From the NCBI GenBank assembly GCA_022747635.1, contig JAKTNV010000009.1:5531204-5595203 (forward strand): a stretch of 64,000 nucleotides of DNA, given 5' to 3'. The translations under genes were made by a program, and so were the position numbers. The notes under the pieces were generated by a model that did not search any database, was not told the DNA's origin, and saw only the letters and a list, made by a program, of their open reading frames with translations. Below, piece after piece: positions 1 through 64,000 of this stretch. The number at the start of each line of letters is the position of its first letter. Within the stretch, counting starts at the first letter, position 1. The DNA comes from Hetaerina americana. Lineage: Eukaryota; Arthropoda; Insecta; Odonata; Calopterygidae.

Positions 1-399
1 ATTTAAAGATATTTCGTTCATCGAATTGCGTTTTCTCGATGTCAACTCGCTCCACAGTCCATAATCTCAATCCTCCTGACGTCTTCGCTCATGGCACTCT
101 GCCACTCCCATACCAATATTGGGGTTCTTTCCTTATTTACCACAGAGAAAATATATTTTTTGTTTATTTTTCACTTTAACTAATTAGTATACTCCTAAGG
201 AAAGAACGTGGTTAGAACACCCCAATGAAACGCTGAAATGTTTCAAACAGTTTTATTTAGAAGTGACCTACACCAACGTTGGATTTTTAGATATGGAAAA
301 TATCATCAAAAACTTCGCGGAGCATTTAAAATAGCTCTATGTTATTTAAAGCTTCATTTCTATTTCGAGATAGTTATATTAATATACATAGCATTGCTT
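1..399. other. AT-rich spacer, nothing recognised
   Basis: No coding similarity, terminal repeat or RNA gene was recognised. A 254-codon open frame runs from 238 to 1002, but it crosses the LINE tail at 400-500 and shows no domain, so I do not treat it as a gene. Confidence 0.5.
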
Positions 400-500
400 T
401 TGCAGGCGCATTTATTTTCTTTTACGGGTTGTGACCTAACACCCCCCGCCACACGCCCTTGCGGTGGCTTGCGAGGCACCATGTATATGTATCCAACAAA
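400..500 (+). repeat. CR1-like LINE 3' tail (type A hairpin)
   Basis: This is a short plus-sense copy of the 3' end of the CR1-like family best preserved at 19.5-26.6 kb. It holds the ACGGGTTGTGACC lead-in, the hairpin at about 442-477 (loop stem CGCC/GGTG with one G-T wobble) and a degenerate TGTATA-rich end. Only the terminal 100 bases are present, as expected of extreme 5' truncation. Confidence 0.75.
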
Positions 501-1095
501 ACTAATTACCCCACATATTTCTCTGTCTGTACTTTGTATCAGAGAAGATTGCGCTGCAAACCGCTGGCTATCGACGTTCAAATCAAAGAGAGAGAATGCG
601 CCCGAACGCCGAGGGCTCTCAGTCGGTTGCCAGCGCCGCGCGGCATCGACAGCTTTGGCTAATTCGTTCATTGAGATAACACGGACCGTCCTCGGACCGG
701 AGATGGCGCTAAATGATAGACTGGTGAGCGGGGAGGGTGGCGGAATGGGCGGGAATCAGAGGGGGCAAGGCAGAGCGGGATTAAAACGGAATGCAAATCA
801 CTCACTTGCAAAAAGGATGCGGGAAGGGACGATTCTCAGGAACGAATGCCATTGGCGAATGCTTTCGTCGTCCCAGTACGTCGAAGGGCAAGTACCTAGC
901 GAGGAAACTCTAAAAAAGGAGGGTCGGTCGATTTTAAAAAGGTCATCAATAAGGGTATTTCACAACGAGGAGACCCAATCACGACACAAGGACACCAAAT
1001 AATCGTGTATAGCAATGGAAGTCACAGCAATGTATGTTACAAAATTTTACGAATGCATGTAAATGAAGTAAAAGCAAAGCAATGAACCTTTCCTC
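501..1095. other. unassigned, GC-richer stretch
   Basis: No family was recognised. The stretch is moderately GC-rich and CpG-containing (about 590-780), with purine-rich runs near 730-920. Open frames cross it on both strands, but none has a recognisable motif. Confidence 0.4.
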
Positions 1096-1099
1096 CAAA

Positions 1100-1245
1100 T
1101 TTGTATTCGACACGATTAGTTTAATCGCATCGGCGTCATCCTCAGATATGAAGTAAGTCCTGCAGGTCATTTTGAATCTGAGGATGACGCCGGTGCGTTT
1201 AAAGTAGTCGTGCCTAGTTAAGAATTTAGTGGAAATATGCATTGT
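1100..1245 (+). repeat. Penelope-type hairpin repeat
   Basis: A 20-base inverted repeat (1127-1146 against 1177-1196, one mismatch) contains CTGAGGATGACGC on both strands. It lies inside a wider imperfect stem (about 1109-1120 with 1200-1213). The following TTAAGAATTTAGTGGAAA block recurs after similar hairpins at 14.4 and 44.8 kb. The CTGANGA core resembles the hammerhead motifs known from terminal repeats of Penelope-like elements. The family assignment is an inference. Confidence 0.5.
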
Positions 1246-1740
1246 TTTGTTTTCACTTCAATTGTATATGAATTTCCATAAAAAATAAGCCTGAATGCAT
1301 CGAATATAAATATTCGCAACTAATAACGAAGAATTCTGCGAAAGGAAAGAAATGGGAAGTTGTTGATGATTTCCAGTCCAGTCCAAAATTCGGAATTGAA
1401 AATGACTGTTAGCCAGAGACGGCATTAACACCAAAACATAGTTTTGTAGATACATGTCGGTGAGGGTTGAAATCCAATTTTACTATTTCGAACGAATGAA
1501 ACGGAAACATCTAGAGTAAGAGGGAAGGGGGCAGAACTTTGCTTTGTCAACAAAATTCTGGTACATGAAATATCACATAGTTTAGATTAATTTGGTTGTG
1601 CCAATGGTAATCCAGAGGATTTAACCCGGTGACCCTTCGGCCAAAAGCCGAAGGTGTCAAAACTTATGCCATCACCTCCATATCATCAGAAACTGGAAAA
1701 ATTGGCAGAATCAGGATGACGAAGAAATGGATTATAACGG
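1246..1740. other. spacer with one strong hairpin
   Basis: No gene was recognised. The arms at 1634-1641 and 1647-1654 (CCTTCGGC / GCCGAAGG) pair perfectly across a 5-base loop, and the stem extends to about 11 pairs with one bulge. It lies about 90 bases upstream of a LINE fragment; its role is unknown. Confidence 0.4.
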
Positions 1741-2490
1741 CGCCTCATGAGCACATCTCACGACCTCTCCTGGGTGAAACACACGCGCGGACTATGGGGA
1801 CGAGCCAACCAAAAATTAGGATTTATTAGAAGAGTGAATGTGATTATAAGGTCAAAGAGAAATGTTATCCTTGGCTGGTTGGACCTCATTTATAGTATAT
1901 ATGCTGCTAGTACAGGAGGCGATATCTTAACTTCCTTTTTTCAATTCAATTTAAATAGGAAAAAAGGAAGTTATATTTTATCACCCTGTATATTATGGAT
2001 TCCTAACGAAGATGGATCGCCCAAATTGGATCGCGCGCATCTTAGAGGAGCTAGATTTGTGAAATTGTCTTATGGTAAACTGAGTGGCGTATCCAAAATA
2101 TTAGAGACGAGAAATATAAGTATTAGCCTCCAATTTTATAAATATGGCTGAGGCTGGGAGTAAAGGCTAAATCTCTTGCATAAATTGGAAGGAGGTCTCC
2201 TTGGCAGTGATGTTGAAAATGTATTATTACTCCAATCGCACGACGGAAGGAGAGATCAGTCCATCGAAATTTGAGAGATTAAGTATACAGGTACAGTTAA
2301 ATTTAAGAGGTAATTATCCCCACGCACGATAAGAGTAACATGGTCCCACGAACGCACGTTCCCACGCACGATAAGAATAACATTGCCTGGCCGCGGTAGT
2401 GTTAAAAATATTCGGTTCAAAATTATTCTGGTGCGTATTGCCTCAGACCCTGCCTCACACCCTGGCGGTGACTTGCAGGTGTATTAAAAT
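1741..2490 (+). mobile_element. CR1-like LINE 3' fragment, family D
   Basis: Broken frames translate to the RT C-terminal region of CR1-like elements: a KLGFIRRV block, then LDRAHLRGARFVK and a degraded SPRTIR block near the end of the ORF. The 3' end carries the family-D hairpin (2448-2479; loop stem CACC/GGTG). Stops and frameshifts throughout show an old, 5'-truncated copy. Related pieces lie at 18.3, 39.8, 40.1 and 45.6 kb. Confidence 0.7.
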
Positions 2491-3990
2491 ATCAAAATAT
2501 CAGATATCGGATTATTATAATTCAAACCCATTGAATTTTCCAAGCCATCGCCGACTAAATATAGGGAATCTTTATGAAAAGTATTCACTTGGAAAGCTAA
2601 ATGAAATGAATTTAACGGTTTAGTAAGCTATCATGGAGCCGAGCTAAGATTTTCAGCTGAAGAGAAGAACGGTTGGAATAGTTTGAATTTGCCTATTGGC
2701 CAGAGCAATTAAAAACATGGCTTTAGTCATTAACCGAGCAAAGCTAAAATACGGGCTCGTACATAAATATTTAACTCAATTCGTTCCTTGAAACAAGTAT
2801 ATAGGCACTAAGTTTATTTTGAATGCTATCTTTCGTGGAAGTCTATACTTTCTGGTGATGAATAACAGCGATTGTTATAATTCGGTTGAGCAAATTATTG
2901 TAAAGAAATAAAATAAAATAAATGTTGAAGGCAATGGCATATTCATATGTATGTAGGCAGTTAATTGGTATATTCATTGCTCTGGCTAAACTGCTTCATG
3001 ACGACGCAAATGAAACAGTCTTCCTTCGTCCCAACTTAACCCAAATCGGGCAGACGATGGTACGGTTTAATCTCTTCCCTTCCGCTTCCTTCCAACGGCC
3101 ACCGCCGGGCTTCCACTCAATCCTCGTGGTCTCCACTTTTATCATACGCCTAAACCCAAACCCCTTGGGCCAAGTCTGAATCCTTGACTAGGCTTTCGAT
3201 CCCGCATGTGTAGACAGCATTTGATGAATATCTGAGATTCCCCATTCTGGAACATATCATTTTTGACCACCTCGCTTTATTATTGCAATCATTTAAAGGT
3301 ATTTATTAAGATAATGATTAAGGAAAAGTTTTCAAGCAGCCTTGAACTTAAAACCTCAGCCGGATCGTTGGCAGAACCCTCGTTAAGTCATGACGTGATT
3401 CTCGATGAGGGCTGAGGAGGCAAGATAAGGGATCGAAACACCAATAAGACCTTGCTTCTACGAAAGATTGCGGCACCAAATATTTCACGGTATTGGAAAT
3501 AAAATGCGCTCAATGTGAAGAAAATATAAAGATATATTGTATGCCGTACTACATTCCGGTTAAAGTACGTAGTTAATTAAAGTACGTAATTAATTTAATG
3601 GTTAGCTGATGAAAATAACTTGGTATCGAGCCTTTATAATATGATCGACCTAGTAGGATTTTTCAATTTCATTGACAGTGTCCACGTGCTGAATGACAAG
3701 TCAAAAACTTTCTTTTCCAAGGCCGGAGCATTGCTAGTCATATTCGCGCACTTTGAGTTAGCCTTTGAGTTAGTAGAAACGAATGGTTGAACTGCAGTGG
3801 AGGCCCGTTTTCCAAACTATTCACTTTCAATCGATGACATTCACTAGGCACAAAATAGTTTTGATTTATTATTTCCCCCAGAATGCACTTCGCACCGAGC
3901 TGAAAGTATTTACCCTCATCCTTATTTCCCAAACAAAACAAGAACCTCATTGGTGAATGTGCTCGCACGCGGTTATGTATTCATTATGTA
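2491..3990. other. unassigned AT-rich spacer
   Basis: I see no gene, terminal repeat or known element here. A pyrimidine-rich patch lies at 3060-3160 (85-codon frame, no motif), and paired short repeats (GTACGTAGTTAATTAA / GTACGTAATTAATTTAA) occur at 3565-3600. Confidence 0.45.
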
Positions 3991-3999
3991 GTAGGCATG

Positions 4000-4640
4000 C
4001 CATTGAATCAGCCGCGGCACTCCCGACACGGAAAGAACTCGGCTAATCGCATCGCCCTGCCCTGCGTGTGACGTGAGTCAAGGGCGGAGAGATTTTTTAT
4101 AAGGGAAGCGAAAGAGGAATTGGGCGAGTAGATGGAGCGGAAAGCAAGGGAGGGGGGATTTAAAGGAATAAGCGGGAATGAGGCGGGTGGGGGGGAGGGA
4201 TATGGTCGAAAGGGGATGGAATATAGGGAGAAAAGGGTAAGCGAAGTATGGTTAGGGATTAAGCGCGGGGCTGGGTGGGGGGGAGGGGACCGAGAGTACT
4301 CGGCTATGGCACATCCAATTTGCTGCACACGTGCCGAAATCTGCGTTCGCTTCCCTTCCCAAGGCGATGCCGCACCCGGGGCGGACTTTCTCTTCCCTCC
4401 CTCTCCCCCCCACTCGTTCCCTTATTCCCCACCCTCCGGGCCGCTCTCCATCTCCCCTCCGTCCCCCCCCCCCCCCCTCGCCCCCACGGAAACTACCGCA
4501 TCCGCCCCCCGCGGCCTCCTCAACCCCCGCCCCATCGCCACCAAACTACGAAGAACGCCCCCAAAGCTCCCCCCCTCGCCCTCCTCCCCCTCCCCCTTGC
4601 CAACGCGGCCTCCTTCGATTTTCCGTGAGTAGCTATCACG
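4000..4640. other. GC-rich purine/pyrimidine island
   Basis: A purine-rich block (about 4090-4290) is followed by a pyrimidine-rich block (about 4380-4640), including a run of about 14 C near 4465. The long proline-, serine- and glycine-rich open frames on both strands are composition artefacts. This could be a CpG-type regulatory island or decayed repeat. The sequence shows strand asymmetry only; no promoter motif is clear. Confidence 0.45.
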
Positions 4641-4964
4641 TACTCATCTATTTCTCATACACTTTTTATTTTAATTATTTTTTAGATTGTGCTCTTTTCT
4701 ATTTTTCATCAATTAGGAAATCATACAATGCGTCCGTTCTTTTTTTTCTCGACACGCACATTGCACACTTGGGGCAGAAATACGTACACGCACACACAAA
4801 TGCCCTGAATACAAACGCACGCATTCTAACATCAATGAAGTAAAAATGTATTCCCAAGGAAAATAAACGAAAAGAGGTGACTCTCCCAAGCAGGTGCAAC
4901 AATGCTTGGGCGACCACGTCCACTTCATCAGACGAAGAGAGTGGAGACCTCTGGGGAATTCTTA

Positions 4965-5530
4965 TGCATATATATCTACACAAGGCTCTGTAACCCGTCT
5001 CCAGGACGTGTGGCAGGGGGTGGTAGGTCACCAGCCATTCTACATGCATTCACTCTATTTCCTCGTGCACCTGGCAACCCGCGATCCACCCAATAGCAGC
5101 GTGGAAAGGGGGCGACCGAACACCAATCATACTACATTCCTACATATATTACGAGTATTACATGGTTAGCAGCTATTCCTATGCCTATACAAAGAGAACA
5201 ACAAAATATGTTAAAATAAGGCAGGCACACATACAATTAGGGTACTTATCACTGGTTAGTATTCTACGCATTCCGGACGGACAATTCACAAATACAATAA
5301 TAGACTATATATATTATTCGCCTACACTTCACTTTGCTCAAGGGCGCACGGCGGGAGGAAATGTTAGGACGCCAGACTTGGAGAGTTTCTTATTGGAAAT
5401 TCAATCTTGTGGACCACTATTTTCGAGAGCGTGTACTTATTTTTTCCTAGGTGTTCCCCATTTTATTGTTGTCACGAATAGTGCCCGGGAAAAACGAATA
5501 CTTGAATCTGTCAGTTCGACAATCTAACCC
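4965..5530 (-). mobile_element. CR1-like LINE 3' end, family C
   Basis: On the minus strand, 5528-5447 reads as the C-terminal end of a CR1-like ORF2 (RTDRFKYSFFPGTIRDN). It is followed by about 450 bases of 3' UTR and a degraded copy of the shared hairpin (about 4992-5022). The UTR is clearly homologous to 53.88-54.61 kb, for example in ACGAGTATTACATGGTTAG and ATTCCGGACGGACAATTCAC. Confidence 0.7.
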
Positions 5531-5760
5531 TTTAATTATGTTTGTAGGAAGGGGGAGGGAGGAGGAAGGGGTTGAAGTGAGGGAGAATTGAGAGTGGAGG
5601 CGAGAGGGAGGAGATGGTGAGGAGACGTGATAGGGGCGAGTGGGGTGGCCGGAGGTCAGGGAGACAGGGCGATTGCAGGGGAAGGCGAGGGGAAGCAGTG
5701 GGATCGGAAGGTGCGGACGGGGCATCAAGTGACGACGTTAATCCTGGAGTGATGAAAGAT
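5531..5760. other. purine-rich island
   Basis: The plus strand is almost uninterrupted purine (GGGAGGGAGGAGG-type runs). Pro/Ser-rich frames on the minus strand reflect composition only. It separates the family-C LINE end from the Penelope-like fragment. Confidence 0.4.
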
Positions 5761-6039
5761 TTCATTGTCCATATGTGAGGCAGCACTCGAATTCTCGCCT
5801 GGATGCTGCTACCATGTTTTGGGGAGGATTTTTAGCATTAGATGTGTAATCAATCGTCGAAATATTGGCCACGCAGGCTTGAAATTAGATGCCGAATATA
5901 GAAAATCTATCGCGGGGTGGATGAGAGAACAGACGTCGCAACAACAAGTGCTGCAAATAGCAACTCGTAAAGAAGCGGTGTGGGGGAGGAGCGGGTGGTG
6001 GTGTGAAGGGCTCGGGATGTTTTCCAAATTTTACGTTCT

Positions 6040-6960
6040 TTTAAGGTAACCAAGGCGTATTTTGTGAAGTAGAGGAAAGCGAATCTTTACGCATAAAGAT
6101 AGGGGGATAACTATTTTATAAGATTACAGAGTTTATGTGTGCCGGGAAAATAAATGGTTATTACATTGACGTGGATTTTTTAGGGTCTTGGAGGGTAATT
6201 AAAAATGGTTGGGGCAGGAAAGTGTTTTCAAGTATTTTTCCGGGTATCCATGCTTTTCAAGGGAGTCACGTAACGCATCAGTGTATGCCTATAGGTAGAA
6301 AGAATTGTTTCAGTCACACTACAGATGTGGATGGAGCGTTAAGTGCGTGACTAGTGGCGGCTATTGAAGTAGTGGTATTTTTGGTGGTTGGTGGATTCCA
6401 TGTGAATGAAAGGCTGAACAGCTTGCCCAGTAAGTGAATATCTATGCACCCGAAGATGGTGGTGCAGTCAGATGTAGCAGAAGTAAAGGCGACCGAGAAT
6501 GAGGAGCTCGGAGGAGAAATAGAGGGGGAGATTAATCGTGTCCGCGGGCCTTAAGAAGAAGGCATTATCTATCTCAAAATGCTATCCCCCGGGAGAGATT
6601 GAAGTGCTTGGTTTTGTTCTGGTAGGCTCACAGGCATGAGGCGGGGCGAGGGCCCATTGCAGTGCCTTTGGTGAGTAGGTAAAAAGTGTTGTCGAATATG
6701 GAGGCGTTTGAGATTAGGACGAGTTCCAGCAGTTGAATAAGAAAGCCAGTAGAATGTATTTGCAGTGCGTGGTGTTTGGAGAGGAAGTATTGCGAGGATA
6801 CAACTCCAACATGGCTAGGCATGGGTGTGCAAAGTGTATCGACGCCTATAAGAGGCCGTTAGTATATTTGTAAGAGGAGGAATTTTAGTTGATTTTTGGC
6901 AAGGTGAAGAAGTGGTAGAAATCATTTATCAAGGAGAGGCATGGCGTGAGTATTCCTCTT
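6040..6960 (-). mobile_element. Penelope-like RT fragment, decayed
   Basis: Minus-strand frames show Penelope-type reverse transcriptase landmarks in the right order. These are an FDNTFYLLTKGTAMGPRP segment (about 6690-6630), matching the family's FxFNGxxYxQxxGxAMGSP region, and downstream DALRDSLEKHGYPEKYLKT (about 6285-6225), matching the late RT 'RGYP' region. Several stops and frameshifts separate them, and no GIY-YIG domain was found here. A Penelope origin is likely, but the boundaries are approximate. Confidence 0.6.
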
Positions 6961-7009
6961 AAATGAGATGGTTCACAAATTCATAAAATTCTTTCTTTGG
7001 GAAATCGGC

Positions 7010-7545
7010 CTTGAAGACGTTATGTCTGTCGTCTCCTGACTGAGAAATGTACAGTCAGCGGAAAACTCACCCCTCTCTCCAATCTACCCCTGCCGTCTGC
7101 AATACATTTATTCATTCTACTCAACTCACTCTTTCAAACGTTTTTGTAAATGTACGACACAGACAACATTATGTTCACTGTATTCTGTGTTTCCCCTCAA
7201 GTGATTTCAGTACATCTATGTCATCACGCGTGCCTCTAACCTTTCTGATCCCAAACTGATCATCCCCTAAATAATCATTTTCCTTCCTCTCCATCGTCTT
7301 ATTGATGATCCTCAGTATACCGCTTACCTGTGCGTCAAATCAATCATGGAAACTATAGCTGATCGGACGAAATGTTCCAGCCATATTTCTTCCTCATCAA
7401 TGCTACGAAGCAGCCCATTAACAATCTCGCTTCTAAGCTTTTCTAAACCCTTATGTAATTCCACAGGAATGTTATCCATTGCTCTGATTTATCTGATCTC
7501 AATTCCTTTAATTTTCGCCATGTCACAATCGAAGGGGCCGCGATA
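7010..7545 (-). mobile_element. RTE-like LINE RT fragment
   Basis: The minus strand encodes DNIPVELHKGLEKL, LLRSIDEEEIWLEHFVRS and, after a gap, GDDQFGIRKVRGTRDDID. These match in order the RT region of the RTE element at 60.17-60.49 kb. Frameshifts and stops make it a pseudogene. It directly abuts the Penelope-like fragment on its 3' side. Confidence 0.7.
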
Positions 7546-7559
7546 TTAACTATTCTCAG

Positions 7560-8455
7560 TGACGTCATACTCCTAATTTACTTCTGAATTGCCCGGACTA
7601 CATTCTTTTAAAATAACAATGTTCCTATATGTATAATAAATATTTTAACTGACTCGTGAAAACAAAAAAAAAACAGCTCGGATTCTGAATAAAGAAAGAT
7701 TTACGAATGTCAAAGAACTAATTCTCGTCATGAAGGGAAAGGAAATTCGAAAAATCGAAATGCACTCTGAAAGCATCGATTTTTTTGCAACTGATGAACA
7801 GAAACATTAAATATTTTGGTCTTGCACTTAGGACTTTACGAAGCATGAATTAAAAAAAGTTTCCAACTATTCAGGAATACACGTTTCTTTTATCATATAG
7901 TCACCTAATTTTAATATCATAATTTCCAAAATACCCCAGCTTTATATTAATTTTCGTCTGCCGCTCATGAATAGTTGTATGTAATATTTTGAACTTCGAC
8001 ACCTTCTCTGCATATTATAGACGTATATTTCTCCAGAAGCATTTCAGGTAGTCTGAGTTTCTAAACTCCGTCGTGGCACCGAAGATACCTGTGATATACG
8101 TATCTTACAAGCGGTTCATCAAATAACCATAGGTGGCATGTTCAATTTCCGCCTTGCGTATGGATGAGTTATGTCGGGAAGATTTCGTTTGGATACATTA
8201 AATACCCTTAAGGTCAAAATTTCGCCAGTTACCCAAAGACGCCTTTTCCGCGCAACTCAAATTGCCAAATTTCTTCCACATCCTAAACCCCATTATCAAA
8301 CATTTACTCTCGCACGTACGGAGAAATTGATTACACCAGCATAAAAGTCAGAATTATCAGTAGTCATCGGAGAAAGAGTTTCGTCTCAGCACAAACTGCC
8401 GTCGCATCACATTTCCACTTTGCGGTTTCCCCTCCTTGATATATCATCAAGGTTT
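7560..8455. other. unassigned AT-rich spacer
   Basis: No open frame with a recognisable domain and no terminal repeat was seen. The stretch is AT-rich with short homopolymer A runs (for example near 7664-7673). Confidence 0.45.
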
Positions 8456-8760
8456 TGAGGGAATGCGTGACCTCGATTCCGCCCCAAGACGTCATTTGCA
8501 TGTCTACTACCCTTCAGAGCCTTCCCTCATCTCCACTCGCGCCGCCGACTCCGGCGCCCGTCCCACATCCCAAGCCCTCGCTTCTCAATACCCATCCCCC
8601 CCACCCCCGCCCCAACGTTCGACGTCTTCATTTTCGCACCAACTCCGCAGTCAAGTGCGCTCCTCGCGAAGGAGAATGGAGATAAAGAGAGAGAGAGGGT
8701 GGAGGGATGGGAAATTGGATGAAATGCGAAGGAAAGGGAAGTGTGCCTAGTCGTCGCATT
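8456..8760. other. purine/pyrimidine island
   Basis: A pyrimidine-rich block (about 8510-8650) is followed by a GA-rich purine block (about 8670-8745), repeating the arrangement seen at 4.0-4.6 and 45.1-45.5 kb. Overlapping frames on both strands are compositional. Confidence 0.4.
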
Positions 8761-8809
8761 CTTCCTCACGATAAAGTCCGGACATAATCCACCAGATTCG
8801 GGAAAAACT

Positions 8810-9220
8810 GTTATAGTAGGAATACGAGTTTGACGGATCTTTTGGGGGAATTTGGCTGGGAGCCACTTGAGATGCGAAGAGAACAAGCGAGACTTAGGTA
8901 TTTTGAAAGGCTTAGAACAAACGAGTGTTCTGAGCCTTTTTAGTGAAGGAATTATAATGCCCACCTTACTACTTAAGTAGATCGGACCACAAAGATAAGA
9001 TAAGAGAGATAACCTCCGGCACAAATGGATACAAATACTCGTTCTTTCCCCGGACAATTAGGAATAGTAATAGTAATAAACCAAAGTCACTACAGAAATA
9101 TTAAAGACATTCGATTAATAAATCAGGACTAGATTCAACGTTCCGTAGGCATAAGGTTTATTCGTAGGTGTGCACGCGTATGCTAGTTGATAGTATATGC
9201 ATTTACATGAATATAAGTTA
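8810..9220 (+). mobile_element. CR1-like LINE 3' fragment, family B
   Basis: Plus-strand frames give LGATEMRREQARLRYFERLRT and, after frameshifts, YKYSFFPRTIRN-like remnants, matching the end of the family-B ORF2 at 35.3-35.8 kb. The 3' UTR (AATATTAAAGACATTC, then CGTAGGCATAAGG) matches the UTR of the copy at 57.4-58.1 kb. The shared 3' hairpin is missing, so the 3' end is lost or replaced. Confidence 0.65.
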
Positions 9221-9244
9221 TAAAGACAACAAAAAAATGGGCTC

Positions 9245-9439
9245 CTACTAAAGAGCTATCCTGAACCCATGGTGAAAGGCAGCAGTTTCACCATTAGGCA
9301 CTGGTGGCCCAGTGGCGAGTGGGTCGGCCCAGCGTCAGCTGCCACAGCTTCAGGCGAGAGTGAAGTTCACAGTATCGGCCGGAGTACTACTGCGATGTGG
9401 AAGGCAACGGGAAACCACCACATTATATTATCCCTAGAA
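9245..9439 (+). repeat. RTE-like 5' UTR fragment
   Basis: This resembles the leader of the RTE element at 58.3-58.57 kb. Both contain a CCAGTGG/CGGCC-rich stretch and then AAGGCAACGGGAAACCACC (about 9400-9420; 58531-58549). The 5' UTR is all that remains; a mariner has inserted or abuts immediately downstream at 9442. Confidence 0.5.
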
Positions 9440-9441
9440 TA

Positions 9442-10367
9442 CAGGGTCGCACCCAAAAGTCGTAGGACTAATTTTTTTACAAGAATTTTATTGACGATGT
9501 ACTTACATCGACTTAATAATCTCCAAAATATGCTCCTTGAGCTGCTACACGCTTAGTATAACGTTGCTCCCATTCCCCGTACGCCCGATGGAAATTTTCT
9601 TTGGGGATGCCGTTGATGACCCTCGTCGAAGCCTCTTGAACGGCCTTTATCGAGTCAAAACGTCGTCTCTTGAGCTGTCTTTTCATCAGGGGGAAGAAGA
9701 AGTCCGGGGGTGCCAGATCGGGAGAATAGGGCAGGTGCGGCAACGTGGCAATTCCGTATTTGGCCAGGAGCTGTCTGACAACGAGCGCACCATGGCACGG
9801 CGCGTTGTCATGACGAAGCACCCAGCAGTTTGCATGGCCAAATCCTGTGAAATAATGCGTTGGACGTTGGATGCAGACAGACCCAACTGGTCTGCAATTT
9901 CTTCACTGGTTAAGCGTCGGTCTGTGTTCAGCAGTGTCCTCACTCTGTCCACATTCGTGTCGGTTCTTGCCGTCGACGGCAGTCCGGAGCGATGGTCGTC
10001 TTCAACGAGCTCCCTACCCTCTTTAAACAACTTGTGCCACTCAAATATTGTGGAACGGCTTAAGGCAGTGTCCCCATAAGCCTGCTTGATCATATCGAGG
10101 GTCTCAGTTGCCGTCTTCCCGAGTTTCGCACAAAACTTCACGGAATAACGTTGCTCTAAATTCAGATTCATTTTGTTTTTCGACGCGAACAAAAAACTTG
10201 CTTCACTAAAAACGGTGTTCTCACTCAACGACGGCCCGCAGGCAACTGAGGTTGGTGTCGGTCTGTTGCTAAGAGCTCCCTCCACCTTACCCTGCCAGAC
10301 AGACACCCCTCCACCGCTCCGTTCGCGCCAGAGAAAATCAGTCCTACCACTTTTGGGTGCAACCCTG
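9442..10367 (-). mobile_element. mariner element, internally deleted
   Basis: Near-identical terminal inverted repeats begin CAGGGTYGCACCCAAAAGT at both ends (about 34 bases, 3 mismatches), flanked by TA target duplications at 9440-9441 and 10368-10369. The transposase is on the minus strand. The element is about 926 bases, shorter than the usual 1.3 kb, because the central catalytic region is deleted. It has inserted beside, or has expanded into, a TACA microsatellite. Confidence 0.85.
9513..10171 (-). pseudogene. mariner transposase, central deletion
   Basis: The start is the ATG at 10171 (MNLNLEQRYSVKFC). The N-terminal half keeps the paired helix-turn-helix region (FEWHKLFKEGRE, DDHRSGLPST, LTSEEIADQLGLS). 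After SQDLA (about 9840) the sequence jumps to the HDNAP block in another frame, so the GDE segment holding the first catalytic Asp is lost. The C-terminal part keeps HDNAP...PYSPDLAPPDFF with 34 residues between the two Asp, typical of DD34D mariners. It cannot encode an active enzyme. Confidence 0.85.
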
Positions 10368-10373
10368 TATGCA

Positions 10374-10520
10374 TACACATACCTACACATATACATACAT
10401 ATCCACACACACATACACACATAAACATACATACATGCATGCATACACATACATAAATACATACATAATTACGCACATATACACCCATACATACATACCT
10501 GTATACATATATAAATAAAG
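10374..10520. repeat. TACA/CA microsatellite
   Basis: Imperfect CATA/TACA tetranucleotide repeats run to the end of an AT-rich segment. Tyr/Val/Cys/Met-rich frames on the minus strand here are repeat artefacts. Confidence 0.8.
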
Positions 10521-10529
10521 AATGCACCT

Positions 10530-11870
10530 AAATATACTCAAATTAAATGACAGTGAAGATAGAGTACAATAAAATGAGGAAAGTCTAAGCAAAGAATGAG
10601 GTTTGTGGGAAAAGCTAGGGAGAGCGTGGCATTGCTCAACTAGTAAAAACCCACGCAGGAAAAACACCCACGGAGAGAAAAGGAGTGTGAAAAACCTGCG
10701 AAAACCCTATTAATTAGAGGAAAGAAAAATGTACATTGTAACAATCATTTTTACATAGTATACATATTATTAAGTTACTGAAATTGAATTGGAGAAATTA
10801 AATACATTGACAACACATGCGGAGTAATGAGAAGCGTGATATTTCTAAAAATAATGATGCAAACTCCTACCGCTTGAGATGACAAAACAAAAAAGCAGGG
10901 TAAAAAAAGTAGACATAGTGATCTGTATAACAGCTGAGTGGAATGACGGAGGGATACTGGTTAAGTTAAGTACCTGAGGAAAATGAACTTGTGAAGTGCT
11001 CTTCTAAATGTTGTTGTTGATGAAGAGTTTTTTATGTCATCTGGGAGAGAGTTCCACTGACGGCATGCTGTAACATGAAAAGATTTGTGATAGATTTCCG
11101 GCGATGGTGTGTGACAAGAAGTTTATTATTACCCCTAGTATTTCTGTTGTGGATTGAGCTGATGAAGAGGAAATTTTTGTATAGATATTTAGGTGTGTGG
11201 TTTGAAAGTATTCCGTAGAAAAGTGAAAGAATATGTAAATGCCTGCGGCCTTCTAGCTTTAACCAGGATATTCTATTAAATGAGTCGGAAATATGATCGT
11301 ACTTCCTAAGATCACATATGAACCGCACACAGGAATTATGGGTCTTCTGGAGTTTGGTTTTCAGTTCGCCTGAAAGGTCTTGGTATACTAAATCACAGTA
11401 ATCATAGTGGGGTATGAGAAGAGAGGACACAAGAAGCATCTTCAAGGAGGGAAGAGCACAATGTACTTCAGTCTTTTCAGTGAATGCAGGGATGATTTAA
11501 TTTTTCTGCAGATAGCAATTGCATGATCAGTCCAAGATAATGTTTCATTTATGGTTAAGCCTAAATTATTTACTGTCGTTAGGTATGGTATGATAGATCC
11601 TTGCAATTTTAGTGGTGGTAGTTTATCAATACTTATTTTAGAATGTAGTATATGGTATCCGATTATAATGGACTGACTTTTGATTGGGTTTATTTTCAAT
11701 AAATTTTTTATTCCTCATAGTGACAAAGCGACTAGATCTACATTACTTTCGTTTATAATTGTAGGTAGGTCTTGAAGGCGGGAATGGTGATATATTTGTA
11801 AATCATCGGCATAAAGGTAATGATTGCAATTTAAAATGCATTTACTAATATCGTTTATACAGGTATATGT
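10530..11870 (-). mobile_element. LINE with YADD RT, 5'-truncated
   Basis: The minus strand carries the late RT and C-terminal region of a non-LTR retrotransposon. A YLYADDLQIYHHS catalytic motif lies at about 11808. It is followed by KINPIKSQSIIIG, NLGLTINETLSW and, in a second frame, LIPHYDYCDLVYQDL, SCVRFICDLRKYDHIS and WLKLEGRRHLHILSLFYGI. An in-frame stop and a frameshift near 11442 break it. It belongs to a different LINE group from families A-D. Its 5' side is cut off by a TA microsatellite. Confidence 0.7.
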
Positions 11871-11891
11871 ATGTATGTGTATGTATGTGTA

Positions 11892-11960
<69 letters not shown>
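11870..11960. repeat. TA microsatellite
   Basis: TGTA-type repeats grade into a pure (TA)n run of roughly 58 bases. Confidence 0.9.
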
Positions 11961-11961
<1 letters not shown>

Positions 11962-12059
11962 CGATGTGCAAATCTGTGCTAAATGAATTTATGTCTGTCT
12001 ATATGTATTTATGTGTACATATGAATGTAACTATAAGTTTATAATGCCTAATATAATAT

Positions 12060-12205
12060 GTATACGACGATGGGTTAAACGAAAGAAGGGACCATTTGGT
12101 CTCAATTTCGCCCAAATAAAGACCTCTATCTATCTATTACGGGTGGTCACATAACAACCCCCGCCACACGCCCTTACGGCGGCTTGCAAGGTACTATGTA
12201 GATGG
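12060..12205 (+). repeat. LINE tails (two types) back to back
   Basis: The segment ending TCTATCTATCTATTA (about 12060-12138) looks like a generic LINE 3' end with an AATAAAG signal and a tetranucleotide tail. Immediately after it comes a short type-A CR1-like tail with the shared hairpin at 12158-12191. Confidence 0.6.
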
Positions 12206-12910
12206 ATCACCCATTCCATATACCCTGAGCATCCCCTACCGACATCTCATTTCCATTTCCTTCGATGACGTCACATACCCCATCCTTCCCCCCTCCTGCT
12301 CCCAAGAAAGAGGCGAGCGGGGAAGCGGTTGGTCGGCGGTGGCGGCTGCCGCTTCCGGGATAAATCATCCGGGCGCCGTCGCATGCCCTGCCTCCATCGC
12401 CCAGGTTCCCCGAAAGGCATGCTGGGAGCCCTGGGCGCGAGATAAATGAGGAGGGGGTGGCGAAGGGAGGGAGAAGTGCGAGGCGGTCGAGCGAGGAGAC
12501 GAGAAAAAGTTGGGACGCCTGATTGATTATTGTCGCTATTAATGAGCGGTCAGATCGAGACTCCCACAATTCCCTGCCCCCATCCCCCCGTCCTTCACGG
12601 AAGCCCCCTCCCCCCCGAGACGACACGGGGGGGAGGGGGGGTTCCGGGCCTCCGGGGACGACCAAATCCCTCGCGATGTTTTTTAGCCACCCGGAACTGT
12701 TCCGGTCAAATGGTTCGCTCCCTAGACTGCGCCAATCGCTGCGATTCGGGTCGGCTCATTGGCGACCGAGGGATGGACCCCTCCTTTCCCCCACACCTAC
12801 GTCCCGCCCCGACACCCTTTCCCTGGAATATTATCCTCGAGTGAGTGGTGGTGCACGGCGAATCTTTCTTTCCCATCCCTCGGCTCACAGGTGCCCTCGA
12901 AAGCCTTAAT
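12206..12910. other. GC-rich, CpG-containing island
   Basis: Strongly GC-rich, with overlapping open frames on both strands (for example 12207-12665 minus and 12523-12909 plus), as happens when stop codons are rare. No splice-bounded exon or domain was recognised. It is the least repeat-like stretch in the window. It contains GATTGATTATTGTCGC (12519-12534), which could hold homeodomain-type sites, so a host regulatory island is possible but unproven. Confidence 0.4.
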
Positions 12911-13059
12911 TTTTCATGATGCCAATTTCAAGATTATTGATTTTCGCAGTCGCCCATTAAACGTAGTAATCCCCGTCTTCACGAGTCGAGCCGTCTCCCA
13001 ACAGGAATTGTCTTGAACGCAACTTGGTCCTGAACCTCTAATTTCAATTGTCGTGGTGT

Positions 13060-13370
13060 AAATTGTGCCTTTCTTTAAATTTCAACGAGATCTCTCATCC
13101 TCATTCGTCTAGTTCCTTCAATATTTCCCTAGTTAGGAATTTTAGCGTAATATATTCGTTAAACAAGATGTCTTTTTCTCTTTTTCTCAAGATCTCTTCC
13201 TCCCAGTATATTTCTTCTTCCTCTATAACCATTGGATCATCAGTCTTTATCACCTTAAGCATTCTTCTCCACAAAAATTTCAAAATTGTTCAAGTACTTT
13301 TTGTCTTGCTTTTTTACCCTCCCATGTTTTGCTCTTGTAAGACTCCACACTGTAAAGTAAACGAAGCCTA
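13060..13370 (-). mobile_element. RTE-like LINE C-terminal fragment
   Basis: The minus strand reads LYSVESYKSKTWEGKKA, then a stop, then KFLWRRMLKVIKTDD and ILRKREKDI. It resembles the RTE ORF end, where 'ALYGSEAWT...RRLESFEMW.WRRML' is followed by a charged linker. It is old and broken. Confidence 0.5.
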
Positions 13371-13674
13371 TTTTAATGCACTTTGGAATATCTTTTGCAG
13401 TGGAGGCAATATTCCACTCCTTAATTCAGATCCGAGTGAATTACTTTTGCATATTTCTACCCTTCTTTCCCTGGTATTATTGCAGTCCTATCTGGTTTTA
13501 TGACCTGCTAAACCGATGAAAGTTTAGTAACGTAATATTCTTAATGTTTTCGAAATCACTCCTAAGTTTGAACATGCAAACCTCTGAAAAATCCGGCCGC
13601 ATCCCAAATTACTAATTACTGATATATGGTCAGCATAAAAGCGGTTTAGTTAAGATATAATGTTGTATAATGTT

Positions 13675-13738
13675 AAATATATATATTTATATATATACAT
13701 ATATAATTATGTATATATATATGTTTGTGTGTGTGTGT
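13675..13738. repeat. TA/TG microsatellite
   Basis: Imperfect TATA repeats end in (TG)n directly upstream of the SINE. Confidence 0.85.
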
Positions 13739-14012
13739 GTCGGTCGTGGTAGTCCAGTGGGTAGAGCGTTGGACTGCTGACCGGAAGGTCCCGGGTTCGA
13801 TTCCCGGGCAAGGCATTCTAGGCACCTACAGATCCACCCAAGCTATGTGATTTTTCGTGTACCAGGTCTTCCTGGGAAACCATACACGGCACAGGGGAAG
13901 GAACTGGCCCCCCTACCCTGATGTGTGAATTTCACACGCCGTATAGGGCTTATTACTGGGTGAACTCTACCATCAACTACCAAACCGACCTTCGGGTTAA
14001 AACCTGTGTTTA
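13739..14012 (+). mobile_element. tRNA-derived SINE
   Basis: The head has clear RNA polymerase III internal promoter boxes: A box TGGTAGTCCAGTGG (13747-13760) and B box GGTTCGATTCC (13794-13804) inside a paired CCGGG/CCCGG arm. The anticodon-like loop CTGCTGA sits in a poorly paired stem, and the acceptor ends do not pair, so it is not a functional tRNA. A roughly 200-base unrelated body follows, ending in a long TA repeat as tail. No second copy was seen in the window. Confidence 0.75.
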
Positions 14013-14017
14013 TATAT

Positions 14018-14109
<92 letters not shown>

Positions 14110-14140
14110 GTATATATATATTTATGTATATATATATATT

Positions 14141-14187
<47 letters not shown>

Positions 14188-14245
14188 ATATATATATATA
14201 TAATTATATAGTATTATATTTATAGATATATATATACACATTCAA
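14013..14245. repeat. long TA microsatellite
   Basis: Around 230 bases of TATA with scattered TTTATG interruptions, probably expanded from the SINE tail. Confidence 0.9.
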
Positions 14246-14330
14246 TATATATATACATTCAAAAGATTAAGGCGCGATGCAGTGGAAATTCGTCGTTATA
14301 ATAAAAAAATTTGCACTTTTCCAAAGGCTT

Positions 14331-14500
14331 ATTGACAACGTACAACGCGCTCCGGTCCACAGAACCATCTTTGCTCGTGTGCCATGATATGAACCATCAT
14401 AGCTTGTGTACCTGAAGATGGTTCTGTGAAGCGAAACATTGTACAAAGCGTTGTACATTACCAATAAATCTTTTGAAATATGCACAATTATTTTTCTCAT
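14331..14500 (+). repeat. Penelope-type hairpin repeat
   Basis: A perfect 14-base inverted repeat (14358-14371 with 14415-14428) encloses a 43-base spacer. CTGAAGA (14412-14418) is followed by a short stem and GAAAC (14433-14437), then TTGTACAAAGCGTTGTACA. The layout resembles a hammerhead core with an additional T after CTGANGA. The following TTTTGAAATATGCA block matches the repeats at 1.2 and 44.8 kb. Confidence 0.55.
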
Positions 14501-15070
14501 AATATTTATGTGTAATTATAGATAGTCAATAAAATTCTAAAAACTTCTTTGGTTAACGGTCTTAATGAAATTGGTATTAGTTCGAATGCCACATTTCAAT
14601 TCAATAGAGGAAACTTAGTTCGGTATGAGAACCGAAGTTAGCCTGAGATTATGAAATGGCATGTGTTAGAGCAGAGGTTACATTTGTAGGGAATGAAACA
14701 GGTTTATGACTGCGGTTTCTCATCTTCAGATAGTAAAACTAAAGAATAATGAAACTATGTGAAACATATCCAAGCTTCACTTAGCATCAAATGAGTGCTT
14801 TGAGTCTCTTACAATATCGTATGGTGCATTGATTCGTAATACTCCTTCGTCAACGCAGTACAGCGTCAGTCTCGTGGTTAAAAATTACACTGAAATTACT
14901 TGGTAGGATGAAGGTAGTAAATTCCCACCAGTAACCAAACCAGTCTGGAAATGTGGTGGGGGGTGTATTATTTCAACGCAGCTAATTGCCAGTTTGCTCC
15001 GAGTAGTCTGAGAGGAAAGAGGTGCCTCCGCGTGAAGTGTGTTTTTCGACTTAGTAACAAGACGCGATGG
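14501..15070. other. unassigned AT-rich spacer
   Basis: No recognisable gene, terminal repeat or RNA. Confidence 0.45.
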
Positions 15071-15074
15071 AGCG

Positions 15075-15420
15075 TTGCGTTGGAGATGGGCATGACAATG
15101 CCCCCAGCCACACGTCCTTCATCGTGACCAACTTCCTGGCCCAGAGCACGAGGTGGTCCCCCAGCCCCTTTACAGTCCCGACTTGTCTCCGTGGGACTTA
15201 TTTTTGTTTCCCCATCTGAAGAGAGAGCTGAAAGGAAAGCATTGGGAGACCGTGGAAAACATCAAAGAGGATTAAACAACTTTCCTGAGAGATATTCCCG
15301 TCGAGGAGTTTCCGGATGCCTTCCAGGCGTGGTAGACACGTCTCCGCAAGTTTATTGATGCAAGGGGGAGAGTATTTTGAAGAATTTCAAGCATTTTCAT
15401 TAGTGCGATCAATAAATCTA
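15075..15420 (+). mobile_element. mariner transposase C-terminal fragment
   Basis: Plus-strand frames read HDNAPSHTSFIVTNFLAQ, then SPDLSPWDLFLFPHLKRELKGKHWE and DIPVEEFPDAFQAW. This is the second catalytic Asp block, the 'YSPDLAP.D' block and the C-terminal tail of a DD34D mariner. One frameshift and two stops interrupt it. No TIRs were found. Confidence 0.75.
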
Positions 15421-15424
15421 TTAT

Positions 15425-16235
15425 TCCTAGAGAATGTGCATTTCTTTTACAGTGGACCCTGAATGTGGAATAAGTATTGCCAATGATTTCACGTGGTATT
15501 TGCATGAGATCCTGTTTAGTGTTATCCCATTGTAATAAAATGCAACAAGTAGTTTTGTTCCCAAAAGAAAACAACTTTTAACGTACTCATTAACTAAAAT
15601 ACACAGACGAGTTGGTTCTTGTGTCGCAATTACGACAGGGGTGCCAATTACTAGAATGGAATTAGAATGAATGGAAGGTGAACCACGTGAAGGAAAATGA
15701 GTGAAGAGCCTTGGCATACGGGGGGAGAGAGGGAGTTTAGGGGAGGAACAAAGGATTTATTTTCAGTAATGATGAATGCCCGCCTCTGCAAAACAAATAT
15801 AAAAGCGCCGATTCAGTCACCTTTTAAGGAAGTTCTGAGGATGTAGAAGGAAACGAAAGAATTATTTTATAAAATAATTAATGCGCAGCAGAAAAGTCCA
15901 AAAAAAAGTGCAATTAAAACATGATAAATTGTCAATGGTTATTTGTGATGATATTGGTTCAATAATTACTAATAATATCAACAAATCAAAGACCATTGAA
16001 TATAAATGACAACTGCGAATGCATTATAACGCTTTTTTATTTTCATTATTATTACAATTGTAATATAATTTTCATTTTATATGATATACAAAGAATTATA
16101 GTCGATCTATGCAACATATAATTGCAGAAATTCGTTATCATATACCATAGTGATATGATCTTAATAATATGTGAACAATACTAGTATGAATTAAAAATGC
16201 ATAAATGGAATACTCAATTCTGTTCCATTTAAGCC
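15425..16235. other. AT-rich spacer
   Basis: No domain or repeat structure was recognised. Some short frames exist, but none shows a motif. Confidence 0.45.
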
Positions 16236-16239
16236 AGTC

Positions 16240-16930
16240 AGTTCTGGCTTGATAGCAGGTGCCGCAAAAGCAAAAATTAGAGCTTAAAGTGCTTGCAATT
16301 ATAAAGCTACATACGTTGATTATTTCACGTTTTTTTCCAAGCCCTAATCAATTCTGTATTATAGCCACTATTTGTATTTTTTTATCTAGCCTCAAACATT
16401 TTCTCTAGGATTCTTTGCTGTTTATTTCTAAGTATATTAATTTTTGTATAACCAGCGGATCCCCAGACGGTAATAATATATCTTAATACACTCTCAATCA
16501 TAGCAAAATACATTACATTGATGATATTCAAACTTACAAAACTGCTAATGCAGTGAACTTGACGTATGATGTAATTTAATTCGTTACTTATTTTTAAAAT
16601 ATATTGACCAAAGTTATTTTTTATATATTTTTCGATAAATGGTTACCCCAAGTAATTATATTTATTTACTTACTCCAGCATTGGGCAATTACAGTTGTTG
16701 GTGGGGTTATGTAGGCAATAATGTGAATGAATCTGTAATTTAATATCTACGCATGATGCCCGAGGCTTTTTGTTTCACAAAATTGACTTGGGATTTTTTC
16801 TCATCGATAACTACATTATTATCATGCACCCATTCACTGATATAATTTGAATCAATTTTTATGCTCTGAATAGTCGCCTAGTCTAACAGAAAAATATCCA
16901 TTATCTGTTGGTATCCGAGAGAATGCCAGT
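16240..16930 (-). mobile_element. unclassified LINE RT C-terminal fragment
   Basis: In several frames the minus strand gives NNVVIDEKKSQVNFVKQK, then ELNYIIRQVHCISSF, MYFAMIESVLRYIITVWGSAG and LRNKQQRILEKMF. This follows the order of the post-catalytic region of many arthropod LINEs ('YFALFQSILSYGIIVWG...LLQKRALR'). It is heavily mutated and AT-rich, and its clade is uncertain. Confidence 0.5.
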
Positions 16931-18290
16931 AGCGAAACTTTTTTGGACGCGTGATCGCCAAAGTAATTGGATCGCCTTCTAGCTCAAGTAGCAATGCTAA
17001 AATTAGATTAAAATTACGATTAGGAACAACATAAAAATTTTCTCATATTATATACCAGATGGAATCAATTTTATTTTCACAAACTGATACTAAATTATTC
17101 CGAATAGCTATTGGTGGAATTTGTAGGATCCAGAACGATTATACATCTAGCAGTAAAATATGAAGAGGAAAAAGGATCAATTATATCGAACCACGATAGC
17201 TTTGGCACTATTAGTGTTTGACTTTCCCACGATTTTCGAGAAGCTCTCATTGCCACCACTTGCTTTTTCGACTGCAATGGTTCCCTTCTGCATGCAAAAC
17301 ATTTGTCCAAAATCTATATTTACCTGATGCATGACTTCAACTAAATAATTATTCAATGATAGTCATCGACAAATGGCCAACAATCCAATCTACTCTCGGA
17401 TATTAAGAATAAGACGATCATTTTGCCGCTGAGCGTGAAACTTAAAAATTAATTTAAATGCATGAAACAATTTCATATAATATAAAATGAAAGTTAATTA
17501 CTAGAATGATATTAATTCACACGGAGACAGAACGTCCTAGTGATGTCTTTCTTTCAATGACTACACAAATCCATTGCTAAAAACTTTCGGAAGATGGCGC
17601 TTCTTCGTATGCGTTCTAAAATCCCGGAGGAGGATAATTGGACGCGCTGAGACGAAATAATCGTCCCAGTAGTTGTCATGAGCGGCAATGAGAAGTCAGT
17701 GGCTTATTTTCAGACCGTTGCCAATTTTTTCCTTCACTTCCAGCGTGACTTTGGCCTGCGGCAAAAGCACAAAAAACATTAAGGGCGGTTGAAATCAATG
17801 AAGTGTTGACGAGTGGATAGAGTGAGTACCCATATCTGTCCGGAGGCCGGTCACGTAAAATCCCGCACAGTCACGATGCTTGACTTAAAGGATTACCGGC
17901 GATCGAGCGGCAGGAAGGAATTGACGCGTCAAGGAGGAGGGCGTGGGAGGGGAGAGACTGCGACGTGACAGCGGCGGAAGGGAATGCTTCAGACCAGCGC
18001 ACCATTAAAGGCGAAGCCAAAGAAAGACCTTCTGAAGGCGCCTCTGAAGGTTCAACCTGTGCGGGCGGCTTACCAGGGCCAACATTCCATGGAGGTATAT
18101 TGATACACACCATATATTATATTATATACACTACCAAAATCCCTGCTTTCACATTTCCAAAACCGTATTGCATATTTACACACTTCGTATGCCCGCCCAT
18201 TTGTTAGCGCATGAATACCTTATTGTTACGAGATATTTCATCAAGATTTATGAATAAGAATAGCTGTAAATTATTTTTTATTTATCTATT
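16931..18290. other. unassigned spacer
   Basis: AT-rich to about 17570, then mixed composition. Overlapping frames at 17871-18113 (minus) and 17965-18207 (plus) lack recognisable motifs. Nothing else supported. Confidence 0.4.
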
Positions 18291-18294
18291 TATG

Positions 18295-18865
18295 TACTCA
18301 GCAAGCCACCGCTAGGGTGTGCGGCAGGGGTTTGATACACACCAGACTAATATTTACCCAAACATGACTCTACCGTGGTCGGACAATGTTATTCTGACCC
18401 TTATTGTTCGTAAAAAAAAGCCCATCTGTTCTACACTTCATCTCTCTAATTTAATTGACTTGACCTCTCGTGCCGTAGTGCGATGGGGGGAAATAATACA
18501 TTTTCAACTAAACAATGCTAAAGAGACGTCCAATTTACGCAAGAGCTTCAATCTGTGGTTTACCCTTCCCTCCATTAAATGATTCCCAGCTTAACTGATC
18601 TAATATTTTGGATACGCTACTAAGTTTATCATAACAACGTTTTACAAATCTAGCTCTTCTACGCTACACGTGATCCGATTCGGCAATCAATCCAACTTCG
18701 TGAGGATCCCATTTATACTCGTACTAGCAGCATATTCCAAATGAGGCCCAACCAACGACAGATAGCATTTCCCTTTGACCTTTTCATCACATTTACCCAG
18801 TACTCTTCTAATGAATCCCAATTTAATTGCTAGCTTTTTGTCAAAAGGGGCGTTCCGTGCGCGAC
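18295..18865 (-). mobile_element. CR1-like LINE 3' fragment, family D
   Basis: The minus strand reads AIKLGFIRRVLGKCDEKVKG, GPHLEYAAS, then RRARFVKRCYDKLSSVSKIL, ending with a shared-type hairpin (18301-18330). It is a 5'-truncated, frameshifted copy of the family also seen at 1.7, 40.1 and 45.6 kb. Confidence 0.7.
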
Positions 18866-19047
18866 ACAAAGGTTGTCAGAGAAAGTCAGAATAACTACGC
18901 CGTCTTACCAAAATAATCGTGTATTATACATCATCACTCACATTACACCATTGACATAAGTATAAGCATTGAGTATTGTGGATGGCTAGACCCTTGGAAG
19001 CCTAACCCGAGAACGGACAAAATTAGCATGGCGGAACATTACCTGGG

Positions 19048-19255
19048 AGGGGATAAAGGCAGGATGGACGCGGTCACGAGACTCGTAACCCAAGCAGGGC
19101 CTTTGTCCAAAGGTAAGGTCCGACGAGGAGTGCGGGACCGGGGAACGCCGTCACAGACACTGTAGCACGGGCAAGGCCCTCGTCCGTCGGAAAGGATGGG
19201 ATAAAGGCAGGATGGACGCGGTCAAGAAACTCATAACCTAGGCAGGGCCCAGAAG
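19048..19255. repeat. two-copy direct repeat, period about 148
   Basis: A block starting GGGATAAAGGCAGGATGGAC (19050) recurs at 19198 with few changes over about 55 bases (GCGGTCAMGARACTCRTAACC). The intervening sequence also has GGCAAGGCCC/GGGCCTT echoes. No coding family was recognised. Confidence 0.6.
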
Positions 19256-19545
19256 GCGTCCGAGGCGTGAAAAACGCGCTGGCAGCGGTGTGTGGACGCA
19301 AAAGGGGGGCTACCTCCAAGACTTCAGAGTGAATGCATCAAGTACAGCGAAACGTTTTTTTTATCCACTCAAATCTTACTACTTTCGGGACAGACCTAGT
19401 TTGTCCTCGTCAATCCAAGGAAGCCTTGTTTTACTTTTTTGGCGACCATGCGAGAAAGAGGAAAGTTCACATCTTCCTGAATAATGGAAAAGAAAATACT
19501 TTGTTCTTCCACGTATATTTGATTACTCGCGGCCTTGGTTTCAAC
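19256..19545. other. spacer flanking the CR1 element
   Basis: No recognisable feature. The CTTGCA ending at 19550 forms the 3' flank of the LINE and includes the candidate target duplication TTGCA. Confidence 0.4.
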
Positions 19546-19550
19546 TTGCA

Positions 19551-20064
19551 TCTACATCTACATCTACATAATACCCCGCAAGCCGCCGCAAGGGCGTGTG
19601 GCGGGGGGTGTTAGGTCACCAACCGTAAAAAAGAAAAATACCACATGCAAAAAAAAAAACACGGAAAATTACACCCACAGCAGCGCACACACTCATGCAA
19701 AAATCCCTTCATCCAATACTCATGCAAACACATATACCGCAAAACAACTAAAAAACTGCACCCCATGATGCAGCACGAAAGACATCCTACAACACGGAAG
19801 CCAGGACACAACAAGCAAGAAATTGAAACATCACTACCACATGAAAATGCACCACGAAACACTCGACCCCCAAAGAGTCTCTAAATGGCAGGGAATGCGA
19901 CCCAACGTTGCAGGTAGCAGGAATTTGCCCCCGCGGAGAGGGACGAGGGATTGAAAGGGAAACTTAAAAACAGATGAACAGAACATGAATGAGGTCATTC
20001 GGAAAGAATGGGTTATTATAGCAAAACACATAAGGTTAGTGGAAGAGCATGCATTTAAATACAA
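19551..20064 (-). other. 3' UTR, hairpin and tail of family A LINE
   Basis: Frames in this segment (for example 19834-20064) are not coding; they appear identically in the nested copy as UTR. The last 60 bases hold the hairpin CCCCGC...GCGGGG with inner stem CGCC/GGCG and a TGTAGA tail, which is expected to direct reverse-transcriptase priming. Confidence 0.65.
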
Positions 20065-22929
20065 CTAATTATTTTTTAGACGCTGAGGGTGGCAAGTGGA
20101 ATTTTTTCTATCTATAACCCTGCAGTTGCTATCCCGTATTGTCCGTGGGAAGAAGGAGTCCTTGAGTCGGCTAGTTCTGGCATCTATTTCCCGAATTTTA
20201 TATGCATGATCCAAGCGACCAATGTATGTAGGAGTACGAATAATTTGCGAGACCTCGGTGCTGAAACATGCGGATCTAAATTTATTTAATAATTTCAATC
20301 TTGCATTGAATCGTCTCTCAGCCAATGATTCCCACCCCAAATCCATGAGCATTTCGGTGACGCTTTGCGTTTTATCGTAGGAATTTTTTACAAAACGGGC
20401 TGCCCGGCGTTGAACCTTCTCAATTTCCCGAATGAGACCTTTTTCACTCGGATCCCACACGCTGCATGCGTATTCTAAATGAGGCCTTACAAGAGCGTGG
20501 TAACAACGTTCCTTGACCTTCGAGTCACTTTTTCCGACAACGCGTCGAATGAATCCCAATTTTTTATATGCTTGACCGCAGACTTTACGTATGTGAGACC
20601 CCCAAGTTAAGTCTTTTGTGAATGTGACACCTAGGTATTTTACCGTATCAACTACTGCTAGGTCACCTCCAGCTAATTTGTAAGCAAATCCCGTTGATCT
20701 TTTAAAGAAATTTACCACTGAACATTTATTATAATTTAGAGTCAATCCCCAGTTAGAACACCATTTAGTAATGCAATCTAAATCCTGCTCTCGAATAAAA
20801 CGATCCTCATCCCCAGATATCTCCCGATAGATCACCGTGTCATCCGCGAACATCCTAATTTTACTTTTCACTTCGCGGTTCAAATCGTTAACAAAAATCA
20901 AGAAAAGCAACGGCCCGATCACACTTCCCTGAGGTACCCCCGACGTGACTCGAACGCTGTCGGAACTAGCGCCATCAAGGACTACCCTCTGTTCCCGCTC
21001 CGAAAGAAAATCTTTAACCCAACTTATGGCGCCCTTGTTTATGCCCGCGACCTTTAATTTATGAATGAGTTTACCATGTGGGACCTTATCAAATGCCTTT
21101 TGAAAATCTAAGAAGATGGCATCCACTTGCCTACCTCTCTCACCAGATAAAACTAAATCATGTGTAAATAATCCTAATTGGGTTTCGCAGGAGCGGGTTT
21201 TCCTGAAACCGTGTTGATTGTCACTTAAAAAGTTAATATTGTCAAGGTGTCTCATTGTTGAACTGACAATTATGTGCTCTATGATTTTGCAACAGATAGA
21301 AGTGAGAGATATAGGTCTGTAATTACTGGGATCCTCCCTGTCACCACCTTTAAAAATAGGCGTTATTTGCGCGGTTTTCCAAATCTTAGGTACTTTGCAC
21401 TCTGTGAGGGATTTGTTAAATATAAATTCAAGGTACGGGGCAATGTTTGGAGCTAAATGTTTTATCACCCTAGCTGGTATATTTTCGGGACCCGGGGATT
21501 TGTTGGGTTTAATCTCGTTAAGCAATTTTAGAATTCCTTGTTGGTCCACTGTTATTTTTTCCATGGGTGGAGTATGTATTGTTTCTTGGAGATATGCGGT
21601 GGCAACATCATTCGAGAAAACGCTTGGGAAGAATGAATTTAAGATGTTAGCTTTACCCTCACTGTCTGTATGAATTATATTGCTACAATCCCTTAAGCAA
21701 GCCACGGTTTGTTTACTCCCATTTACTTCCCTAACATATGACCAGAAAGCTTTGGGGTCAGTGTCCAAGTGCTCGCAAAGTAATTGGCGTTTAAAGTCCA
21801 GTAAAGCGCTACGTAATTGTGTTTTGGTTTCAACTTTGGAGGATCTATATGTGTCCCATAATTGTTTATTCTCAGGGGATGATGTGTTCACGCCTGCCCT
21901 CTTTACCCTAGAGTGTAGCATTCTCTGCTTTCGGAGGGCTTTTCTAACGTCTTTATTGTACCACCTGGGGTCGCGATTTGCTTTAACGTATTTTATAGGT
22001 ATGAAATCTACGATTCCTTTTTGCATGATATTGACAAATTCTGTCCAGGTTTCTTCCACGTTGACATGACTTAAGCGGGTTTTGAACTCGGGTAGTGAAG
22101 AGTTTAGTTGATTGGCAAAGGATTCAAAGTCTGCTTTATGGTAATTATAAATTTTTCTTTTTGGTTTAATGATCTTTTTTATTTCTATGTCCAAGTGGAC
22201 ATTAGTTGCTTTATGGTCACTCAACCCCTCATCAGTTGATACACTAATAATACGTTCAGGCGTGTTTGTAAGAAATAGATCCAATATGTTCTTTCCACGG
22301 GTGGGCATGCGTACTGCTTGATGGAGGGAGTTTCTTTGAACCAATTTTATCATGGAATTGCAAGATTCGCGATCGCGGGTCCCAGATTTAACGATATTGT
22401 TGTCCCAATCTATACCAGGGAGATTAAAGTCGCCACCAATTATGTTTATGCTGTTATTATATTTACGTGTAAAATTGTAAATTTGATCGTTGAGGGTGTG
22501 AAGTGTTTTAAAATCTGAGTCTGGAGGTCTGTAGAAAGAGCATAAATTTATGTTGGGTTGATTGGTCCGTATTAAGGTGCACCAAACACTTTCTATGTTA
22601 TTATTCTCAAATGAAACTTGCCTGCTTTCAAAATGACTTTTAACTGCCACGAAAACCCCTCCTCCGGGTCTTGTATCTCTATCGTGTCGGTAAACTTTGA
22701 AATCTATTGGGAAAATTTCTTGGTCATTTATGTCATTGCACAGCCAACTCTCTGTGCCTAATACTATATCAGCGGAATGAGTTTGGATTATGTGTTCTAG
22801 ATCCGCTGATTTGTTCTTGAGGCTTCTGCAATTTATAACAAGTATAGTTAAATTATTTTGATGTTGAATAACGTCCTTATTTGTGCCTGACTGTAATTTA
22901 GGACGCCTTTGTGGGGAAGTGCGTGTCAC
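20065..22929 (-). CDS. LINE ORF2: endonuclease and reverse transcriptase
   Basis: The open frame is 954 codons from a GTG at 22929 and extends upstream without stop to the frameshift site. Residues about 25-240 form an APE-type endonuclease (LVINCRSLKNK, GTESWL, GGGVFVAVKSHF, GGDFNLPGIDW, LSDHKATNV). The RT domain follows (KSPGPENIPARVIK, NYRPISLTSICCKIIEHII, GFRKTRSCETQL, FLDFQKAFDKVPH, GVPQGSVIGPLLFL, FADD at about 694). It ends with the CR1-type C-terminal segment (LGFIRRVVGK, RPHLEYACSVWDP, SFFPRTIRD). There are no internal stops, so it may be functional. No ATG lies between the ORF1 stop and the endonuclease core, suggesting expression by frameshifting rather than separate initiation. 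Confidence 0.85.
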   Translation of the reverse strand: MTRTSPQRRPKLQSGTNKDVIQHQNNLTILVINCRSLKNKSADLEHIIQTHSADIVLGTESWLCNDINDQEIFPIDFKVYRHDRDTRPGGGVFVAVKSHFESRQVSFENNNIESVWCTLIRTNQPNINLCSFYRPPDSDFKTLHTLNDQIYNFTRKYNNSINIIGGDFNLPGIDWDNNIVKSGTRDRESCNSMIKLVQRNSLHQAVRMPTRGKNILDLFLTNTPERIISVSTDEGLSDHKATNVHLDIEIKKIIKPKRKIYNYHKADFESFANQLNSSLPEFKTRLSHVNVEETWTEFVNIMQKGIVDFIPIKYVKANRDPRWYNKDVRKALRKQRMLHSRVKRAGVNTSSPENKQLWDTYRSSKVETKTQLRSALLDFKRQLLCEHLDTDPKAFWSYVREVNGSKQTVACLRDCSNIIHTDSEGKANILNSFFPSVFSNDVATAYLQETIHTPPMEKITVDQQGILKLLNEIKPNKSPGPENIPARVIKHLAPNIAPYLEFIFNKSLTECKVPKIWKTAQITPIFKGGDREDPSNYRPISLTSICCKIIEHIIVSSTMRHLDNINFLSDNQHGFRKTRSCETQLGLFTHDLVLSGERGRQVDAIFLDFQKAFDKVPHGKLIHKLKVAGINKGAISWVKDFLSEREQRVVLDGASSDSVRVTSGVPQGSVIGPLLFLIFVNDLNREVKSKIRMFADDTVIYREISGDEDRFIREQDLDCITKWCSNWGLTLNYNKCSVVNFFKRSTGFAYKLAGGDLAVVDTVKYLGVTFTKDLTWGSHIRKVCGQAYKKLGFIRRVVGKSDSKVKERCYHALVRPHLEYACSVWDPSEKGLIREIEKVQRRAARFVKNSYDKTQSVTEMLMDLGWESLAERRFNARLKLLNKFRSACFSTEVSQIIRTPTYIGRLDHAYKIREIDARTSRLKDSFFPRTIRDSNCRVIDRKNSTCHPQRLKNN

Positions 22930-23036
22930 ATGTCTTTCTAAATCAATGCCAGTTTTGTCGGTGACTTTTATATTTTTATTAATAATATTATACGCGCTAT
23001 CCCCAGATGTTACTGACCCACTAAGTGACCTGCCCT

Positions 23037-23548
23037 CTATCCTAAAAAAGGCCTACAGTGGTCGAGTATCCTATCCGCTACCTTACTCGCCGCTTCCGCC
23101 GTGTAATGGACCCCAGATCGGTTAAGGGGAGTCCTGCAAGATCGGAGGGTTGGCCTCAGGTCGACGAAGGAGGCTCCTATGTCCGAGCAGAATCTCGATA
23201 GTCTCTGGTTTATGCCTTCCACTCGGCTCCAAACCAGAGACCCGCGATCCTCCCTCGGAACGATGCTGCAGACCGTTAGTCCCAGCCGAACCCCCTCGAC
23301 GCCCTGGACGCGCTTCACCTCGGAGCTCAGTTCCCTAAGGGAACGGAGGACCTCCTCGGATCCACGGTCCGTGACGTCGTTGGTGCCCACATGGGCCACG
23401 ACCTGCAGCCTAGAGCACTTCGTGCCTTTGACCGCTGCCTCGATTGCCTTCGTCACCTGAGGGACTCCTCCGCCTGGTATACACCAGGCGGTCACCCGTT
23501 GATCGGCGCCTACGCGGCGCGCCCTTTCCCTCAATGGAACCATTACAC
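23037..23548 (-). CDS. LINE ORF1, 3' part, SGNH esterase-like
   Basis: This continues ORF1 after the nested insertion, beginning V-MVPLRERARRVG. Esterase-type blocks are visible: AHVGTNDV (block III, GxND) and RSGVHYTAEAASKVADRI (block V, with the catalytic His). The position normally Asp in D-x-x-H appears as Ser, so activity is uncertain. CR1 ORF1 proteins commonly carry such a domain. The frame ends HCRPFLG-stop at 23037. The last codons CCT TTT TTA GGA TAG contain a canonical -1 slippery heptamer (23049-23043). Confidence 0.75.
23043..23049 (-). promoter_or_regulatory. candidate -1 frameshift site, T TTT TTA
   Basis: In the ORF1 frame the bases are CC|T TTT TTA|GGA TAG. This is an X-XXY-YYZ heptamer placed two codons before the stop. 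Slipping back one base gives AGG ATA GAG..., which stays open for 38 codons into the codon at 22929 where the ORF2 frame is then continuous. No clear downstream pseudoknot was seen by eye. Confidence 0.6.
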
Positions 23549-25650
23549 TTACTTACTTTCTCTTAAATTCATTCTTCCAAAGCGTTTTCTCGAATGATGT
23601 TGCCACCGCATATCTCCAAGAAACAATACATACTCCACCCATGGAAAAAATAACAGTGGACCAACAAGGAATTCTAAAATTGCTTAACGAGATTAAACCC
23701 AACAAATCCCCGGGTCCCGAAAATATACCAGCTAGGGTGATAAAACATTTAGCTCCAAACATTGCCCCGTACCTTGAATTTATATTTAACAAATCCCTCA
23801 CAGAGTGCAAAGTACCTAAGATTTGGAAAACCGCGCAAATAACGCCTATTTTTAAAGGTGGTGACAGGGAGGATCCCAGTAATTACAGACCTATATCTCT
23901 CACTTCTATCTGTTGCAAAATCATAGAGCACATAATTGTCAGTTCAACAATGAGACACCTTGACAATATTAACTTTTTAAGTGACAATCAACACGGTTTC
24001 AGGAAAACCCGCTCCTGCGAAACCCAATTAGGATTATTTACACATGATTTACTTTTATCGGGTGAGAGAGGTAGGCAAGTGGATGCCATCTTCTTAGATT
24101 TTCAAAAGGCATTTGATAAGGTCCCACATGGTAAACTCATTCATAAATTAAAGGTCGCGGGTATAAATAAGGGCACCATAAGTTGGGTTAAAGATTTTCT
24201 TTCGGAGCGGGAACAGAGGGTAGTCCTTGATGGCGCTAGTTCCGACAGCGTTCGAGTCACGTCGGGGGTACCTCAGGGAAGTGTGATCGGGCCGTTGCTT
24301 TTCTTGATTTTTGTTAACGATTTGAACCGCGAAGTGAAAAGTAAAATTAGGATGTTCGCGGATGACACGGTGATCTATCGGGAGATATCTGGGGATGAGG
24401 ATCGTTTTATTCGAGAGCAGGATTTAGATTGCATTACTAAATGGTGTTCTAACTGGGGATTGACTCTAAATTATAATAAATGTTCAGTGGTAAATTTCTT
24501 TAAAAGATCAACGGGATTTGCTTACAAATTAGCTGGAGGTGACCTAGCAGTAGTTGATACGGTAAAATACCTAGGTGTCACATTCACAAAAGACTTAACT
24601 TGGGGGTCTCACATACGTAAAGTCTGCGGTCAAGCATATAAAAAATTGGGATTCATTCGACGCGTTGTCGGAAAAAGTGACTCGAAGGTCAAGGAACGTT
24701 GTTACCACGCTCTTGTAAGGCCTCATTTAGAATACGCATGCAGCGTGTGGGATCCGAGTGAAAAAGGTCTCATTCGGGAAATTGAGAAGGTTCAACGCCG
24801 GGCAGCCCGTTTTGTAAAAAATTCCTACGATAAAACGCAAAGCGTCACCGAAATGCTCATGGATTTGGGGTGGGAATCATTGGCTGAGAGACGATTCAAT
24901 GCAAGATTGAAATTATTAAATAAATTTAGATCCGCATGTTTCAGCACCGAGGTCTCGCAAATTATTCGTACTCCTACATACATTAGTCGCTTGGATCATG
25001 CATATAAAATTCGGGAAATAGATGCCAGAACTAGCCGACTCAATGACTCCTTCTTCCCACGGACAATACGGGATATCAACTGCAGGGTTATAGATAGCAA
25101 AAATTCCACTTGCCACCCTCAGCGTCTAAAAAATAATTAGTTGTATTTAAATGCATGCTCTTCCACTAACCTTATGTGTTTTGCTATAATAACCCATTCT
25201 TTCCGAATGACCTCATTCATGTTCTGTTCATCTGTTTTTAAGTTTCCCTTTCAATCCCTCGTCCCTCTCCGCGGGGGCAAATTCCTGCTACCTGCAACGT
25301 TGGGTCGCATTCCCTGCCAATTAGAGACTCTTTGGGGGTCGAGTGTTTCGTGGTGCATTTTCATGTGGTAGTGATGTTTCAATTTCTTGCTTGTTGTGTC
25401 CTGGCTTCCGTGTTGTAGGATGTCTTTCGTGCTGCATCATGGGGTGCAGTTTTTTAGTTGTTTTGCGGTATATGTGTTTGCATGAGTATTGGATGAAGGG
25501 ATTTTTGCATGAGTGTGTGCGCTGCTGTGGGTGTAATTTTCCGTGTTTTTTTTTTTGCATGTGGTATTTTTCTTTTTTACGGTTGGTGACCTAACACCCC
25601 CCGCCACACGCCCTTGCGGCGGCTTGCGGGGTATTATGTAGATGTAGATG
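23549..25650 (+). mobile_element. nested, 5'-truncated family A copy (antisense)
   Basis: This 2,102-base insert carries the same LINE in the opposite direction, flanked by TACAC at 23544-23548 and 25651-25655. Homology to the host copy starts at 23561 (TCTTAAATTC). The 12 bases before it (TTACTTACTTTC) have no counterpart, like extra bases often seen at LINE 5' junctions. The tail is (GATGTA)n. Removing it with one TACAC restores ORF1. The encoded RT segments differ from the host copy at only a handful of residues, so the insertion is recent. Confidence 0.88.
23641..25140 (+). CDS. LINE ORF2 RT, truncated copy
   Basis: A 499-codon open frame matches residues 456-954 of ORF2 in the host copy, lacking the endonuclease and early linker. 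It keeps the whole RT core, including GVPQGSVIGP and FADD (codons at 24355-24366), with no stops. Differences include ISRLDHAYK for IGRLDHAYK, and changes near KGTISWVKDF and INCRVIDSKN. Without endonuclease and promoter it is presumably non-autonomous. Confidence 0.85.
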   Translation: MEKITVDQQGILKLLNEIKPNKSPGPENIPARVIKHLAPNIAPYLEFIFNKSLTECKVPKIWKTAQITPIFKGGDREDPSNYRPISLTSICCKIIEHIIVSSTMRHLDNINFLSDNQHGFRKTRSCETQLGLFTHDLLLSGERGRQVDAIFLDFQKAFDKVPHGKLIHKLKVAGINKGTISWVKDFLSEREQRVVLDGASSDSVRVTSGVPQGSVIGPLLFLIFVNDLNREVKSKIRMFADDTVIYREISGDEDRFIREQDLDCITKWCSNWGLTLNYNKCSVVNFFKRSTGFAYKLAGGDLAVVDTVKYLGVTFTKDLTWGSHIRKVCGQAYKKLGFIRRVVGKSDSKVKERCYHALVRPHLEYACSVWDPSEKGLIREIEKVQRRAARFVKNSYDKTQSVTEMLMDLGWESLAERRFNARLKLLNKFRSACFSTEVSQIIRTPTYISRLDHAYKIREIDARTSRLNDSFFPRTIRDINCRVIDSKNSTCHPQRLKNN

Positions 25651-25655
25651 TACAC

Positions 25656-26169
25656 GACGGACATTCGAGCTACCTATTACTACAACTCCCTCCCTTCCCG
25701 TTCCCTGACGTATTACCCTAGGCAGTGCCCTCGGAGTAGGGATAGGGGCTGCAGGTACGGTGGTGCTATCATCCGACAGCACCTGGTACCTGTTGGAGAC
25801 GGGGATGGTATCTGCCTCCGCAGAGTCCAATCCACGCCGCAGCGTTACCTTCCCCTTGCCCCGAGAGACGACCCTCCAATCGTCCGACCTACGGACGTGA
25901 GACACTCCCTCGTTGGGAGATGGGACACGGGGTAGGTCTCTAATCGCCCAGCCACGTGTTGCATTCGGACGAATCCGTGCACCCATATGGGCGTGGCGGG
26001 TTTTCGTATTCCCACCCCGAGCACCGTCTCTCCTGAGGGAGGTCCTCCGGCCAGCGATCTCCGATCGAAGCTCCCGCACCATTCTCTCCAGCATGACAAT
26101 ACGGGCCCTTAAAGCCGCGCATTCGCCAGTGCCTTCGAGCATGGCAACAGGGGACCTAGATGAAGCCAT
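25656..26169 (-). CDS. LINE ORF1, 5' part (interrupted)
   Basis: The first ATG (26169) starts MASSRSPVAMLEG; an upstream TTG also keeps the frame open. Residues about 15-45 (ALRARIVMLERMVRELRSEI) form a likely coiled coil, as in trimerising or RNA-binding LINE ORF1 proteins. A basic, Arg-rich stretch follows. The segment ends at VVVIGSSNVRRV, the first block of an SGNH-hydrolase fold with the putative nucleophile Ser. Here the coding sequence is interrupted by the antisense LINE copy and resumes at 23548 in the same frame once the copy and one TACAC repeat are removed. Confidence 0.7.
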
Positions 26170-26621
26170 CTTAAATAACAACCGAGTTCCCAACAAAAGC
26201 TAACTTGTATACGCTACGCTAAAATTTCTAAGAGGGGTTAGTTAAATTTACCTCAAACAATAAGTTACGCTTTGGAAGATAGTAAAGAAAGGAAAGAAAA
26301 AAGATGGTAAAGAAAATAAAGCACTCACCGATAACCAATTAGATTCGACGGACAAAAACCACCGCAAGCCACTACGAGTACCCACTAGGAATACCACCAA
26401 ACTATTAAAAACTAATAACAAGCAACACAAAAACTAAATAAACTTAACTATTTCACAAAATTAAAGCTAACACTAAACTACACTTCACTAGGGAAGAACA
26501 AACACAGAGGTACAGAAGTATCAGCAGGCACGCAGGTAGTCTCAGGTAGGGTCGAACCGGTTCTAGGGAGCGAGCTCGAGCACGTCTGTTCTCGGCAGAA
26601 GCCAGGCAGAGAGTGATTGCA

Positions 26622-27170
26622 AAGTCATCATCAGGTGATAAGGCTTTGTAAGTCGAAACTCTAGGGTCGCGTATAATTAACTATATGTGGAAGAAGACAA
26701 TGTTTTCTTTTCCGATATGAATCGCTTCCACAAAGTGACGCCTCAAGCCATACTATTCCCGAATAATATTGTCAGGCCTGCGTCCGTTGATTACGCGTAT
26801 TTTAGAGCGATCGCTATTTATAAATATTAAGAAAGGACAATAGGACAATCTTTTATCTGCGTCCCTATCCCTTTCCCTTGCGTCTATTTTCATGCGAATG
26901 AATACTTGTTCGCTGAGTTATTCATGATTGAATGTGTATTTGGCCAATGCGGCTCGTCACTTTCTTCAGGCTATGCGTGCCGCGAAACGCACTGTTCCTA
27001 TCCTATATGATTGCTTTTCTTACTGCCCTTTTCCTTTTGTGTTTACCTCTATTTCTCCTTTGGTAGGCGAAACAATTCCCTATGCCATCTCCTCCTGGCC
27101 AAGGAATGGGTTGACCTAGTCGCATATATACCCCTAAGTATATTTAAGGGTAACTTACGTTTCCTCGAAA
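26622..27170. other. spacer
   Basis: No gene was recognised. A block at 26856-26910 (CCCTATCCCTTTCCCTTG, then TCTATTTTCAT) recurs in altered form at 27312-27350. Confidence 0.4.
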
Positions 27171-27179
27171 GCTAAAGTG

Positions 27180-27370
27180 CTTAGAGCTTTGGCCCGGTGA
27201 GTAGAAAGATCCGGTACTCAAGCCCCCGTAAAGGAACTATTTTTGCGCTTGTGATCTGCTCGATTCCGCCTTCCTCACCTTTCCTGTGTTTATCTTTTAT
27301 GTGTGTTCCTATCCCTTTTCCTTGTATCTATTTTCATTAAAATGAATATCGGCAGTTGAATATTTATACC
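27180..27370 (+). repeat. possible tRNA-like SINE relic
   Basis: TTTGGCCCGGTGAGTAG resembles an A box, and GGTACTCAAGCCCCCG, 18 bases later, resembles a decayed B box. The body ends TCCTGTGTTTATCTTTTAT, which recurs at 27979-27997 after GGTTCAAACTCTGG (27928-27941). Two diverged copies of one SINE family are plausible; the A-to-B spacing in this copy is short. Confidence 0.3.
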
Positions 27371-27879
27371 GATAATGCGTTACGAGTAAGTTCGGTATGA
27401 TGAACAGGATGAAGTTTCCACAAATTATACACCATATTATTGAAAGGGATTACATCAATAAAGGCTTCAAAAGTAAAGAGAAGCACGTTTCCATGGAGTA
27501 TCGGCGATATTCTGCCAGCAATTATTCAAAGACGTCAATGACACACTTTTGGATGCATATAAATGGTTTCCAGAAGCGAATAAAAAAAACTTTCTCCTGT
27601 GGACTCCGGCTGAAAAACTATTATTGAGTATACTATATAGTACGGACATTTATAGAATAAACAGGGAAGCAATACTAATTTTTTTCGATAATAACTCTTT
27701 AACCCTGCTTACTTCTTAATTATTTTTCCAAAACAATTCACAAACTTTTTACACCAGGAGGGTAGTACGTTAAGACCCCCTCAAGTGTATGTAAAAGAAA
27801 CATTTTGATCACTCTTAAACTTTGCTTCAATATTTAAAGAACCTTAAAAATTGGAAAAAGACGAAACAATAGGCAGTGC

Positions 27880-28010
27880 AATGTTACTCATAGAAACCCT
27901 GTTAACCGAAGTTCTGTGGTTCAAACTCTGGTCAAATATTTTTTTCCCAGATGTGATCCACAGTCCTTTACTACCAATCCTGTGTTTATCTTTTATTCGT
28001 TGTGTTTCTA
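27880..28010 (+). repeat. possible second copy of SINE relic
   Basis: GGTTCAAACTCTGG looks like a B box. The following ATTTTTTTCCCAGATGTGATC and TCCTGTGTTTATCTTTTAT align loosely with 27246-27310. No convincing A box was found. Confidence 0.3.
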
Positions 28011-28410
28011 AGCTAGTAAGTTTTATAGCCAATCTTATCTGTAGAAGGCCTCAGAGAAGGCCTAAAGCTTTAACTTTAATACATATCCTAATAATACATA
28101 TATTTTAATATTAATTTGTTTGTTTGGAGACGAATCACGAAAAGACACTACGGGGTAAGGGATTCAAATCTTTTGCATAAATAGGGCGTACATTTGCAGA
28201 GTAACACCGGATAGGTCCAACCTGGATCAACTCGCACTCTCCTGGAAATAATAGAGATTAGAAATGAAACATTTTATGTTAAATTTGTTTTATATACAGT
28301 CGTCAACACATATTTTATTCAGAATTAAGAGATGAATTCATTCGCCTCAATGAGGAGCGACATTGAATAAACTTTTGCATCTTTTATCTAACTACCATGT
28401 CATATACAAA
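28011..28410. other. AT-rich spacer
   Basis: No recognisable feature. Confidence 0.45.
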
Positions 28411-28726
28411 CGTAGTAGTAATGGTAGTTTTAGGGGAGGCGACCGACAGCTTAGGTAACCAGCGCCTTCAGGGATGGGCGGGAGAACGATGAAGTGTGGA
28501 GAGAAACCCGGCGTCGGCATTAGCCTACACTCGACGAAAGGCACCCATGGGTCAAACAGTTTAACGTCCTATCCGATGGATGGCGTACTCACTCAAAGTG
28601 CTCTCCACAAAGCACTCCGAGTAGGGATCGAGATACCACTGAAAAATTTCCGTAATCTCCACGATTCGAACCAGGGCCCTCTCGGTGGGAAGCCAGTACT
28701 TTAGTCACCGCACCTTCGCGATCCCC
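28411..28726 (-). mobile_element. tRNA-derived SINE, (CTA)n tail
   Basis: On the minus strand it begins GGGGATCGCGAAGGTGCGGTG (A-box region). It has a B box GGTTCGAATCG and a body with ATCTCGATCCCTACTCGGAG and GCTTTGTGGAG, and ends with ACTACCATTACTACTACG. The same family is better preserved at 54070-54380. Confidence 0.75.
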
Positions 28727-28734
28727 TATTTGTA

Positions 28735-29390
28735 AACGTATATTATGAATTATGCCGACTGCTGGGAAGATAGTTATTTGGTAAATTGCTATTTCAACAT
28801 TCGATGGCCTTGAATCACTTCTTCAAAAGAAAGATCTTTAGGCGAATCAGTTCTTTTCTATAGCACATCAACTCGCATCAGATGTCTGCAAATACCAGAT
28901 ATTTCCGTGGGAATTTTATTTGGAGTGCTCCTCTGTCTCTCAGTCTTGATTTAATTGCCCGAGATAAGTTGGACATATAATTGAGTTGTTCTTAATTTAA
29001 TTCCTCTTGACTGCCACAATCCGAATCAAAATGCCGGATTGAACTCGGGAACGCTCCGTCACAAGAACAGAGAGGAGACTATGCTCAGTATGTAATGTGG
29101 AGAATTGGGTAAACTGTAAGGGTTGCTTTCTTTCCGCATAGTATTTGAAAATCTCAAGGACGGCCAAAGTCATTAACACTCCCAAGCAACGGCGCCCCGG
29201 CCCGCAAGGCTATTAATTGCCCCCCCCCCCCAGGGTTGGCCAAACTCTCATTAATGCTCGAGCTATGACTACTTTTCCTCACACAAGGGATCCAGATTAT
29301 AAGTTGTTCTTTCTGTTGAACGCCAATCCGCCGGAACGACTATTTATTCCGAGTGATCTTACTTTTTAAAAATTAATCTAGCCATTAGAT
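28735..29390. other. spacer with a C-run
   Basis: No gene was recognised. A run of about 11 C lies at 29221-29231. Confidence 0.4.
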
Positions 29391-29395
29391 TTTGC

Positions 29396-30314
29396 AGGAT
29401 GCACCCGAAAAGTGGTAAAATTATTTTTTTTAATTAATTTATTTAACAGATTTGCACAAACGCTTACAATTCTTCAAAGTACTGTCCTTGGGCCTCTAAA
29501 CATTTTTTCGAGCGACTCTGCCATGACCGGTACGCGCCCTGGAAGGCGTCTTCGGGGACATCTCACAGAGGTCTTCGTCACGCCTGATTGGATCTCTCCT
29601 GTGGACGAAAAACGGGCTCCTTTCAGGGCTGCCTTAATCCGAGGGAACAAAAAGAAGTCTGGTAAGGCGACGTCAGGACTATAGGGCCCCCGATGTGGCA
29701 GCGTGGAAACCTGGTGTTTGGCCAGGAACTCGAGGACTTATAGCGCGTTGTGGCAAACAGCTTGGACACGAGCTGGGGCCCACACTTTCCTCATCGCTAA
29801 ATCTTCAATAACAATACTAAACTCAACAGTATACGACAAGTCCAGTTTATTTGCAACCATCTCGATATTCAATCTTCGGTCAGAGTCCAACAATTGTCGG
29901 ACACGAGCCACATTGTTGTCGGTTTTGCTGGTTGACGGCCGCCCAGAGCGTTGTTCGTCGTGATCTTCTTCCCGGCCCTCCTTAAAGGTCTTGAACCACG
30001 TAGAAACTTGTGAGTAGAACAGAGGTAGAAGTCTCCGTAATCCTCACGAATCATTTTGTCAATCTCCTCAAGAGATTTTTTGAGTTTGGTACAAAACTTA
30101 GTAATCGCGTAATGTTGCTCGATCGTCGATTCCATTTTTTTCGTGACACGTTCAGCGCACAGAGGTTTACAATAACTAACGTCCTGCCGCTCCCACATCT
30201 TAGAGAGCACTGAGACCGGTTTCGCGGCAAATTTTAGCCTCCCCTCCGGCACCACTCCAACCAATAGGAGCGGCGCGGGAAATTCAATTGCATTACTTTT
30301 GGAACGCGCCATCC
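29396..30314 (-). mobile_element. mariner element, internally deleted
   Basis: The left end (GGATGCACCCGAAAAGTGGT) and the reverse complement of the right end (GGATGGCGCGTTCCAAAAGT) are diverged TIRs. A minus-strand transposase relic starts at about 30135 (MESTIEQHYAITKFCTKLKK). After MRKVWAP it jumps to a degraded HDNA block (VCHNAL-stop), then LEFLAKHQVSTLPHRGPYSPDVALPDFFLFPRIKAALKGARFSS in separate frames. The catalytic centre is deleted and there are several lesions. Confidence 0.75.
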
Positions 30315-30885
30315 GAAACCTTGAAAGTCTAATTTATGACACAACCTTTTAAGTGATTTATTGATATCCACCAAGGCTGCCATCAACCATGAGTGATGCA
30401 TGAGTTATTAATATTACTTATTTTGATTAATAGAATGAAAGTGACGAAAACGGAAGAATTTTTGCTGGTATAATCTATAAATGATTCACAGCACCAGTTT
30501 TGCACACATTTTGTTTTGAGTTAAGCTCCTCCAAAATCTAGTTTTGAGATGAAAATATTCACATGAGTTACGGGTGCGAAGGAATGGCGAAGGGAACTGA
30601 TGGATTGAAAGAACCCGAGCCTGTTAAACCAAAACACTTAACTGAACAATAATTAACAAAGGAATGAAAAAGTAAAGAATTTGGTCTCATATAAAGGTAT
30701 TCTTGTAGGAAGATATGTACTTAAGTTTTCTCAAAACATGTTATGAAAAGGTATTCTTGCAGAAAAAAATATATTTCAGGTTTTTCAAAATCTATCATAG
30801 TTATTTTTATCTTTTTTTTGTCACGATTCTTAATCCTTTTATGCATTTAATACACCGCAACAATTATTTGAAAGGCGCTCTTTAG
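30315..30885. other. AT-rich spacer
   Basis: No gene was recognised. A short repeated phrase, AAGGTATTCTTG, occurs at 30696 and 30750. Confidence 0.4.
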
Positions 30886-30889
30886 TCCG

Positions 30890-31150
30890 CGCCATAACGG
30901 GTTGTGCAGCATCTTTCCTCTTTGTCACCTGCCCACTGTCATTCCATTCTCTTCATTTCCCACACAGCTCCTCGCGCCGAAATTTTTCATCGTCTGCCTC
31001 TCGAGGTTCATCTTAGCCCTCTCTCGGCAATTCTCTCCTCCATCGTCCCTTGAGTTATGACCTTCGGGGAACACTCCTGCTTCAAGATACGTCCAATCAA
31101 TTTACCTCTTCATCTCGTTGGAGTCCTCCCTTCATACAACCTTTGAATTA
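30890..31150 (-). mobile_element. RTE-like LINE C-terminal relic
   Basis: The minus strand reads EERIAERAKMNLERQTMKNFGARSCVGNEENGMTVGR. It resembles the RTE C-terminal region (a 'VEGKRGRGRPRM...L.QMM...GARSY.EMKR.A' pattern). It is short and degraded, hence modest confidence. Confidence 0.4.
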
Positions 31151-31569
31151 ATTCTTCATTTCCTACTCTTCCTGTTGATGCACGAGATGGCTTCAGCCTC
31201 AGCCACAAGCACTAGACAATAAAGACATTCTCAAATCTAAATTACAAATGCACCGAATGTAACCACGTTTGCAACGGCTGCCGTTTAAACCTTAACCGGC
31301 ATATGTTCGTCATCTCATCAACACTTTAAAAATATCCCTCCTAAAAAATTGAAGGAATCAGCTAAATATATCGTCCCGTTTCAGGAAGTTTTTTTCTAAA
31401 ATAGACAGAAGAAGGTTAAATACCTCACGAATGTAAACTAGCCCATCATATACGTGTACATAAATTTCCCTTCTATAAAGGCTATGATGGGGAAAAACGA
31501 CCCAATTGCCGACCCATTTCTCTACATCGATCTCTTGTAAAATGAACACATTATAGTCAGTAGCATTCT

Positions 31570-32150
31570 GAGATTTCTCGATGGTAAGAATACTATATAC
31601 TAAGCAACAACTAGCACGGATTTAGGAAGAGCAAATCTTGCGAAACACAATCCGGTCTCTGCATTCACTATATACTTAGATCGCAGGTAAACAACACAAA
31701 ATTTGGTGCAGTATTTCTGGATTTCAAGAAAGCCTTCGATAAAGTCTTGTACAATAAATTGTTACACCAACTTAAATGCAATGGTATCAATGAGAAAATA
31801 ATATATTGGATTGGAGACTTATTGTCATATCGCAAACAAATAGTAGTCGTATGGTTGTGCTCAACGGATATATATGCAATTTCTGGTGTCCCCTAGGAAA
31901 GTGTAATACGGCCACTTCTATTCTTAAATACATTTTTGACTTAAGCTCACACGTCAGTAGCAATTTTAGATTATTTGCCGACGACACGGTAGTATACAGG
32001 GAAATAAGGGGTCGATCAGATTGCGAGCTACTCTCTAGAGACTTATACGCAATATTGGATTGGTGCAAGGAATGGGGAATAGTACTTAACACGGGCAAAT
32101 GCGCAAATTGACATTTGAAACAAAAGAAGTGGCGAACAGAACTCGAAGTA
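31570..32150 (+). mobile_element. CR1-like LINE RT fragment, family B
   Basis: Plus-strand frames give FRKSKSCETQSG, FGAVFLDFKKAFDKVLYNKLL, YRKQIVVV, then SNFRLFADDTVVYREIRGRSDCELLSRDLYAILDWCKEWGIVLNTGKC. They match the RT of the element at 35.8-36.7 kb in order. Frameshifts break it and both ends are missing. Confidence 0.75.
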
Positions 32151-32159
32151 ATATCTTTA

Positions 32160-33980
32160 CTCAAATGTTTTCATTAACTACACTGTCGAAACTTATAACC
32201 AAAAATAAATGTCTTACCTCGATTCTTCTTCAGATTTTCCACCCTATAAATGTGACTAAAAATAGCTAGAACTATGCTCAAAGCTAAATCGTTCAGTCAT
32301 GCATTTTGCAGTAATAAGCTGCTTTGATGGAAAAACTAAAGAGGTCCCCAGTGCTACAAGTCTCTCTTACAAATATGACACGCTTCGGAGGTGCATTAGA
32401 AGAACACATGCCACAGTTACTGCAGTAAACAGAAATTAATTTTAAAATTGGATTCAGATTACACCAGCCGCATCTCATTGTTATTTAATCCGGGGGGACA
32501 ATATGTTAAAGAAAACTAGTGTACCATTTATTTCCGCAAGATAGAATCTTCATACGAATTTCCCATTTCCCTAATTAAAGAAATGAATTTTTAAAAACCA
32601 GGTTGGACTTCAAACACTGCTCGAAAAAAAATTCGGCCGTACAATTTTTCCATGCCCAGCGCTAGTGACATTGCTCTTGCCGTGATTAGTTTTGCCCATT
32701 AACATCGCACTCTAATTTGGAAACCACACGCCGAAGGGTGGGAGAAGAGGAATAATGGCGCTGTGTTACGAGCGCTTTTTCCTTTCTTTTCTATTTTTTA
32801 TGTAATTTCAGTTAAATGGATTGTCAATGCCGAGCTTATTCCCGCCGGTGAGGACGGACAAAAGAGAGGCGTCAGAGTGGTGAGTAAAATCTGTCATTTG
32901 ACATGCAGGCGAGGATGAAAAAATATACCACCGTTCCGCCGTGGCGTAGTGGAGGTAAATGAATGTGTTACCGAGGACTTGCAAGAGGAACCCCGGCTGT
33001 CCTCCGGTTGACACGTCGGGGATTCACTCTGCGCCATCCCGGCTGGCAAATGCCTGAGTCTCGCGGGAGTGGAGTGTAGGGAGGAGGGAAGCCACTCAAG
33101 CCGTCGAAGAGATAAATTATATTCGGTTTGAACTAACAGGTCGGCCAATAAAATGGCCATGCTTTCGACTGTTTATTTCCGGATTTCGGAGCAAATGATT
33201 ACATGCCAACTGGTCGAGTGGAGGAGGGCGACGAAGTAATTGGTTCGTTTTGGATCTCATGCAGCTCTCGACGAGTGCTTCATACGTATGATAAAAAAAA
33301 AACCTCAGCGCCGTTGAAAATAGTCGATCGCTGATCACAACGCTCGCGCCACGCGATGCAAACGCTCATCCTTTCAACGATGCGACGGAATTAAAGCTAA
33401 CTAATACACCAAGTGTATTTTTTCAACGACATTGTAAACGCGTCGATAAAGGATGTTATTCGGACATAACCAACACTCGTGTGTTCTTGCTTTTGTATTC
33501 ATAGGTGAGATAATTTACGGCCCACGTGGCTGTGCGCTTGGAGGATTTAAATTCGCCGTTCGATTGGGGCAAGAGTTATTTCCAGATTTTCAATTTAAAA
33601 GGTTAGGTGGTAATAGTTTGCCTATATCTTTTTTAATATCAATAGCACCAAATTATGTGGAATTAATCGCTACAATTTTAATAATTTCTAGAATTTTCAA
33701 TGAAATGGAAATTGCATTAGCTAATTGCATCCGTAGCCATTCATCTTAATTCTTCTTTAATAGCAATTAAAGCAGTTAAAGCCCACGACTGGCACAATGT
33801 GTATCAAGCAAAAACTTAGGCTTAGTAAATTAATGAACAATTCCAAAATTACAACAATAGGTTGGCCTACATTGGATATAACATGGCATAAACTGTTTTC
33901 ATACATAAGAACTGAATTCCAATTCCAGATTATACAGAAACACTCACACGAGCAGTATAATAATGGGACGGCAAAATAGA
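32160..33980. other. unassigned spacer
   Basis: About 1.8 kb without a recognised gene or element. A 98-codon plus frame (33453-33749) has hydrophobic stretches but no recognised family or splice context. It is the longest plausible unassigned frame here, yet unsupported. Confidence 0.4.
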
Positions 33981-33989
33981 AAGCAAATA

Positions 33990-34610
33990 AAATAGTAGCA
34001 TTTAAAAGTACACTCACACGGTAAATTGTTTCAGCTTTTGGCATCCTCCGAGGCCCTCTTCAAGTAAGACTGAAAATATGCTTGAGAGTGCAAATATACA
34101 AAGGCACCACACTTCCCCGGGGAGGGGAGGTGTGGTGCAGGGAGCGCTGGGAGGGAAATTAAAGGTGGCGGTTAAGGGTGGGAATTTTGAAAGATCGGAA
34201 AGCTAATATTTAGGCGTATTCTCGAGTTCTTACCTCTATATTGGTAGCTGAATCGGGTTTGGATTCAAGGATGTTAAGGGCAACACACTGGTCGAATGAA
34301 AGCTTGTGGGAATTGGCGAGTAAATCGATAGGAAGAGAAGAGAGTGAGACAGAATTGCAGGAGTACCGGTGATTTTTCATTCGAATGAATAAGGGGATAA
34401 TGCATTCGCCTATGTAAAATGAAGTGCAATTTTTGCATGACAAAAGATAAATAATGTTTTTTGAGAGGCAATTAGCGTGAGAACGAGGTGATGGAGCAAT
34501 GAGGGGATACAGGGAGAGGGTTGTAGATGTTATAAGTAAACATGTTTTACTTCGGGGTCGGTTGCAAGTTGGGGAAATATAAGGAGGTTTGTCACGGGGG
34601 GGCGCCAAAG
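33990..34610 (-). mobile_element. Penelope-like element, 3' end
   Basis: The minus strand carries the GIY-YIG domain, a short spacer and then terminal-repeat-like sequence. This includes a 15-base-arm hairpin (34104-34118 with 34124-34138; GCACCACACTTCCCC type, one mismatch) and a TTGAAGAGGGCC...GCTGAAAC structure (34063-34029) like the hammerhead-type hairpins at 14.4 and 52.9 kb. The upstream RT is missing; an RTE fragment begins at about 34650. Confidence 0.7.
34210..34608 (-). pseudogene. Penelope-like GIY-YIG endonuclease fragment
   Basis: The 132-residue frame includes CNRPRSKTCLL, matching the Cys-containing linker of Penelope-like proteins (one Cys replaced by Ser). It is followed by NIIYLLSCKNCTSFYIGECIIPLFIRMKNHRYSC, a GIY-YIG nuclease core with LL-x10-YIG spacing and the R-x3-H block. 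In Penelope-like elements this domain follows the RT and cuts target DNA. The RT is absent, so this is a remnant, although the frame itself is open. Confidence 0.75.
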
Positions 34611-34649
34611 GCTACCTTCTTCCTCCCTTCATCCCGTCCACCATCCCTA

Positions 34650-34998
34650 TCCTGTTCCTTAGAAGAAGAGGTCGATAGGATAGTGATGGGGGATTGGAAT
34701 GCGACGGTAGGCGAAGGAAGAGATGGTGATGAGGTGGGGGACTACGGTTTAGGCACGAGGAATGACCACGGGGAGAAAGCAATTGAGTTCTGCCGGAGAC
34801 AGGGGTTAGTCATCACCAACACTTGGTTTACACACCACAGAAAACGCAGTTATACATGAAAAACACCAGGTGACTCAGAGTGGTATCAGCTAGATTATAT
34901 CCAGGATAGACACAGGTTTAGGAACAGTGTGATAAATTCGCACAGCTTCCTGGGAGCGGATGCGGACTCAGACCACAATTTAGTTGTTATGAAATGTA
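34650..34998 (+). mobile_element. RTE-like endonuclease fragment
   Basis: EEEVDRI joins directly to VMGDWNATVGEGRDGDEVGDYGLGTRNDHGEKAIEFCRRQGL. Compared with 59087-59470 it lacks 54 bases, removing 18 residues in frame; the break falls between two GATA repeats. After DSDHNLVVMKC it meets the 3' tail of the family-B LINE. A stop after KRSYT confirms it is non-functional. Confidence 0.8.
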
Positions 34999-37900
34999 CA
35001 TATACATCTACTTAATACCCCGCAAGCCGCCGCAAGGGCGTGTGGCGGGGGGTTTCAGGCCACCACCCATAATTTAGAAAAGAAAAAAAACCGAATGCAA
35101 TAACCACAAAATCATATACCCAAAAAGAAACTTGGCATAAATTCATGCATGAGCACTTACACCCCACACACATGCAAACACTCAATCTACACCTTACATA
35201 CACATGCACCTGAAAGTATACCTAACATCTCTATAGTGTTTAATTTTGTTCCGACTTGTAAATTCAACGTTTTTAATATTTCCAAACTGACTTCGGTTTC
35301 TTACTTTTATGATTTCTGATTGTTCGGGGAAAGAATGAGTATTTGTACCTATCTGTCCTGGAATCTATCTCCCTTAGTTTATATTTGTGGTCTGATCTAC
35401 CTAAGTAGTGTGGGGCCATTATAATTCCTTCAGTGTCATAGTTAAACTCGTTTGTTCTGAACCTTTCTAAAAGTCTAAGCCTCATTTGTTCCCTCCGCAC
35501 TTCAAGTGGTTCCCAGCCTAAATCCCCTAAGAGACCTGTCACATTTGTGTTCGTATCATAACAATTTTTAACGAATCTAGTGGATTTTCTCTGGACTTTA
35601 TTTAATTCTTTTTGCCAATTTTCTCCCAAGGATCCCAAATACTTGCGGCATATTCCAAATGAGTTCTTACTAGAGCAAAATAACACCTCTCTTTAACTTT
35701 CTCATTACATTTCCCCACCACCCGTTTTATGAAGCCAAGTTTCTTTAAAGCTGATCCGCATATTGTCCTTATATGTGCTCCCCATGAAAGGCGTGGTGTT
35801 AGAACTACCCCCAAATACTTATTTAACTTGATTTGCCGTAGTCAGTACTGAACCCTCTATTTTGTAGTTTATATCCTGTTCACCGCTTCCTCTGTTCAAA
35901 AATTTAAAAACTACGCATGTATCTATATTAGGTGTTAATCCCCATTTATTGCACCATTCTGAGATATTGTCTAAGTCTCTCGAGAGAAGCTCGCGATCTA
36001 GTTGGCTCCTTATTTCCCTGTATACCACCGTGTCGTCAGCAAATAACTTCATATTGCTACCAACGTGTGTGCTTACGTCATTAATGTATATTAAGAACCG
36101 AAGAGGCCCTATTACACTTCCCTGAGGGACGCCCGAAGTTATATCTCTATCTGTTGAGCACAACCGATCAATGACTACTATTTGTTTGCGATTTGACAAG
36201 AAGTCTCTGATCCAATTACTCATTTTCTCATTGATTCCATAGTATTTGAGTTTAATTAACAGTTTATTGATTGGGACTTTGTCGAAGGTTTTTTTGAAAT
36301 CCAGGAATACTGCATCGACTTGTGTGTTGTTTTCTCCCGATCTAAGTATATGTTGAATGAAGAGATCAAGTTGTGTTTCGCAAGATCTGCTCTTCCTAAA
36401 TCCGTTGTGGATTAGCATTTTCCAACTATCAAGAAATCTCATAATTTTAGTGACAATAATGTGTTCCAATATTTTACAAGAGATCGATGTAAAAGAAATG
36501 GGTCGGTAATTGGTTGGTTTATCCCTATCGCCGCCTTTATAGATGGGAGTTATATGGGCTAGCTTCCAGTCGCGAGGCACTGAGCCTTCTTCTATCGATT
36601 TTAGAAAAACAATATGTATAAACGGGGCAATGTCTTCAGCTAATTCCTTTAATATTCTAGCAGGTATTTCTTCCGGACCAGGTGCCTTGTGTGCTTTTAT
36701 ACTACGGAGCAGATGTACTACTCCCGGCTTGGTCAGTGTAAGATCGCTCATGTGTTCCCCGGGTGGGTGTCAAGGATCGTTTGGTGCGTTTGTGTTTTTA
36801 TTGTAGACCCTCTGGAAAAAATGGTTTAAAATATTTGCCATTTTAACGCTATCTGTAATGATTTCTCCATTTTCTGTCTTTAAAGAATGAACAGTTGGAC
36901 GTTTACCCTGTATTTCCCTAACGTAGGACCAGAATGACTTTGGATTTTCCTCAATATATTCGCTTAGCATTTTAGATTTAAAAGAGTGTAGTGCTGTGCG
37001 CATAATACTTTTCGTCTTACTACGATATTCTTTTTGTTGCTCTTTGGATGTATTCACATAAACTATATCGTCACTTTTTAAACTCTTTTTGAAATTTGAC
37101 TGTAGCTTTCTTTGCCTTCTTAATGCCGATCTGACTTCCCCGTTCTACCATTTAGGTTCCTTACTGTCGCATTTGAGTTTGGACGGGATGTACGTCTTCA
37201 TTCCTCCGCGTAAAATATTTAAGAAATATTTCCAAGTGTTTTCTGTATTGGATGTCAGTGTTTTTGTCTTTTAGTCTGGTAATTTTATTTTTAAATATTC
37301 TCGTATTCCGTTAAAATTTGCCTTGTTTTATAGGTATATTTTACGCTTCTCTTTGTGTATTTTGACGAACTTAGTTTTTAATCTACAAGAATAGCGTTAT
37401 GGTCACTGATTCCGTCTATTATTTCAATGTTAGTAATGATTTCGGGCATAGAAGTCGCAGAGATGTCTAGTATGCTTTTGCCCCGTGTTGGTGATTTAAC
37501 AATTTGTTCTAAGAAGTGTTTTGTGAATATATGAAGGAGTTCTTGGCATGAATCTCTGTTTTTGGCAGATTTTCCTACGCAGTAGTTGTCCCAGTCAATT
37601 GACGGTAGATTTGTGTCACCAGCGATTATAATAATACTGTTGCTATGTCTGCTGCTGAGAGTGGATATTTGTTCGTCGAGCTTGTGTAGGACATCTGTGT
37701 TAGAATCTTGCGGTCTATAAAATGAACACACGAATAGGCTTCTGAGGTTGTAGTCCTTAATGTTGCACCAAACGCTTTCTATGTCATCTACGTCGCATTC
37801 ATATCGTTGGCTACTAAGATGTGACTTTACTGCAATGAATACTCCCCCACCCAATCAATTTGGTCTGTCCCTTCTGTAAATTGTGAAACCGTTTGGAAAA

Positions 37901-38300
37901 ACCTCATTGTTTGCTATATCTCCCGTGAGCCAACTTTCTGTTCCAACTACTATGTCTGCGTTTGTACTGACAAAAATATGTTCAATATCCGATATTTTGT
38001 TTCTAATGCTACGGCAGTTCAATGTTATAATTTAAATTTGGCCAATTACTTTTTGTTTTTCGGTTTTATGTACGCTAACAAAACTGTTTTGAGACGATTC
38101 GTGTTTAACAGAGATAAATGAATTACATTCACTCGCATTGCTAGCTGTTATGCATTTAGAAGCACCAATTTTATTAATTTTATTTGGGTTATATGTTGTT
38201 TTGACGCAAGTGTTTGTTTGTCCAATTTTTTTGGGGATATCTAGATGATTCATGGTGCAGATGTCTACGATTTTGTTCACGTAGGACATTTCTCTGACAT
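34999..38300 (-). mobile_element. CR1-like LINE, family B, decayed
   Basis: On the minus strand: ORF2 relics from 38289 to 35273, a short 3' UTR, the shared hairpin (35018-35052, identical in stem to family A) and a TAGATGTATATG tail. No ORF1 was recognised upstream, so the copy is probably 5'-truncated. ORF2 here begins with an in-frame ATG (38289), unlike family A. Confidence 0.8.
35273..38289 (-). pseudogene. CR1-like ORF2 with several lesions
   Basis: Reading down the minus strand: MSYVNKIVDICTMNHLDIPK, a stop just before IITLNCRSIRNK, endonuclease motifs (GTESWL, SDHNAILVD) with a TGA before LGGGVFIAVKSH, then a disrupted linker. The RT domain follows (KAHKAPGPEEIPARILK, NYRPISFTSISCKILEHII, FRKSRSCETQLDLF, GVPQGSVIGPLRFL, LFADDTVVYREI), then a stop and frameshift near 35819 and the C-terminal part ending SFFPRTIRNHKSKKPKSVWKY. 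The RT core (35819-36751) is one open frame; the whole is not functional. Confidence 0.8.
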
Positions 38301-38765
38301 TTTTCTAAACATTCAAGTAAAAAAATATTGAAAAAACTTCCGAGATACGTAAATTGTTACACCTGCTCTAGTTTTTTCCCTCCTATTTTAATGCTTAACT
38401 TATCCGTCTTCTTTCTGGATAACCGCACAACCTTTTTTATTTACATTCATCCTCGCCCCATATTCATCGCACAGAATTCCCGCAATCCGGTATAAGCTAT
38501 AGATAATTAAGGGTCCACCACTTACACCGAGATCCTGGTCAAAGCGAATTACTCAAGCAAAGCACTCTGAAATCGTTGCATTGAAATGCACATTAGGGGA
38601 TGGCGCCGTGAAAAGTTACTGTTTGGCATCTCCCGCAGTTTCTTCGGAATTACTTCCATGCTTGAAAAAAAGAAAACACAATGTAATATGGGGTCATCAT
38701 TGGTCGTTCATTCCCAAGATTCGTTGACTGCAGCCCTCTATCCTACCCAATATGACACTAATTGG
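38301..38765. other. spacer
   Basis: No feature recognised. GCATTTATCC/ATGCAATG-type short repeats occur at about 38790-38850 just beyond. Confidence 0.4.
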
Positions 38766-38769
38766 CTTA

Positions 38770-39190
38770 CTTCCTCGTAGATAGCGGATAAATTGCATCC
38801 ATTGCATGCCATTGCATCCATAAATGCAATGCCATGCATTTATCCCTTGGTCTTCCTCTTGAGACTCCTTCCTCTATTTTTCCCTCTATTATGTTCTTCA
38901 CGAATCCATTGTGCCTCAGGGTGTGGTGCCATTCCATCTGGTTCTTCTTTTCTCTATGGTGTTCCATAAGGTCCATTCTTCGTCTAATCTTCTGTATACG
39001 TCTTCATTTCTTATTTTATCCAATCATTTGACCTTAAGCATCCTCCTCCAGCACCAGGTTTCGAAGGATTCTAGTCTTTTCTGGTCTGCTTTTCCGATGG
39101 TCCATGCTTCTGATCCATAGAGTGCCACGCTCCATTCGAATGTTTTCACGTATTAATTCCTCGTCTGTAGTTCTATCTTCTTGAAACACA
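38770..39190 (-). mobile_element. RTE-like LINE C-terminal fragment
   Basis: The minus strand reads SMDHRKSRPEKTRILRNLVLEEDA and, in another frame, MDLMEHHREKKNQMEWHHTLRHNGFVKNIIEGKIEEGVSRGRPRDK. It matches the RTE ORF end, where 'W.GH.LRHNGF...EGK.EGKRGRGRPR' is characteristic. Frameshifted remnant. Confidence 0.7.
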
Positions 39191-39764
39191 GCAGTTGGAT
39201 TACGTGTATAATAATGAGTGATTTTTTTAAAATTCCGGATAGGACAGCGGCCGATGGCCAGCGTGTCCTGACCAGGGGAGAAGTCCCCTCCGCCCTGTGA
39301 CCCCGCCGTGGTATCTACGTATTTCGGCACGTGACGCGCCTGCCTCGGCAGCTTTAAACGGTCTCAATGCAACAGCGTGTCGAGTCGAGGATGTCCCTTT
39401 GACCTACTCCTCTCTCCCGCGTCACGCCTTCAGGGCACTCGTGAGCTGGTTCACGAGACTGTCGGGTTTGAGGCGGTCCGGTTTCAAATTCGGAGTGAAA
39501 ACACACCGCGATACTTCAAACGTTTCCAAATGCACTCCGAGATATCGGCTAATATAAATAGGACAAGGGATTCATAGAAATAAACACTTATGAAAGCATA
39601 TTCCCGGATTATTCTTCTTTTTTTGAGATTTTTGTGGAGTTATGTTAGTACAAAGTGGAGCAATAAATGTTCATTGTTTCACTGCACAAAGTTTTAAACG
39701 TTCAGATCTCATTCAATCACATACCTTTCATCTTTTCTTCCGTCTCATTTTAGAATATGTTTTG
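39191..39764. other. spacer
   Basis: No recognised gene. Two overlapping plus frames (39297-39557, 39377-39577) show no motif. Confidence 0.4.
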
Positions 39765-39860
39765 TATAATGGGATCCCCTCGAAGTTGGATTATTTGCCG
39801 AATTGTACCGGGATTAGCGTAGAGGAACCATTGGAAGAACTCACGTCTCACTTAATATCT
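39765..39860 (+). repeat. CR1-like family D scrap
   Basis: GGGATCCCCTCGAAGTTGGATTATTTGCCGAATTG matches GGATCCTCACGAAGTTGGATTAATTGCCGAATTG at 40282, inside a better copy. About 80 bases are recognisable. Confidence 0.55.
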
Positions 39861-40134
39861 CGGTAGTTCAAACCTCACGGATTTATTTGATGCTGGGAAC
39901 ACATCCTTCCTATCATCCTCCGCACTTCGATATCTGCTTGGCCTGGTTCAGACAGATGCTGTCGTCTTACCATATCTCATAATGAGATTAATGGAAATTG
40001 TACGAAAAACGAAAAAGGGAACGAAAAACAAACTGCACTAACTTTTTAAGTTCCTAAATTAGCAATAAGGATTAATATTAATGAAAAATATGTACACTAA
40101 AAAAAGCAAAATTCATTCCACCTATCACGACCTC

Positions 40135-40730
40135 TCTTAGAAGAAGCATATTCCGGAATTATAAGGACAAGCTAAAAAAAATTAGAATTTATTAGAAGAG
40201 TAAATGCGATGAAAAGGTCAAAAAAATGTTATCTTTCGCTGGTTAGGCCTAATTTATAGAATATGCAACTAGTATGAATAGGATCCTCACGAAGTTGGAT
40301 TAATTGCCGAATTGGATAACGTGCAGCGTAGAGGAGCTAGATTTGTGAAAAGCTGTTGTGACAAATTTAGCAGTCTGTCCAAATATCAGAGGATCTAGGT
40401 TGGAAACAATCAATGAAAAGAAGGTCAAGTTAAAGATTGAAGCTCTAGCATATGAATTGGAAGGGAGTCTCTTAAGCAGTGATGTTGAAAATGCATTATT
40501 ACCCCAATTGCACTGCGTTAGGAGAGGTCTTGCCAATGAAATTAGAGAGATTAAGGGTAGAACAGATAGATTTAAGATTTCATTTTCTCCACGAACGATA
40601 AGGGATCGGAATAACATTGTCCGACCGCGGTAGGGGTAAAAATATAGTATTCGGGTCAAAATTAGTCAGGCGTGTATTATCCCTCTGCCACACACCCTAT
40701 GGGTAGCTTCCAGGGTACTGAAATACCTCG
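40135..40730 (+). mobile_element. CR1-like LINE 3' fragment, family D
   Basis: Broken frames include VIFRWLGLIYR, DPHEVGLIAELDNVQRRGARFVKSCCDKFSSLSK and EIKGRTDRFKISFSPRTIRDRNNIVRPR. The latter is the recognisable C-terminus (plus strand to 40633). The shared hairpin in degraded form follows at 40678-40714. Stops and frameshifts are frequent. Confidence 0.7.
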
Positions 40731-40734
40731 TTTC

Positions 40735-41730
40735 CCTAATACCTTCCGCCCTTCCTTCTTACTCCTCTTTCCCTACTGTTCCCACCGCGTTTGTTTTCTT
40801 CAATTCACTTTGGATAATTTAACTCTGAGAATAATTTCTCACGGAGAGTGGGCAAAACTTTGCTCCCAAGGAAATATTTGCATTAATTATGTCACTAAAC
40901 ATATTTTTTGAATTTGTTTGTAACTTTTACGAGCCCTTTGTTTGTAGTGCTTGGTCACTAAGCCAAAGATATCCACTAAATATGCTGCCCACCAAAAAAT
41001 CGAAGAGGGTTTTTAATTTAATCGAAGTAAAAAAATTAAAAAATACCAGAAAAATTTTATAAGCCTATTTTTCTTCCTTGCATTTTTTTTATTTATGTAA
41101 TAAGTCACTTCGATCAATTCTAATCGTCCAAATATTCCCTATTCAGATATAACTAACGAGTGGACAACCGTGTGAGTAAAATGTTAAGAAGCAAATACAT
41201 GCAATACCGCAAAATCAGTACTCCCTATCGCGTATCTATGTCGTATGTTTTAGATTATCGTCAATGCATTACATTTTTTGACATCCATGTGAAACAGTAT
41301 TATAAAATATTATGCTGAATGAATTTTGAAATGGAATTTATGAGTTAAAACGTCCTATGTACTAAAGTGCTCAATGATTAACTTATTTTCGCATGTGTAG
41401 CGGTGATAAAATCGTTTCCTTACTTACGCCATCAGTGAATCCTCGTAAATGACATTATTGCGGCCTTGTTCGCAAAAAAGCATAACAACAATGCATGTCT
41501 TATGTCTTTTATAAATGTCTTGGCCTTCTTAGGACGATCACTGTTCATATATTAGGGTTTTATTTTTATGGAAATCCTGGCATGGACGGGACTTGTCACT
41601 ATTATTATTTTAAACTTTTTTACCTTTTTATTTGAATTTTAAAATGCTCCCACTCATCAGTTAGTTATAAACCCGCAAATACAAACAAGGGAAAGAAATT
41701 GATACTCAGATTGCCATGGTAAACGTCTTA
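40735..41730. other. AT-rich spacer
   Basis: No recognised gene or repeat. Confidence 0.45.
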
Positions 41731-41733
41731 ATA

Positions 41734-42672
41734 CAAGGTCTGTCCGAAAAGTAGTAGGACTTAGTCGATTAAAAAAATGTTATTGCCAGAATTGATGATG
41801 GATTCACTCAAAAGCCTTCGAAGTACCACCCTTGCGCTTCCACACACTCTTCCTTCGGGTCTTCCACGCCTCGTACGCCTTCTGGAAGGCGGTGCTCGGA
41901 ATAATGATAAAATCCCTCGTCACGGTAAGTTGTATCGCTTCCGTCGAGCCGTGGTGACGTCTTTTCAGCACGGATTTGAGGTGGCGGAAGAAAAAGAAGT
42001 CTGATGGAATTTTTTCAAAAACATTTTGATCCTCACTCCTCACATGGTCAAGAATCTCTCGGCAGATCCGCGGGCGAGTTTCCTTTTGTTCGTCCCAAAG
42101 CACTCGCGGCACCAACTTCGCACACACCTTTCTCATGCCCACATTTCCAGTCACAAGTCGATGCACATCACTTTTAGGGATGCCAATTTCATCAAAAGCC
42201 ATGCAAACACTTAATATATGCGATCCCTGTCCAACAAAGTCTTCACTCTCGCAATATTTTCGTTACTTTCTGAGGTTGAAGGGTGTCCTGAACGTTCGGC
42301 GTCCTCATCATCGTCTCTACCCTCCCGAATTGAATTGTGCCACTCAAAAACACACCCGAGCAAACCATGGCGTCATCACCATAAGCTACCTTGAGCATCT
42401 CATAAGTCTCTTTCCCGGCTTTGCCCAGTTTAACGCGAAATTTGATGGCGTAGCGCTGTTCCAATAATCGGTTAATGACGGAGCGTAAAGAGGGCACGTT
42501 ATAGAGATTTCGAAAACGAACGATCTGCACCCCCAAATGACAGGCAGGCAAATTCCAGTGGCCTCCCACCTCCACTGAGACTCCCCTCCCTCGTACCTAG
42601 CTAGAAAAACCGCCGCCCGTTCGTCTTTCCGGGAAAAAATAAGACATACTACTTGTAGGGCACACCTCGCAC
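41734..42672 (-). mobile_element. mariner element, internally deleted
   Basis: Diverged TIRs: left AAGGTCTGTCCGAAAAGTAG, right (reverse complement) GAGGTGTGCCCTACAAGTAG, both running into an AC/GTCTTA segment. The minus-strand transposase relic starts near 42485 (LLEQRYAIKFRVKLGKAGKETYEMLKVAYGDDA). It resumes as VGMRKVCAKLVPRVLWDEQKETRPRICREILDHV, then jumps to FFFFRHLKSVLKRRHHGSTEAIQ. The GDE and HDNAP catalytic blocks are missing. Confidence 0.8.
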
Positions 42673-42679
42673 AAAAACT

Positions 42680-43850
42680 AGCCACTTGAACACATCCCCC
42701 TCTTGAGAAGTTCTTCGCCGACCTTCATGTCTCCCTCTCTTCACTCTTCCAGCCTTCGCTTTCCATTTCATTGGAAGGGAATTCAACTAATGTGCTTCTG
42801 CGCCTTAATATCAGATATTTTTTCTTAGGCACATTCTACTTAATATGAGGGTAAGAAGGTGGGAGGAAGAGGTCAAATGAAGTCGACTCTATTCTTTTTT
42901 CTTCACGGAATTTTCGCTGTTTTTTCCAAGCCAGCCGATTGAAAATCGAAATCCATGTGGAAATATGTGACTGGTGTGTTTGGATGTATATTACAAATTG
43001 AAGTCACCAAGTCATAAAGCTCGTTTCTTACCCCAAACGTGGGGCAACATTATAATCGCTCCCGCTCCTATACCCACTTACTTCGAGAGCAATATCGGTG
43101 CGAAACAAACGGAATCCCTTCTGAGCATTAATAATGATGATTTTTGAAAGACATATCAGCTATATATTAAACTATATAAGTCTCAATGGTCAAGGCTCAA
43201 AGGTCCATTAAGTCTCAATGTGACAAAAATATGAAATTAAAAACAAAACATCGCTATTTGAAAATAATTCACGAGGAGTACGGAATTACAGGATATTGAT
43301 TATGGGTGATTGAAAAGTTAGTTGAGAAGGAAAAATCAACTCTTGAAAACTGTATTTTGGGGGAGATGCTAAATATCACATTAGAATCTAATGAGATAAA
43401 TGAGGGATTAGTTGGAAAAGAGGTCATGTTGCCCACTGCGAGGGGAAAGCACATAAAAACGGCAGTTCTTGTGAGACAACAGCTAGGTGCTTAGTACGAG
43501 GACATCAGATAATTGTCAATTATTCCAAGATAGAAATAAAAAACAAAACCTTGCAGAATGGGTGTGATACGAAATATATAGCGGAGCATAATGGATGGAG
43601 AGAATAAAGGACAAAGAATAATACAGGGCTGCGGTAAGAATCATTTTGGAATGAAATGGAGATAATTCATCTTCGAAATTTTTCACTGCTAACTTATTTT
43701 TAGCTAAGATGTTTAAAACATACTTCTTGGAATTTACATCCAACCACATGCTTCTCAGTGAATGAACAATGGAAAATATATATTCTATGATTTCATATGT
43801 AACTTTGTGAAAATACATTATCACTGAAGTAAAACGACACACAATCAATG
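42680..43850. other. AT-rich spacer
   Basis: No supported gene. Frames at 43306-43494 (plus) and 43516-43848 (minus) have no recognised domain. Confidence 0.4.
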
Positions 43851-43852
43851 TA

Positions 43853-44754
43853 CGGGGTGTGTCCCAAAATAAGTGGAATGATTATTTGCCACCAATGCAG
43901 TTGCCTGGAGTGAGGTGATTTTTGGTTGGAATGTATTGGGACATCCTGGAAAAGAAACGCGACCCACGTCCGTTAACTGTGGGCATTTGCAGTGCACGGA
44001 TTACTGCTGGACTGGACCCCAGTTCGACACTCACATCACGAATTCACGATGGAGCAGTGATATGCGATTCAATTGCGTAATAAGCTTGGAAAATTTGGTT
44101 GGGAGACCATGACCGTGGTTAAGGGTGCTTATGGAGATGGAGAAATGTCCCAAGTGATGGTGTTCTGCTTCCGCACAGGATTTTCTGGGAGGGTGGAGAG
44201 GAAGTTGGCGATGGGGAATGCCTTGGATGTCCATCAACAACTCAGTGTGATAAATATGTGTAAAAAGTGAGACAAATGCTCAATTCTAATTGACCCCCAA
44301 GTGTCAGGATGTTAGTAGAAGAGTGTAACATTCAGAAAACCTCAGTAAATTGTATTTTCACAGAAGATTTAGCCATGGGAAAGGTGTGCCGAGATGACCC
44401 CCAAAGTGCTGTCAGAAAACTGCTTGTGTGACCATCTTCTCTTGGACCACTGTGGAAGTGAGCCGAATCTTTCAGAATAGGTGGTTCCTGGTGACGCGAC
44501 ATGACTCTTTGAGTACGGTCCAAATACAATCCCTTTTGAGTACCATTTTGGACCACTGGATTATGTCAAAGAGGCTGTGTTGCCTGAACGAGGTTCATGT
44601 TGATGCCTTACAGGAAGCATACCACAACTGACGGAGGCACTGGCATCGTTGTGTCGATACATAAGGGTGCTCTTGTTAAGATTTTTAGCAATGTATACTT
44701 TTATCTGCAGTACATTTTTTCCCAGATATATTCCACTTATTTTTGGGGCAGGCC
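43853..44754 (+). mobile_element. mariner element, internally deleted
   Basis: TIRs share CCCAAAA(A)TAAGTGGAAT near both ends, flanked by TA (43851-43852 and 44755-44756). The plus-strand relic reads RNKLGKFGWETMTVVKGAYGDGEMSQVMVF, AEMTPKVLSENC, VVPGDAT-stop-LFEYGPN (the first Asp block), then skips to HFGPLDYVKEAV and a degraded C-terminus (DALQEAYHN). The HDNAP block with the second Asp is deleted and stops abound. Confidence 0.8.
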
Positions 44755-44769
44755 TAACATCTTCCCAAC

Positions 44770-44890
44770 GAATTTTTTATTTGGTACGACTAGATTCAAT
44801 GCAGCGGCGTCATCCTCAGGTACAAGGTGATCGGATAACGTCGATCCGTTGAAACTAGTCATACCTAATTAAAAATATGGTGGAAAGATG
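44770..44890 (+). repeat. Penelope-type hairpin repeat
   Basis: GGTACGACTAG (44781) pairs with CTAGTCATACC (44860) around an inner GCGGCGTCATCCTCAGG. The following AATTAAAAATATGGTGGAAAGATGCATCG aligns with the block after the hairpin at 1.1-1.25 kb. The element is next to the mariner at 43853-44754. Confidence 0.5.
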
Positions 44891-45119
44891 CATCGTATGT
44901 GCTTTTTTTAGCGTAAACGGAAAAGTTATTTTACCGTCAGCCATCCTGCTCGAATCACGTGCACCAACAAAGGGAGGCAAGGTGGTGGGAAGCGTTTTCT
45001 TACACCGAGGCCACAATTAACAATCTCGCAGCGACAAAAAAGAAGGGTGCACCAAAAAAGGACCACCTTACGTTGCCAATTTGCTCCCAGAAGATGCTCC
45101 TATCCCTCCGTGATAAATA

Positions 45120-45560
45120 ATCCGAAGCCGAGATAAGGATTTAGGAATGGGGGGGGCAGCGGTGCTGTTAGAGTGAAGGGGAGGAGGAGAGAAGCCCGAT
45201 GATGCGACGCGTGGGATCAATCAATCTCAACCGAGAACTCATCTTGCTCGCCGCCTTCCCGGGGGAGGAGGGGGAGGGAGACACGTGACCCCCCTCCCCC
45301 CCCCACACACACACGCCGCACGCTGCAACAAAAACGAAGCGCTCTCCGCTCACGTCCTGTGGCCTCCATTAAGGGGCTCCTCTCTCTCTCTCTCCTCCAC
45401 TCATTATCAATCACTCTCACCGCCGCCCCTCCCCCCCAACGCCCCGTGTGAACATCTCTCCTGCGCACAGACCACCCTCCCCCTCACCACCCGTGCCGTG
45501 GCTTGCCAATAGTGGGTGCGGCGTCGGCGGAACGCCCCTCCAGTTTCCTAAAACCCAGCG
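45120..45560. other. purine/pyrimidine island
   Basis: Purine-rich GGGGAGGAGGAG runs (45130-45290) are followed by CT- and C-rich runs (45290-45490), including (TC)n at 45380-45394. Gly/Arg- and Pro-rich frames are compositional. Confidence 0.4.
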
Positions 45561-45619
45561 GGAAAGAAGAGAGATGCTGCATTATTTATTTACGGCCGAG
45601 AGCCAAAAAGAATAAATAA

Positions 45620-46485
45620 ACATGGATGTCTCTCGAGCACTGAGAGAACAATGGCAAATGATGCGTAGTACATATGCCACGCGGGAGAGCGATGCGATGC
45701 CACAACCAACAAACATACAACGCTGGTGCCACACTTGGCCAACACAGTTAAACTTAAATTCGTGCGGAGTGATGAATTTTTGGGAAAAGGGCGATTCCCT
45801 CTCGAACGCCAACTGCATTGGGAACACCAGCATGGAATGTGTAGACTCAATGAAATACTTGGGCGTTACTCTCACTCGCGACCTCTCCCGGTTTAAACAC
45901 GTACGGGGAATATGTGGAAAACCTACCAAAATATTAGGATTTATTAGGAGAGTACTGAGTAAATTTGATGGAAGTAAAAGAGAAATGTTATTTGTCGTTG
46001 GTTAGGCGCCATTTAAAATATGCTGCAAGTATATGGGATCCTCACGAAGTTGGATTAATTGCCAAACTAGATCGCGTCTAGCAAAGGAGAGCTAGATTTA
46101 TAGAGCGTTGTTATGATAAACTTAGTGGTGCATCCAAAATATTAGAGCGGCTATACGGTGAATCGTTTAATGGAGCGACGGTCAAATTACAGATTGAAGC
46201 TCCTGCTTAAATTAGAAGGAGGTCTCTTTTGTAGTGAATACTTTAAAATGTATTATTACCCCCTTCGTACTACGGTAGGAAAGATTATATCAATATAATT
46301 AGACAAGTGTAGAACAGATAGATTTAAGATATCATTTTTTTCACGAACGATGAGGGATCAGAAAAGCACTGTCCGACTATGGTAGGGGTAAATACAGGTA
46401 TATTAGAGTTAAAATTAGTCGGGTGTGTACTCATCCCCTGCCACACACCCTAGCGGTGGCTGGCAGGGTACTAAAATTAGGGTAG
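45620..46485 (+). mobile_element. CR1-like LINE 3' fragment, family D
   Basis: A frame from 45622 reads LNLNSCGVMNF, CVDSMKYLGVTLTRDLSRFKHVRGICGKPTKILGFIRRVLSKFDGSKREMLFVVG. Then frames break through GSSRSWINCQ and RYHFFHER remnants to the hairpin at 46435-46469 (inner stem CACC/GGTG). It is the longest family-D copy, starting just after the RT catalytic region. Confidence 0.75.
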
Positions 46486-46489
46486 AAAA

Positions 46490-47250
46490 TAAACAAGGAG
46501 TCCATTTCTCCACCGTTAATACGTAGATTGCTAACTTAATGTAACCTGAACTCTTGGCACTCTTTGTCTGAGTACGTACGTGTAAGGAGCGCAATGTGTA
46601 CGGCAGCTACCTCTTGGAGTTGACCTGGTAACGCCTCCCTTAATTGCCACTTTGAAATTCGAGCAAACTTTGGAAAAACGATCTGGTGAAATTAGACGAA
46701 TAAATTACATTGGAAATTGGAAAATTTCACAGCAGCACTTCATTGGATTGCGAATGTTTATATTTTGCAGTTTGCGCAGAGCCTTCCTCGTGTTTCAGAT
46801 GACGACTCCGATGTGATTAACGGACGAGAAAAATATGAATCTTGTTAAAAAAAAATCCCAACTAACTGTAGGATGGATGAATTATAGCCTCATGTCACAT
46901 CGAGTGTTCTATAGAATAGTTTTAAAAATATATCCTATACTTCTCTCCTATTCTCCCCCAATAACACACGGACAACTATTTAAAATTCGCCCGAGTTTCT
47001 CAGAATGAAAGCACTCTCGCCTATACAGAGGGCCCAGTGTAACTCTTGGGGCAGCGTTTTTTGCGTCCCTGCAAATAGGAATTCCGAAGGCAATTCAAGA
47101 ATTATTGGAAAATCAATAAAACGTCGCTGATGTAAAAATTGTAGTCGGAAAAATATTCTGCGTAAAACGATAACAATGAGAAGTGACTGACAAGGGAAAT
47201 GAAGATCACTCGTTTGAGGTAGTCACTGTCTCGAGGGAAGTTGCAATTCG
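46490..47250. other. AT-rich spacer
   Basis: No recognised gene or element. Confidence 0.45.
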
Positions 47251-47254
47251 ACAT

Positions 47255-47335
47255 AACTACCCCGCGGTTCACCAAAAACGTGTGTGGCAGGGGGGGGCAT
47301 GCACCTGGTGGGAAGGGTGAATGATAAGTGGGATG
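47255..47335 (-). repeat. LINE 3' tail, third hairpin version
   Basis: The minus strand has CCTGCCACACACGTTTTTGGTG, then AACCGCGGGGTA (47259-47296). It matches the variant at 51.8 kb, including the preceding CCCACCAGGTGC. Only the tail region is recognisable. Confidence 0.55.
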
Positions 47336-47785
47336 ATTGAAGAGCAAAGGAAAAGTAAAAATATTAAGTAAAAATCAAGCAGAAAACGTGCAAACTGGTG
47401 TGCGCTGTATGCATAGTTCCATCATTCCTTTCCCGCAAATCCACTTTGAAATGCACTTTGAAGCAGGAGTAAAGTACAAAAATTTGCATAGTAAGGGATT
47501 AGTAATCGCAATAGTATGGCGCACAGTTCTACCGCCGCTTGTGCGAGGCGAAATAATCCTATGCAGCAACTCTTCATTCGGAGTAAGCTGGTAACGTCGG
47601 GGGAGAAGGGATTCGCGATCCGTTGCACCACCTGCTACTTTCAAATGTTGCCGCTGTAATGTCTAATGAGTACGAGAGATTGATCGCCTAAAACCGCAAG
47701 ATGGATAAAAACTTAAATGAATATCAGTCATGAGGTTACCCAAAATGGCGCAGTCATTCAAAACCCTGCCAAGGCTCTCTCTCCC
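47336..47785. other. spacer
   Basis: No recognised feature. Confidence 0.4.
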
Positions 47786-47789
47786 TCCA

Positions 47790-48262
47790 ACGGGTGTGCT
47801 CAGAAAATAACGGGAATTTTTAAATTTCGCGAATTTGGAGAGTCCGATTGTCAAAAAAATTTTATTATGTTGCTATACATGTCACTTAAAGTATGATAAA
47901 ATGTTCAGCTCTATTCATTGTTTACTTTGTTTGTGACTGCCGCTTAAGATTAAGACGTGTTTCTCTTATCTCGGCTATTTTCTGTTGTTAAAAAAAATGG
48001 ACCAAAGAATTTGTACCAATTTTGCGTAAAAAATGAAATAAGGTGTAACAAAGTATATGAAATGTTGATTAAGGCAAATGGTGAGTCTGCTATGAGTAAA
48101 ACAAGAGCTTACGCGTGGTATAAGTGTTGTCAAGGTGGCCGTGAAGACGTTGGAGATGAGGAACGCCCCAGCGCATCAACAACCACCGATGAAAACGTGG
48201 AGAGAGTGAAGTAATTGGTTATGAATGATCGCCGAATCGCAGAGAAAGTTTTGTGGGAAGTA
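47790..48262 (+). mobile_element. mariner 5' half, truncated
   Basis: A candidate left TIR (ACGGGTGTGCTCAGAAAATA, about 47790) precedes an ATG at 47997 (MDQRICTNF). A one-base frameshift follows, then FCVKNEIRCNKVYEMLIKANGESAMSKTRAYAWYKCCQGGREDVGDEERPS, DENVERVK and NDRRIAEKVL. This is the DNA-binding N-terminal domain only. A LINE end (48290-48500) follows the break. Confidence 0.7.
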
Positions 48263-48289
48263 AATCTTGTACACCCCGATTTTTGATAG

Positions 48290-48500
48290 CGCTTGTCTAT
48301 TGCGTTCACCCTTTTATTGTTGTCGCGGAAAGTTTGCGGGAAAAACAGTTCAATAGCCGAACTATCTAATTTTGTGGCCATTTTCGGCTCTACCAATGTA
48401 ATTAAGGGAGGCCTACTTACATTGATAGGTTCATGTATTGTAATTATGCTCTCAATTATATCTCCAGTGTCGGATGCAAAACCATAAGCTTTATATCTTT
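48290..48500 (-). mobile_element. CR1-like LINE 3' fragment, family C-like
   Basis: The minus strand includes KMATKLDSSAIELFFPQTFRDNNKRVNAID, matching the C-terminus 'RFKYSFFPGTIRDNNK' at 5.45-5.53 kb. The shared hairpin was not seen. Confidence 0.55.
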
Positions 48501-48509
48501 GCAATAAGT

Positions 48510-49025
48510 TTAATCTATTGTAGATGGATATAGTGAAGAGTTCAAGGTGATCATTCCACCAGAGATAACGAAAACAAGTCGCTATTAGAGAGCAAAGGAG
48601 AACGTCAGGCGAAAGTGGGAATGAGGAAGGAGAGTGTAGCAGGAATGAGAAGAATGGAGGCAGCAGGCTGAATGAGGAAGTGAAGTGGGAGGGAAAAGGG
48701 GTGGGGGCGAAAGGCGTTTTCCTTCGCGGGGAAGGCAGGTCTTGGAAGTGCGATACAAAATGGAACAGCGGCCGTTCAGCATACGTTTACATTTGAGCGT
48801 TAGATTTCCTATGATGCCGAATGTGTACCTCAGCATTTTGAAGGCGTTTCGAGGTTCCACTGACCGTAGCTTGAACCACGGGCCTTCCACTTGTCGGGTG
48901 GACAAGTCGAAGGTCTGTGGTTGAAACCATGAAATTGCCGAACGGATTGACTATTTCCCTTTGACAGGCCTAAAAAATTACAGAATTAGTGGCAAAAAAT
49001 TATTTTTATTTGGAAAAATGACAAA
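48510..49025. other. spacer, partly purine-rich
   Basis: A purine-rich run lies at about 48590-48720. Nothing else recognised. Confidence 0.4.
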
Positions 49026-49029
49026 TTCG

Positions 49030-49690
49030 GAGATCGTTTGCGTTTCCAAGGAACGGTCAGGAAGGGCATAAAACTCCCTATGAGAGGGTGGCAGCTCGGA
49101 TTCCGTGGCATAACATGGCTATTGACGAGCGACATGGGGTGGGGTGGGTCGGCGGCGACTGAGAGAATCGCCGGGAATCTCTTGAGGCCGGTGAAATTCC
49201 TCCACGCTCGCCAGACGATTCCTTTGACACTTCTCACCCACCCACCCAACCCTCCGGATCCCCGGCCCTCGCTTCTGAATTTCCGCATAAGCATCGACGA
49301 GACAGGAGCAGGGACGAGGGGCGGGTCTAAGAGGAGGCGCTCTGGTCCAGGGATAGGGGGAATGGAGGCGAAGGGAGAGGCAGGGGGGGCGCCTTTAAAA
49401 GACGGGCCGCCACGATGCCGGAAATTTAGGGAGAGTGTAAACGGATTCTGGTTAATTCTCTCCCTCTGCGCATCCTCTCCGAGAAATCAACCCCTCTCTC
49501 TACCGCCAAAAGCCATCTTAAACCCACGGCCAGCCCAATGAACCCTCGACGGGAGCCCACCCACCCCCGCTCCCTCCCCCAGCGGGTGGGTTTGGTGCGA
49601 GGGTGCGACGAAGGGAGGAGGGGAGGTGCGGGGGGGGGTTGTTCCTTCGCTGGAGTGGTCATATATCTCCCGTCCTCCTTCCTCTACAAT
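49030..49690. other. GC-rich purine/pyrimidine island
   Basis: Alternating pyrimidine (about 49210-49270, 49450-49580) and purine (49290-49400, 49600-49640) blocks with long frames on both strands but no domain. It resembles the islands at 4.0 and 45.1 kb. Confidence 0.4.
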
Positions 49691-49703
49691 GACATCTCTT
49701 CAT

Positions 49704-49726
49704 GAGAGAGAGAGAGAGAGAGAGTC
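49704..49726. repeat. GA microsatellite
   Basis: Pure (GA)n run, about 22 bases. Confidence 0.9.
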
Positions 49727-49729
49727 ATT

Positions 49730-50535
49730 CATTCGCAGAAATGAAAGAAAATGGCAAAAGCGGTCTCCTGGGGAAAAATCCTCTTCTCCGATTCTTTTTC
49801 CTAACTCGAAAAGTAGAGTAAAATTAAAATTGTGCTCGCACGCTCGCTCGGGTCGAAAAACGAACACGTTAAAGCTTGGCGTGTCAAAAATAATTATCGT
49901 ATTAAACAGCATCGATAATTAATTTTGGCAAGAAACTCCGTGGAAATTGTGTGAAATCAAACTCCTAATTTTCAATCGGGCGTTTCCGAAAACCAAATAC
50001 GCAAAACTAATCGTTCCTTTTAACGGTCGTGATTTTTTTAGATACTTGAAAACATAACCCTTAAAATTTTTTTCCTTCCAAGAATCTAGCAGTAATGAAC
50101 TGCTAAACCGATCTCAAGCCCATGTTCCTAAGATACGTGTAATGTACTTGAAAGCCGTTATATATCAGGGAAATTAAGATTCCTAATTACTATGGAAAAT
50201 GAAGCCCTCTATGGTAATTATACGAAGTACAGGGGATTCAAAAGCCAATATGGAGGCCACGGCGGGAATATTAACCATTCTGGGATATCTCAATCTAGTA
50301 AAATTACACACATTATCCAATAAACCAGCGATGCAAATTTTCATGACTCCCGAGGGTAAAACTATAATACTCCATTTTATTGGGTCAATCTAGTGCAATA
50401 AGTTATGCTCAAGTGATTTCCTCGGAAATAGATATCAAGAACAACACTTTTATTCCTGAGTTACAAGAGCGCAATGAACAGAGGAACTATACTATGATAA
50501 AACAATTAGGCAATACCGCTTAGACAGAGAATACA
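49730..50535. other. AT-rich spacer
   Basis: No recognised feature. Confidence 0.45.
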
Positions 50536-50539
50536 ACGT

Positions 50540-51240
50540 ATTTGGTACAAATATCTTCGGTCCAAGGATACTTTGTGGCGAGATAAATGCGATTTAAGGG
50601 AATTTCAATCAAATAAGGCCGTGGGGGTCGACAATATTCCCGCGGAACTACTTAAGAATTTAAGAGAACATGGGAGGAAGAGTTTTTATCGATTACTTCG
50701 TAGCAGTTATGAGGGATGAATTTGGACGAAAGATTTCGTCGGACAAGTGTTAGCTCCTATTCCAAAAAAGGCAAAGGCATCCGTATGTGAGGACTATAGA
50801 TTAACGACTTTGATTTCGCACGCAGGTAAAGTGGCTCTTTGGATCATCAGTAAGAGAATGGAGAGCAGGGCAAATGAATATTCCGGGGATGAAAAGTTTT
50901 GGCTGAGGAAAGGAAGAGGCACGCGCGGGGTCATAGCATGGCATGAGCGTGTCCTTGTACGGTCGTTGGCTTGCATGGTCGTTGAAGCAGGATGATAGGC
51001 GTAGATTGGAGTCTTTTCAAATGTGGTTGTGGAGAAGATGGAACAGGGGAAATGGTGAGAAAGGAAATGAAAGGAGGAATTGTGGGGGAGGAGGAGAGGG
51101 GATCGGTGGTAGGAACCCAGATGGGGCAGGGAAGATTGATGCAGAGGAGGAGGATTGACAGCGGGATGCTGAAGACTGTGGTAGAAGGGAGAATGTTCCG
51201 CAAGCGAGAGAGAAGCAGGAATAGGATTGATTGAGAGGAT
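50540..51240 (+). mobile_element. RTE-like LINE RT fragment, internally deleted
   Basis: Frames read AVGVDNIPAELLKNL-like remnants, then RLTTLISHAGKVALWIISKRMESRANEYSGDEKFWLRKGRGTRGVIAWHE. After this comes SVSLYGRWLAWSLKQDDRRRLESFQMWLWRR in another frame. The entire palm with the catalytic FADD is missing between these parts, so an internal deletion joined pre-catalytic RT to the C-terminal region. Confidence 0.75.
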
Positions 51241-51244
51241 TACT

Positions 51245-51800
51245 TCAATGAACAGGATTCCCAACGCCCGAGTCATAGTTGACAGAGAGATGAGATGAAT
51301 TATAAAAATATATTTTCCGCATCTCGAATACATCTAAGAAATATTATTGCATGCTTAAAAATATATACGTATATCCTTATTTTTATCGTATTTATTTTGT
51401 GTGCTCTGCAAAAATGCAAGATCATGAGCCGAATTTCCTTGAAGTTATGTGTGAGAAACGTGGGATGATGAATACAGATTCTCAATAAGTGTTACTTTTC
51501 TCTGCCATCCATCAATTTCATTTTTATATCAATACAATATAGTGTTAAATACAAAAACATAATTCCAGCCAGATATTTCTGAGTCGGAATCCCTATTGGC
51601 ACCCTTCGATCGAATCATGGGATATTAGGAAGTACCCATGAATTATCTTTTCGGGTAACAAACAACTAACTTATTTGGTCAGTGAATCCATTTGTTGAAT
51701 TGAGTCCTCACCTATCCTGTACTAAAATTTGTACGTTATTTGATAGATTTTTACTAAATATATTTCCCTTTTCCCTTCCTCATCCCTTATCATATACCCT
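51245..51800. other. AT-rich spacer
   Basis: No recognised gene. Confidence 0.4.
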
Positions 51801-51804
51801 ACCC

Positions 51805-51875
51805 ACCAGCTGCTCGCACCCCCTGCCACACACCTTTTTGGTGGAACGCGAGGTATTTATGTTGATGTTGAATTA
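51805..51875 (+). repeat. LINE 3' tail, third hairpin version
   Basis: Hairpin at 51818-51853: CCTGCCACACACC-TTTTT-GGTGGAACGCGAGG, followed by TATTTATGTTGATGTTG, a variant of the tail repeat. Paired with the copy at 47.26 kb. Confidence 0.6.
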
Positions 51876-51879
51876 CTTT

Positions 51880-52840
51880 GTCCTGTTGAGAGTTATTCAG
51901 TCCGACTGACATCACCCATCAAAGTCACTTTGTTTAAGGGTCACCCATAAAAGGACACCACAATATCGTATTGACCCAATCTTCCTCTCTCGACAACGCC
52001 GGTCTCCATTCCTGCAATTTATAAACACTTTCTATTGATCAATTAAATATGATTCGTTCACAATGCCCTAAGGACGACGTTGAAAATGATGATTTCAATC
52101 ATGACTGCGGAAGCACTCATCCTCAGGAATATCCGCAAAATTTACTCACCGAAATTCTTCGACAGGAAAACACCAAATCTTGAAAAATTGATTCGGGTTA
52201 ACCCTCCCTGTTCCCAATTCGCACTCCTGGTTGTTGTCATACATGCTTAGGTTATACGTAAATAATAATAGGGCAAAGCACAGTAAATAATCAACTACAA
52301 ATGTTTATACATTTGCGAAAGAGACTAAGCTTATTAAAATACTCGTGCACAGGACTCAAAGCTAGTGTGCAGCATTACTAACTGTTCTCCCGCCATGGGA
52401 GCCACCTTCACCGTTTCCCGGATAACGACTCATTTGAAGCCATCGCTTTAAAAGAAACAACCTCTAAGTTTACTTAGTTTCGCCAAATTTTATTGCATGT
52501 TACATCACAGGTTTTGTAAAGGGAATCTGTAATGTCTCAAAACATTTAATAAAGAGATAATTTCACCATGGCCGACACAATAAAATAAAAAGGAAAAAAA
52601 TCTTCAAAACTAAATGACACGAACCACAAAGAGAAAGGAAGAGATCAAGTGGTAAACATATATTGTAACAGCTTGCATTCATTAAATTTTTTAAAACTAT
52701 ATCAATTATTAAATCTCATACATGATGTATAAACGAATTTATACCAAGAAGTAACATTTACCCCTTTCCTTTATTTACTGAAACCTATTACAGAGCAATT
52801 GATTTTATAATCCTAGAATGCTCCATTCACAGACAAAAAA
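51880..52840. other. AT-rich spacer
   Basis: No recognised feature. Confidence 0.45.
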
Positions 52841-52849
52841 GAGACTCAC

Positions 52850-52945
52850 TAAATTTCGAATTTTCGGTGGTCATAGCCACCTTCATCAGTTATCCCTCCC
52901 TTCCTTGAAGACGGAGTTGGATTCCGTCGAAATGATCAAGAAATA
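52850..52945 (+). repeat. Penelope-type hairpins
   Basis: A GGTGG-TCATAG-CCACC hairpin (52866-52881) precedes GAAGACGGA...TCCGTCGAAA (52906-52931), where GACGGA and TCCGTC pair around a 7-base loop and GAAA follows. This is the arrangement of a hammerhead stem II with flanking core, though one base differs from the CTGANGA consensus (CTTGAAGA). Confidence 0.5.
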
Positions 52946-53041
52946 ACGTGAGAGTGATCTTTTTATGTGTTCTTGTATTGTTTGTTGCTGTGAAAGTTTG
53001 TTATTCAACACTTCCGTGTTACCTCGACGAAATTATCTATA

Positions 53042-53098
<57 letters not shown>

Positions 53099-53106
53099 TA
53101 CACATA
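53042..53106. repeat. TA/CA microsatellite
   Basis: A (TA)n run followed by (CA)n. Confidence 0.9.
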
Positions 53107-53109
53107 GCT

Positions 53110-53870
53110 CGGTAAAATTTATGTTGCTCGGTGGATTAGGTTGAAGACTTCATTTTAAGAGACCAAAGGCGTGGGCGTAAGATGATAACGACCTTGGATG
53201 GGAGACATTAAGAACTTGAGACCCACTCACTATAAAAGTAAATCCTATTTTAGCGCTCTTGAGAAAGTCAATTATGGCACTTCAACCCCGTAATGAAATT
53301 AAATTGCAAGCTAAATTACCAAAATTTCACAATAACGGCAGGGCAAATTAGCGACGCTCGTGATAAAGATTTATTGCGAGCACATTTACAATATGTGTCC
53401 GAGGAACAAAGGGACTTGAAGTGCCGGGGATGTTATAGGCCCTAAGGTTCTTTCAAAGCGCAATGCCGAGAGGGCAGGGAATCCTTGATGGATGCTAATG
53501 GCAAGTAGCGGAGACTGGTCAGGATGAGTTGACAGTTGGACGGGTTCATTAGCTAATAGCGTGCGAAATTGAGAGCGGACCATCCTTCCCTTTCTATCAG
53601 TGGTTGAGCTTAGATAAACACTAAAGAGAGGGGATTTATGGGATAAGACGAAGCAGGGAGAGGGGGAGGACTCTCAGCTGAAGTAAGTTAAGGCGCGCGA
53701 GTAATCTCTCGTCGTCCATTGCGTTCCCGGGGAAAGATGAATACTTCAAATCTCGAATAATAACATGCAATCCGCCAATTCTACATAAACTGAAGGATAT
53801 TTTGGAAGGGAAAAAAAGTGTAGATATACCCAAGTACATGAGACGAGTACACCATTATCTTTCATCTAAA
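53110..53870. other. spacer with possible LINE relic
   Basis: No gene. On the minus strand near 53770-53690, RDLKYSSFPGNAMDDERLL faintly resembles the CR1-like C-terminal 'RFKYSFFPRTIRD' block; support is weak. Confidence 0.3.
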
Positions 53871-53874
53871 ACTA

Positions 53875-54610
53875 CATCTACACAATACCTCGCAAGCCGT
53901 CACAAGGACGTGTGGCAGGGGGTGGTAGGTCATCAGACCACCACCCCCTGCTACATATATTCCCTCTATTTGCCCATGCACCTGGCACCCCAAGATCCAC
54001 CAAACAACCGCGGAGGAAGGGGCGACCAAACACTAATCATGTAGCATGCCCATATATCACGAGTATTACGGGGATCGAGATGGTGCGGGGGCTAACGTAC
54101 TGGCTTCCCACCCTGAGGGCGCGGGTTCAAATCCCGGCGGTGTTGAATATTTTTCAGAGGTATCTCGATCCCTACTTGAGGTGCTTTGTGGAGGGCACTT
54201 TGAGTGAGTACGGCGTCCGTCGGATGGGACGTTAAGCTGCGGACCCCTTGGCGCCTTTCGTAAAGAGTAGGCTAATGCCGACGCCGGGTTTCTCTCCACC
54301 CTTCATCCTTTCCTGTCCATCCCCTATGGCGCAAATGACCTTAGCTGTCGGTCGCCTCCCCTAAAAACTACTACTACTACTCACGAGTATTACATGGTTA
54401 GTGGCTATTCCTATGCCTGCGCAAAGATGACAAGAAAATACTTTAAAAGAGGGCAGGCGCGCATGCTATTCCGATACTCATTACCGGTTAGTATTCCACT
54501 CATTCCGGACGGACAATCCACCAATACGATGCACTGTGTATATATATTCATGTACACCAGCCTCCGATTCATTCGAATATTCTTTCGTAAAGAGTCTTCT
54601 GTCTGAGTGA
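53875..54610 (-). mobile_element. CR1-like LINE 3' UTR, family C, with nested SINE
   Basis: The minus-sense LINE end has its hairpin at 53886-53922, with inner stem CGTC/GACG. The UTR matches 4.97-5.36 kb on both sides of the SINE at 54070-54380: CACCAAACACTAATCATGTAG before and ACATGGTTAGTGGCTATTCC after. The coding end is lost. Confidence 0.8.
54070..54380 (+). mobile_element. tRNA-derived SINE with 13-bp duplication
   Basis: The 311-base element starts GGGGATCGAGATGGTGCGGG (A-box region), with B box GGTTCAAATCC (54123-54133). The body includes ATCTCGATCCCTACTTGAGG and ends in (CTA)n. Flanking TCACGAGTATTAC at 54057-54069 and 54381-54393 is a perfect 13-base target duplication, and the uninterrupted site is seen at about 5148-5160. 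This proves it is a discrete mobile unit. Its family also occurs at 28.4-28.7 kb. Confidence 0.9.
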
Positions 54611-55070
54611 GATTTCTAATATCCCTTGACTTTACTGTGTAAAATAAATTTAAAATAGGAAAAAATGAAAATCATAATAGGAAGAAACGAATTACCGATA
54701 TTCATAATTAAGGATCATTATTACAACCATTCTCTCTAAAAATTAATGAAGAAATGAAAAGTATTGCATGTATACCCCTTTTATCCCATCATTTTGTAAA
54801 AGGCCTATCCTCCTTTGAACTTCAGACGCTTCCGGTCGAAAAGGAAATTTAATTGTGGATGCTGTTACATACTAGTATATGCATACATCCGTATCTCACA
54901 TAAAACGAGGATAGCATGAAAGGTTCTCAAAATCACCGCCAGATGTCAGCGCCAGCGGCACGAATTACCAGCGTCGTAATACGTAATTTTTTATGAGTAA
55001 ACACGTATTACGCGTCAGGGATCTGGGAAGAGATCTGTGGTGCCGACGCCTCTCGGCCGCTGTTCCCGTG
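54611..55070. other. spacer
   Basis: No recognised feature. Confidence 0.4.
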
Positions 55071-55074
55071 TAAT

Positions 55075-56100
55075 GATTTATGAAGATGGAAAAAATTGAG
55101 ATTAGAGCTGTGATTAATAACTTAGCAAATAAAGATATGAAAGCAAAGAAAGTTCGTGTTTCCAACCAAGTTTCCAATTTGGAACCGCTAGACGTTCTAC
55201 TTCCGAAGGCAGCGTAGGATTTCTTCAGAAAAGCAGCGGAGTCGGACTTTGCTGTTATCCGAAGAATCTCCGTGGAACAGGTCTGGCCGTGGGATCGTCA
55301 CAAACGACCCATCGCTAGCCTGGACACCCCTGCATTACTTCCGCCAGGGAAGAAGCCAAGGAAGTGCTAAGAAGACTTCCCTGAAGTAATAGAGCCGCGA
55401 AGAGACAACGCAGAAGAACACAAAACGTCTTCATAGTCCCAAGGACTGGTAAGACGAATGGGACGCCTCCACAAAGAGGTAGTCACATAGGAGCGAGGTT
55501 AACACCCAGGGCGGACTCAGCTCCTTCACACTCAGGTGTTTCCAAGAGGACAAAACGCCAGTCAAAGCAGTGGGAACATGTTGATTGACCACCACCAAAG
55601 AAGGAAAATGCTCTACGGCCGACCGGAAAGGTGATGGCTTCAGTTTTCTGGGATGCGAAAGGGATTCTGCCACGAGATGATCTTCGTACTGGTCAAACAA
55701 CTACTGAAATATACTATGCTAACCTCCTGGACCAACTGCAGCAAAAGATACAAGAAAAGAGGCCAGATAGGGCCAAGTGAGAAAGTTATTTTTCATCAAG
55801 ATGATCCACGCCCAAACACAATTGTCGTTACTTTGGCAAAAATATATGAACTAAGAGACAGACCCGCCTTATTCGCCCGATTTGACTCCATTTAGATTTC
55901 CATCTCTTCCGCAAGCTCAAAAATTTCCCCGGTGGATGATGGAGGTTCTCTTCGAACGAGGAACTATTGATTGAAGTAGACGGGTATTTTGCGGGCTTGA
56001 AGAATACAATTTTCGAGATAAGATCAGGATATTGAAACATCTCTGGACCAAGTGCATTAGTGTAAAGGGAGACTACATGGAAAAGTAAAAAGAGTTTCAC
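55075..56100 (+). mobile_element. decayed mariner, possible inserted segment
   Basis: The plus strand starts MEKIEIRAVINNLANKDMKAKKV (55085). After a stretch without clear homology (about 55190-55540), QSKQWEHVD, TGKVMASVFWDAKGIL, YYANLLDQLQQKIQEKRP, HQDDPRPNT, FRKLKNFPGG and NEELLIEVDGYFAGL appear in changing frames. They follow the order of a mariner transposase. HQDDPRP stands for the HQDNAPAH-type second Asp block. It is far from functional, and TIRs were not identified. Confidence 0.7.
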
Positions 56101-56139
56101 TGAGGTAAGAAGTTTATTCCTATTGCATTCCGAGAGCTC

Positions 56140-57405
56140 TAAAATCACCCCCGGTGTAATCTACGAGTTTACTCTCATTCTCCATTTCTCTTCTTGCTGC
56201 TCTAGTGATCTCCGCATGTTAAAAACGACGTACGTGTGTTGTGAGCAAATTGAGTTAAAACCAGAAGGTTGGCAAGCCATAAATTCCTGTTTATATTAAT
56301 TTCGTTTTATTAAATGTTGATTTATAAATATCTGTATATTCTTATGACTATTTATATTTTAATCTAAAAATGTAAACCGCAGTTTACGTCGAATTAACGG
56401 GTTTGTTTACCGACACAAGCAAGATATAAGCAAGGAGGATAGTTCCAATAACGATAACATCGGGACTCAACTTAAATTGACGTAATCTTGAATGAATTAA
56501 ACAATTTTTGCAAATTTTTTTTCAAATCCGTATCAATCACCCGCTCCTCTTCCAAATCATCCAAATTACATGACTGCTTAACTGCAATCTTGTTTGCTTT
56601 CCCACCACTCTATGCATATTTTTTGTTCCCCATCGCTCCAATTATTCCCCCCTATCCCTTCATCTCGCCTCACTCGGCCCGATTACATATTTCAGCTGCC
56701 ACTAATTCGGAAGTGATAGTACATTGTAATATTAATATAAAACTTATCCTCCAAATGGATGAACTAAACCTCGTTGATATAATTAATAGCAATAGTTTAA
56801 ATTTAAACACACTCGTTTCGAAGTTACTTCTAAATCATCAAATACCCGCCACATTCGCCAGAGCCACTTCCTAATCTCTACTACGCCATTAATTGGCCGG
56901 GAGCGAATCATCTTTTGCAAGTTTGCATTATCACGGCAAACACTGAAACTTTCTCTGCTTTCTGCTACAATGCATCGAGTGTGTGTGTGTAACGAGGGAA
57001 AAGTAGGTTAGCAAATAAAGTCGCCCGACCAAGCTCCTGGAGCACCCGTGCGGACCGTTTATTTGTCTTAGTTGTCCGGCCTCCCCATTTATGGCACGAA
57101 TATATTTGCTCGGAAATTCACATGATGCAATTACGTCTTTATAAATAAACCATGGGATAACTTTCGGAACTCTTGCGAGTTACTGTAATTCCAGGAAGAA
57201 AAATCTCTCAAAGGTACATCAAAATATGAAGTCGTCGATTGACAGGAGTCATTATATACCATGCGCAAACAGTTTCCTTTTTCACTTCGAAGGAGAGTTC
57301 ACAGTTTACAATCGAAACGTAACTGGTATCATGATCTCATCACTGACTATAGTGTTGACTAACTAAGTTATAACTAACTAAGTTGTTTTGACAACTCGCT
57401 GACCA
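56140..57405. other. spacer
   Basis: No supported gene. A 128-codon plus frame at 56488-56874 has no recognised family; an AT-rich reading frame by chance is likely. Confidence 0.4.
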
Positions 57406-57410
57406 GTAAT

Positions 57411-58130
57411 CATCTATATCTACATAGTGCCCCGGAACAAACTGCAAAGGAGTGTGGCGGGGGGTGTTAGGTCTACACCCGTAATTAAGAATATAACCAA
57501 ATGCAAAACTAATATTTTTCATACCAATCAATACACACAAAAACGCATATATACTCATGCAAAAACCTGATAACCTACACGCATGCAAATACAGACATTA
57601 CCAAATTAAATACGCTTACACCTAAGAATACATCTTATGCCTACGTATAACTTAATTTTGTTCCGACTTGTAAATTGAATGTCTTTAATATTTATAAAAT
57701 GACTTTGGTTTCTTACTACTATTATTCTTCATTGCCTGAATAAGAAACGAGTATTTGTATCTACCTGTACTAGAATCGATCGCCCTCGTCAAACATTTAT
57801 GACCTGATGCACTTAACTGATGTGCAGCCATAAAATTACTTTCGTGTCATTTGTTAAACTCGTTTGTTCTGAACCTTTCTTGAGTCTCAGCCCATCATGT
57901 CCTCTTCGCATCTCAAGCGGCTCCCAGCCCTATACCACTAAAAAGGTCTGCCACACTCGTCTTCTTATTATAAATATTTTTCACGAATATAAGTAATGGA
58001 CTTTCTCTGGACTAAATCCAATTCCTTTGGCCAAGTGTTCTTCCAAAGATCCAACATTCTTACGGTATATTCCAAATAAGGCATAACTAGAGCGAAATAA
58101 CTACTAGCTTCAAATCACTTACACCCCTAA
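57411..58130 (-). mobile_element. CR1-like LINE 3' fragment, family B
   Basis: The minus strand carries degraded family-B ORF2 C-terminus (about 58110-57715; TTTGGCCAAGTG... and CTCAAGCGGCTCCCAGCC antisense blocks match 35.5-35.65 kb), 3' UTR and a damaged hairpin (57428-57466). The end reads GATATAGATG, a variant of the TGTAGA tail. Confidence 0.7.
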
Positions 58131-58156
58131 GCCAAAAATTTGAAGACTGAACACTT

Positions 58157-58157
<1 letters not shown>

Positions 58158-58227
<70 letters not shown>

Positions 58228-58228
58228 A

Positions 58229-58282
<54 letters not shown>
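58158..58282. repeat. TA microsatellite
   Basis: (TA)n with TTTATA interruptions directly upstream of the RTE element. Ile/Tyr-repeat frames here are artefacts. Confidence 0.9.
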
Positions 58283-58284
<2 letters not shown>

Positions 58285-58570
58285 CCCGGACTACAACCTT
58301 GACGTGGTGGAAGGGCTTGTGCGTTCCGATGACCCCTAGAGCTGTGCTGGCGGGAGTAATAAAAATTGCTCCTGGTAGGGTCGCCCATGTCAGATAAGTC
58401 GAAGGTTAGGAGCCAGACGGAAGGTAGTCCACGCAGCGTCTGTTCCTCAGTGAGGCGGCTGCAATGGCGTCTGACGCCAGTGGGGAGGCCAGTAAGTGAT
58501 GGTGTCACGTGAAAAACACTATTGAGAAAGGCAACGGGAAACCACCTCAATTATCATTCCCAAGAAAAAT

Positions 58571-59713
58571 ATGATGGACAATAGAGATATTTTGAGTCCT
58601 GGCAACCACGGGGCTCGACCCAATCGGCCGTGTGTCGTGCCCGGCAGCGGGGGAGGCAAGGCTTCCGCGGTCGTCATCCCACGAAACCCGTGCAAGGGAA
58701 AACCAACAGCAGCAGGACAGAAGGCGCAGGAGAAGAAGACGAAATTAGTTAGAATAGGAACGTGGAATGTTAGGACAATGATGAGGACAGGGAAATTGGA
58801 GAATGCTAAGCGAGAGATGGAAAGGGGAAATATAGATATTTTAGGTCTATGCGAGGTGAGATGGAAAGATAGCGGGGATTACTGGAGTGATAAGTATAGA
58901 ATAATATACAACGGTGGGGACGAGAGCCAACGAGGGGTTGCCATAGTATTAAATGAAAAGGTAGGAAGAAGCGTAGTCAACATAGAGCAGGTAACGGATA
59001 GAATACTACTAGTGGAGATAAAAGCAGAACCGACAAACTTAGTTATTACTCAGGTATACATGCCACCGAGCAACCATAAGGAAGAAGAGGTCGATAGGAT
59101 ATACGATCAGTTAGAGGACATGATCGCCTGTGTTCCTGCAGGGAAACCTTTGATAGTGATGGGGGATTGGAATGCGACGGTAGGCAAAGGAAGAGATGGT
59201 GATGAGGTGGGGGACTACGGTTTAGGCACGAGGAATGACCGCGGGGAGAAAGCAGTTGAGTTCTGCAGAAGACAGGGGTTAGTCATAACCAACACTTGGT
59301 TCAGACACCACAAAAGACGCAGGTATACATGGAAAATGCCAGGTGACTCAGGAAGATATCAGCTAGATTATATCCTGGTTAGACACAGGTTTAGGAACAA
59401 TGTGATAAATTCCCACAGCTTCCCGGGAGCGGATGCGGACACAGACCACAATTTAGTTGTTATGAAATGTAGTGTCCGTTTCAAAAAGATAAGGCAGGGG
59501 CGGCGAGTTAGAAAATGGAATATGGAAGCATTAAATGGGTTGAAAAGGAGGGAATACAAACAGGCGGTAGAGAAAATCATGGAGGCTGGTAAAGGGCTCA
59601 GTACTATCGAAGAAAAATGGGAAAGTATCAAGATAAGGTTGCCTAAAGCCGCAAAAGAGTATATTGGAACCCATAACGCTAAAAGGACTAGAAAACCATG
59701 GATCACGGATTAG
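58571..59713 (+). CDS. RTE-like ORF, endonuclease portion
   Basis: The ATG at 58571 opens 380 codons. Residues about 60-310 form the APE-type endonuclease (RIGTWNVRTMMRTGKLE, CEVRWKDSG, QVYMPPSNH, VMGDWNATVGKGRDG, DYILVRHRF, ADADTDHNLVVMKC). Genome annotations often call this domain 'craniofacial development protein 2-like', a transposon-derived name. The frame ends at WITD-TAG. The next codons, MIAKMD-TAG-RRKW, continue the same protein, so the two TAG codons are probably mutated Glu codons of a single longer ORF. Confidence 0.8.
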   Translation: MMDNRDILSPGNHGARPNRPCVVPGSGGGKASAVVIPRNPCKGKPTAAGQKAQEKKTKLVRIGTWNVRTMMRTGKLENAKREMERGNIDILGLCEVRWKDSGDYWSDKYRIIYNGGDESQRGVAIVLNEKVGRSVVNIEQVTDRILLVEIKAEPTNLVITQVYMPPSNHKEEEVDRIYDQLEDMIACVPAGKPLIVMGDWNATVGKGRDGDEVGDYGLGTRNDRGEKAVEFCRRQGLVITNTWFRHHKRRRYTWKMPGDSGRYQLDYILVRHRFRNNVINSHSFPGADADTDHNLVVMKCSVRFKKIRQGRRVRKWNMEALNGLKRREYKQAVEKIMEAGKGLSTIEEKWESIKIRLPKAAKEYIGTHNAKRTRKPWITD

Positions 59714-61077
59714 ATGATTGCAAAGATGGATTAGCGGCGAAAATGGCAGAATATAAATACAGAATTAGGAAAAATGAAGTACAAAGAATTGAACAATAAA
59801 TTGAGGCGGGCAACAAATAAAGCAAAGGAAGCATCGTGGAAGATGCAGTGCGAGGATATGGAAAGTCTGCAGAGAAAGGGTGAAATCGGTGCGCTGTACA
59901 GCAAAGTTAAATCGTTATCGGGAAGTAAGAAAGGAAGATATATAGTATGCTAACAGTTAGAGACAAGGCGGGTAAGGTAATAGTTGACACAGGAAAGATC
60001 CAAGAGAGATGGAAGGAGTATATAGAAGAACTGGATAGTAAATAATTCAGACCAACAAAGTTAGGCATAGAAAATGAAATTGACGTAGAGGAAGACAGCT
60101 TAGGTCCAGATATACTAGACAATGAGATAGAAAGGGCATTTAGGGAGATGAAACTAAATAAGGCCGCGGGGGTAGATAACATTCCTGTGGAACTTTTAAA
60201 ATTCTTGGGAAAATGTGGGAGGAAGAGGCTATATGGGCTGATCCGTAGTATTTATGAGGAGGGAATCTGGCCGGAAGACTTTGTGAGATCAGTTTTAGTT
60301 CCTATTCCGTAAAAGGTAAAAGCTACATCATGTGAGGAATACAGGACAATAAGTTTGATATCCCACGCAGCTAAAGTTGTTCTCAGGATCATAAACAACA
60401 GGATAGAGAGTAGGCCAAATGATTGTTCAGGGGATGACCAGTTTGGATATAGGAAGGGGAGAGGTACGCGTGATGCCATTGCAGTAATGAGATTATTAAT
60501 CGAGAGGAATATAGAACACAACCAGGAGGTATTTGCCTGTTTCGTAGATTTCGAAAAAGCGTTTAATAGAGGGAATTGGGAAAAACTAATGAATATATTG
60601 CAGAAAATAGGAATAGATTGGAGGGAAAGGAGGCTAATCCGCAACCTGTACATGTCTCAGACTGCTCAGGTGCGGGTGGGAAACTGGGAGGCAGGATGGG
60701 CAGTGTTAGAAAGGGGTGTAAGGCAGGGTTGCCCATTATCACCGTTGCTGTTCAACCTGTATGCAGAGGAAATGATCAAAGAGGCATGGGAAGAACTCGA
60801 GTTGGGAATGAAAGTGGGCGGGGAATCCGTAAAATCAGTGAGGTTTGCTGATGACCAAGCTTTAGTTTGTCAGTCAACCAAGGGGTTGCAAGCATTGCTA
60901 AGTGAATTGGAAATTCAGTGCGACAGGTATGGGATGAGAATCAATATTGATAAAACAAAGGTTATGCGATTTTCTAGAAAGAAAAAGGCCAAGCTTAACA
61001 TTAAAATAGGTGGGCAAAAAATAGAGCAGGTAGAACAGTTTACGTATCTCGGTAGTGTTTTGGACCAACACGGTTAA
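59714..61077 (+). pseudogene. RTE-like RT portion with lesions
   Basis: After the TAG, the sequence runs RRKWQNINTELGKMKYKELN to GRYIVC-stop. A frameshift near 59940 leads to MLTVRDKAGKVIVDTGKIQERWKEYIEEL, a stop, then KLNKAAGVDNIPVELLKFLG and a TAA at 60310 (VPIP-stop). From 60355 the RT core is open for 240 codons: QFGYRKGRGTRDAI, FACFVDFEKAFNRGNWEKLM, GVRQGCPLSPLLFNLYAEEM, VRFADDQALVCQS, DKTKVMRFSRK. It ends prematurely at LDQHG-TAA. The FADD motif is intact, but the element cannot produce a full polyprotein. Confidence 0.8.
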
Positions 61078-61193
61078 ATAGTAGGGATGTAAGGAGAAGA
61101 ATTGCGCTAGGCAAAGAGGCTTTCACAAGGAGGAGGGAGTTGATGACAGGGACTTTGAGTAAGGATGTTAAGAAAAGACTCGTAAAAACTTTG

Positions 61194-61194
<1 letters not shown>

Positions 61195-61235
<41 letters not shown>

Positions 61236-61262
61236 TTATTTATTTATTTATTTATTTATGTG
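61195..61262. repeat. CA, TA and TTTA microsatellite
   Basis: (CA)n then (TA)n then (TTTA)n in succession, replacing the 3' end of the RTE element. Confidence 0.9.
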
Positions 61263-61454
61263 TGTGTTTTTGTGTATTGCGAGTCGAGGGGTACCCATAG
61301 TCATAATAATAATAATTCGGAATATTTCGTGCTTGATTGAGACTATGGTAGTCCCTTCTTACCTCTAACCTATCGTCAAATACATTTAGATAAAATATAA
61401 TTAGGTTTTAGTAACAAATGATATAAATGAAAAACTAAATGAGGAAAATCGATT
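61263..61454. other. spacer before intact mariner
   Basis: No recognised feature; the sequence is AT-rich with a short TAA repeat near 61303-61315. Confidence 0.4.
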
Positions 61455-61456
61455 TA

Positions 61457-62788
61457 CTACCTTGATCAAAAAGTTCCCGGAATAACCACCGTGTGGCGCT
61501 CCCATCGTTCCGATTGGAGTTCTGTTTTTTTTGTTAAATTGGTACATCTGTTGTTGATATTCCCTTTAAATCTTAGTGTCATAACTTGACATTTGCAAAA
61601 GTTACGTAGCCAAGAGTACATCTATCTCTGTGTGTGTTGGCGATTTTTTACAATTTCAGAAATGGATTTAAATTTGCAACAACGAACTTGTATTAAATTT
61701 TGCGTAAAAAACGGATTTAGTGGCGCACGGACGTTGGAAATGTTGGAAAAGTGTTTCGGCAACGATTCTCTAAAAAAAACGGTCGTTTACCAGTGGCACG
61801 AGCGGTTCAGAAGTGGTCGTGAGTCAATCGAAGATGATGAACGCAGTGGCAGACCATCGACATCGAAATCCGGTGAAAAAATTGATAAAGTAAAAGAAAT
61901 GTTGGTCAATAACCGCAAATTAACCGTCAGAGAAATAGCGGAGGACTTGAACATTGCCTATGGATCCGCCCAAGACATTGTGGTTAATGATTTGGGTTTC
62001 CGTCGTCTAGCAGCAAAGTTGGTGCCAAAAGACCTCAATTTCATGCAAAAAAGAGACCGTGTTGACGTCGCAAAAGACATGATTTGCGAGGCTGAATCCG
62101 ATCCCACATTCATCAAAAGGATCATTACTGGAGACGAGACGTGGGTTTATGAGTACGACACGCAATCCAGACATCAGGCAAGTGAATGGCGTTCACCAAA
62201 TGAGCCGAGACCAAAAACACCACGTCGTTTTCAGTCAAAAAAGAAGGCAATGCTGACGGTTTTCATGGATTACAACGGTGTAGTGCATCATGAATTTTTG
62301 CCAGAAGGCCAGACAGTAAACAAAGAGTATTATTTGGGCGTTATGAGACGTTTGCGTGAAGCAATTCGCCGAAAGAGACCAGAAATGTGGGCAGAAAACT
62401 CGTGGATTTTGCACCATGATAACGCACCGTCGCACAGTGCTATCATTATTCGCAATTTTTTGACGAAAAATGCAACAAATACCATCCAACAGCCACCGAA
62501 TTCACCTGATTTGGCTCCCTGTGACTTCTTTCTGTTCAATCGAGTTAAAAAACCATTACGGGGAACGCGTTTTAGCAGCCGAGAGGAAGTAATGGAAAAA
62601 TCGCAGGAAGCACTGATGGACATACCGAAAACCGAATATAAAAAATGTTTCGAGGATTGGATCAAGCGCTGGCATAAGTGTGTTGCAGTCGATGGGGATT
62701 ACTTTGAAGGGGACAATATAGATTTAGATGAATAAACTTGAATTTTTAATTTTCTGAATAAATTCCGGGAAATTTTTGATCAAGGTAG
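61457..62788 (+). mobile_element. mariner element, apparently intact
   Basis: The 1,332-base element has 27-base terminal inverted repeats starting CTACCTTGATCAAAAA with one mismatch, flanked by TA duplications at 61455-61456 and 62789-62790. It encodes one uninterrupted transposase. Length, TIR size and target site all match a complete mariner. Low TIR divergence and lack of coding lesions suggest recent activity or recent arrival, possibly by horizontal transfer, which is common for this family. Confidence 0.93.
61662..62735 (+). CDS. mariner transposase, DD34D
   Basis: The chosen start ATG (61662, MDLNLQQRTCIKFCVKN) fits the family N-terminus; the frame is open upstream to 61593 within the leader. 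The protein has 357 residues, close to the usual 340-360. The N-terminal paired helix-turn-helix includes WHERFRSGRESIEDDERSGRPSTS (about 44-68) and LTVREIAEDLNIAYGS. The catalytic triad is present: Asp158 (TGDETWVYEY), Asp253 (HHDNAPSH) and Asp288 (SPDLAPCDFFLF), with 34 residues between the last two. It cuts and pastes the element at TA sites in the nucleus. Nothing visible disables it. Confidence 0.93.
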   Translation: MDLNLQQRTCIKFCVKNGFSGARTLEMLEKCFGNDSLKKTVVYQWHERFRSGRESIEDDERSGRPSTSKSGEKIDKVKEMLVNNRKLTVREIAEDLNIAYGSAQDIVVNDLGFRRLAAKLVPKDLNFMQKRDRVDVAKDMICEAESDPTFIKRIITGDETWVYEYDTQSRHQASEWRSPNEPRPKTPRRFQSKKKAMLTVFMDYNGVVHHEFLPEGQTVNKEYYLGVMRRLREAIRRKRPEMWAENSWILHHDNAPSHSAIIIRNFLTKNATNTIQQPPNSPDLAPCDFFLFNRVKKPLRGTRFSSREEVMEKSQEALMDIPKTEYKKCFEDWIKRWHKCVAVDGDYFEGDNIDLDE

Positions 62789-62794
62789 TATAAT

Positions 62795-63525
62795 GAATAT
62801 GGAAGAGGATAAGAAGTGGAAAGTAGCCGAAAGTGAAAATAGTAGAAAGATATGCATATGTTTTGGGAATCTCGAATGGCATAAGGCTTTTATCCTTGTG
62901 AAAAAATTCACTGCAGGAAATTACCCACGCATGAAGGGGAGTGTGAAATGCCTGTGAAAGCCGTCTAATGCTAATGTTACAATTCACGAAATTAATGTAT
63001 AATTAAAATAAAGCAATGCATGAAAAATAAGAAAAGAAACAAAAGGAGAACTGATAAAGTCATATGATGTGGAGAAAAAATAATTTATAAAAATTACCGA
63101 TTAATAATACGTTAGTTAGAAATATCGAAGAAAGAAATTACAGAAAAAACTGCTTCTATATGATTTTTTGTTAATTAAAAAAACTAAAAACCATCACCAG
63201 AAGTAAGATTTTAACTGGAAGATAAATATGTGAATAGGATATTTCTGACTAATAGTGTTGTGAATACGATATGACCGTGAGCTCCTGAAGTGATTTACTT
63301 CAATGATGCTGTGTATTTAGGAGTGCCTTACGTAAGGTTCTTTTGAAAGTATCAATTGATTACCTAGCTACCAGTTGGGACTGATGGTAGAAAAACGGGC
63401 ATTGGACTCGGAACAATTTGAGAAGAGCTACAAGCGTCGAAGAGGAATTTTTACGACGACTTCCTCTTCCCAGACATTCCTGGTTACGGACAACGGCCCC
63501 GCATTCGAGATTTCAATCATTTTTT
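62795..63525. other. AT-rich spacer
   Basis: No recognised gene or repeat. Confidence 0.45.
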
Positions 63526-63527
63526 TA

Positions 63528-63665
63528 TCTGGGTCGGATTAGCCTGGTGGCAAGAGCGCCCGCTTCTCATAGCAGACACGGAACGCCCCGTGGATGGGCG
63601 GACGTTGTATCTACTCATGTCGTTCTGAATCCCGGTAACCAAGACGACAAACCCATTCGAGTATT
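63528..63665 (+). repeat. possible tRNA-like SINE relic
   Basis: GGATTAGCCTGGTGGCAAGAGCG resembles an A box, and GTTCTGAATCCCGGTAACC (about 63622) a decayed B box. The A-to-B distance (about 85 bases) is longer than in tRNA, so either an insertion or chance. No second copy in the window. Confidence 0.3.
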
Positions 63666-63769
63666 GACACACACAGAGTCGACAGAAAGATATAAATACC
63701 ATCCATTAATGCCGACTGCGAAATTGTCCAGAAAAGCAATCGATTGCATTGAAGATCTAATCACATAAA

Positions 63770-64000
63770 GCAAAGCGGTTATGGAATTTTTTCATTCGCT
63801 TTAGATATTACGATCGTTTTATTCACTAAAAATTTGTGGCCACTGAAATAAATGATGTTAAAAATTAATTAATCACGCAAATACCATATGCTATTTATTT
63901 ATATAGATATATTGTCTTTAAATATCATATTGAAATGTAATGAAATAATTGACTTTGTAATTCCACACACTTTATTTAAAAAACACACGACCCAGGTTTC
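63770..64000. other. AT-rich end of window
   Basis: No recognised feature. Confidence 0.45.

Follow-up and report, generated by a model that had tools for sequence, protein, structure and literature searches.

How LINEs translate their ORF2 is a long-standing question. The canonical retroviral-type heptamer for −1 frameshifting has the form X XXY YYZ, with UUUUUUA being the HIV-1 type, and older frameshift proposals for individual LINEs may exist. Our search of the open-access literature (subscription papers fell mostly outside its scope) turned up nothing on −1 frameshifting in LINEs of the CR1 type, and the available parts of PMC1947958, PMC1925062, and PMC5563155 contributed nothing further. 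Judging by the portions of text accessible for other systems, the silkworm element SART1 employs stop-start coupling that needs a downstream structure (PMC5972666), human L1 restarts ORF2 in a coupled or unusual manner (PMC2881922), and the mode for TART and mammalian LINEs is described as unknown (PMC5009743). ORF1 proteins of the esterase type are, in the accessible part of PMC4120745, reported only from two vertebrate groups of the Jockey superfamily.

The element and its ORF junction

The window—by which we mean the whole 64,000-nucleotide stretch of Hetaerina americana DNA that was analysed—holds on its minus strand a LINE copy of a family that we call family A (Table 1). In element orientation, its junction reads ...CAC TGT AGG CCT TTT TTA GGA TAG AGG GCA..., and the original prediction, that ORF1 ends CCT TTT TTA GGA TAG with a canonical T TTT TTA, is borne out at 23049..23043 of that strand, where the heptamer fits the N NNW WWH pattern in the upstream frame. 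The −1 frame from 23043 (AGG ATA GAG GGC AGG TCA ...) is open for 992 codons, and the 954-codon ORF2, into which this frame had been predicted to run through 22929, is its downstream part. One correction concerns ORF1, which is not whole at this locus: an inverted family A copy interrupts it, and other copies show the site without the interruption.

Table 1. Features of the family A element in the window (positions count from the first letter of the window)
Feature	Position	Strand	Basis
ORF1 N-terminal part from ATG 26169 (MASSRSPVAM...), cut off from the rest by the insertion	25651..26169	-	
Inverted, 5'-truncated family A copy inside ORF1	23549..25650	+	5-bp duplication TACAC at 23544-23548 and 25651-25655
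ORF1 C-terminal part, SGNH/GDSL esterase-like domain, end HCRPFLG then stop	23037..23548	-	PF13472, E 4.7e-5, 24.4 bits, under gathering score 32.9
Slippery heptamer T TTT TTA in ORF1 frame (CCT TTT TTA)	23043..23049	-	sequence; surrounding 15-mer 759 times in genome
ATA codon of −1 frame (AGG ATA GAG), overlapping TAG as ATAG; candidate near-cognate restart codon	23038..23040	-	
TAG stop of ORF1, with the single codon GGA between heptamer and stop	23037..23039	-	sequence
−1-frame spacer, 38 codons (RIEGRSLSGSVTSGDS...), open, without ATG, reaching the ORF caller's GTG start	22930..23043	-	
ORF2 body, endonuclease and reverse transcriptase, 954 codons from GTG 22929; stop ends at 20065	20065..22929	-	PF14529, PF03372, PF00078

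The order of domains in ORF2, an AP-type endonuclease (PF14529/PF03372) and then a reverse transcriptase (RT; PF00078), is that expected of a CR1-clade LINE; "CR1-like" itself is a label that the original prediction gave from the sequence. The esterase-like domain of ORF1 carries SGVH and lacks the Asp of DxxH. For an ORF1 relative from outside this genome (P0121), the predicted structure comprises a long helix (residues 13-46) and a folded esterase-like part, at a whole-model pLDDT of 67. Elsewhere in the window lies a further relative, 5'-truncated (38031-35300), in which no junction was seen.

The presence of the heptamer at the end of ORF1 is more than chance would explain. In the family A copy L054, none of the other 340 ORF1 positions examined in frame begins a canonical heptamer of the X XXY YYZ form (ORF2 has such heptamers at 4 of 991 positions), and the one present sits inside the roughly 5-codon window from which a −1 shift can reach ORF2. 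Under synonymous recoding, the probability of the heptamer was 0.009 for family A and 0.021 for a related family, B, values that are not simply multiplied because the two families share ancestry.

Conservation of the site in family A and its relatives

The exact junction 15-mer occurs 759 times, against 10 for a reversed-pattern control, and a pattern blind to the heptamer (≤3 mismatches) recovered about 957 family A junctions in the 1.63-Gb genome (control, 2). Among the matches listed from these 957, TTTTTTA is kept in 91 of 100 junctions, all with perfect flanks, so that the listed set leans young. We also fetched 47 unique junction loci (six duplicates having been removed first), a non-random sample in which L039-L046 were chosen for odd junctions and L015-L038 came from good ORF2 scores. 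The heptamer is present in 40 of them. Over 975 codons, the −1 frame is open in 26 of these 40 and broken in 8, the other 6 being too short to tell; every locus with that frame open therefore carries the heptamer, as predicted for both heptamer and phase. The seven loci that lack the heptamer are all broken, their 990 codons containing 26-70 stops; these are older copies, and age accordingly accounts for part of the association between heptamer and intact frame. In one locus with the heptamer (L037), an otherwise open ORF2 is put out of phase by an indel in the spacer.

Among the family A matches listed in an outside-protein search (45 of 115,844 candidates scored), 32 of 39 had an open frame of 993-995 codons, which is to say open back to the shift site. 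In an ORF1 search, the open frame did not exceed 365 codons in 131 of 132 matches, indicating that the ORF1 stop is generally kept. One 1937-codon open frame from the ORF1 search (at C1204) had an ordinary junction on inspection. Both ORFs are open in six family A copies that were checked; there, the first methionine of the ORF2 frame is invariably codon 230, downstream of the endonuclease motif NCRS at codon 70, so the predicted absence of an in-frame ATG ahead of the endonuclease core holds in 6/6, and no ATG in these copies could start a full ORF2. Among the family A copies seen, we found no intact one that lacked the heptamer or had ORF2 in another phase and, in the six just described, no conserved ATG start.

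Four related families in the same genome extend the comparison. Family B (L009, L011, and L013), found via similarity in ORF2 rather than via the heptamer, shares 99 of 170 ORF1 residues with family A and has the junction TAT TTT TTA GGC AAA TGA, with ORF2 in −1; heptamer and phase are present in all three copies having a junction, and in each an ATG in the ORF2 frame overlaps the ORF1 stop (AUGA). The −1 frame is open past NCRS, here at codon 98, in L009 and L011, and breaks at codon 67 in L013. Family C (L059-L062 and L067; about 0.5 kb of each seen, all broken) is old and keeps the −1 phase as A and B do, but its rows were chosen for a T-run from a list of 128 matches (control, 36), with rows starting CACTGCAG and having no run left out, so that its heptamer is conditioned on that choice. 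Its junctions have GCT or GAT followed by TTT TTA in four copies and by TTT TTT in L067; the −1 frame of L062 is open for 58 codons, with TAATG at the ORF1 stop, and that of the other copies breaks at codons 2-21, with no stop-overlapping ATG. In L001, a more remote family, E, combines TAATG and the −1 phase with the absence of the heptamer. Family D (L069-L072 and L036) is intact and has neither heptamer nor ATG, ORF2 being in +1; no stop occurs in any of 47 family D matches listed, an ATA lies one base beyond the ORF1 stop, and L036 has no methionine within 292 codons, with NCRS at codon 107. Aligned by eye, the post-shift codons are AGG ATA GAG in A, AGG CAA ATG in B, AGG TTA ATG in C (L062), and AGG CAA GAG in D. 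The heptamer/−1 arrangement is thus not general in the lineage: intact family D has neither element of it, and B, one C copy, and E carry an ATG at the ORF1 stop.

Families A and B are near synonymous saturation—17 of 36 two-fold synonymous sites are the same, which is at chance, and 27 of 54 four-fold sites, somewhat over chance. Across the last six ORF1 codons (L054 of A, L011 of B, and L059 and L062 of C), third positions vary (TGT/TGC, AGG/AGA, GGA/GGC/GGT) except for the heptamer's three: TTT and TTA stay unchanged, and so does the final T of the codon ahead of them, even though the residue which that codon encodes may be P, Y, A, or D. Likewise invariant is the CAC codon just upstream of the six.

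Beyond this genome, we collected 21 ORF1 relatives (P0121-P0141), scored only among the candidates sharing most words. Two were set aside, P0135 as a fused model and P0139 because it ends inside the domain, and the other 19 were treated as C-terminally complete since they reach a common end. In 18 of these 19, for which protein letters are given and codons are deduced, Phe-Leu (FL) lies 1-6 residues ahead of the C-terminus, with variable residues before it and a variable distance to the end; the exception, P0141, has no FL and ends like family D. A tree of the domain with the tail left out, rooted by our own choice and with 8 of 16 inner branches weak, places FL in both deep clades and family D within one of them. 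Since this Phe-Leu ending is shared among related ORF1s, the frameshift signal seems to predate family A. The set-aside P0135, from Schistocerca serialis cubense by its source name, has ORF1 fused to ORF2 via ...WAGRFFRLDGLGQ... into the endonuclease. Its read-through stretch, WAGRFFRLDG with junction residues FFR, looks like the expected −1 product of an ORF1 ending FLD-stop like that of P0131, and would be given by TTT TTT AGA CTA GAC GG, the −1 reading of TTA GAC TAG, if its codons are as we suppose. A search for DNA relatives in viral_contigs and genome_contigs found none.

Candidate routes to ORF2

Of the routes considered, −1 frameshifting at U UUU UUA is the best supported for family A and probably the one used. 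Family A is a multi-copy two-ORF LINE, with a predicted coiled coil and an esterase-like domain in ORF1 and with the endonuclease and RT of ORF2 in −1. The majority of ribosomes would terminate ORF1 at TAG, and a minority would slip one base back at U UUU UUA before the stop and then read ORF2, giving an ORF1-ORF2 fusion through ...HCRP-F-F-R-I-E-G-R-S-L-S-G... and keeping the copying enzyme scarce relative to the ORF1 protein, much as in gag-pol. The sequences show the geometry of the junction, the heptamer, the lack of a usable AUG, and the conservation; the slip itself, its frequency, and the fusion as a working protein are what we infer from them. The proposal of expression by −1 slip thus gains comparative support in families A and B and fails as a rule for the lineage, given family D with its +1 phase and missing heptamer. 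For the broader scenario, we regard the case as close to evenly balanced: LINEs with an esterase ORF1, forming an old lineage found in this host, Schistocerca, and others, may make their RT as a gag-pol-like fusion by −1 slip, with some families keeping an ATG at the stop as a second route, A relying on the slip alone, and D having moved to +1.

A downstream pseudoknot, suggested for a search alongside the original prediction, did not materialize in A or B. Folding against shuffles gave no convincing stem or pseudoknot in either family (z scores of −1.8 to +0.9 in A and −0.6 to +1.4 in B), and a simple search for H-type pseudoknots found none in A, B, or D. A single older A-type copy (L064) folds better than its shuffles (z −2.2 to −1.7), and L059 of family C has a pseudoknot candidate that 3 of 60 shuffles equalled. 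Even with no stimulator, slippage at a low level is plausible at UUUUUUA.

The main rival, which we judge unlikely, is coupled termination and restart. In family A, ribosomes would end ORF1 at TAG and restart at the near-cognate AUA that overlaps it (AUAG); in relatives, they would perhaps do so at AUGA (B) or UAAUG (C, E). The relatives lend it substance—since an ATG overlaps the ORF1 stop in the ORF2 frame in all three B copies, in one of five C copies, and in E, the −1 phase alone could stem from stop-start coupling. The ATA just past the stop in family D points the same way. Against it, AUA is weak as a start codon, and restart leaves unexplained both why A and B keep all three wobble bases within T TTT TTA amid varying neighbours and the FL found at variable distances from the end of outside ORF1s. 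SART1 uses such coupling and, by the accessible text of PMC5972666, requires a downstream structure for it; none was found here.

Another idea, which we think improbable, is that Phe-Leu is kept for the ORF1 protein, with the heptamer a by-product and ORF2 expressed in some other way. The predicted last helix of P0121 (residues 323-341; pLDDT 81-93 for the block) includes F340-L341, so an amino-acid role is possible, and the outside ORF1s are known by their protein letters; yet A and B, close as they are to synonymous saturation, agree in TTT, in TTA, and in the third-base T of a changing residue, and family D and P0141 do without FL. Very improbable is polymerase slippage on the T6 run, adding a U to some transcripts and so fusing the frames. 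Such runs are prone to slippage in principle, but junctions with seven Ts number 13 (control, 6) against 759 with six, and the lack of an excess gives no sign of fusion made via added Ts; the count is not decisive, slipped transcripts having no need to be copied back. Least credible of all is that ORF2 starts uncoupled, from GTG 22929 or some other non-AUG codon. This agrees with the lack of visible codon constraint in the 38-codon spacer among 26 open family A copies (shared variants, 3 synonymous versus 9 not, at an expected synonymous share of 0.22; 74 versus 52 in the ORF2 body), a lack that also counts against the slip, but not with frames open back to the shift site in most listed A matches or, in L009 and L011 of family B, over all 98 codons between the shift site and NCRS.

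Comparison with known systems

If frameshifting is indeed the route, LINEs and LTR elements would share one solution to the same dosage problem, a retrovirus-type slip site. The families of this genome—with heptamer and ATG, with heptamer only, or with neither—make up a graded set in which frameshift and restart could be told apart. As in retroviral-type −1 frameshifting, family A has a right-frame heptamer in the last codons of ORF1, RT in −1, and a fusion predicted to be scarce, but it is a LINE, and no stimulatory structure was found. HeT-A, the telomeric LINE of Drosophila, is likewise a non-LTR element said to need a frameshift, although, in the accessible text of PMC5009743, it lacks an RT, and what depends on the shift there is gag itself. 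SART1 is a two-ORF LINE as well, and the overlapping stop and ATG of family B, one C copy, and E recall it; family A, by contrast, has no ATG at the stop (ATAG instead) and keeps a slippery heptamer. A further comparison is with the CR1/L2 elements that have a Type IV (esterase) ORF1, such as ZfL2-1, in which a coiled coil and an SGNH esterase-like domain in ORF1 go with an endonuclease and RT in ORF2; family A has the same ORF2 layout and an ORF1 that may, by prediction, be of that type. ZfL2-1 has a catalytic D279-x-x-H282, according to the available part of PMC3905857, where the present ORF1 has SGVH, and what further sets our elements apart is the heptamer at the junction and a relative in a grasshopper (Schistocerca), a host outside the two vertebrate groups of PMC4120745.

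Junctions in families A and D

In family D, a relative of the window's two-ORF LINE (family A) in the same genome, ORF1 ends in AGG GTT TAG C and ORF2 lies in the +1 phase, with no Met for 292 codons from the junction in the L036 frame; this ORF1 end is a candidate +1 shift or restart site. Since the family A junction of locus L073 is ordinary, with a TAA stop, the surplus length of its long open frame must lie upstream of the junction.

Transposon features

Short TGTAGA repeats were observed at the 3' end of the inverted self-family insertion.

Coordinates of LINE and transposase features in the window and fetched loci
Feature	Location	Strand	Detail
Family A ORF1, L073	G000:C1204:1381350-1381850		1937-codon open frame in listing
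Family D junction	L069-L072; L036 4830-5250
Truncated relative	window 38031-35300
Junction, distant family E	L001 560-1000		TAATG stop-start
5-bp duplication TACAC	window 23544-23548, 25651-25655		flanks inverted self-family insertion
Mariner-type transposase ORF	window 61593-62735	+	Transposase_1 PF01359, E 1.4e-17
Mariner-type transposase ORF	window 9686-10462	-	Mos1 HTH_48 PF17906, E 1.6e-6
Endonuclease ORF, different LINE	window 58571-59713	+	PF03372, E 1.2e-14
RT ORF, 3' of this endonuclease ORF	window 60355-61077

The ORF1 esterase motif

DGVH is present in family E ORF1 (L001). Judged from its residues, esterase activity of ORF1 in the family A group is doubtful, because in its C-terminal part (window 23037-23543) SGVH replaces, at the expected position, the catalytic DxxH of ZfL2-1, a LINE with an esterase-type ORF1.
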